From NCBI GenBank assembly GCA_947471985.1, contig CANIZL010000066.1, positions 1-37,833 on the forward strand: DNA of 37,833 nucleotides, written 5' to 3'. This stretch comes from Verrucomicrobiota bacterium. GTDB lineage: Bacteria; Verrucomicrobiota; Verrucomicrobiia; Limisphaerales; UBA9464. The notes under the pieces were generated by a model. The model made no database searches, was not told the DNA's origin, and saw only the letters and a list, made by a program, of their open reading frames with translations. Position numbers and translations under genes: made by a program. Positions 1 through 37,833 of the stretch are shown piece by piece (within the stretch, counting starts at the first letter, position 1; each line of letters opens with the position of its first letter).

Positions 1-222
1 GTGAACCTGCCACCCTATCTGGCGCGCGGGGGGAATAGGGAGCGTGGCACCACTTACCTGCGGCAGTAAACCTGGCACGGTGTTGGTGGGGCGACTTTGA
101 ACCTGGTACGCAGGGGTGGTGGTGCCGTTTTGGCACCGGCTCGCCAGCCGCGCCGATACCCTCCCTCGCTGCCGCCCGGGCGAGGCCTAAAAGATTTTTG
201 TCCCAGACTACTCCGCGCTGCC
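1..222. other. Gene-free left edge with AACCTG-type repeats
   Basis: I see no supportable gene in these bases. The motif AACCTG followed by a GCAC-like tetramer recurs at 4-9, 69-74 and 100-105, and GTGGCACC-like words lie between. A small inverted repeat GGTGCC/GGCACC with a five-base loop sits at 121-137. Clusters of short repeats like this occur at the ends of some insertion sequences, for example the multiple terminal repeats of IS21-type elements. No transposase is present here, so this is only a suggestion. The edge could also be plain intergenic DNA downstream of the permease genes. Confidence 0.35.
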
Positions 223-1806
223 TCAACGGGACCTCGCCACCGCAGGCAGGGCCAAATCGTGTCGATGACTCCGGAAATCGCCCATCACCCGGCGCCACAC
301 CCCGATGCCGATCAGCCCCAACGTCAGCAACAAGGTCAGCCCGCTCCAACCGTGGCCGATACCGCGGACCGGAATCGTCGGAAAGAGAAAAGCCGCGACC
401 CAGGTGTGAAGCCCGGACAGAACGAACGACGGAACCACCGTGACGGCCCAAGTAGAGATCGCCGCCAAGGGCAACAACCTCAGGCGCGACGCAAAGCACA
501 AGCCGATGGCCGGCGTCACCACGAGGGCCAGAGGGAGCAGCAAGTGTACCGAATAGGCGGCGGCCGAAGTACCCTCCAACTGCTTCAGCCAAAGGCACAA
601 CAGCAATTGCAGGACCACGGCCGGCAGGAATTCCCCGACCACCAGTCGAACCCGGCTCAACAAAAATTCCCGGATCGGCAGCGGCGTACAGAGCAACAGC
701 TCCAGCATGGAGTTCCGCGCCTCCTCCCGATAGCCCTGCGCCGATCGCCAACTGATGCCGGCCAACAGCAGCAGGGAAAAAGCCTGGGCAATCCATCCAC
801 TGGACGCACCGACGGCAACCAGCCAGCCCAGCGCCACGCCGCCACAGGCCCAACCCCGCCAATCAACCCGTCCCCGTTGGCGCCGCCGCAGCCATTCCAA
901 AGGTCGCCGTTCGCGCAATTGTCGGCCCGCTCCGGCACACCACGCCCGGTAATCCAAATCCGCCAATCCTTCCTCCCAATCCTCACCAAAGTGCTCCAAC
1001 ACATCGAAGCCGGACCGGACGGGCGCCGCGAATTCCTTGGGTGGCTCAAACTCCTCGCGCCGCCAGCACCGCAACGCCGCCGCCGCCGCCAGGAACAGCA
1101 AGCCCAGACTCATCACCACCGCCACTTCTCCCAGCAAGACACCTGCGAGAAAGCGTCCGTCATCGAGCAGCGCGAGCGGCCACAACGGGAGGGGAACCAG
1201 GATCCATCCAATGCCCCACAGGGCACCGGAAACCGCCAACACCAGCACCTTTAGAAGCACCAGAATTGTGGGGAGCGAGATCCCGTAGGCCAGCAAGAGT
1301 GCTTGGGATCGATAAGTGACCCGCGCACTCGCCAGGATTCCGGCGGCCAGCCCCACCAGCCCCACCGCCCCTTCCAAGGAAAACATCAGGACCACGTCGC
1401 GCCCGTCCACCCCGCCCATCAGCAGCGGCACGATGGTCACCGGCAGAACGGCCAGCCAGACGTTGAAGTACCGGAGGGCGTGCACCTGAGCCTTGCCGAC
1501 CACCACCTGGATAGGTCGCAGTGGGGTAAGAAAAAGCAGTCCCAGGGTTCCCTCCCGCCGTTCCTGCGCCAGGCATTCGGCGGTCAATGCCGGAGCGAGG
1601 ATAGCAAGCACCACTGTCAGCCCACCCTGCACGCCCCAGAAGACCTTTTGCCCCGCAGAAACCGCCGAACTGGCAAAGCCAACATCCACCCACTGAGAGA
1701 CACACCACAACACCATCCCCGCAGCCGCCACGCCCGCCGATCGCAGCCACCAGAGGGACGAGCGACGCACCGTGGCCAGAAGTTCGCGTTGAAAGACGGG
1801 AGACAT
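223..1806 (-). CDS. ABC-2 type transporter permease, two-half (paralogue A)
   Basis: Membrane permease of 527 residues with many hydrophobic segments; probably part of an ABC exporter in the inner membrane, substrate unknown. Two copies of one motif are visible: ERREGTLGLLFLTPL near residues 82-96, just after the third hydrophobic stretch, and a degenerate copy, SMLELLLCTPL, near 366-376. This suggests two fused ABC-2 permease halves joined by a charged linker around residues 250-320. The ATG at 1806 is chosen because the following SPVFQREL aligns with the starts of the two paralogues next door (TWVLLQREL and SPLVHREL); an in-frame GTG at 1839 would add 11 residues without homology. It is the last gene of a minus-strand run, 62 bases after paralogue B. 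No ATPase gene lies in the window. The family call is firm, the transported substance is not predictable. Confidence 0.8.
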   Translation of the reverse strand: MSPVFQRELLATVRRSSLWWLRSAGVAAAGMVLWCVSQWVDVGFASSAVSAGQKVFWGVQGGLTVVLAILAPALTAECLAQERREGTLGLLFLTPLRPIQVVVGKAQVHALRYFNVWLAVLPVTIVPLLMGGVDGRDVVLMFSLEGAVGLVGLAAGILASARVTYRSQALLLAYGISLPTILVLLKVLVLAVSGALWGIGWILVPLPLWPLALLDDGRFLAGVLLGEVAVVMSLGLLFLAAAAALRCWRREEFEPPKEFAAPVRSGFDVLEHFGEDWEEGLADLDYRAWCAGAGRQLRERRPLEWLRRRQRGRVDWRGWACGGVALGWLVAVGASSGWIAQAFSLLLLAGISWRSAQGYREEARNSMLELLLCTPLPIREFLLSRVRLVVGEFLPAVVLQLLLCLWLKQLEGTSAAAYSVHLLLPLALVVTPAIGLCFASRLRLLPLAAISTWAVTVVPSFVLSGLHTWVAAFLFPTIPVRGIGHGWSGLTLLLTLGLIGIGVWRRVMGDFRSHRHDLALPAVARSR

Positions 1807-1868
1807 GGAGCAAAGCGTTCGGACAACAGACACCGCCACCCCCGGAATTGTCTACCTCCGACGCAATT

Positions 1869-3596
1869 TCAAACCCTCTCCTGAAGAGCGGAAATGCTTT
1901 CCGCGGGCGTCGCACCGGACGAACGCGACCCGCCCGGCTGCCAAAGTCGTCCCCGATGAAACGTCCGTAGGCGCAGGGCTTGGTGCGCGGATCGCCAGCC
2001 CACGATCGTCAGGATACTCTGAACTCCCAACGCCAGGACACAGAAGATCCAGGACAGGCGCACCGGACTCGACCACGATCCCCGCAACCAAATCGCATCG
2101 ATTACCTGCAATCCAACCCACAGGAGACCGTAGGGAACAACCCATCCGGCCAGCAGTCCCAGAAGAAATGCCGTGAGTGGATGTGCGCGACGCACGGCGG
2201 CGCCCAGTGCGACCGCCATCGCTGCGATGCCACCGCCCACCACGACCGCGGTGTAAACCAGCCAAAAGGTATCCCGATGCCCCCGACTCCACGGTTGCCA
2301 CCACCAGAGACACGCTTCCGCTAAAATGAATGCCGGCAGCAGCCCGCGCGCGATCGCCTGCAGTCGGCCCAAGAGCAGTTGCGCGGGAGTCAGGGGCGTG
2401 CACAGCAGCACCTCCAATCCGCCGTCCTCCCGTTCACGCTGAAACGTGGCCGCAGCCTGGAGCACGGCCACGGCCATGAACCACGACGGCAGCGACCAGG
2501 CCAGCAACAACCACCAACCCGGCCGCAAACCGTTCCAGTGATTCACCCCCCATACCGCCAAAACGCCGAGCACCAATAGCCACCGCCCGCAGTACACCCC
2601 GCCGGCACGGGTCTCCCTCCAATAATACGGATTCAAGCCCGCCGCAGGCCGGAACGTACGTCGTCGAACAGCGGGCCGGGCCGCGATCTGGCGAACCCAG
2701 GCGACCCATTTCCCCAGAAGGTTCCCCGGCCTCTGGGGACGTGCGTTCACCGACGGTGAGGCTTCCCGCAAGCGCGCCAATACCCCGTAAAGCAACAACA
2801 GCACCGTGGTAAAAAGCAGGACGGACCAACCCGCCATCAGTCCCAGCATCCAACGCGAAACCCGCAACATTTCGGCGGAAGCACCCACACCCGAAGGCCC
2901 CTCCACCGGCAATCCCACGCCCACCAACAGCGGCATGACCGGCAACGCCAGCAAGGCGTACCCATCGAAGGAACCCCCCTTGATGAGCACAAAATGCACG
3001 AACAACACGAGTCCCGAGACGACGACGTGGCTCGCGTAAAAGGCCACCAACCAGAAGCCCGCGAAGAACAGGGCGCGCCCCCAGCGTTCGCAATACGCGG
3101 TGGCTAGAAGTCCCGCAGCCACCCCGGTCAGCAGCGCTGCACTCTCCGCCTGCAGCGCATCCAAAAGATTTCGTGGGGTCACACCCCCGAGCAGCAGAGG
3201 AATCGCCAGCAGGGGCAACATGCTGAGCCAGCAAGCACCCAGCCGGAGCAATTGTCCGGCGCATTTCCCCAACGTGATATCGCCCGGCCCGAGCGAAGTG
3301 AGAAACAGCAAACCCAGCGTGCCGTCCCGCCGCTCGCGGGCGAGGCAATCGGCTGTCAGAAATGCTCCGCCCACCCCCAACACCAGCACCAGGGCGCCGT
3401 GCATTAAACCCAGCGCCCAGGCCGCGAATTCCGGCCGCGACATACCCCCACGATGAGCGAACGCCTGCAGTTGTTGCTGGCCCCAGAGGGTGGCCAAACC
3501 GACCACGCCCAAACCCGCCACCCCCGCCCGGTACCAGTAATAACCCCGCTGCCGCGACGCCGCGAGCAGTTCGCGCTGAAGCAGGACCCACGTCAT
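1869..3596 (-). CDS. ABC-2 type transporter permease, two-half (paralogue B)
   Basis: Membrane protein of 575 residues, paralogous to its neighbours on both sides. It begins TWVLLQRELLAASRQ and carries ARERRDGTLGLLFLTSL near residues 90-105, preceded by LTADCL. A second copy of the motif, EREDGGLEVLLCTPL, lies in the C-terminal half. Each copy is followed by a basic/polar segment and a run of transmembrane helices, so it reads as two fused permease domains. The C-terminus after the last helix is a polar tail ending SALQERV. The ATG at 3596 gives the same N-terminal layout as the other copies. It lies 121 bases downstream of paralogue C and 62 bases upstream of paralogue A, on the same strand. 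The three probably arose by tandem duplication. The partner ATPase is not encoded in the window. Confidence 0.8.
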   Translation of the reverse strand: MTWVLLQRELLAASRQRGYYWYRAGVAGLGVVGLATLWGQQQLQAFAHRGGMSRPEFAAWALGLMHGALVLVLGVGGAFLTADCLARERRDGTLGLLFLTSLGPGDITLGKCAGQLLRLGACWLSMLPLLAIPLLLGGVTPRNLLDALQAESAALLTGVAAGLLATAYCERWGRALFFAGFWLVAFYASHVVVSGLVLFVHFVLIKGGSFDGYALLALPVMPLLVGVGLPVEGPSGVGASAEMLRVSRWMLGLMAGWSVLLFTTVLLLLYGVLARLREASPSVNARPQRPGNLLGKWVAWVRQIAARPAVRRRTFRPAAGLNPYYWRETRAGGVYCGRWLLVLGVLAVWGVNHWNGLRPGWWLLLAWSLPSWFMAVAVLQAAATFQREREDGGLEVLLCTPLTPAQLLLGRLQAIARGLLPAFILAEACLWWWQPWSRGHRDTFWLVYTAVVVGGGIAAMAVALGAAVRRAHPLTAFLLGLLAGWVVPYGLLWVGLQVIDAIWLRGSWSSPVRLSWIFCVLALGVQSILTIVGWRSAHQALRLRTFHRGRLWQPGGSRSSGATPAESISALQERV

Positions 3597-3717
3597 GCCG
3601 GGCGCCCTTTCCCATCGTCAGGAACCACCCGGGAACAGGAAGCCATCGCCGACACCGATACCCGGTTCCGCGGTGAGCCTGAACGGATGGATTGATCCGA
3701 CATGACGAATTCCGGAT

Positions 3718-5634
3718 TCAATGTTTGCGCTGCAGCGGGCGCTTTTGGAATTCCCGGGAGCGGAGATCCCGCAGTCCCAGCCAAAGCGCCCCTGCCGCCA
3801 CCCCCACCTGCAAAGGCATCGCGAGCGTCACCATGGCCCATTCGTCCCACGCTTCCGGCCACGCCATGCGCGAGCGGAAGGCCGCCCAACCGAGCGCGGA
3901 AATTCCGGTACTCAACAGGTACGGCAAAATCAGCCCGCCCACGATGGCCAACGCCAGACTGATCAAAAGGGGCGTGCGCCGGACCGCGCACCGCAGCGCC
4001 AGGCAGGTCGCCGCCAGTCCCCCGGCCGCACAGACCAACAAGAGCGTCTGGCACGCGCCCGCTTCCTGCCACAGCCCGTCACCCACTGCGCCCGCGCCGG
4101 GCGGACGCTTCAGCGCCGGGTCCGGCCACCACAAGGCACCCGCAAAACCCAGCAAATACAGGCCCGCGGCCACCCACCGAATTCCGGTAAACCCACGCGC
4201 GAGGCGGGGCCACAGACGATCTCCGACGCGGCACAGCAGCCAGAGCAAGCCCGCTCCCAACCAGAAACTCCACGCCACGCCCAAATAAGCGTGGGCGGGC
4301 ACCTCAACGGACGACCGCGAAATCGGATCAAACCGCCAGGAGGACGGTCGGGCGCAGGCACAAAGCACGCTCGCCACCAAAAACGGCGGCAGGATGAAAC
4401 TGCCCACGGCGCATAACCGACCGGTCAACAATTGCCGGGGGGGCAAGGGCGTGCACAACAGCAATTCCAGAGTTCCATCCGCGTGTTCCTGCCGCAGCCC
4501 GGCGGCCGCCAGGAAAATGCTCACCAGCACCAGCAGCGGTGGCACGATCCAACCCACCATCAGCCACTGGCCTTTATCCATCGAGGTGGCCACGCCCAAT
4601 CCCAACCATCCCACCACCACCGCACCCGACAAATTCCAGGGCGCCCAAAAAGCGAGCGCCCCCCGGGTCTCCAGCCAGGTGATCGGATTCCGTGCCAACG
4701 GAATCGGGCGGGAGATCCTCTCCGGGCGATCCTTTTCCTTGGCGGTCGAAGGTGCCAATTTTCCCCCGATGCCCGGCATTGGGAGTCCTTGGCGCTGGAT
4801 GTCCAGCACGTGGAACAGCAAAAAAACCACGGCACCGACGACCCCGACGCTCCAAACCGCCAGACAGCCGATGGCGAAACGTGCCCCGTTGAGGACCCAT
4901 CCGGGGGCGAACACTCCGGTTCCGCCCAGCACACCCTCCAGAGGAAGGGCACTAAACACGGCCACCGGCAGCACCGGCACCCAAGCAAGCAAATTGCGAT
5001 CCCACACCACGGCCGTCGTATGAAGACCCACATTCCCAACGAACGCCACGCTCGCGACCACGGCCAGGGCGCCGTACAAAACCGCGAACCAGAAGCACGC
5101 GAAAAACATCGCCCAGCGCCATTCGCGGCAGGAAGTCGTCGCCAATAATCCCGCAGCGAGTCCCGTGCAGCCGAGCGTGAAATGCACCAACAGGGCGTCG
5201 ATAATATTCCGGGGCGTGACCCCGCCCAGGAGCAAGGGAATCGCCAGCAACGGCACGGCCGCGAGCCAGAGGCTCCCCATCCGCAGGATTTGGGCAACAC
5301 ACTTTCCCGCCGCAATGTCCCGCGGCGTCAGGGGGGTGAGAAACAGCAGCCCCAAAGTTCCCTCCCGGCGCTCCCGGGCGAGGCAATCCGCCGTCAACAC
5401 CGCGCCGCCCGCACCCAGCACGAGCGACACCACGGCATGGATGGAACCCAGGACGACGGCCGCGAATACGGCCGATGGCACCACGACACCGCCCAGCAGG
5501 GAACTCAGGGCCTGCGTGGCCCAGAGGATGCCCAGGCCAGCGGCCCCGCCACCCGCCACCAGGACCCGCTGCCAGTAATTGCCCCAATAACGCCCCTGGA
5601 CCAGCAGTTCACGGTGTACCAAAGGCGAAGTCAT
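3718..5634 (-). CDS. ABC-2 type transporter permease, two-half (paralogue C)
   Basis: Largest of the three tandem permeases (638 residues from the ATG at 5634). It has LTADCLARERREGTLGLLFL in the first half and ADGTLELLLCTPLPPRQLL in the second, so the internal duplication is clearest here. Many hydrophobic segments; inner-membrane location is expected. An alternative TTG at 5640 overlaps the stop codon of the upstream phosphoesterase gene. I prefer the ATG at 5634, two bases after that stop, because TSPLVHREL matches the paralogue starts. The tight junction suggests translational coupling to the phosphoesterase lipoprotein gene. No ATP-binding protein is present nearby, so the transporter must use an ATPase from elsewhere or from beyond the window. 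Confidence 0.8.
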   Translation of the reverse strand: MTSPLVHRELLVQGRYWGNYWQRVLVAGGGAAGLGILWATQALSSLLGGVVVPSAVFAAVVLGSIHAVVSLVLGAGGAVLTADCLARERREGTLGLLFLTPLTPRDIAAGKCVAQILRMGSLWLAAVPLLAIPLLLGGVTPRNIIDALLVHFTLGCTGLAAGLLATTSCREWRWAMFFACFWFAVLYGALAVVASVAFVGNVGLHTTAVVWDRNLLAWVPVLPVAVFSALPLEGVLGGTGVFAPGWVLNGARFAIGCLAVWSVGVVGAVVFLLFHVLDIQRQGLPMPGIGGKLAPSTAKEKDRPERISRPIPLARNPITWLETRGALAFWAPWNLSGAVVVGWLGLGVATSMDKGQWLMVGWIVPPLLVLVSIFLAAAGLRQEHADGTLELLLCTPLPPRQLLTGRLCAVGSFILPPFLVASVLCACARPSSWRFDPISRSSVEVPAHAYLGVAWSFWLGAGLLWLLCRVGDRLWPRLARGFTGIRWVAAGLYLLGFAGALWWPDPALKRPPGAGAVGDGLWQEAGACQTLLLVCAAGGLAATCLALRCAVRRTPLLISLALAIVGGLILPYLLSTGISALGWAAFRSRMAWPEAWDEWAMVTLAMPLQVGVAAGALWLGLRDLRSREFQKRPLQRKH

Positions 5635-5636
5635 GT

Positions 5637-8252
5637 TCAATCGTCGTCATCGTCCCCGCCCCGCTTGGCCAGTACAAAACCGGCGCGTACCGGTGCGGGC
5701 ATCGGTGACTCGGGACCTTTGACCGAGCGCCAGATGATTTGGTTCAGTTGGAAATCATCCGCGGCGTCTTCGCGCGCAAAATTCATCCGCCCCGAGGCCT
5801 TGGCGCCCCAGGCCACCGCCAGATTCGTCTGGGTGAGACTTACCCGCGCCGGCTCGTGGCTATAGGGCCGCAGATCCGGGCGGGCCGTGAAACAGCCCAG
5901 CATCGGCCGCGCCGCCGCATCGAACTGCGACATGGGTTGCAGCCCCAGGATCAATTCCATCGTGCGTAGCATGCTGGCGGTGGAATACAGCGTCGAATCC
6001 ACCGCGCGCCGCTTCACGTGCGGTCCCAGGACGTAGGCAATTGTGCGATGGGCATCGACGTGGTCCGGTCCGTTTTGCGCGTCATCCTCGACGACAAAAA
6101 CCGCCAGATTAGGCCAGAATTTCGAGTGGGACACCGCTTCAATCACCCGGCCCAGCGCCAGATCATTTTCCGCCAGATACGCCGTGGGGGTGGGCTTGCC
6201 CACGCTCGTGCCCGCCGTGTGATCATTGCCCAACCGCAGGATCTGCAACCGCGGCATCTCCCCTTCCCGCTCGAACCGGTGCAGTTCATGAATGAAACGA
6301 TCCGCTCGCTTCAGATCGCTGTAATCCATGTCGAACCCATGGAAACCCGGATCAAAATGCCCCTGCAACGCCGCCACCCGCGTGTAGGCGGGATCGCCCG
6401 GCTTGCGCCCATTGCGAATGAACTCGCCATAGCTGCGATAGGTCACACCGGCCGCCTTGGCGCGATCCCATAAATAGCCGCCCGCCGGGGCGGCGATGTT
6501 AAAATTCCCCTCCGCGGGATAGGTATATTTCTTCTGCTGATTATGCCCGTAACTCAGCGGCCACATTTTTTCGACAAAGTCCGTGGCGTACGCCCCCACC
6601 GACCATTCGTGACCATCCGCGCTGACCTCGCTCTCGACATAAAAATTATCCAACAGCACAAACTCCCGGGCGAGCTTGTGATGATTGGGCGTCACCCGTT
6701 CAGGAAAAATGCAAAGACTGGGATCGCCATTTCCCTCGCGCATGTCCCCGAGCACCTGGTCATAGGTTCGATTTTCCTTGAGGATATAGAGGACATGCCG
6801 GATGGGCGACACGCCCCCGGGGGCCAGCGGAATGGGATGACCCGGCTCCAAATTCGCCGCTGAATTGGTGACAGCTGCGGGCATGCCGGCATAAACCTTG
6901 GCCGTATGCGCCTTCATTTGTTCCTCGAACTTCTCGCCTCGGGGCAGCGGGACGATGCTGAGGGTCCCCTGAAGCAAGCCGCCGATATACTCCCGTACGC
7001 TGGCCGGAGCTTCCCGGCCGGCCTGCGGACCGTGGCGATTGGCTTTCGAAATCAGCCCCTTGCCATTGGCGATGAGCAGTGACTTCCCATCCGGCGTCAC
7101 CCGCACACTGGTGGGATACCAACCGGTTGGGATGAAGCCCAGTGAGCGACTCTTCCCGGGAACACTGACGTCAAAAACGGCCACCGCATTGATGTTCGCG
7201 TTGGCGACGTAGAGCTGTTTTTCATCGGGCGACAGCGCGAGACTATTCGGAGTCGAACCGGGCGGCGAGTCCGGCAACAGCTCGGCGATCAAGGACTCCT
7301 GGAGCGCCCCCGTGGCGGTATCCAGCACGCTGACGGAATTGCGATTCGCGTTGGCCACAAAGAGGCGCTTCGCATCGCGGCTCAGCACCATTTCGTTGGG
7401 ATGTTCCTCCACCTTCCAGCGGGCAGTCGCCAGGCCGGTCTTGAGATCAATGACCTGAACCGCACTCTGGGCCCAAAGACTGACGTACAGGCGCTGATGA
7501 ACGTCATCGAGCACCAAACCATACGGGTACGGCGCATCGTCCCGGGCGAGTTCCAGAATTGCTTCCGAACGTTTGGTGATGGCATCGGTATCGGGATTGA
7601 CAGCCGCGTCCTCGGACCGGAGAGCGACGGCCAACTCACCCTCGGCAAGGATCCAGCGATCGACCGACCGGCTGTCCTTGAGGGCCACCTGGGAGATCCG
7701 ATGGCCCCACAGATTGGCGACATAGGCGGTATCGCCCTCGGGTGAAAACACCACCCCGGACGGAACGCCCCGCAGACGCGGATCCCGTAAGCGGACTGTC
7801 TGGTGCCCGGAAAGATACCCGTCCTGGAAATTGAAAAGATGAATTTCCTCCCGACCGGCCCCGCTGGTCAGCAGTCGCCGGCCATCCCGCGAAAACGTAA
7901 TTCCGTAAAAACACTCCTCCAAGGTGACCTGCGACACCACCTTGGCGGCGGGGATATCCACGATGACCACCTCATGGTTGCCATACCCGGAGTGCAACAC
8001 CGCAGCAAAGCGTCCGCCGGGATGGAGGGCTATGGAAACAGGAAAATCGCCCACGAGAACCTGCTTACCGGCCGGTCGCAGCGACCACTGATTCGGTAGC
8101 AGCACCGATCCATCGGCCTGGCCACCCGGCACGACGGCTACCTCGGTGGACAGACTTCCTGCCGCGGCACGTGGGCCGGCGGAACTACCGGACCGGCAAC
8201 CAAGCAAACTCAACCCGAGTGCGGCGAGGACGGTGAGGTAACAGCGGTGCAT
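5637..8252 (-). CDS. Beta-propeller / phosphoesterase lipoprotein (YncE + alkaline phosphatase-like)
   Basis: Secreted two-domain protein of 871 residues. From the ATG at 8252 it begins with a lipoprotein signal (hydrophobic VLAALGLSLLGC, lipobox cysteine near residue 17), which is why I reject the longer ORF start at 8351. Residues about 50-430 contain repeated blades of the YVTN/NHL type, such as LYVANANINAVAVFDV and RLFVANANRNSVSVLD. The C-terminal half is a phosphoesterase-family domain of the alkaline phosphatase superfamily: KENRTYDQVLGD near residue 490, FVVEDDAQNGPDHVDAHR near 717-734. The protein ends in an acidic run, GGDDDDD. Family members are annotated as bifunctional YncE/alkaline phosphatase proteins; the substrate is unknown. 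Its stop lies two bases from the start of permease C, so the two are likely co-expressed. Confidence 0.85.
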   Translation of the reverse strand: MHRCYLTVLAALGLSLLGCRSGSSAGPRAAAGSLSTEVAVVPGGQADGSVLLPNQWSLRPAGKQVLVGDFPVSIALHPGGRFAAVLHSGYGNHEVVIVDIPAAKVVSQVTLEECFYGITFSRDGRRLLTSGAGREEIHLFNFQDGYLSGHQTVRLRDPRLRGVPSGVVFSPEGDTAYVANLWGHRISQVALKDSRSVDRWILAEGELAVALRSEDAAVNPDTDAITKRSEAILELARDDAPYPYGLVLDDVHQRLYVSLWAQSAVQVIDLKTGLATARWKVEEHPNEMVLSRDAKRLFVANANRNSVSVLDTATGALQESLIAELLPDSPPGSTPNSLALSPDEKQLYVANANINAVAVFDVSVPGKSRSLGFIPTGWYPTSVRVTPDGKSLLIANGKGLISKANRHGPQAGREAPASVREYIGGLLQGTLSIVPLPRGEKFEEQMKAHTAKVYAGMPAAVTNSAANLEPGHPIPLAPGGVSPIRHVLYILKENRTYDQVLGDMREGNGDPSLCIFPERVTPNHHKLAREFVLLDNFYVESEVSADGHEWSVGAYATDFVEKMWPLSYGHNQQKKYTYPAEGNFNIAAPAGGYLWDRAKAAGVTYRSYGEFIRNGRKPGDPAYTRVAALQGHFDPGFHGFDMDYSDLKRADRFIHELHRFEREGEMPRLQILRLGNDHTAGTSVGKPTPTAYLAENDLALGRVIEAVSHSKFWPNLAVFVVEDDAQNGPDHVDAHRTIAYVLGPHVKRRAVDSTLYSTASMLRTMELILGLQPMSQFDAAARPMLGCFTARPDLRPYSHEPARVSLTQTNLAVAWGAKASGRMNFAREDAADDFQLNQIIWRSVKGPESPMPAPVRAGFVLAKRGGDDDDD

Positions 8253-8367
8253 CCGGAAATCTGCGGGGGCCGGGCGCGAAGTCGAGCGACGTTTTCGCGC
8301 CCGCGAGAGCGCACCGGGCCAATGGGGGCTTCGCCGTCCTCCCCCCGGCACCCCGGCGGCGACGGTC

Positions 8368-9105
8368 TCAGCGGCGCGTGCGGGCGGGATTGTCGATGCG
8401 CATGACCATGGGTTGGGTCATGAAGGTCGGACCTCCCAGCCTGGCGGCACCGACAAATACCCGCGCCGCCTTTTCCGCCATCAAGACCGTGGACAAGACA
8501 TTCTGCGGCGTGGAACCCAGCGCGATGATGCCGTGGTTCTGCAGCAAAATCAGGCGGGGGGGGCGACCGATGCTGCGGCGAACGTACAAATTAACCTTGG
8601 CCCGAATTTCCCGCGCGAGCGGGGCTCCGGGCTCGTAATAGGGCACGAGGGCGGATTGCGGACCGGTGGACAGGATCTCGTCCGGAAACATCCGATATTC
8701 CGCAAAGCGCTCGGCGGCCGGCGAACAAAGGATCTGCAGACAGCCCTCCGGATGGCAGTGGGCGACAAAATTCACCCCATCGAGCTGCAGCAACCAGGCG
8801 TGGAAAAGGGCTTCAATCGTGGGGCGACTGTGGTGCCCCACCACGGTCCGGTTCAGGGCTGCGTGCAGGTCCACCGCGTCAGCCCCCTGACTGTCGATGA
8901 GCCCGCTAATCTCTTTCAAATCGCAGCGGCAGGTATGATCGGCATGAGCGTCGTTCAGGGCGGTGGCACTGGCCCGAATACCGAAATAGCCCGCATCCAG
9001 CCGTGCGGACACACTGCCCTCACCCGGGAGGGCCAGACCACGTTCTTCGCGGCCAATTTCATGGGACAACCACAGAAGCTGAGATAAGGGATCCGCCATG
9101 GACAT
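8368..9105 (-). CDS. Class II aldolase/adducin family protein
   Basis: Protein of 245 residues with a class II aldolase/adducin fold. Visible family features are PGEGSVSAR near residues 27-35 (acidic residue E29), the metal-ligand motif HCHPEG (H116, H118) and the third histidine in QNHGIIALG (H191). These residues bind a divalent metal used in retro-aldol cleavage of sugar phosphates, or in dehydration or decarboxylation, in this family; the true substrate cannot be told. ATG at 9105 is chosen (an ATG at 9099 is equally possible) because the longer TTG start at 9177 adds residues without domain similarity. It lies 115 bases upstream of the phosphoesterase gene on the same strand and 98 bases downstream of the CotH-like gene. 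No kinase or isomerase of a sugar pathway is adjacent. Confidence 0.8.
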   Translation of the reverse strand: MSMADPLSQLLWLSHEIGREERGLALPGEGSVSARLDAGYFGIRASATALNDAHADHTCRCDLKEISGLIDSQGADAVDLHAALNRTVVGHHSRPTIEALFHAWLLQLDGVNFVAHCHPEGCLQILCSPAAERFAEYRMFPDEILSTGPQSALVPYYEPGAPLAREIRAKVNLYVRRSIGRPPRLILLQNHGIIALGSTPQNVLSTVLMAEKAARVFVGAARLGGPTFMTQPMVMRIDNPARTRR

Positions 9106-9203
9106 ACTTGGACCGAGCTTCTCGGAGCAATCCGCCCGACACAACTTTCCATGCACAAGTTCCGGCGCGCCATCCAACCGGCCCGGCCGAGTGCCGCCCT
9201 AAA

Positions 9204-11270
9204 TCACTTCAATTCCGCCCGGAGAAAATCTCCCCGTCCCTGCACCTGGCGCCGAAAGGACTCGATGTCGGCCTTGAATCGCCTTTCACCAGCGGCCACG
9301 TCATTCCCCCGCAATTCGAGCCGCTGGCGCACCTCCGGCAACAGGCGCGCCTCCAGGTCATTGATCACCGGACCGAACTGCGCGGCCGTAAACTCGGTGT
9401 TCAACAGTTCACGCAAACGCGCCAGCATCCGGCGGCGATACTCCGGATTGGCCAAAACCGGTGCCGAGACCACTCCGCCGGGCCGCCACCAGGCACTGTT
9501 GCCCCAAGGGCCCCGCATCGGGGGCCCCGCCGCATTGGCCGGTTCCCGGTCCCCTTTCATGCCGTAAGTGATCGGCATCGAGTACCAATCATGCTTCGCC
9601 GTGGCGCCGTCGAAGTCGCCCCAGGTTTTGTCGAGATCCCAAGGATAGATCTGCCACTTCTGCTTCGCCTCGGGTGACTGGTGCAGGTAGTGGTTGTTGA
9701 AGTATCCGTCCCAGTTCTGGATGAGCAGACACGTGGCGTAATAACTGGCGGTCTCAGCGACATCGAAATGCTCGTTGATGTAGTTCCATTGCGCGTCACC
9801 CGTGAGTTTATCCAGATCGCCGATCATCCGGAGGAACTCGCGATGGCCCGTGCGAACCTGGGTCTTCTTTTCGTGGCGATCGGCCACCGATTGCCCGTAC
9901 CAGACCGCTTTGAAAAGCTCGCCGCGCGGATCCCGCCGGTGTCGCTGCAGGAAGGCGCGGTTCGGTTGTTCCACCCACAGATGATATCCGAGCGGCTTCC
10001 CATCCAGGGTGACCCGGACGTGTCCGGACGCCGGCGCCGGCACCCCCGCCCGCCGGAACAATTCATAGCCCAAATGCTCCGACAACACCCAGCGACTTCT
10101 GTTTTCAAAGATGACATTGAGCGATTTCGCCCCATTCCACCGGGCATCGGCCCCCAATCGCACCTTCCATCCACCTGACCGCGCTGCAATGCGGATGAAA
10201 TCAAAAACCTCCACCGGTCCTTTGTTTGTCGGCACCACCACCAGCAGGCTGCCGCCCCGGGTTGGATCCGACAGCGGGGTACCGCGCAGACCGAAGGGGT
10301 TGAAACGCACATTCCCGGCCTCCGGAACTCCAAATTGATAGAGAAAGAATTGGGGAATCGTGGCCACCGGCGGATTCGTCCAGGCGGCCAGCGTCTGATG
10401 GGTTCGCAGGTCCTGGGGATCCGGATAGGTCCGGGTGATGCCCGATCGCGACTGAACCAACAGGCGGTATCGGAGAAAATGTCCTTCACCCACAGCCGGG
10501 AGCACCGCCTCAAAGCGCCCGGAGGTTTCCGAGCCGCTGGTCCTCTTTGCCGGGGTGGATTGTTCCCGACCGGGACCGCTCACCGGATCCACCAACTGCC
10601 ACTGCACGGTGACGTTTTCAATCCCCCGCCCGTCTTCAACCCGCGCCAACACGGAAACGGGAGCGCCCTTGCGCCACAGACCGGCGCTCAGGTCGGCAAT
10701 GGCAGCCGGGGCTTCCGCCTGCCGACGCCCGTTGACCTTACCCGGTGAGCCGGTCGGCGTCTCGCGCTCCGGCAGGGTCGATGGCGCCCAGTTGGCCGGA
10801 TCTTCCGAGCGCCCCGTCGCACTGACCCGTTCCAAAGTGGGACCGGCGCCGTCGGGCGACAGCGGCCAGGGCGAATGATCCCCATATTTGACCGAATCGA
10901 CGGTCTTTCCCGCGGCATCACCCAGGGTAATCCGTTCCCCTCCGTGTTTGAGCGTGCCACCAAAAGGTCCAATCGCTTTGACCCCCTTATAGACCTCGGC
11001 AAGGGCGGCCGGATTCTTGCCGACCACCAGGTATCCACCCGCCGCCAACTGGGTGCCGGCGGGAAAGGTGAACTGAATTCCGGCGGTGAACTTCCAGCCT
11101 GAAAGGTCCGCCGCGGCGCTGGTGGCGTTGTGCAATTCCACGAATTGCAGGTCATCGCGCTCATCCGGCGGATGATACGCAATCTCATTCAAGACCACCG
11201 CCGCCCACCCGATAGCCGGCAGGAACCAGAGCGACACGCCGGCCGCAAAAAGCCTCATGGCGCCGAGCAT
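9204..11270 (-). CDS. Secreted lamin-tail / CotH kinase-like protein
   Basis: Secreted protein of 688 residues from the ATG at 11270 (ATG at 11258 also possible). The N-terminus is a signal peptide, RLFAAGVSLWFLPAIGWAA. Next is a lamin-tail domain: VVLNEIAYHPPDE, FVELHNATS, LSGWKFTAGI, GYLVVGKN. After an Ig-like linker with many Thr/Ser/Pro, the C-terminal half is CotH-like: RLGADARWNGAKSLNV, LFRRAGVPAPASG, NWDGYFNNHYLH and the kinase-type YPWDLDKTWGDFDG. CotH proteins are atypical kinases of spore coats and of many secreted proteins; here the extracytoplasmic target is unknown. The longer ORF to 11450 is rejected because it would bury the signal peptide. It is transcribed divergently from the lytic transglycosylase, with about 215 bases between them that must hold both promoters. 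Confidence 0.85.
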   Translation of the reverse strand: MLGAMRLFAAGVSLWFLPAIGWAAVVLNEIAYHPPDERDDLQFVELHNATSAAADLSGWKFTAGIQFTFPAGTQLAAGGYLVVGKNPAALAEVYKGVKAIGPFGGTLKHGGERITLGDAAGKTVDSVKYGDHSPWPLSPDGAGPTLERVSATGRSEDPANWAPSTLPERETPTGSPGKVNGRRQAEAPAAIADLSAGLWRKGAPVSVLARVEDGRGIENVTVQWQLVDPVSGPGREQSTPAKRTSGSETSGRFEAVLPAVGEGHFLRYRLLVQSRSGITRTYPDPQDLRTHQTLAAWTNPPVATIPQFFLYQFGVPEAGNVRFNPFGLRGTPLSDPTRGGSLLVVVPTNKGPVEVFDFIRIAARSGGWKVRLGADARWNGAKSLNVIFENRSRWVLSEHLGYELFRRAGVPAPASGHVRVTLDGKPLGYHLWVEQPNRAFLQRHRRDPRGELFKAVWYGQSVADRHEKKTQVRTGHREFLRMIGDLDKLTGDAQWNYINEHFDVAETASYYATCLLIQNWDGYFNNHYLHQSPEAKQKWQIYPWDLDKTWGDFDGATAKHDWYSMPITYGMKGDREPANAAGPPMRGPWGNSAWWRPGGVVSAPVLANPEYRRRMLARLRELLNTEFTAAQFGPVINDLEARLLPEVRQRLELRGNDVAAGERRFKADIESFRRQVQGRGDFLRAELK

Positions 11271-11485
11271 GCCCGTCGCCCCGGGGAGCGGTCGACCAGA
11301 AAACGAACCGATTCCGCCCCGGGCCCAGCGGACGCAGCGGGAAGCGGCGAAAAGCAGGAACATCGGCAACAACATACCCGGATGTACGTGCCGAGTTTCA
11401 TGAAAGTTCGGTATGAAGGCCGGCTCGACGGACGGGTGAGAGGGATTCACTGGACACGAACCGGCAGACGGGGCAGAAGCAGGTT

Positions 11486-12028
11486 GTGCGCGCCGCGATC
11501 ACCTCCTTGCTATTGCTGGTGGGCCTTTCCACTGGCGTTTGGTGGGCTTTGCGGGAGCACGATCACCGGTACGACCGGGAGATTCTGGTGACGGCCCGGC
11601 GGTATGGTCTCTCCCCGGGACTCGTGAAGGCCCTGGTCTGGCGCGAGAGCCGATTCCGGGCCGGGATCCGGGGGAACCACGAAGAGATCGGGCTGATGCA
11701 ACTGCAGCCCACCACCGCCCAGGAGTGGGCCGATGCCAGTCGAAATCCGGCCTTCACGGCCGAACACCTCTTGGACGCCGGAACCAATCTCCAGGCGGGT
11801 TGCTTCTTTCTCAGCAAAATTGTCCGCCGCTATCCGCGAGCGGACAATCCGTGGCCCTATGCGCTGGCGGACTACAACGCGGGCCGGGGCAACGTACTGC
11901 GGTGGCTAAAGGGACCGGCGGAGACCAACAGTGCGGCGTTTCTCGCAGCGATCACCTTTCCCACAACCCGGGAATACGTCCGCGCCATTCTGGAGCGCAC
12001 CCCCCGCTACGAAGCGGAATTTCGCTAG
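11486..12028 (+). CDS. Membrane-anchored lytic transglycosylase (SLT domain)
   Basis: Protein of 180 residues that cleaves the beta-1,4 bond between MurNAc and GlcNAc in peptidoglycan, giving anhydro-muropeptides. An N-terminal hydrophobic helix (ITSLLLLVGLSTGVWW) anchors or exports it. The Slt70-type domain follows: catalytic glutamate E54 in WRESRF, GLMQLQP at residues 69-75, and ALADYNAGRGN at 126-136. Length is normal for a single-domain SLT enzyme. It starts at a GTG, with only a weak purine stretch (AGCAGG) upstream. It is divergent from the CotH-like gene and 187 bases ahead of the RRM gene; no partner is obvious. Confidence 0.88.
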   Translation: MRAAITSLLLLVGLSTGVWWALREHDHRYDREILVTARRYGLSPGLVKALVWRESRFRAGIRGNHEEIGLMQLQPTTAQEWADASRNPAFTAEHLLDAGTNLQAGCFFLSKIVRRYPRADNPWPYALADYNAGRGNVLRWLKGPAETNSAAFLAAITFPTTREYVRAILERTPRYEAEFR

Positions 12029-12215
12029 GCCGACGACCGGTCGCCCCCGGTCCAGCCCGGATTTTTCCGCGGCGAAATGGTCCTTTTCCTCGAAAAACCG
12101 CTCCTTTCGCCCCCGCCATCGCGCCTTCCCGTGATTTCCGAAAATAGTGGCTTAATTGTCTGTTCATCCGGAAAATCCCGTCCTACCATGGAACTTCGTT
12201 TAGTAGTGAAATAAA

Positions 12216-12608
12216 ATGAGCACCAAATTGTTCGTCGGTAACTTGTCGTTTAACACCACGCAGAATCAGATCCAGGACGCCTTTTCGGCTCATGGCGTCG
12301 TCGTGGAAGCCACCCTCATGCTCGACCGGGAAACCGGCCGGTCCCGCGGGTTTGCATTCGTCACCATGGATACCCCGGAATCCGCCCAGGCGGCGATTCA
12401 GGCCATGAGCGGCGCTCAACTGGACGGTCGCGCTTTGACCGTCAATGAAGCGAAACCCCGCGAAGAGCGTCCGCGCTCCGGCGGCGGCGGCGGTGGCGGT
12501 AGCCGCGGCGGCTACGGTGGTGGCGGCGGCGGCGGCGGCGGCGGTCGCGGTGGTGACCGTGGTGGTCGCGGCGGCTACGGCGGCGGCGGCGGTGGTGGCC
12601 GTTACTAA
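12216..12608 (+). CDS. Glycine-rich RRM RNA-binding protein
   Basis: Protein of 130 residues. A single RNA recognition motif fills residues 1-80: RNP2 is KLFVGNLSF (4-12) and RNP1 is RSRGFAFV (42-49), with the aromatic residues that stack on RNA bases. The tail from about residue 87 is almost pure glycine with RGG and GGYGG units, like eukaryotic and cyanobacterial cold-inducible Gly-rich RNA-binding proteins. Such proteins act as RNA chaperones; cold or stress induction here is inferred from the family. There is no Shine-Dalgarno before the ATG (the upstream bases are AT-rich TAGTGAAATAAA). A strong terminator follows, so the gene is probably monocistronic. Confidence 0.92.
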   Translation: MSTKLFVGNLSFNTTQNQIQDAFSAHGVVVEATLMLDRETGRSRGFAFVTMDTPESAQAAIQAMSGAQLDGRALTVNEAKPREERPRSGGGGGGGSRGGYGGGGGGGGGGRGGDRGGRGGYGGGGGGGRY

Positions 12609-12631
12609 GTCTATCGACCTTTAAAAACACG

Positions 12632-12655
12632 GAGGCGGGTTATCCCGCCTCTTTT
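12632..12655 (+). terminator. Rho-independent terminator of the RRM gene
   Basis: Perfect 8-bp stem GAGGCGGG (12632-12639) and CCCGCCTC (12644-12651), loop TTAT, followed by TTTT. It starts 23 bases after the stop codon of the RRM gene. Confidence 0.88.
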
Positions 12656-12757
12656 GTCATGCCCGGATGAGGTCCACCTCCCGGGCACCTGCTTCCCCAA
12701 ACGGCCGCGTCCCCGCCTAGCAGCCCGGAAAAGCCGAGAATACAGGCTGCCCGGCGA

Positions 12758-13861
12758 CTACAGCTTCGCCAGGATGCGATCCAAATTGACGTGCTCCGCG
12801 ATGATCTTCTGGATCAAGCCGATCTTTTGCGTGTCGTCCGGCCCGGTCTTCACCGTCACGTCGTGCACCGCCGAGGCCACGGCATAGCTGTCTTGAGTGG
12901 CCACCAAAACCGGGCACGCCAGTTTGCGCAACTGTCGACTCGTGGCGGCCGACGGTTTGATGTCGTCGGAGAGGATCAAACCGGCCAGGGGATGATTGAC
13001 ATCCTCGGCCCAGGTGGCCGCGGCCTCGATCACATCCTCCCGATCCGCCGGAGTGATCAGCAGGGTTCCGGGCTTCAAGCGCTTGGCGACATTGGCTGCG
13101 CCCATCGCCCCAATCACCACGTTTTGAACAATTTGAAAACGCTGCTCCTTCCCGGTGAGGAAGTCCGCCGCCAGTTCCTCGCGAATGGCGTGGAGCGTGG
13201 GGCGACAGAGGATGGGCTGATGCGGGACAACGCCTAAAAGTTCCAAACCCTTTCGCTTCAGACCCCGTTGAGCGAACTCGGTGATGTAGGACAACTTCTC
13301 CGGGAGAACCTTGTTGAGAATGACACCAATCACCTCCACCCCCTCCCGCTCAAATAAAGCGTGATTGAGGACAACCTCATCAATCGGCAGACCGATCCCG
13401 CCCCGACTGACAATCACCACTTTGGCTCCCAGCAGTTTGGCCACCGCCGCATTGGAAAGATCAAACACACTACCGACACCCGCGTGTCCGGTGCCCTCGC
13501 ACAACACGAAATCCTTTTCCCAAGCCACCCGATCGAACGCTTTGTGGATTCGTTTTACCAGTGAATCCAGGCTGCCGCCTTGGAGATATTTGCGGGTAAA
13601 ATCCGGCTCCACCGCAATCGGCGACATGTCCACCAGCGGACAGTTCAGGCGAAACACCCGATCCATGAGCACGGAATCCTCGTCGATCTTCTGGTCGTCG
13701 ATCTGCACAAAACGCTGGCCGACGGGTTTGATGTACCCGACGCGGCCAAAACGCCGCTGCAGCGCCGCCAAGAGTCCCAGCGAAGTGGTCGTTTTGCCGT
13801 CGTTCTGGCGGGTGGCCGCCATGAAGACGCGCGGAGTCAGCTCATTGAGCAACACCCGCAC
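12758..13861 (-). CDS. BioD-like P-loop / DRTGG-domain protein (Pta N-terminal-like)
   Basis: Protein of 367 residues resembling the N-terminal part of long phosphotransacetylases but lacking the catalytic Pta domain. The first half is a dethiobiotin-synthetase-like P-loop NTPase: FMAATRQNDGKTTTSLG at residues 13-29 holds the Walker A, and CEGTGHAGVGSVFDLSNA is a conserved region of this group. The C-terminal part is a DRTGG-type domain (ITPADREDVIEAA, GLILSDDIKP). Proteins of this build are considered regulatory or sensor modules; the ligand is unknown. The start is uncertain: GTG at 13861 is used, GTG at 13855 is possible, and the ATG at 13822 would remove the beta strand ahead of the P-loop. 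It is divergent from the small gene at 14033. Confidence 0.78.
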   Translation of the reverse strand: MRVLLNELTPRVFMAATRQNDGKTTTSLGLLAALQRRFGRVGYIKPVGQRFVQIDDQKIDEDSVLMDRVFRLNCPLVDMSPIAVEPDFTRKYLQGGSLDSLVKRIHKAFDRVAWEKDFVLCEGTGHAGVGSVFDLSNAAVAKLLGAKVVIVSRGGIGLPIDEVVLNHALFEREGVEVIGVILNKVLPEKLSYITEFAQRGLKRKGLELLGVVPHQPILCRPTLHAIREELAADFLTGKEQRFQIVQNVVIGAMGAANVAKRLKPGTLLITPADREDVIEAAATWAEDVNHPLAGLILSDDIKPSAATSRQLRKLACPVLVATQDSYAVASAVHDVTVKTGPDDTQKIGLIQKIIAEHVNLDRILAKL

Positions 13862-14032
13862 AGGTTGGCGGAAGATGCGGCCCGACTCAACTGCGGAACG
13901 CGGCCGCAGCAGAACGACGTTGGGTTCCCCACGCCTGGCGACTGGCCGGCTTTAATCCTCGACTCCGTCGCCGCTGGGCAGGGAGTTTCAAATTGGAATG
14001 GACCCGACCCGCCAGCGGCGGACGTTGCGGGA

Positions 14033-14353
14033 ATGAAAGACTGGTTGCTGCAAAAAGGCGCCGAAGCTGCTTTGGGAGTCTGGCTGCGCGACTACGGCAA
14101 GGTTCGTTCCGTGTCCCTCAATTCCGTGGAACGTTGGTGTGAAATCGAAGTGGAGTTACTGGGGGAAGCGGTACCGATCCGGGTTCGTGCCGAAGAGGTG
14201 ACCTTCCGCAGCGAGGCAACCAACATCCACGTCCGAATCGGCCGACTGCAATCCTCGCGCGAATGGCTCACACGACTGGGAACGAAATATGCGGTGGGAC
14301 GCGAATTCCAGCTGCCCCCCGCCGCCGCCACGGCCGTGCGGGTCCTGCTCTGA
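14033..14353 (+). CDS. Conserved-looking small protein of unknown function
   Basis: Protein of 106 residues starting MKDWLLQKGAEAALG. It has no signal peptide, membrane segment or cysteine cluster. The middle reads as alternating beta strands (KVRSVSLNSVERWCEIEVELLG, then VPIRVRAEEVTF), and the C-terminus has a helix, SREWLTRLGTKYAVG. It may be a small beta-rich cytoplasmic domain. I do not recognise a family. The ATG at 14033 is chosen over the longer reading from 13580 because that part overlaps the opposite-strand ATPase gene. It is closed by a strong bidirectional terminator 19 bases after its stop, which supports a real transcribed gene. Confidence 0.7.
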   Translation: MKDWLLQKGAEAALGVWLRDYGKVRSVSLNSVERWCEIEVELLGEAVPIRVRAEEVTFRSEATNIHVRIGRLQSSREWLTRLGTKYAVGREFQLPPAAATAVRVLL

Positions 14354-14372
14354 AAGGATGGGTGCGTTAGAG

Positions 14373-14406
14373 AAAAACCGGTCCGGAGTGATCCGGACCG
14401 GTTTTT
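14373..14406. terminator. Bidirectional intrinsic terminator between convergent genes
   Basis: A perfect 15-bp inverted repeat: AAAAACCGGTCCGGA (14373-14387), loop GTGA, then TCCGGACCGGTTTTT (14392-14406). It has a U-run in both directions and lies between the plus-strand gene ending at 14353 and the minus-strand gene ending at 14435, so it can serve both. Confidence 0.93.
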
Positions 14407-14434
14407 GCGAATTTAGTAACGTTGGCCGACCAGC

Positions 14435-16249
14435 TTAAACGCCACCGAGCAACTGAGCCACGGGCGCGTAGGGGATCACGGACGGTGATCCAACGAGCAC
14501 CAGACCCCGACGACGCGGAGCGCCATCGCGTTCCTTGGGCGCACGTTCCACACGTTCGGCCTTGGGCGGACGTTCGCCGGCTTTCGGTTCAGCTTTGCCG
14601 CCTTCGGGACGCGGTTGCGGCTTCTTGGCCAGTTCCATCTTGCCGTTCGCGAACTCAATCACGTGACCCTGGTGCAGCAACCAGTAAAGGTCGCTCAGGG
14701 CGGATTCACGTTCGGGGGTCGACACCGGGGACGGCGCGGGCGCAGTGGGCGCCGCCGCAACCGTCGGTTCCGCGCCGGGCACGACTTCCGCCGCCGCCAC
14801 GGGCGCGCTCACCGGAATCACAGCGGGCGCCGGCAACGGGGCCAGCGCGTCCAACAGACTGCGACGCGTCGCGGCCGGATGAGCCTCCAGGTGCGCAATG
14901 ATCTGCTTCACGCCGTCACTGACCACCTGGGTGGTCAGATCCAGATAATGCGGCCGGGCCACGGAAACGTGGACGACCGTCTTATCGCGCTTGAAGAAAT
15001 GCAGACCGCTCTTTTGGAACTCATTGCTGAGCTCCGTCGCGCAGCGCAACGGAAACCGCTTCTCGCGGTCGGTCATCACCCGCAGCAGGGCCTGAATCGG
15101 TCCATCCAGCTTCGGCGAGGTGCCGTGCTTGATCAGGATGCGGTCCACGCACTTGATGACATTGCCCTGATGCGTCTGCCGGAAATGGGCTTCGACATCA
15201 TCCCGGCTGTGCAGCTGGGTCGGCTCCGGCACATTGAGCGTGCCGAAGATGTACTTGAAGCTGGCCTGCTCCAGCCACTGTTTCACGATGGCTTCGTCCT
15301 TGACCACCTTGACCCGCGCCTTGTAGGCCTCGAAGGGCATGCGGTTGAAACGTTCCGCGTGCAACTTCCGCAGTTTGTCCTGCGAGCTCTGCAGATTCGG
15401 GGGGCCAAACAGCTCACCCGAAATCCCGCATTGCGCCACCAGCGTATAGGTGCCCTTCGGCGGTTCCGTCGCCACCTTCTCGGTGGTGTAGAACGTCTCA
15501 AAATGAACGGTCAGCACATGCTTGACCGCCGCCGCTTCACTGACCCAGATGGAGTCATCCAGCGAGCAAACATACAGGGGCGCCTGCGGCTTGCCGTCTT
15601 TGCCGTGAATCGTGCGCAGACCAACGTCGTAACGCTCGGGCTTCTGAGCCACCAGGCCCGCGACCTCGAAGAGCGGATACGCGCGGCCGGAAAGCCGAAT
15701 CTGTTTGGCGAGGGACGCCACGCCACCGGGTTCCGGAAGGAAATCAACTTCCAAGGGAACCAGCGGATCGCGATCCCGGTCGTCGAAACGCCGCGGACCC
15801 CGGTCCCGGCGCGGATCCGCCGAGGGATCCCAGTTCAAGCCGGTACCGTCGCCGGTCGGAGCCGGACCACCCGGACGGGGGCCACGACCACCGAAGCCGC
15901 CGCCACCCGGACGGGGGCCACCAAAGCCGCCGCCGCCCGGACGGGGACCGCCGAAGCCGCCACCGCCACCACCGGGTCGCGGTCCACCGAAGCCACCACC
16001 CGCGGGCCGTGGGCCGCCAAAGCCGCCACCGCCACCTCCCGGTCGCGGTCCGCCAAAGCCACCCCCGGGACGGGAGCCGCCACCAAATCCCCCACCAGGA
16101 CCGCCGCGTCCGCGGCCGCCCCCGCCTTCGCGGTCACGAGGTCCGGAATCCCGGCCCTCATAGTTGGCATACTTGTTTTCTTCCGCGGGCTTTTGGGCCC
16201 ACGAGGGCTGGAAGGCCTTCTCAAGGTCCAGCTTCAATTCATCGCTCAT
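14435..16249 (-). CDS. FGG/RGG-repeat protein of unknown function
   Basis: Protein of 604 residues with three parts. Residues 1-40 are a short acidic/basic head (SDELKLDLEKAFQPSW). Residues 41-129 are low complexity, built from repeated FGGPRPGGG units (six FGG occurrences) plus RGG-like elements, very like the Gly/Arg-rich tails of RNA-binding proteins. Residues 150-450 are folded and contain several helix-rich modules, for example VEAHFRQTHQGNVIKCVDRI and RFPLRCATELSNEFQKSG. A Pro/Ala linker follows, then a small helix-strand module (SALSDLYWLLHQGHVIEFAN) that looks winged-helix-like, and a Lys/Arg/Glu tail. I recognise no named family; it may be restricted to Verrucomicrobiota relatives. 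RNA or DNA binding is an inference from composition only. A hairpin with a U-run lies just before the start codon. Confidence 0.8.
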   Translation of the reverse strand: MSDELKLDLEKAFQPSWAQKPAEENKYANYEGRDSGPRDREGGGGRGRGGPGGGFGGGSRPGGGFGGPRPGGGGGGFGGPRPAGGGFGGPRPGGGGGGFGGPRPGGGGFGGPRPGGGGFGGRGPRPGGPAPTGDGTGLNWDPSADPRRDRGPRRFDDRDRDPLVPLEVDFLPEPGGVASLAKQIRLSGRAYPLFEVAGLVAQKPERYDVGLRTIHGKDGKPQAPLYVCSLDDSIWVSEAAAVKHVLTVHFETFYTTEKVATEPPKGTYTLVAQCGISGELFGPPNLQSSQDKLRKLHAERFNRMPFEAYKARVKVVKDEAIVKQWLEQASFKYIFGTLNVPEPTQLHSRDDVEAHFRQTHQGNVIKCVDRILIKHGTSPKLDGPIQALLRVMTDREKRFPLRCATELSNEFQKSGLHFFKRDKTVVHVSVARPHYLDLTTQVVSDGVKQIIAHLEAHPAATRRSLLDALAPLPAPAVIPVSAPVAAAEVVPGAEPTVAAAPTAPAPSPVSTPERESALSDLYWLLHQGHVIEFANGKMELAKKPQPRPEGGKAEPKAGERPPKAERVERAPKERDGAPRRRGLVLVGSPSVIPYAPVAQLLGGV

Positions 16250-16257
16250 GTGGTGTC

Positions 16258-16276
16258 AAAAAGGGCCCCTGGGGGC
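16258..16276 (-). promoter_or_regulatory. Hairpin plus U-run next to the FGG-protein start
   Basis: Read on the minus strand, GCCCCCAGGGGC (16276-16265) can form a short GC hairpin and is followed by CCTTTTT, ending nine bases before the ATG at 16249. It looks like an intrinsic terminator but is too close to the start codon to be only the end of the dxs transcript. It could be a leader attenuator or a structure affecting initiation. The stem is short (4-5 bp), so this is tentative. Confidence 0.35.
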
Positions 16277-16430
16277 TTTGCGCAATCGTCTCAACTACTG
16301 TTGGAAAAAAAATGCGGGCGGAGTCTGTGGGTCTTCCGGGGCGGACGCAAGCGTGGTTCTCCCGTCTTTTGGTCGGATACCCTTGGTCCACCAGTGGTTC
16401 TTATCCCGTAAAGTCATCAGCCTACGCGAT

Positions 16431-18428
16431 TCAGGCCATCTGCATCCGGCCCGACGCCGGCTGCGTCGCACGAGCCGGCAGGGCCAGCTTCGCCTGCACG
16501 TCCGCCACCAGGCGGGCCACTGTCAGCCCGTGCTTCTGGCGCAGATAATCCACGGAAGAGGCATGCTCCACGAACTGATCGGGCCACGCCAGACGCACCA
16601 TGGGCACCTGGATGCCGGCGTCGCTCAAGGTTTCGAGCACGGCGCTGCCGTAGCCGCCCATGCCCACGTGGTCTTCCAGCGTGGCCACGAGGTCCGCCGC
16701 CCCGCCAAAGAACGTGTGCGTCGCCACATCCAACGGCTTGAAGAAGCGGGGATTGATCACCGCTACATCCAGACCGGCCTCGGTCAGAATCACCGCCGCC
16801 TGGCGGGCCAGCGTCAGCATCGGTCCCAGACCAAACAAGGCGACCTTGCGGCCACCGTTCCCGGAAAAGTTCTGCACCACCTGCGCCCGGCCCATCTCCA
16901 CCGTCGACGGCTGGTCCTTGACCGGCACACCTTCGGCCGGTCCGCGCGGATACCGGATCGCCACCGGATGGGTCTGCAGGGTCGCCGTAAACATCATATC
17001 CTGCAGCTCGTCCTCATTGCTCGGCGCCATGCCGATCAGGTTGGGCAGACACCGCAGGTACGCGATATCAAACAAGCCGTGGTGGGTGGGTCCGTCATTG
17101 GCGGAGAGACCCGCGCGGTCCATGCAGAAAATGACCGGCAGATCCTGCAAACAAACGTCGTGATGAATGCAATCATACGCCCGCTGCAGGAAGGTGCTGT
17201 AAATGGCCACCACCGGATGGAAGCCCATCGTCGCCATGCCGGCGGCAAAAATCACGCCATGTTCCTCGGCGATGCCGACGTCGTAGTATTGTCCGGGCAG
17301 GGCCTGATCGAGCAGCTTGAGGCTCGTGCCCGAGGGCATGGCCGCCGTGATGCCCACGACGGACTTATCCTTCGTCGCCAGCTTCACCATCGTCCGGCCA
17401 AAAACATCCTGCCACATCGGCGCCGTTCCCGGCTTCACCACGGGCGTCTCGCCGGTGTCGGCGTTATAAGCACCCAGTCCGTGGAATTTCTCGGGGTGCT
17501 GGAGCGCGGCGCCGAAGCCCTTGCCCTTCTGCGTCAGCACATGGATCACCACGGGTTCCGTGCAGGTCTTGGCAAATTCCAGCGTGCTGACGAGCAGCGG
17601 GATGTTGTGGCCATCGATCGGCCCCAAATACCGGAGACCAAATTCCTCGAACAACATCGGGGTCCCGTGACCGCCCCGCCCATCGGCATCCAACGCCGAA
17701 GGGGTGTGCTCCAGCGCGACCGAACTGGCGATGCCCTTGATGGCTTCCTCGGCCTTGTGTCCCAGCATCGAGACCAGTTCACCCTTCGGGAGCTTGCGCA
17801 GCCAGGTGCCGAAATCGCGGGCCAGCCGGTTGTACCGCGGACTGGCGGTCAGCTTGCCCAGATAACCGGCGATGGCGCCGACGTTCTTGGCAATGGACCA
17901 CTCATTGTCATTGAGCACTCCGATGAAGCGCTTGGTGGTGCTCGCGATGTTGTTCAGGGCTTCAAACGAAATGCCGTTGGTCAGGGCCGCGTCCCCGAAC
18001 ACGCAGACCACGTGTTCCGAACCCTGGCGCTGATCGCGTGCCGCACACATGCCCAACGCGGCGGACAACGCCGTGCCCGCGTGGCCGGCGCCAAACGAAT
18101 CGTGCGGACTCTCGGTGCGCAGCGCGAAGCCGTTCAGACCGTCGGTCGTGCGGATCGTCCGAAACCGGCTCTTCCGGCCCGTCAGCAACTTGTGCACGTA
18201 CACCTGATGACTGACGTCCCAGACGAACTTGTCCTTGGGCGTCTCAAAAACCCGGTGCAGGGCGATGGTCAATTCCACCACACCCAGATTCGGCCCCAGA
18301 TGGCCGCCGTTCTTGGCCAGACCTTCGATGAGCTCGGTGCGGATGTCCGCCGCCAGGTGCGTGAGTTGCTCGGGCGTCAGTTTCTTTACGTGGGACGGAT
18401 GATCAACCATGTCGAGGTATCGGCTCAT
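16431..18428 (-). CDS. dxs: 1-deoxy-D-xylulose-5-phosphate synthase
   Basis: Thiamine-diphosphate enzyme of 665 residues that joins pyruvate and glyceraldehyde 3-phosphate to give DXP, the first step of the MEP isoprenoid pathway and a precursor for thiamine and pyridoxal. Motifs: GGHLGPNLGVVELTIALHRV near the N-terminus, the ThDP/Mg site GDAALTNGISFEALNN with LNDNEWSI, the transketolase glutamate in GIAEEHGVIFAAGMA, and GGYGSAVLE near the C-terminus. Length is slightly above the usual 620-640. ATG at 18428 gives SRYLDMVDHP, the standard start. No Shine-Dalgarno is seen (ACCCCACCTTTACACCT precedes it). xseB ends 60 bases upstream on the same strand, so they are probably co-transcribed; ispA, often between them, is absent. 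Confidence 0.96.
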   Translation of the reverse strand: MSRYLDMVDHPSHVKKLTPEQLTHLAADIRTELIEGLAKNGGHLGPNLGVVELTIALHRVFETPKDKFVWDVSHQVYVHKLLTGRKSRFRTIRTTDGLNGFALRTESPHDSFGAGHAGTALSAALGMCAARDQRQGSEHVVCVFGDAALTNGISFEALNNIASTTKRFIGVLNDNEWSIAKNVGAIAGYLGKLTASPRYNRLARDFGTWLRKLPKGELVSMLGHKAEEAIKGIASSVALEHTPSALDADGRGGHGTPMLFEEFGLRYLGPIDGHNIPLLVSTLEFAKTCTEPVVIHVLTQKGKGFGAALQHPEKFHGLGAYNADTGETPVVKPGTAPMWQDVFGRTMVKLATKDKSVVGITAAMPSGTSLKLLDQALPGQYYDVGIAEEHGVIFAAGMATMGFHPVVAIYSTFLQRAYDCIHHDVCLQDLPVIFCMDRAGLSANDGPTHHGLFDIAYLRCLPNLIGMAPSNEDELQDMMFTATLQTHPVAIRYPRGPAEGVPVKDQPSTVEMGRAQVVQNFSGNGGRKVALFGLGPMLTLARQAAVILTEAGLDVAVINPRFFKPLDVATHTFFGGAADLVATLEDHVGMGGYGSAVLETLSDAGIQVPMVRLAWPDQFVEHASSVDYLRQKHGLTVARLVADVQAKLALPARATQPASGRMQMA

Positions 18429-18488
18429 AGGTGTAAAGGTGGGGTAAAAAAAGAAAACATGTCCGCGAGTCGGTTCCGCGCGGGAATT

Positions 18489-18890
18489 TTATTCCGCATC
18501 AGCCACGCCCAACGGCTGGGCCACCAGCTCGCCGGCAGGCGATTGTTCGAGTTGGGTGATTTTGAGCTCCGCGGCCGACAATTGCTCCTGGCAATGACGC
18601 GCCAGCCGGGTGCCTTCCTCGAAACGGGTCAGCAGGTCGTCCAAAGGCAGATCGTCCCGCTCCATCGCTTCCACGACGGCGCCGAGACGTTTCAAGGCCT
18701 CCTCAAATGGCACCTGTGCGAGGCCATCCGCGGGGCCGGGGACAGATTTTCCAGCTTTGGACACTGCCCCAAATCTGGTGGAAACCGCTCCGGACCGCCA
18801 GCGGGAATTTGGTGGGGGCATCGGCGGCGCCTTCCGGGCATCTCCCCCCCTGCCCCGGTCCGTCTGAAAACTCGAGTCCACCGCGCTCAT
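18489..18890 (-). CDS. xseB: Exodeoxyribonuclease VII small subunit
   Basis: Small subunit of exonuclease VII, which degrades single-stranded DNA to oligonucleotides with the XseA large subunit. The conserved three-helix region is PFEEALKRLGAVVEAMERDD, LPLDDLLTRFEEGTRLARHC and QEQLSAAELKITQLE, in the C-terminal 75 residues. With the ATG at 18890 the protein is 133 residues, longer than the usual 70-90, because of a Pro/Arg-rich head of about 55 residues. A later start inside this head is possible, so the 5' end is uncertain. It lies just upstream of dxs; xseA is not in the window. The plus-strand oxidoreductase gene is divergent. Confidence 0.85.
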   Translation of the reverse strand: MSAVDSSFQTDRGRGGDARKAPPMPPPNSRWRSGAVSTRFGAVSKAGKSVPGPADGLAQVPFEEALKRLGAVVEAMERDDLPLDDLLTRFEEGTRLARHCQEQLSAAELKITQLEQSPAGELVAQPLGVADAE

Positions 18891-18963
18891 TCCCGTGGCC
18901 GCTCTGCCCGCGCGCCGCCGCATTCGCGCTTGCGACCCCCGAGGAATTGGCGGTTACTGGAAC

Positions 18964-19935
18964 ATGATTCTCAGAAATTGGCTCGGCGGCCTGGCCCTCA
19001 CCTGCCTGCTGCCCGCCTTCGCCGCGGATATCCGCATCGGGTTCATCGGGCTCGACACCTCGCATGCAACCGCGTTTGCCGATTTGCTGAACGATCCGGC
19101 AGCCAAGGATCACGTGTCGGGCGCCCGGGTGGTGGCGGCGGTCCCGGGGGGCAGTCCTGACATCGATTCCAGTTGGCAGCGAGTGCCCGATTACACCGGG
19201 ACGCTCGTCAAAAAGCACGACATCCATATCCACGGCACCATTGAAGCCATGCTCCGCGAAGTGGACGCCGTCATGCTCTTGAGCGTGGATGGCCGCCCCC
19301 ACCTGGCCCAGGCCCGGCCGGTCATCGCCGCGCACAAACCCCTGTTTCTCGACAAACCCATGGCGGGCTCGCTGAAGGAGGGCGCCGAAATTTTCCGTCT
19401 CGCGAAGGAAGCAGGCGTGCCGGTGTTTTCCTCCTCCTCCCTGCGTTACGGCCGAAAAACAGTAGCTGTCCATCAGGGTTCCCTCGGCACCGTCACCAAC
19501 GCAGTCACCGGCAGCCCGGCCCATCTCGAGCCCACCCACCCGGACCTCTTCTGGTACGGCATCCACGGCGTGGAGTCGTTGTTCACGGTCATGGGGCCCG
19601 GCTGTCAGTCGGTCCGCCGAAGCAAGACCGCCACCGGCGGCATCGAAGTCTCCGGCGTTTGGTCCGGTGGACGGAGCGGGACCTTCCGGGAAGACAAGGG
19701 CTATACCGGTGAGGCGCGCGGCGAAAAGGGCAGCTCGGAGGTCGGCGCCTACGACGGCTATGCCCCGCTGGTGGTGGAGGTCGTCAAGTTCTTCCAAACC
19801 GGCCAGCCCCCGGTCGCCGCCGAAGAAACCCTGGAAATCCTCGCGTTCATGGAGGCGGCGGACCTGAGCAAAAAGCGGGACGGCGCTTCCGTCACGCTGG
19901 ACGAAGTCCGGCGGGCCGCCGGATTGATCCGCTGA
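18964..19935 (+). CDS. Secreted Gfo/Idh/MocA-type oxidoreductase
   Basis: Protein of 323 residues. The ATG at 18964 is followed by a signal peptide (LRNWLGGLALTCLLPAFA), then directly by a Rossmann strand with IRIGFIGLDTSHATAF. The family's EKP motif is present as FLDKPMAGSL. These features place it in the NAD(P)-dependent Gfo/Idh/MocA oxidoreductases, many of which are exported in Verrucomicrobiota and Planctomycetota. The glycine-rich loop is atypical (GLDTSH in place of GxGxxG), and this subgroup may not be a normal dehydrogenase; the substrate is unknown. It is divergent from xseB; the longer ORF to 18895 would place 23 residues before the signal peptide. The small coiled-coil gene follows 80 bases later. 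Confidence 0.8.
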   Translation: MILRNWLGGLALTCLLPAFAADIRIGFIGLDTSHATAFADLLNDPAAKDHVSGARVVAAVPGGSPDIDSSWQRVPDYTGTLVKKHDIHIHGTIEAMLREVDAVMLLSVDGRPHLAQARPVIAAHKPLFLDKPMAGSLKEGAEIFRLAKEAGVPVFSSSSLRYGRKTVAVHQGSLGTVTNAVTGSPAHLEPTHPDLFWYGIHGVESLFTVMGPGCQSVRRSKTATGGIEVSGVWSGGRSGTFREDKGYTGEARGEKGSSEVGAYDGYAPLVVEVVKFFQTGQPPVAAEETLEILAFMEAADLSKKRDGASVTLDEVRRAAGLIR

Positions 19936-20015
19936 GCCAGGGCAGCGCGAGCCCGGCCAAATTCCGCGGCGAGGTTTTGTGTTCCCGATCCGTCCGCAGC
20001 CGCTACGGTCCGGGC

Positions 20016-20291
20016 ATGAAATCTGCCTACGAACTGGCCATGGAGCGCCTGAGCAAGAGCGCCCCCGCGAAATCACTGACTGCCCAGCAGAAGGCCGAAC
20101 TCGGCGAATTGGAATCCTTGTACAAATCCCGTCAGGCCCAACTGGATCTGCGCACGCAGGACGAATTGGCCGCCGCCCAGGCGGCCGAGGACGGCGATCG
20201 GGTGCACTTGATCCGCTCCCATTTCCTAAAGGAGAAGGCGCAACTGGAGGCCGAGCTCGAAGCCAAGAAGGATCGGGTTCGCAATCAGTGA
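20016..20291 (+). CDS. Small charged coiled-coil protein, unknown function
   Basis: Protein of 91 residues starting [17 protein letters not shown], almost wholly helical by composition, with Glu/Lys/Arg/Ala-rich heptads ([35 protein letters not shown]). No signal peptide, cysteines or membrane segment. I believe similar small proteins are common in Verrucomicrobiota, but this is from memory and the function is unknown. The ATG at 20016 is preferred over the upstream GTG-type start at 19977 because the extra residues (SRSVRSRYGPG) do not fit the repeat pattern. It stands between the oxidoreductase and pseudopilin-like genes on the same strand. Confidence 0.7.
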
Positions 20292-20400
20292 CACCGGGCG
20301 CAGCGCGAGGGTTGGGAGGATCTCCGGCCATAACGGAGTTGCCACGTCGGATGAAACGAGCCTACTTGAACAGCGGCTGCTGTCGGTTGGTACCCCCTTT

Positions 20401-21264
20401 ATGAAATCGGAAACTGAATTCTGTAATGGTCACCGGGACCGCATCCTCACGGCCCGACGCTCCGGCTTCACCCTGATCGAACTGCTCGTGGTGATCGCCA
20501 TCATCGCCATCCTGGCCGGCATGCTGTTGCCCGCACTGGCGAAGTCGAAGACCAAGGCCCAGGGCATCTTCTGCATGAACAACCACCGGCAGCTCCTGCT
20601 GGGTTGGCTCATGTACGCCGGCGACAATCAGGAACGCATTCCCTACGCCTACGCGGCCGAGAAGGATCCCAACACGTCCGACGGGGCTTGGGTTCAGGGC
20701 ATCCTGGATCTGAATTCCCCCACGTCGCCGGACAATTGGAACACCAAGAATCTTGAACAGAGCGTTCTCTGGTCGTACACCGGCAAAACCAAGGCGGTCT
20801 GGAAATGCCCCGCGGATCGCAGCACCGGGATCAACACGCAAAAGCAGGCCGTTCCGCGCGTCCGCAGCATGTCCATGAGCATTTGGACTGGCGGCAACGA
20901 GGGCACCGACGGCGGCTGGGGTCCCGCCTGGAAAGTCTACAACAAGACTACGGACATGAATGATCCCGGGGCTTCCAACACCTACGTCCTGCTGGACGAA
21001 CGCGAGGACAGTATCAATGACGGCTTTTTCGTGGTCGGCATGGATGGGTATCCGGACAATGCGCAGACGAAGATGGTGGATTTCCCGGCCAGCTACCACA
21101 ACCGCGCCGGCGGCTTCTCCTTTGCCGACGGCCACGCGGAAATCAGAAAATGGGTCGATGCGCGGACGACGCCCCCGATCTCCAAGAACCTGGCACTGAA
21201 TCAATCCCAACCCCGGAATCCCGACATCGTCTGGATGCAGGAACACTCGACCCGCAAAAAGTAA
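20401..21264 (+). CDS. Prepilin-like secreted protein with N-terminal methylation motif
   Basis: Protein of 287 residues with a class III signal: after a basic leader, [18 protein letters not shown], cleaved between G22 and F23 with Glu at +5, followed by the hydrophobic helix typical of type IV pilins and type II pseudopilins. The mature part has the family features [19 protein letters not shown] and the C-terminal [15 protein letters not shown], an H-x9-DG box. Such proteins occur in large numbers in Verrucomicrobiota and Planctomycetota genomes; individual roles are mostly unknown. A prepilin peptidase and the secretion or pilus machinery must be elsewhere. No Shine-Dalgarno is seen ahead of the ATG (GGTTGGTACCCCCTTT). 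The secreted protein at 21351 follows. Confidence 0.9.
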
Positions 21265-21350
21265 TTTCCGCCGCCCCACTCCGAACACCCGGCGGCTCCG
21301 CGCCCCCGGGTATTCGCACCGGCAGAGGGAACCCATCCGCTATTTCTGGC

Positions 21351-21869
21351 ATGAATATTCGCATCTTGGCCGGCCTCTCCGGCCTGACCGGGCTTCTGGC
21401 CCTGACCGCCCCGGCCGCTTGGGGACAAGGCACCCTGAGCTGCAGCAACGTGCGCTTGCAAAACGCCCTCATCACCGATTGCACCGGGAGTCCCGTGGGC
21501 GGCCCCACATACGGGATGGAAATCCGGGTCAACAATCCCCAGACCCAGACCTTCGACAGCGGACTCCTGCAGGTCACGCCCACCACCAATCAACCGCTCA
21601 AGCGCATCATCGTCCTGAGCGGGAAAAACGTGGGGCGCTTTTCCGTCGGCACCCTGATGGTGCCTTTTGTTCCGCCGGGAACGGAAGCGACCGTGGAATT
21701 GCGGGCCTGGGATAAGAACACCGGCGCCACCTTTGACGCGGCCAAAGTCCGGGGTGCTTCGGTGATCAAGGTGCGGCTGGGCGGTGCAGGTCAACCGCCC
21801 TCCATGCCCGGCACCATGACGCAATTCACCGGCATCAAGTTGTGCCCGGTGGACGCCCCGGCGAAATAA
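21351..21869 (+). CDS. Small secreted protein, unknown function
   Basis: Protein of 172 residues. A clear signal peptide runs through NIRILAGLSGLTGLLALTAP with likely cleavage after AWG. The mature part is probably a beta-sandwich: short strands separated by Gly/Thr/Pro turns, for example PVGGPTYGMEIRVNN, KRIIVLSGKN and TEATVELRAWD. Four cysteines remain (two near the start, LSC and TDC, one in KLC, and none paired obviously). I do not recognise a family; secreted proteins of this sort are frequent in Verrucomicrobiota. The earlier in-frame start at 21150 lies within the pseudopilin gene and is rejected. It converges with hscB at 21917. Confidence 0.7.
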   Translation: MNIRILAGLSGLTGLLALTAPAAWGQGTLSCSNVRLQNALITDCTGSPVGGPTYGMEIRVNNPQTQTFDSGLLQVTPTTNQPLKRIIVLSGKNVGRFSVGTLMVPFVPPGTEATVELRAWDKNTGATFDAAKVRGASVIKVRLGGAGQPPSMPGTMTQFTGIKLCPVDAPAK

Positions 21870-21882
21870 GCCCGACCGCCGC

Positions 21883-21903
21883 AGCCCGCCCATCCAGCGG
21901 GCT
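21883..21903. terminator. Possible hairpin between convergent genes
   Basis: Inverted repeat AGCCCGC (21883-21889) / GCGGGCT (21897-21903) with a seven-base loop, placed between the plus-strand secreted protein and minus-strand hscB. There is no U-run on the expected side, so it is only a weak terminator candidate. Confidence 0.3.
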
Positions 21904-21916
21904 TAAAAATCGGCTT

Positions 21917-22537
21917 TCAAACGGCCAGCTGCACCATCCGCTCCTGGATTTGTTCGGTCCAGCGGGCGACGTAGCTGAGCGTCCGATAAATCTGTTCCAA
22001 ACGCTCCAGCGGCAACGCCTCGCGGCGGGCGGGGTTGCCCACGGCGGGAGCCGCGTCCCACACCGCATTCATCGCCGTCAGCTCCGTGGCCAGGGCGTCG
22101 CGTCGGGCATTCACCTGCTGTTGCAGACCCAGCAGCGCGTCCGTCCAAACCAGGCCCGCCTGAAAGGCCTTCAATTTCAACATGGGCGAGGTCGTGGCTG
22201 TCCGTCCGGCAAGATACGCGTCACAGTCCCGGCATTTCTCGCCCACTTCGACAAACAAATCCATCGTCCCCGGCGGAATCCGTTGGATGTCCCGGGGCGG
22301 TCCACCTGCCTCCAATTCGTAAAGATGCAGGAGCCGGTCCTTGGTCTCCTTGAGCTGCTGATACGCCGCATTCAGTTCCGCGTACCGCGTCGTCGCCTCC
22401 GCCTTTTCGGCTTCGCCCGCGCCGTGGACTCGATCCGGATGGACCTGTGCCGATTGCGTCAGAAAACGGGTCTTCAACGCCTCGACGTCCAACGACGGAC
22501 GACGGGGTTCGGAAAACAGAGCAAAAGCGTCCAACAC
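21917..22537 (-). CDS. hscB: Fe-S assembly co-chaperone HscB-like J-protein
   Basis: Protein of 206 residues with an N-terminal J-domain, including HPD at residues 33-35 within QVHPDRVHG, and a C-terminal helical domain (LLHLYELEAGG, DLFVEVGEKCRD) of the HscB type. HscB delivers the IscU scaffold to the Hsp70 HscA and stimulates its ATPase during iron-sulfur cluster transfer. The start is a GTG at 22537 (GTG TTG GAC). It lies 53 bases downstream of iscA on the same strand, which supports a shared iron-sulfur role. HscA, IscU and IscS are not in the window. A generic DnaJ-domain protein is the alternative, but the length and neighbour favour HscB. Confidence 0.82.
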   Translation of the reverse strand: MLDAFALFSEPRRPSLDVEALKTRFLTQSAQVHPDRVHGAGEAEKAEATTRYAELNAAYQQLKETKDRLLHLYELEAGGPPRDIQRIPPGTMDLFVEVGEKCRDCDAYLAGRTATTSPMLKLKAFQAGLVWTDALLGLQQQVNARRDALATELTAMNAVWDAAPAVGNPARREALPLERLEQIYRTLSYVARWTEQIQERMVQLAV

Positions 22538-22590
22538 GGAAGGAGCGGGCTACGGAAGAAACCGACCGACGGAACGACGGGAAACCGCGC

Positions 22591-22980
22591 TCAGGCGCTG
22601 AAGCTCTCGCCGCACGAGCAGCTCGTGGCGGCATTGGGATTCTTGACCTTGAATCCCCCCTCCGTCAGGGCCTCGACGTAATCCAGTTCGGACCCCGTGA
22701 CATACAGGGCGCTCTTCGGATCCACCACCACGCGGACGCCGGCGCTCTCCACCAGGATATCCCGGTTCGCCGGGGCATCCTGCAGGTCCATTTTGTACTG
22801 GAGCCCCGAGCACCCACCGCCGACCACGGCCACCCGCAGCACGCCCGTGGCGCGCCCCTGGCGGGTCAGCAAGCCGCTGACCTTCTTGCCGGCGGATTCA
22901 GTCAGCTTGATCAAGCGCTCATCGCCCGTGCGAAACGCCGGTTGTGCGGCCACCGCTCCACCAATCTTGCCAAAAATCAT
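22591..22980 (-). CDS. iscA: IscA/HesB-type iron-sulfur carrier
   Basis: A-type iron-sulfur carrier of 129 residues. The three ligand cysteines are present: C57 in GGGCSGLQYKM and C121/C123 in CSCGESF at the C-terminus. The core has SGVRV-like VDPKSALYVTGSELDYV, typical of the family. It carries 2Fe-2S or 4Fe-4S clusters to apoproteins. The N-terminal extension of about 22 residues (IFGKIGGAVAAQP) is longer than in E. coli IscA. ATG at 22980. First gene of a two-gene unit with hscB; divergent from dnaE. It could be named erpA or sufA; the sequence alone does not decide between them. Confidence 0.92.
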   Translation of the reverse strand: MIFGKIGGAVAAQPAFRTGDERLIKLTESAGKKVSGLLTRQGRATGVLRVAVVGGGCSGLQYKMDLQDAPANRDILVESAGVRVVVDPKSALYVTGSELDYVEALTEGGFKVKNPNAATSCSCGESFSA

Positions 22981-23127
22981 GCCGACAGACTAGGCGCACC
23001 CCCGCCCTTCGCCAGCGGGAGCTTGCAGGAAAACCTGAAGCCACCGCCCCCTCCGTCCAACCGCTTATCGCTTTTGGTGAACAACCCGGCTTGGTCCGCC
23101 GCCGGGATCGCTTCATGGTAGGGTCCG

Positions 23128-26871
<3,744 letters not shown>

Positions 26872-26887
26872 CGGCCCAAAAATTCCG

Positions 26888-26975
26888 CACGCGGAGACGC
26901 GGAGAGCGGGGAGAAAACAGGACGATTCAGTTCCAAAAGTCCACCCTCCTCTCCGCGCCCCCGCGCCTCCGCGTG
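26888..26975. repeat. Large GC-rich inverted repeat between dnaE and thrB
   Basis: CACGCGGAGACGCGG (from 26888) is the imperfect reverse complement of CGCGCCTCCGCGTG (to 26975), with about 38 bases between the arms. The right arm reads CTCCGCGCCCCCGCGCC on the plus strand. Words of this sort (ACGCGGAGGCGCGG) are, as far as I recall, frequent intergenic repeats in GC-rich environmental bacteria. It may act as a dnaE terminator or be a REP-like element; no U-run is present. Confidence 0.6.
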
Positions 26976-27046
26976 ACCCATCCCCCCACAAAAACAGCCG
27001 CCGATTTCCGCTTTTGTCCGGCGTGAGTCCCGCCAATCTCCGCGGC

Positions 27047-27961
27047 ATGACTGCCACGGTACGTGTGCCCGCCACCACGGCGAATCTGGGACCCGGCTTC
27101 GATTGCCTCGGGTTGGCCCTGAAACTCTACAATCGCGTCCGCGTGACGCGCACCACCGCCGCGGGCGTGGTCATCACGTCCCCGCTGCCCGAAGCCGCCC
27201 GGGCCGGCGCGACCGCCCTGTTGTCGGACGCCGCCGCCGCCTTCTTCCAACGCGCCAAGAAAACGCCGTTCGGCTTCGAGATTTCCATCACCGGCGACGT
27301 CCCCCTCGCCCGCGGCCTCGGCTCCAGCGTCACGGTTCGCCTGGGCTGTGTCGCCGCCTTGAACGCTCTGCTGGGTGAGCCCTTGGATCGTGCAGCGCTG
27401 TTGGAAGTCGTCACCCAATTGGAGGGACATCCCGACAACGGCGCTCCCGCAGTTTACGGGGGCTTCACCGCGGCGGGCATGGTTGGTCAGGAAGTCCGGG
27501 TGCAACGTTTCCCCGTCTCCCCGCGAGCGCGTTTTGTCACACTGATTCCGTCTTTCGAAGTGCCCACGCCCGAGGCCCGCAAACTGGTCCCGCAGCAGTT
27601 TTCCAAGGCCGACACCGTCCACAGTCTGGGCCGCAGTGCCTTAATCACGGGTGCCTTTGCCAGCGGCGATTTGGAGCAACTGCGCGGGTTGTTCGATGAC
27701 CGATTGCACCAGCCGTACCGGGCCCAATTGATTCCCCAATTGAACGCAGTCATCGCCGCCGGGGAATCGGCCGGAGCCGTGGGCGGATGGCTGAGTGGCA
27801 GTGGATCGACGATCATCTGCCTCGTCACCAAGGGGCCAAGCGTCGCGAAGAAGGTCGCCAGCGCCATGCTGCGGGCCTTGCCGGGATCCGAAGTGCATCT
27901 ACTGGCCGCCGACGCCCGCGGCCACGCTGTGGAAAAGCTCGACCGCAAAAAGCGGCGCTGA
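27047..27961 (+). CDS. thrB: Homoserine kinase
   Basis: GHMP-family kinase of 304 residues that phosphorylates homoserine with ATP to O-phosphohomoserine, the precursor of threonine. Motifs: VPATTANLGPGFDCLGLAL at the N-terminus (family motif 1), the phosphate-binding GDVPLARGLGSSV near residues 85-97, and the C-terminal GGWLSGSGSTI (motif 3). GHPDNGAPAVYGGF is the conserved segment of homoserine kinases. Length matches the family. The ATG at 27047 is chosen; the ORF extends upstream to 26753 but that part lies inside dnaE. thrA and thrC are not nearby. It converges with the lipoprotein gene at 28020. Confidence 0.93.
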   Translation: MTATVRVPATTANLGPGFDCLGLALKLYNRVRVTRTTAAGVVITSPLPEAARAGATALLSDAAAAFFQRAKKTPFGFEISITGDVPLARGLGSSVTVRLGCVAALNALLGEPLDRAALLEVVTQLEGHPDNGAPAVYGGFTAAGMVGQEVRVQRFPVSPRARFVTLIPSFEVPTPEARKLVPQQFSKADTVHSLGRSALITGAFASGDLEQLRGLFDDRLHQPYRAQLIPQLNAVIAAGESAGAVGGWLSGSGSTIICLVTKGPSVAKKVASAMLRALPGSEVHLLAADARGHAVEKLDRKKRR

Positions 27962-27986
27962 ACCGGGCTCAACGGGTCACCCCGTC

Positions 27987-28007
27987 CCGGCGGTCCATCG
28001 CCGCCGG
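27987..28007. terminator. Possible hairpin between convergent thrB and lipoprotein gene
   Basis: CCGGCGG (27987-27993) / CCGCCGG (28001-28007) with a seven-base loop lies between the convergent genes ending at 27961 and 28020. No U-run follows, so this is a weak candidate. Confidence 0.3.
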
Positions 28008-28019
28008 ATCAACGAGCGC

Positions 28020-29543
28020 CTACTTCTTCTCCACCGGCTTCGTCGCCGGGGCAGCACCGCCCGCTGGAGTGTTGGTGCCAATCACCCGACCGTAAGCGTT
28101 GGTCGCACCGAAGCGCGGCCCCGTCGTACGCGTCAGCGGCGCCTTCTTCAGCGGCGGCAAATCTTCCGGGAGAATCACGCCGGCATTGCGTGCCAGCCAG
28201 TAGGGCAGCATCAAATCAACACCCGGGTGAACCACCGGCACGGCCACCGGGTTGGTCACCAAGGTGCGCCCCGACTGCACCCACTGAAACGCCTGCACCG
28301 GCCGCGAGTAAACCGGCAGCGGATGCTTGGACCAGGTCTGGCCGTTGGCTTCCACCTTTTGCAACGGATAGTCCGACGGCAGCGGGATCGACGCTGCCCA
28401 CCGGGGCCAGGCCGGATACTCAAACAAGACACCCTGCAATATCGTCATGGCCGTCGAATCCACCGGGGCCGACTTCGAATCCATCTGCCGGAGATCGTCC
28501 ACACTGATCACCGCCCCGGCGATCCACGGATTCAATTCCGGAGCGGAACTGCGCCAGATCTTGGAGAGCTTTTCCTGATACATCATTTTGCGGGCGCGAT
28601 TCGTCTCCAGGCGATTCAGCGCAAAGTCGTCCGCCGTGGTGAAAACCACCGGCCTCACCGAGTCATACCGCGGCAGCGTGGCTCCAATGTCATCGGCCAT
28701 GTGCTCCGCCTCAACCAGCTCGGCGATCTTTTCGTACTTGGTCACCCAGCTCCGACCGACCGCGGAAGCGCCCGTGCGCAGCAGGGCGGCGTGGAGGACC
28801 GCGGGCAGGTATTCCTTCGGCCCCTGCCCGTCATCCAATCGCCCGCCATCCAGCTCAATACGGGTCAGGATGCGATCCACAATGTTGCTGACCCGGCTGC
28901 GGATGCCCGGCTCGCGAATGAACTGATGCGTCAATGCGAGTCCCAGGTTCAGTCCGGAATAAATTTCGCGCGACGGCCCCGCCAGCCACACCAAACCGTT
29001 GGTTCCGGGAAACGCCAGCCGACCAAACCCCGGGCGCTTCGGATCCGCCCCGCCGTATTGGGAATACATCGCCTGATACGCTTCATCGCGCGCGGGGCCG
29101 GCAAAGCGCGGGACATACCCGGGCCGCCCGGTGGACTGAATCAAACGCTCCACTCCGTCCAGGACCTGCCGCACCGCGTCGAGGGTGGCCGGCCGGCGTT
29201 CCACGACAAAGCGCATGGCCAGACTGGCCAGATAAAACCCCGTCCACGCCGTGCTGTCCTCCAGCCCCTCGTAGGCGACGACCCGGGTGCGATTGGTGTC
29301 CGCATAGCGCAGGCTCACGACGAGTCCGCCCACCAGATGGTTCTTCCGCAACTCCGTCTCGTAGCGCTCCACCTTGAGTCGCAATTCCCCCAGCTCATTG
29401 GTGCCGAGCATCTCCCAGCGCGGAGCAAACCGTTCCTGGGCAATGCTGTTCATCACCGTCGATTGCTTCGCCGTAAGCTCGCCCGCCGAACATCCGATCG
29501 CACCCCCCAGGGTCAGCAGGAACATTAAATACCATCGAACCAT
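28020..29543 (-). CDS. Lipoprotein of unknown function
   Basis: Protein of 507 residues from the ATG at 29543. The N-terminus (VRWYLMFLLTLGGAIGC) is a lipoprotein signal with a cysteine near residue 18. The mature part is mostly helical, with periodic Trp/Tyr/Arg-rich segments such as AWTGFYLASLAMRFVVERR and YSGLNLGLALTHQFIREPG, which suggests an alpha/alpha-barrel-like fold. That is a guess from pattern only. The C-terminus is Pro/Thr/Ala-rich (NTPAGGAAPATKPVEKK). I do not recognise a family or activity. The longer ORF start at 29693 would place 50 residues before the signal and is rejected. Divergent from metG with 142 bases between; converges with thrB. Confidence 0.75.
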   Translation of the reverse strand: MVRWYLMFLLTLGGAIGCSAGELTAKQSTVMNSIAQERFAPRWEMLGTNELGELRLKVERYETELRKNHLVGGLVVSLRYADTNRTRVVAYEGLEDSTAWTGFYLASLAMRFVVERRPATLDAVRQVLDGVERLIQSTGRPGYVPRFAGPARDEAYQAMYSQYGGADPKRPGFGRLAFPGTNGLVWLAGPSREIYSGLNLGLALTHQFIREPGIRSRVSNIVDRILTRIELDGGRLDDGQGPKEYLPAVLHAALLRTGASAVGRSWVTKYEKIAELVEAEHMADDIGATLPRYDSVRPVVFTTADDFALNRLETNRARKMMYQEKLSKIWRSSAPELNPWIAGAVISVDDLRQMDSKSAPVDSTAMTILQGVLFEYPAWPRWAASIPLPSDYPLQKVEANGQTWSKHPLPVYSRPVQAFQWVQSGRTLVTNPVAVPVVHPGVDLMLPYWLARNAGVILPEDLPPLKKAPLTRTTGPRFGATNAYGRVIGTNTPAGGAAPATKPVEKK

Positions 29544-29685
29544 GTCCCCCAACAGTGGACGCCCGCAGCGCCAAGCCAAGGACGAGGTGAACCAATCGAA
29601 TCCGGGAGCCCCACCCGGGACGATCGCCCCCCGGTTACGATTACTGGCCCCGCCACCCCACCGCGTGCCATGCTGGGCCCGGTTC

Positions 29686-31254
29686 ATGAGCAAACGCTTC
29701 TACCTGACGACGGCGATCGATTACACCAACGGCGCACCCCACTTGGGGCACGCCTACGAGAAGGTGATCGCCGATGTGATCGCCCGCGCCCAACGCAGTT
29801 TTGGGACAAACGTTTTTTTCCTGACCGGTCTGGACGAACACGGCACCAAGGTCCAACAGGCCGCGCAAACCGCCGGCAAATCCCCACAGGCGTTCTGCGA
29901 CGAATTGGCGATCGAATGGCAAGCCTTTGCCCAAACGCTCGGCCTGAGCAACGACGATTTCGTCCGCACCACCCAACCCCGTCACCGCGAGGTCGTGCAG
30001 GCGATCCTCACGAAGCTGCATCAAGCCGGTGAAATCTATCAGGCCTCGTACGAAGGCTGGTACTCCGCCCGCCAGGAGACCTTTCTCACCGAGAAGGATC
30101 AGCTGCCCGATGGCTCCTGGGATCCCATCTACGGCGACGTGGTGAAATTGGTGGAGGAGAACTGGTACTTCCGGCTGGGCAAACATCAGGCGTGGTTGAT
30201 CGACTTCCTCGAGACCCACCCCTCGTTTGTGCAACCGGACTACCGCCGCAATGAAGTCTTGGGGTTCCTGCGCAAGGAGCCGCTGGCGGATCTCTGCATC
30301 AGCCGGCCGGCGCACCGCCTGAACTGGGGCATTCCCCTGCCCTTCGCCCCGGAATGGGTCACCTACGTGTGGTTCGACGCCCTGGTGAACTACTACACCG
30401 TCCCGGCCAGCCTCGGCGACGCCACCGCCCTCGCCCCGCTCCAGGGATTTCTGGACCGCCCCACCACGGCGCTTTCCCTGTGGCCGGCCGACCTCCACGT
30501 CATCGGCAAGGACATCGTCAAGTTCCACGCCGTTTACTGGCCCATCATGCTGCGGGCCCTGGGCGCGCCGCTGCCGAAGCAACTTCTGGTGCACGGCTGG
30601 TGGCAAAAGGACGGCAGCAAGATCGCCAAATCCACGGGCAACATCGTCGATCCCGTCGCGGTGATCCGCGAATGGGGACTCGATGCCTTCCGCTATTACG
30701 TGGTGCGCGAACTCGCCATCGGCCCGGACGGCAATTGGACCGACGCCGGATTCATCGCCCGCTACAACGCGGAACTCGCGAACGGACTGGGCAACCTGCT
30801 GAATCGATCAGTCAGCATGCTCAATCGCTATCGCCAGGGTGTGGTGCCGGAGATCTCCCGCGAATTGGCCCCCGACGCCGAGACCGCGGTCCGCGCCGCG
30901 GAAGCGGCCCTGCGCACGAACCAACTCCAGGACGCGCTGCTGGCGATCTGGACGCTGGTGAACCGCGCGAACAAGTACGTGGAGGAGACCCGCCCCTTCG
31001 ACCTGAACAAGGACCCCGCGCAAGCCGCCCGCCTCGACGCGGTGCTGTACAATCTGGTGGAGACCTGCCGCGTGCTGGGCGTGTTGCTTTGGCCCTTCAT
31101 TCCGGGCACGGCGGAAAAGATCTATGCCCAGCTCAAAGTCTGCGGCGAAGTGGATCAGTGGGGTGCGACCGCCTGGGGCGGCCTCCTACCCGGCCACACG
31201 ATTGGCTCGGCGGTTCCGCTCTTCCCGAAGAAGGAACCCGCCAAAGCGCCCTGA
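29686..31254 (+). CDS. metG: Methionyl-tRNA synthetase
   Basis: Class I aminoacyl-tRNA synthetase of 522 residues that charges tRNA-Met. The HIGH-type motif is PHLGH (residues 18-22). The second signature reads KIAKS (312-316) where KMSKS is usual. The connective domain (GWYSARQETFLTEKDQLPDG) has no CxxC zinc knuckle, so it belongs to the zinc-less group, like actinobacterial and mitochondrial enzymes. The anticodon-binding helical domain follows (NGLGNLLNRSVSML, LLWPFIPGTAEKI). There is no C-terminal EMAP/OB dimer domain: it ends soon after PKKEPAKAP. ATG at 29686; the ORF reading from 29374 overlaps the divergent lipoprotein gene and is rejected. tRNA-Gln follows after about 190 bases. Confidence 0.93.
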   Translation: MSKRFYLTTAIDYTNGAPHLGHAYEKVIADVIARAQRSFGTNVFFLTGLDEHGTKVQQAAQTAGKSPQAFCDELAIEWQAFAQTLGLSNDDFVRTTQPRHREVVQAILTKLHQAGEIYQASYEGWYSARQETFLTEKDQLPDGSWDPIYGDVVKLVEENWYFRLGKHQAWLIDFLETHPSFVQPDYRRNEVLGFLRKEPLADLCISRPAHRLNWGIPLPFAPEWVTYVWFDALVNYYTVPASLGDATALAPLQGFLDRPTTALSLWPADLHVIGKDIVKFHAVYWPIMLRALGAPLPKQLLVHGWWQKDGSKIAKSTGNIVDPVAVIREWGLDAFRYYVVRELAIGPDGNWTDAGFIARYNAELANGLGNLLNRSVSMLNRYRQGVVPEISRELAPDAETAVRAAEAALRTNQLQDALLAIWTLVNRANKYVEETRPFDLNKDPAQAARLDAVLYNLVETCRVLGVLLWPFIPGTAEKIYAQLKVCGEVDQWGATAWGGLLPGHTIGSAVPLFPKKEPAKAP

Positions 31255-31412
31255 GCGGCCACGTCGCCGCCAGCAAAACCGGCGCATCGAACTCGCCCGC
31301 AGCGCTGCCAATCAGCGGATATTTGGGCAGGCGGTGTTCTGGGAACCCTGCTGAACTGAAGAAATGCTGGGGGGAAATAGCGGGCGAATTCCCCTGGGAA
31401 AAACATTGCCGT

Positions 31413-31446
31413 GGGCGGGTCGCCCCGTAGTTTCCCGCCCGGTTTT
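31413..31446 (+). terminator. Possible terminator of metG, just before tRNA-Gln
   Basis: GGGCGGG (31413-31419) pairs with CCCGCCC (31434-31440) across a 14-base loop and is followed by GGTTTT, whose last T is the first base of the tRNA. The long loop and the shared T-run make this weak. Confidence 0.35.
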
Positions 31447-31519
31447 GGCCGATGGTGTAATGGTAACACAGGGGTCTTTGGAGCCCTTATTCATGGTTCG
31501 AATCCATGTCGGCCAGCCA
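31446..31519 (+). tRNA. tRNA-Gln (anticodon TTG), CCA encoded
   Basis: Complete cloverleaf. The acceptor TGGCCGA/TCGGCCA pairs over 7 bp, the D-stem is GTGT/ACAC, the anticodon stem is GGGGT/GCCCT, and loop CTTTGGA gives anticodon TTG (31478-31480). The T-stem CATGG/CCATG closes loop TTCGAAT. The discriminator G at 31516 is followed by an encoded CCA (31517-31519). A tyrosine recombinase gene starts 92 bases downstream, so the 3' half (around TTCGAATCCATGTCGGCCA) is the likely integration target of the element that follows. The second copy of that target is not visible in the window. Confidence 0.95.
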
Positions 31520-31553
31520 ACAAACCCCAGGAAAAACGACAATTTCCATTTCC

Positions 31554-31572
31554 TGACACAGTTTTGACACAG
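31554..31572 (+). repeat. Two direct TGACACAG repeats before the recombinase gene
   Basis: TGACACAG occurs at 31554-31561 and 31565-31572, an 11-base period, between the tRNA CCA end and the recombinase start. Short direct repeats near attL can be arm-binding sites for tyrosine recombinases; here this is only a suggestion. Confidence 0.45.
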
Positions 31573-31611
31573 AATTCGGCATCGAATTCCCTCGAAATTG
31601 CCCCCGCCGAA

Positions 31612-32907
31612 ATGAAATGGCCCTACAAGGTTCGGCATCGGAAGAACGGTCCCGTCCTCGCCAAAGTCTACCGCCCGGGAGAAGGCCGCCCCTCCTATCG
31701 GGTCGCCTGGAGGGCAGGTGGCAAACGGATGATGAAATCGTTTCCCAGCTTTGCCGGTCCGCTGGGCGCGCGGGTCTTCGCGGAGAACCTGGCCCGGGAA
31801 GCTGCTCACGGATCCCAGGTGGCCGCTCTCTCCGCGACGGAAGCGACCACAGCCCTCGCCATCCGGGATGCCTTGGATCACTTTCGTCGGGAAACCGGCC
31901 GCACGGTGTCTGCGGTGACCGCTGTGACCGAATACCTGGACGCCGCCCGCAAACTGGCCGGCCGGCCGCTGGCGGAAGCGGTCGCGGGCTATCTGGGAAC
32001 GGTCGTCACCGTGCGGCTAGTGGATCTGGGAGTTGCCATCAACGAATTCCTGGCCAGCCAGAAGGCCAAGACCCAGGCCGCGGAGGGCAAACGCTCGCAG
32101 CTTTCCCCGGACTACGCCTACATGTGTGGGCACTTCCTCGGTAACTTCGCCAAAATGTTCCCCGGCCTCGCCCTGCGGGATTTGACGAAGGATCAACTGG
32201 ACCTGTTCTTCGCAGCCAAGCGGCGAGCCGAACTTGCCCCGAAATCACGCAACCATTACCGAGCCAGCCTCAAGCAGTTTCTCAAATGGGCGGTCAAAAA
32301 GGATTACCTTCCCGCCAATCATCGTCTGCTCGAAGCCCCCAGCATGGAGCGCGAGACATTGACCGGCGGCGAGACCGGCTTCTACCGCCCTGAAGAGCTG
32401 CGCCAGTTGCTGGATGCCGCGGACGATGAACTTCGTCCCATCATCGCCTTGTGCGGGCTCGCTGGCCTCCGGGTGCAGGAAGCGCTGCGCCTCACGTGGA
32501 CGGATGTCTTCCGGGTAGAAGACCACATCGAAATGCTGGCCAGCAAATCCAAGACGCGCAGCCGTCGCTTGGTTGACACGGTCCCCGCGCTGGCGGCCTG
32601 GCTGGCACCCCGCCGGCACCTCAAAGGCCCCCTATGGACCGCCAAGTCGACCCAGTACATCCACCGATTTACTGAGCTCCGGAAATCCCTGAAGATCCCC
32701 TCTCGCAAGAACGGCCTTCGACATGCCTTCTGCACGTACCATTTCGCCCTCCATGACAACGAGAACCTGACCGCCAAGCAGGCAGGCAACTCTCCGGCTA
32801 TGATCCACCAGCACTACAAAGGTCTGGCTACGAAACGGGAGGCTCAGGCGTGGTTTGACGTCCGTCCGATCCGTGCGGAAAACGTCGTTGCCTTTCCGGC
32901 GTCATGA
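31612..32907 (+). CDS. Tyrosine recombinase / integrase
   Basis: Site-specific recombinase of 431 residues. Residues 1-130 form an N-terminal part with a basic start (KWPYKVRHRKNGPVLAKV), possibly arm-binding. The core-binding helical domain is about 145-250, and the catalytic domain about 260-410. Catalytic residues: R287 in AGLRVQEALRL, lysine K312 or K314 in ASKSKTRSRR, R370 in NGLRHAF, and the nucleophile Y402 in HQHYKG. Both usual active-site histidines are asparagines (N367 in the HxxR box, N393 in GNSP where GH is usual), which I believe is a trait of a Verrucomicrobia-type subgroup. The ATG at 31612 is chosen because the longer frame would run through the tRNA. Its stop overlaps the next gene's start (ATGA). 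Confidence 0.92.
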   Translation: MKWPYKVRHRKNGPVLAKVYRPGEGRPSYRVAWRAGGKRMMKSFPSFAGPLGARVFAENLAREAAHGSQVAALSATEATTALAIRDALDHFRRETGRTVSAVTAVTEYLDAARKLAGRPLAEAVAGYLGTVVTVRLVDLGVAINEFLASQKAKTQAAEGKRSQLSPDYAYMCGHFLGNFAKMFPGLALRDLTKDQLDLFFAAKRRAELAPKSRNHYRASLKQFLKWAVKKDYLPANHRLLEAPSMERETLTGGETGFYRPEELRQLLDAADDELRPIIALCGLAGLRVQEALRLTWTDVFRVEDHIEMLASKSKTRSRRLVDTVPALAAWLAPRRHLKGPLWTAKSTQYIHRFTELRKSLKIPSRKNGLRHAFCTYHFALHDNENLTAKQAGNSPAMIHQHYKGLATKREAQAWFDVRPIRAENVVAFPAS

Positions 32908-34190
32908 ATCCACCCAAGATCCAATGGAGTCCCTGGCCCGAATCCACCGATGACCCGGTGCCGCCCCCGAGGACCTACAGCTACATTGGGGTTACCCAGC
33001 AAGGTGCCGGCATTTACGTTCGGAACGAGGCCGGAGAACGACGGATTCTTCGGCTTCTGTGGCCTTCGCAAATCACGCCCACTGTCGGGCTCAGCTACCT
33101 TCGGTCACCGTGGCCGGACAACTCGGCACCCAAAGCGATTCACCGGACCTTGCTGAAGGAACCCGAATGCATCGCGGCCGACAGCGATCCCGCCGACCAC
33201 CTCTTCCCAATCCATTCGCCATGGGGACGACGCGGTCCGTTGATTTTGAAGCGGGACGCCAAATCCGACCAGCCAGAACTGGCCAAGCGACTCGCGGAGT
33301 ACCAACAATCCTGTCGCAAGGAATACAAAGTCGCGGAAAGAAAGCTTCTCCGGCAATCGAGCAAACTTCCAAAAGCTCAACTCGCCCACCAAAAGCTCCA
33401 ACTAACTGACAAGTTCACAACGATTTGCCCACATCGGAGTGTTTCGGGTCGAAGTGCCGCGGTATCGATTTTCGACGTCAACATCGGTGATGTTCAGCAT
33501 GGGGCCTTGGGGATTTGGGATGGGTTACTTCGACAGCGATTCTCTGACACATTCGGCATCGACCGATCCCGGATGGAGGTTGACCAAGAGGAATTCCGCC
33601 ACTGGCTTCTGGGCAAAGTCGCCCTCACTGAGGCTGAGGGAAACCTGGGCTCGCAGACGCTACCTCTGGACGTCTGGCAACCGGCTCGCAGCATTCTCTC
33701 CTACGCCGTCCGGTACGAAATCCAGTTCACCGACGGCAACCGTGCCTGGCTCGACCACGTTGAGGAAACCCAGCTTCAGAGTGGGCAAGAAGTGGCCGAG
33801 TTCGAACAATTGGACCAAGCGCTACGGCTGAGCCCGGAGGCTCCTTGGTACGCGAAAGGGTTCCGTGGAATCTTTGGCATCCACCAGCCGGGACTGGGAT
33901 CGAAAACGTTGCCCCTGAGTAATGAGTTGCGCGCTTTGTGCATAATTCTCAATGAATCCGGCGGTCCTGTTTCGTTTTCGACAATCGAGCAGCAAATTGG
34001 GGACCGCATCCATTCTCTCGACAAAGAGGATGGTCAAGGGGTCATGGCATCGCCGCCGCACCGGCGGCGCGTTCGTGATCTGCTTGATACGAAGACGGGT
34101 AAGAGACTTCTCGAATCAGGCGTTCTGACCTTGACAACGATGGGCCGCGAAAAGTATCTGGAACTTCACGCGCCAAAGCAGGCGAAGTAA
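32904..34190 (+). CDS. Unknown protein translationally coupled to the recombinase
   Basis: Protein of 428 residues whose ATG overlaps the recombinase stop by four bases (ATGA, 32904-32907), so the pair is probably co-translated. It has no signal peptide, membrane segment or cysteine cluster. Features: Pro/Trp-rich start (KIQWSPWPESTDDPVPPPRT), strand-like YSYIGVTQQGAGIYVRN, a basic helical segment near residues 130-170 (KEYKVAERKLLRQSSKLPKA), and a C-terminal part (SNELRALCIILNESGGPVS, then RDLLDTKTGKRLLESGVLTL) that looks winged-helix-like. Base composition is less GC-rich than in the housekeeping genes. I recognise no family. Possibilities are a recombination directionality or accessory factor, a regulator, or cargo; none is demonstrated. 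Confidence 0.7.
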   Translation: MNPPKIQWSPWPESTDDPVPPPRTYSYIGVTQQGAGIYVRNEAGERRILRLLWPSQITPTVGLSYLRSPWPDNSAPKAIHRTLLKEPECIAADSDPADHLFPIHSPWGRRGPLILKRDAKSDQPELAKRLAEYQQSCRKEYKVAERKLLRQSSKLPKAQLAHQKLQLTDKFTTICPHRSVSGRSAAVSIFDVNIGDVQHGALGIWDGLLRQRFSDTFGIDRSRMEVDQEEFRHWLLGKVALTEAEGNLGSQTLPLDVWQPARSILSYAVRYEIQFTDGNRAWLDHVEETQLQSGQEVAEFEQLDQALRLSPEAPWYAKGFRGIFGIHQPGLGSKTLPLSNELRALCIILNESGGPVSFSTIEQQIGDRIHSLDKEDGQGVMASPPHRRRVRDLLDTKTGKRLLESGVLTLTTMGREKYLELHAPKQAK

Positions 34191-34204
34191 TTCGGCGGTG
34201 TCCC

Positions 34205-34248
34205 CGCGCCTTTCCCGCGCCTTTCCCGCGCCTTTCCCGCGCCTTTCC
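34205..34248 (+). repeat. Four perfect 11-bp tandem repeats
   Basis: CGCGCCTTTCC is repeated four times without change (34205-34215, 34216-34226, 34227-34237, 34238-34248), directly after the unknown gene. A fifth degenerate unit (GCTCCTGCGCC) follows. It is a short minisatellite; a binding site or slippage product is possible. Confidence 0.9.
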
Positions 34249-34400
34249 GCTCCTGCGCCTACGGCGGTACGGTCTAGTTGCTGTTGCGTAATGCAACTAC
34301 CAGCAATTGGGGCACAAAGCGCCCCACATACAGAGTCAGTCTTGACAAAAAGCCTGACGCATGAACCGCAACCCCTAGCGCCGGCCTTCCTCGATTTCCG

Positions 34401-34423
34401 GTGTCCCTTCGGCAAGCGTGCGG
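34401..34423 (+). repeat. IS66 left terminal inverted repeat
   Basis: Begins GTGTCCCTTCGGCAAGCG and continues TGCGG. It matches the reverse complement of the right end at 22 of 23 positions; the only difference is G versus A at position 18. Confidence 0.95.
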
Positions 34424-34476
34424 AGCTGCTTGAAAGCCCCGGGGCGAGGGCCTGAACGGGGCTTGTGGCCGCGAAA

Positions 34477-36057
34477 TCAGCTAGGCGGCGAGGTTTGGGC
34501 GGCGGCGAGGGTCTCCTGGTAGTTCCAGGGCAGCCAACGGCCCGGGTCCGCTTTGACGGCGGGCTGATGCTTGACCACCGCGACGAGGTACTCGAAGGGA
34601 TTGATCCGGTTGGCCACGCAGGTCTGGATGATACTCATGAAAGCATCCCCAACCTCCGCTCCGCGGGCGCTGCGATAGGACAGGCTGTTCTTCCGGTGTT
34701 GGATCGCGGTCTTTAACAGTCTTTCGGTGACGTTATTGTCAAGCGGAGCCCCGGCCACCACCAGAAAACGCGTCAGTGCCTCCCAGCGATCGAGCATATA
34801 TTTGATGGCCTTACCCAGGCCTGAGTTGGGCTCGACTTTCTTCTTCTCCAACTGCGTGGTGAAGGACTTCTTGAGCCGCTCCATTGCCGGCCCGCTTTCG
34901 GCTTGGTGCAACTTCAGACGGGCTTCCGGATCGAGTCCCTGGTCCCGGCACCGCGCTTCCACCTGGTAGATCTCGGCGAAGCTCGCCAACACCGCCTGGC
35001 ATTCCTCGGGAAAGGCGCCCGTGATATCGACAAAGTTACGTCGCGCGTGGATGTTGCATTTGCAGGGCTGGGTCGGGTGGCCCTTGGGTTCATTGCAGGG
35101 CAACCCATCGGACATGTGGAGCGGTGCCGCTAACCCCGCCTCGCGTTCGGCTAACACGCGGGCGAGGTTTTCCCCGGCATGTTTACGCCCGGTGAAGAAA
35201 AGTCGGATCGAATGCTCTCCGGCCTCACACACGATCCCGGTGGTGAAGATGCCGGTCCGCTCCGGATCCGTCTCGGCCTGGATCGCCCGTCGCAACGCCC
35301 CCACCCGCATGGTGGTGTCGTCGGTGTAGACCATGGCGGCCTGGGCCCCCAGGTAGATCAAGTGATCCACTACCGGACCCAACGCCTCGGCCGCCCGGTT
35401 CGCCTGCTCCCATTGAATCGACGACGGGAGGGGAACGCCCACGCTTTCCTGCAATCGTTCCAGACGGTAAAAGGGCATCCCACTGCCGTAGCGCAGGAGC
35501 CCCACCATGACGCCCACATTCACGTCGTACTTTTCCAACCCCACGCCGGCGGGCGTGGTTGCTGTGAACACGGTGCCACACCCATCACAGCGCAATCGTT
35601 CCATTTCATGGATCTCGGCGCCGACCGGTGGCTGAGCGCTGACCGTGACCGCGGTGGCGGGTTGCTTCTGACGCCGCAGTTTGCCTTTCCCACACCCCGG
35701 ACAACCGTCGCCGTGCTGGTGGGTGGGGTGCGGCACCGGCACGCGCACCGCTCCGGTATAGGTGTGTTGTCCGCGGCGGCCATGGCCCCGGCGTTTAGCC
35801 TTCCGGGTTGGTTCCTTGGGTGGCCCTCCGCAGACGTTGCGGCTGCTTTCGGTGGTGGCGCCAAAGACGAGTTGGCGCAGGCGCCCGATCGACATGCTTT
35901 TCTGTTCCAACAAGAGCAGCAACTCCGGCAGTAACTCCGTCATGGCCTGGACCCGTTCATAGTGGGGTGGCGGCAGACAACCACGGAGTTCGTCCAGAAA
36001 GGCCTGACGTTGCGCCTCGGACAACACCAGGGAGCGGAGTTGCTGCAGATCCGTCAT
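34477..36057 (-). CDS. tnpC: IS66 family transposase TnpC
   Basis: DDE transposase of 526 residues. An N-terminal helical, leucine-zipper-like part (LLPELLLLLEQKSMSIGRLR) is followed by the IS66 zinc-binding region with two CxxC pairs (C119/C122 and C157/C160). The catalytic acids are probably D246 or D247 in YTDDTTMRV, D317 in HMSDGLPCN and E445 in DNNVTERLLK, the family's conserved order. The C-terminal signature RKNSLSYRSARGAEVGDAF is typical. Full length, no frameshift. The ATG at 36057 overlaps the stop of the DruA-like gene by four bases (ATGA), so its translation is probably coupled to it; the longer ORF start at 36270 lies within that gene and is rejected. Confidence 0.95.
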   Translation of the reverse strand: MTDLQQLRSLVLSEAQRQAFLDELRGCLPPPHYERVQAMTELLPELLLLLEQKSMSIGRLRQLVFGATTESSRNVCGGPPKEPTRKAKRRGHGRRGQHTYTGAVRVPVPHPTHQHGDGCPGCGKGKLRRQKQPATAVTVSAQPPVGAEIHEMERLRCDGCGTVFTATTPAGVGLEKYDVNVGVMVGLLRYGSGMPFYRLERLQESVGVPLPSSIQWEQANRAAEALGPVVDHLIYLGAQAAMVYTDDTTMRVGALRRAIQAETDPERTGIFTTGIVCEAGEHSIRLFFTGRKHAGENLARVLAEREAGLAAPLHMSDGLPCNEPKGHPTQPCKCNIHARRNFVDITGAFPEECQAVLASFAEIYQVEARCRDQGLDPEARLKLHQAESGPAMERLKKSFTTQLEKKKVEPNSGLGKAIKYMLDRWEALTRFLVVAGAPLDNNVTERLLKTAIQHRKNSLSYRSARGAEVGDAFMSIIQTCVANRINPFEYLVAVVKHQPAVKADPGRWLPWNYQETLAAAQTSPPS

Positions 36058-36932
36058 GGGGCCAGGAGCTTCTGGCGAAACCCTTTGCCCAGCGGATAGA
36101 CCCAAAGTTCCTTGATGGAGGTTTGCGCTCCGGTCTTGGATTTGGTGCCCCGGCCCTCGGAACGGCCCAGGAGCTTCCAATTGGCGGCCCGGTAACACGT
36201 GCCCTTGAAACGTTCGGTGTCCACGAAGCTCTCCAATAGCTGAACCGGATGGTGGTAGAGTTCCTGCCAATCGGCACTGATCCGCCGGGCGATCCGGGCC
36301 AACAGGTGACTGGCCAGATGGGGCACCTGGACCCAGGGCAGGATGAGATACCGGCTGTTGTAGACGATGAGGTGCAGGTTATGGCGATAGGCGGCCATGG
36401 GCGCGCCGACGAGTTCATCCCGCAACTTCAATTTGAGCGGCGCCGAGCTCCAACCCAGACACGCCACCGGTCGCCCACCGGCGAGGACCAGATATTTAAG
36501 ATGTTCCCCCACCGGTCGGCTGTAGCCGAGGTAGTGGTGTTGCTTGAGCAATTGGCCAAAGAGCGCCTCCCCTTCGGTCCGGCGGACCAACTGAATCTCC
36601 AGCGCTCCCAGTGCGGCCAGGGAGCTGGTGATCGGGGTCTGATCCACCGCCGGCACCTCCCGGACGCGGCGGTGGAGGATGGCGTTATTGGCCAGCTTCC
36701 GTTTGGGTTCGGGCAATTGGATATGTCCTGCCCGATGGAGCCGGAGCATGAGGCTGCGACAAACCATGTCGCGCGGATGGCCGTTGGGTTGAACCCAGTT
36801 CCAGGCGGCACAAACCCGGACCGAGAGCCGGTAGCGGCTCAGCCCGGGGTTTTCCGCAATCAAACGCCGCAGAAACTCCACCTCCGCGGCGCGAATCTCC
36901 CGACCTCGAAAACTGAGCAATACGTCCGACAC
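36054..36932 (-). CDS. DUF4338/DruA-like protein carried inside IS66
   Basis: Protein of 292 residues of the DUF4338 family, the family of Druantia anti-phage protein DruA. Residues 1-75 form a helical, possibly DNA-binding head (FRGREIRAAEVEFLRRLIAE; YRLSVRVCAAWNWVQPNG). The domain proper runs from about 120: LLKQHHYLGYSRPVGEHLKY, GRPVACLGWSSAPLKLK, NLHLIVYNSRYLILPWV, LLARIARRISADWQELY, LLESFVDTERFKGTCYRAAN, TSIKELWVYPLGKGFRQ. GTG start at 36932. Just upstream, CCCCG (36951-36947) and CGGGG (36938-36934) can form a hairpin ending one base before it. It overlaps tnpC by ATGA and lies 63 bases after tnpB. The other Druantia genes are absent, so a defence role cannot be assumed; a role in transposition or target choice is equally possible. 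Confidence 0.8.
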   Translation of the reverse strand: MSDVLLSFRGREIRAAEVEFLRRLIAENPGLSRYRLSVRVCAAWNWVQPNGHPRDMVCRSLMLRLHRAGHIQLPEPKRKLANNAILHRRVREVPAVDQTPITSSLAALGALEIQLVRRTEGEALFGQLLKQHHYLGYSRPVGEHLKYLVLAGGRPVACLGWSSAPLKLKLRDELVGAPMAAYRHNLHLIVYNSRYLILPWVQVPHLASHLLARIARRISADWQELYHHPVQLLESFVDTERFKGTCYRAANWKLLGRSEGRGTKSKTGAQTSIKELWVYPLGKGFRQKLLAP

Positions 36933-36995
36933 GCCCCGCAGGATAACGGGGAAGGAATTGAACGCTAGGCTGGAGTTAAACTATTTTTACCGGGC

Positions 36996-37361
36996 TTATT
37001 TCGGCCCCGCGTTTACGGGTCGCCAGACCGGTGCCGTCTGGGTCTGGGTGGGATCTCCGTTCCACAGCAGGGTGTAGAGTTGATGCGTGGTCAGCGACTG
37101 CCGGGCCTCGGTGTCGGATCTGGGCCACGCCTTGAAGGATCCTTGCGAAAGTCGTTTTTGGCAGAGCCAAAAGCCCTGTGAATCATAGACGAGACACTTC
37201 ACGGCGCGCCGGCTCCGGCCACAGAACACGAACAGCGTGCCATCGAGCGGGTCGGATTGGAGGCTTTGGCGACAGAGCGCCGCGAGGCCATCGATGCCCC
37301 GACGAAAATCGACCGGTTCCACCGCCAGTAAAATCCGCATCTGCGGAGTGATCTGAATCAT
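36996..37361 (-). CDS. tnpB: IS66 accessory protein TnpB
   Basis: Protein of 121 residues with the IS66 Orf2 pattern: VEPVDFRRGIDGLAALCRQS, TLFVFCGRSRRAVKCLVYDS, GFWLCQKRLSQGSFKAW. TnpB is required for efficient transposition of IS66 elements, though its biochemical role is unclear; it is unrelated to the IS200/IS605 nuclease of the same name. The ATG at 37361 overlaps the stop of tnpA by four bases (ATGA). Length is normal. The C-terminal extension after WPRSD is rich in Thr/Gln. Confidence 0.94.
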   Translation of the reverse strand: MIQITPQMRILLAVEPVDFRRGIDGLAALCRQSLQSDPLDGTLFVFCGRSRRAVKCLVYDSQGFWLCQKRLSQGSFKAWPRSDTEARQSLTTHQLYTLLWNGDPTQTQTAPVWRPVNAGPK

Positions 37362-37771
37362 TGCGCCGTCCTCCAGAAGGACCGGGCCAAAGCCACCCAG
37401 GCGGCCGGATCATGACCAGTGTGCAGACGCATCCGGCGATCCGGCCCATCGCTCAGCTCCACCCATCCGCTGGTGCCGGTTGTCTCGTTCCCGGGCTGCG
37501 GGGGAACATCCAGCTTTAGTTCCACGAAGCGCTCCGACGCCGGCCTCGCCTCGGCCGACCCGGATAACTCCCGGGTGCAACGCTGCAACCGATAGAAATC
37601 GAGGCGCAAGCTGCGGGCCACTGCGCTCACTCCCAGAGTCCGGGCGAGCTCGGCGGCACCCTCCCAGAGTTCCTGTGGAAGACGGCCCCGACCGGTCTGC
37701 CGTCGTCGCCACGAATCCAGCTGGCGCTGCAGAACGCGGAGATCCGTCGAAGAAAATGTGAGTGGCTTCAT
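37358..37771 (-). CDS. tnpA: IS66 accessory protein TnpA
   Basis: Protein of 137 residues with an N-terminal helix-turn-helix-type segment typical of IS66 TnpA proteins: LDSWRRRQTGRGRLPQELWE, AAELARTLGVSAVARSLRL and DFYRLQRCTRELSG. The middle and C-terminal part (FVELKLDVPPQPG, MRLHTGHDPAAWVALARSFW) is the variable accessory region. First gene of the element, 40 bases inside the right inverted repeat. It is translationally coupled to tnpB by an ATGA overlap. Confidence 0.85.
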   Translation of the reverse strand: MKPLTFSSTDLRVLQRQLDSWRRRQTGRGRLPQELWEGAAELARTLGVSAVARSLRLDFYRLQRCTRELSGSAEARPASERFVELKLDVPPQPGNETTGTSGWVELSDGPDRRMRLHTGHDPAAWVALARSFWRTAQ

Positions 37772-37810
37772 TCCCGCCGCTCACCCTGCCAGCCACGCCC
37801 CTCTCACGTC

Positions 37811-37833
37811 CCGCATGCTTGCCGAAGGGACAC
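37811..37833 (-). repeat. IS66 right terminal inverted repeat (window edge)
   Basis: Plus strand reads CCGCATGCTTGCCGAAGGGA then CAC, the reverse complement of the left repeat with one mismatch. The last C of the window is the outer base of the element. Confidence 0.95.

What the first reader, a model, noticed from the sequence alone, without database searches (positions are those of the whole stretch)
34401..37833. IS66 element with a DruA-family gene between tnpB and tnpC
The sequence shows both inverted repeats of one element and, inside them, four intact genes on one strand. The extra gene is of the DUF4338/DruA family and overlaps tnpC by ATGA, so it is part of the transposition operon, not a later insertion. 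DruA is known as the first component of Druantia anti-phage defence. Here it has no Druantia partners. This suggests either that DruA descends from, or was recruited by, IS66 elements, or that it works in transposition (for example end or target recognition) or protects the host or the element from phage.
Basis: partly seen in the sequence, partly recalled or inferred. Interest (0 to 1): 0.8.

Follow-up and report, generated by a model that had tools for sequence, protein, structure and literature searches.

The report
Jumping gene carrying a Mom-like enzyme
A bacterial jumping gene carries, inside its transposase operon, an extra gene that looks like the enzyme with which phage Mu chemically marks its own DNA; the same kind of gene turns up with several other transposases, so bacterial transposons may bring their own DNA-marking enzyme.

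Summary
34401-37833 is a complete 3,433-bp IS66-type element with 23-nt inverted repeats and four same-strand genes, tnpA-tnpB-DruA-tnpC; DruA and tnpC overlap as ATGA. Its ends recur at 7 other contig ends, one pair with a perfect 8-bp duplication. The extra gene is in Pfam DruA (PF14236), but PADLOC's Druantia models miss it, and a tree separates it from Druantia-type DruA. Of 80 nearest relatives kept, 57 have tnpA-tnpB-DruA-tnpC and 74 have tnpC. The domain also occurs, fused or adjacent, with at least five other transposase types. Its predicted fold is GNAT; the best PDB match is phage Mu Mom, a DNA-adenine modifier. Profiles agree, and the serine whose mutation inactivates Mom aligns with a near-invariant DruA serine that the Druantia clade has mostly replaced. 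Best reading: a transposon-borne Mom-like enzyme acting on DNA with the transposase. Homology is well supported, activity inferred. Phage defence is not supported here.

The parts
34401..34423 (+). left terminal inverted repeat (tnpC end)
   Evidence: same end in C8 and C84
34477..36057 (-). tnpC, IS66 DDE transposase, 526 aa
   Evidence: PF03050 E 2.8e-40, NF033517
36054..36932 (-). DruA-family gene, 292 aa, GTG start: HTH-like N-terminal helices (about 15-67) and Mom-like GNAT domain (about 105-292)
   Evidence: PF14236 E 5.8e-31; model; folds; PHROGs Mom-like E 3.6e-5
36054..36057 (-). ATGA overlap of DruA stop and tnpC start
36996..37361 (-). tnpB, IS66 accessory protein, 121 aa
   Evidence: PF05717 E 7.5e-30, NF033819
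37358..37771 (-). gene in tnpA position, 137 aa
   Evidence: no library match; homologous frames in same place in L039, L041, L058
37811..37833 (-). right terminal inverted repeat; its outer base is the contig end
   Evidence: same end in C58, C74, C115, C134, C160

Best explanation
A multi-copy IS66-type insertion sequence whose transposition operon encodes a Mom-like GNAT-fold enzyme of a transposon-specific DruA clade. SHOWN: the element, its repeats and 8-bp duplications of other copies; operon position; conservation with tnpB/tnpC in many phyla; association of the same clade with several other transposase types, often as one fused protein; homology of the C-terminal domain to phage Mu Mom; near-invariance of several residues aligned with conserved Mom residues, among them the serine whose mutation inactivates Mom. 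INFERRED: it uses an acyl-CoA-type donor to modify a DNA base (adenine, by analogy with Mom), probably near the element's ends or target, because it is made with or fused to the transposase and may be held on DNA by an HTH-like domain. The mark would protect transposition intermediates or newly arrived element DNA, or license and regulate transposition; which one cannot be decided here.
For: 57 of 80 nearest relatives have tnpA-tnpB-DruA-tnpC, 74 of 80 have tnpC; 43 of these 74 have a 4-nt stop/start overlap in the tnpC frame; repeat motif at both ends in 34 of 66 loci against 1 of 66 for the reversed motif, perfect 8-bp duplications in 5 of 30 measurable; dN/dS 0.12-0.23. Partners other than IS66. 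Mu Mom (8bv8) is the best PDB match, Foldseek E 4e-7, VIA Z 14.0, rmsd 4.0, 167 aligned. Profile comparison with 7 Mom proteins E 1.7e-9 and 1e-7; PHROGs Mom-like E 3.6e-5. Mom H48, Y49, S114, D139, Y149 fall on DruA H133, Y134, S208, D238, Y247 in 9 of 9 joint alignments, kept in 58, 52, 56, 58 (D or E) and 57 of 58 transposon DruAs.
Against: No biochemical evidence. The window protein scores 16.9 bits against Pfam Mom, below the 27.1 cut-off. The structural lead over ordinary protein acetyltransferases is small (Z 14.0 against 12.9). The serine register differs in one of two hhalign comparisons (one search puts Mom S114 opposite P204). Mom R101 does not align with DruA R194. 23 of 32 IS66 transposase genes in relatives have no DruA found within 2.5 kb (one of the 23, L313, has a DruA fragment at the contig end), so IS66 can do without it. 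27 of 158 DruA loci have no assigned partner within about 1.5 kb. DruA distances follow TnpC only weakly (r 0.29).
Confidence: 0.55

Rival explanations
1. A transposon GNAT that acetylates a protein, such as the transposase or a host factor, and so tunes transposition.
For: GNAT fold; protein acetyltransferases such as Naa60 and RimI follow close behind Mom.
Against: Sequence profiles single out Mom; one domain with several transposase types suggests a shared substrate such as DNA.
Confidence: 0.15
2. A DNA-binding accessory that recognises ends or targets; the GNAT domain is a scaffold without catalysis.
For: HTH-like N-terminal helices; fusion to transposases.
Against: Near-invariant polar residues matching Mom; ISAs1 fusions lack the N-terminal domain but keep the GNAT part.
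Confidence: 0.15
3. A phage-defence gene carried as cargo, like DruA of Druantia.
For: Shared Pfam family; Druantia type I does use a DruA (L217 with DruD and DruE).
Against: No Druantia partner or PADLOC match in the element; separate clade; different residues at the putative active site.
Confidence: 0.07
4. A neutral passenger gene with no role for the element.
For: 23 of 32 IS66 transposase genes in relatives have no DruA found within 2.5 kb.
Against: Fixed place and coupling in many phyla, purifying selection, repeated association with other transposases.
Confidence: 0.05

Closest known systems
Phage Mu Mom (PF25680; PDB 8bv8)
   Same: GNAT fold, significant profile similarity, aligned conserved residues including the serine mutated in 8bv8; also carried by a transposing element
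   Different: DruA has an extra N-terminal HTH-like part and sits in the transposase operon; below the Pfam Mom cut-off; activity untested. Mom is a late gene of Mu with its own translational activator Com (annotation)
Druantia DruA (PADLOC PDLC00001/PDLC00002)
   Same: Pfam PF14236; parts of the GNAT core align, for example R171 in 15 of 15 and G142 in 15 of 15
   Different: No PADLOC match for the window protein; separate clade; Druantia-type rows have W for H133 (15 of 15) and G for S208 (13 of 14); no DruB-DruE here
Canonical IS66 (tnpA, tnpB, tnpC)
   Same: TnpB and TnpC families, gene order, terminal repeats, 8-bp duplications
   Different: Extra gene between tnpB and tnpC
DruA-transposase fusions (ISAs1, Tn5, PF13546, PF01609 types)
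   Same: Same DruA clade with a transposase
   Different: One polypeptide instead of two overlapping genes; other transposase families
Fungal KDZ transposons with TET/JBP genes (recalled, no call)
   Same: A transposon bringing its own DNA-base-modifying enzyme
   Different: Unrelated enzyme and host; recalled only

Membership tests
IS66 family | TnpC (DDE_Tnp_IS66) and TnpB (IS66 Orf2) | tested here: met
   PF03050, PF05717, NF033517, NF033819
IS66 family | TnpA protein | tested here: inconclusive
   Position and homologues fit; no library match
IS66 family | Terminal inverted repeats and 8-bp target duplication | tested here: met
   Repeats; 8-bp duplication in another copy of the genome and in 5 of 30 measurable relatives; not visible for the window copy
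Pfam DruA (PF14236) | Score above the curated cut-off | tested here: met
   108.2 bits, cut-off 27; matched positions 3-225 of 297
Druantia type I | DruA matching the PADLOC model | tested here: not met
   No match at E up to 0.1
Druantia type I | DruB to DruE beside DruA | tested here: not met
   None among the six window proteins scanned, 31411-37771; the element holds only IS66 genes and DruA
Mom (PF25680) | Score above the curated cut-off | tested here: not met
   16.9 bits, cut-off 27.1; L231 26.1 bits
Mom (PF25680) | GNAT fold most like 8bv8 | tested here: met
   Rank 1; Z 14.0, rmsd 4.0, 167 aligned; lead over the next entry just above 1
Mom (PF25680) | Serine whose mutation inactivates Mom | tested here: met
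   S208 opposite S114 in 9 of 9 joint alignments and; differs
Mom (PF25680) | Modification of adenine in DNA | not testable with these tools
   Needs LC-MS or sequencing of modified DNA

The most novel reading that the evidence does not exclude
A clade of GNAT proteins hidden under the name DruA is a general transposon accessory: DNA-base-modifying enzymes that several transposase types carry in their operon or fused to the transposase, marking transposon or target DNA during transposition. Druantia's DruA would be a diverged relative with a rebuilt active site.
Probability: 0.45. Interest if true: 0.9.

Novelty: new variant of a known kind. Interest (0 to 1): 0.75.

Why it matters
If right, DNA marking is a built-in step for many bacterial transposons, as it is for the transposing phage Mu, and there is a large untested reservoir of DNA-modifying enzymes. 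It changes how PF14236 hits should be read: of 106 sampled loci with an assigned partner, 99 lie with transposases and 7 with defence-type partners (the defence share is undercounted, see Tried and rejected), so a Pfam DruA hit alone is no sign of a defence system. The contrast between transposon DruA with Mom-like residues and Druantia DruA without them makes the function of DruA testable.

Tried and rejected
Druantia membership was tested and rejected. Rooting the DruA tree with 7 Mom proteins (10 of the 73 rows dropped) gave no usable root: the first forks inside DruA have supports of 14/36 and 8/10, so whether Druantia took DruA from transposons stays open. PDB sequence searches with DruA profiles found nothing at E up to 1. 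The N-terminal part gave no strong fold match (best Foldseek E 0.4; best VIA Z 5.2, rmsd 2.9, 56 aligned); many VIA rows are winged-helix regulators, so HTH-like is only a lead. Twenty loci, 15 of them DruA genes without an identified transposase neighbour, were checked for inverted repeats of their own: 19 of 20 did not exceed 20 shuffles; L273 did by one point (12 against 11), taken as chance. A first free search for terminal repeats (25 of 66 above shuffles, one a false match in a masked stretch) was replaced by the motif-anchored one. My first TnpB profile picked up DruA frames and was rebuilt.

Census caveats: the 158 loci are best matches, not a random draw, and not all matches had a locus. 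13 are from one genome (G348); some are two hits of one gene (such as L190/L191, L202/L212, L203/L211, L205/L213, L209/L215). L196, counted as IS66, is a Tn5-type pair by Pfam (same gene in L220). L284 and L291, counted unassigned, resemble their Pfam-identified counterparts L228 and L286 by eye. The 25 'fragment or not found' loci include long Druantia-type proteins that my profile missed (L045, L202, L203, L209, L211, L212, L215), so the defence share is undercounted. UPF0236 as a transposase (ISLre2 type) is recalled; Pfam calls it uncharacterised. Tree rows were chosen by hand; 5 of the 15 Druantia-type rows have no identified defence partner.

Literature (open PMC library): IS66+DruA 0 papers; DUF4338 3 papers, passages seen of all three; Druantia+IS66 0; DruA+transposase as whole words 0; IS66+passenger gene 9 listings, not opened; drua+transposon 78, of which 20 listings seen and one searched, its matches being an author name; Druantia+acetyltransferase 2 listings, not opened. 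I found no paper describing this; subscription papers are not covered. NCBI already labels one DruA-ISAs1 fusion as ISAs1 family transposase, so the architecture is visible in databases.
Full report
WHAT IS THERE. The window is an entire contig (G000:C66). Its last 3,433 bases are one insertion sequence bounded by 23-nt inverted repeats with one mismatch. Between them, all on the minus strand, lie a gene in the tnpA position (37358-37771), tnpB (36996-37361), the DruA-family gene (36054-36932) and tnpC (34477-36057). tnpA/tnpB and DruA/tnpC each overlap by 4 nt. The 17-nt repeat end recurs exactly at 7 other contig ends, whose first 60 bases are identical to one or other end of the element. 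Two of them form a pair with a perfect 8-bp duplication and another pair matches in 7 of 8. So the element is multi-copy, and the contig breaks at its end because of the repeats. The assembly holds two IS66 transposase genes and both have DruA beside them (2 of 2).

CONSERVATION WITH IS66. Their titles name Verrucomicrobiota, Acidobacteriota, Planctomycetota, several proteobacterial groups, Chloroflexota, Gemmatimonadota and others. Of the 80, 57 have tnpA-tnpB-DruA-tnpC on one strand, 9 have DruA-tnpC facing tnpB-tnpA, 8 have DruA-tnpC without tnpA/tnpB found, and 6 have no tnpC found, three of these close to the downstream contig end. Of the 74 with tnpC, 43 have DruA stop and tnpC start overlapping by 4 nt in the tnpC frame, and 25 more have an in-frame start within -40 to +80 of the DruA stop. 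In 66 loci with tnpA, DruA and tnpC, the repeat motif was found at both ends in 34, against 1 for the reversed motif; 5 of 30 measurable ones have a perfect 8-bp duplication, 0 in the control. dN/dS is 0.12-0.23 in 14 pairs among the window and five near relatives, a further pair being identical; dS exceeds 1 in 12 of the 14, so these are rough. Over 58 elements DruA distances correlate with TnpB (r 0.48) and more weakly with TnpC (r 0.29), neither reached in 2,000 permutations; TnpB-TnpC is 0.19, reached in 14 of 2,000. This set was chosen for similarity to IS66-type DruA, so it shows how firmly this DruA goes with IS66, not how common DruA is in IS66. In the window's relatives, 9 of 32 IS66 transposase genes (at least 200 profile positions) have DruA within 2.5 kb by coordinates; one more, L313, has a DruA fragment at the contig end. 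Independently, 6 of 31 transposase loci contain a DruA frame.

NOT ONLY IS66. In the same genome two more DruA domains are fused to other transposases: C42 to a Tn5/IS4 type, C75 to an ISAs1 type. Sampling by Pfam DruA in four phyla (that of the window and those of G349, G350 and G348, from named loci a Hydrogenophaga, an Acidobacteriaceae and Desulfoferrobacter genome) gave matches in 30 of 288, 17 of 398, 26 of 297 and 47 of 297 genomes, plus 23 of 58 relatives. The 158 loci in hand sort into 38 IS66, 61 other transposases, 7 defence-type partners, 27 unassigned, 25 fragments or not found (caveats in Tried and rejected). Pfam identified partners as ISAs1 type (PF13808), Tn5 type (PF02281, PF14706), PF13546 (fused in L231, separate at L247), UPF0236 (L219; strong profile matches also at L040, L057, L061 and L270), DUF772 (L241; L286 below cut-off) and other PF01609 proteins (L208, L250, L251, L253). 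In the tree of 73 DruA domains one branch at 100/100 has all 58 transposon rows on one side and all 15 Druantia-type rows on the other (Druantia I, HerA-linked, Ssp-fused, one beside TniQ-TniB-TniA, and five without identified defence partner). Inside the transposon side the IS66, ISAs1, DUF772 and PF13546 labels are partly mixed: 19 label changes in the whole tree against a least possible of 11. So DruA appears to have changed partner several times.

WHAT THE PROTEIN IS. The model of the window DruA (64 sequences, mean pLDDT 87.1, pTM 0.77) has HTH-like helices at 15-67 and a GNAT fold after about 105. Among 350,542 PDB chains the best match is phage Mu Mom, entry 8bv8 (Foldseek E 4e-7; VIA Z 14.0, rmsd 4.0, 167 aligned). 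The next entry, human Naa60, has Z 12.9 (rmsd 3.5, 165 aligned), a lead of just over 1, so the structural ranking alone is modest; among viral models a named Mom is rank 8. Sequence profiles point the same way: hhalign E 1.7e-9 (18 DruAs) and 1e-7 (64 DruAs) against 7 Mom proteins; the one PHROGs match is Mom-like DNA modification protein, E 3.6e-5; the one further Pfam family is Mom, E 0.005 for the window and 7.7e-6 for L231, both below the cut-off. A review, of which I saw passages, describes Mom as transferring an acyl group from an acyl-CoA to N6 of adenine (PMC7824862); another paper notes DUF4338 as a GNAT domain in DndF fusions (PMC10853773, one passage).

ACTIVE SITE. 8bv8 is titled inactive mutant S124A; its chain differs from Mu Mom AAF01131.2 at serine 114 and at the first residue. 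In nine joint alignments (three sequence sets by three MAFFT modes, not independent) Mom H48, Y49, S114, S136, D139, G146, Y149 and N153 fall on DruA H133, Y134, S208, S235, D238, G244, Y247 and N251. hhalign agrees for S208, not, which puts S114 opposite P204. Over the 58 transposon rows: H133 58; Y134 52, P 6; S208 56; S235 16, T 42; D238 47, E 11; G244 58; Y247 57; N251 45. In the Druantia-type rows H133 is W in 15 of 15 and S208 is G in 13 of 14 covered. For the later motif the profile covered none of them; five aligned in full show a different motif there, which rests on that one alignment. Catalytic roles of residues other than the mutated serine are not established by any search.

HOW IT PROBABLY WORKS. 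Coupling to tnpC, and fusion to the transposase in other elements, put the enzyme where the transposase acts. A Mom-like domain makes DNA the likeliest substrate, and a shared substrate explains why different transposases use the same domain. The mark could shield excised or newly arriving DNA from restriction, as Mom does for Mu (abstract of PMC6483171, seen in the listing), or mark ends or targets to regulate transposition. The fusions favour a local role. All of this paragraph is inference.

LIMITS. No biochemical evidence; most named relatives are MAGs. That the window genome is verrucomicrobial is inferred from the nearest named DruA relatives, which is weak for a mobile gene. Novelty was checked only in an open-access library with the searches listed under Tried and rejected.

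Noticed in passing
window 31446-34190: tRNA-Gln (31446-31519) directly before a tyrosine-recombinase frame (to 32907), followed by a 428-aa frame (32904-34190) overlapping it by 4 nt with no Pfam, NCBIfam, PADLOC or PHROGs match: perhaps the end of an integrative element.
   Followed up: partly
window 34203-34248: About four perfect copies of an 11-bp unit CCCGCGCCTTT between the 428-aa frame and the element.
   Followed up: no
window 15886-16096: Imperfect tandem repeats of about 30-66 bp rich in CCGCCACC-like units; runs of CGG also at 12479 and 26826.
   Followed up: no
L009 and L011 (G000:C74 and C115): Two right ends of the element face the same 8-bp target in opposite orientation, as if two inverted copies or a composite element had inserted.
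   Followed up: no
L218 6694-11742: A Druantia-type DruA directly behind TniQ, TniB and a Mu-type transposase (TniA-like), with two further genes: DruA in a Tn5053-like operon.
   Followed up: partly
L216 3414-7572: Druantia-type DruA with an unknown 412-aa protein and a HerA-like ATPase; related sets matched at L237 and L266.
   Followed up: partly
L221 4304-8146; also L222, L230: Long proteins with an N-terminal Druantia-type DruA; in L221 followed by SspF/DndF-like matches.
   Followed up: partly
L174, L272, L273, L274, L276, L277, L278, L279, L282: Intact DruA genes of about 300 aa in the G348 phylum sample without an identified transposase within about 1.5 kb and without convincing repeats of their own: perhaps domesticated or orphan copies.
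   Followed up: partly
L101, L103, L105, L106, L120, L124, L127, L154, L163: Variant IS66 layout in which DruA-tnpC faces tnpB-tnpA on the other strand.
   Followed up: partly
L330 3971-7173 (plasmid pTs485): A DUF4338 gene shortly before a site-specific integrase and an IS91 family transposase gene, possibly one more kind of partner.
   Followed up: no
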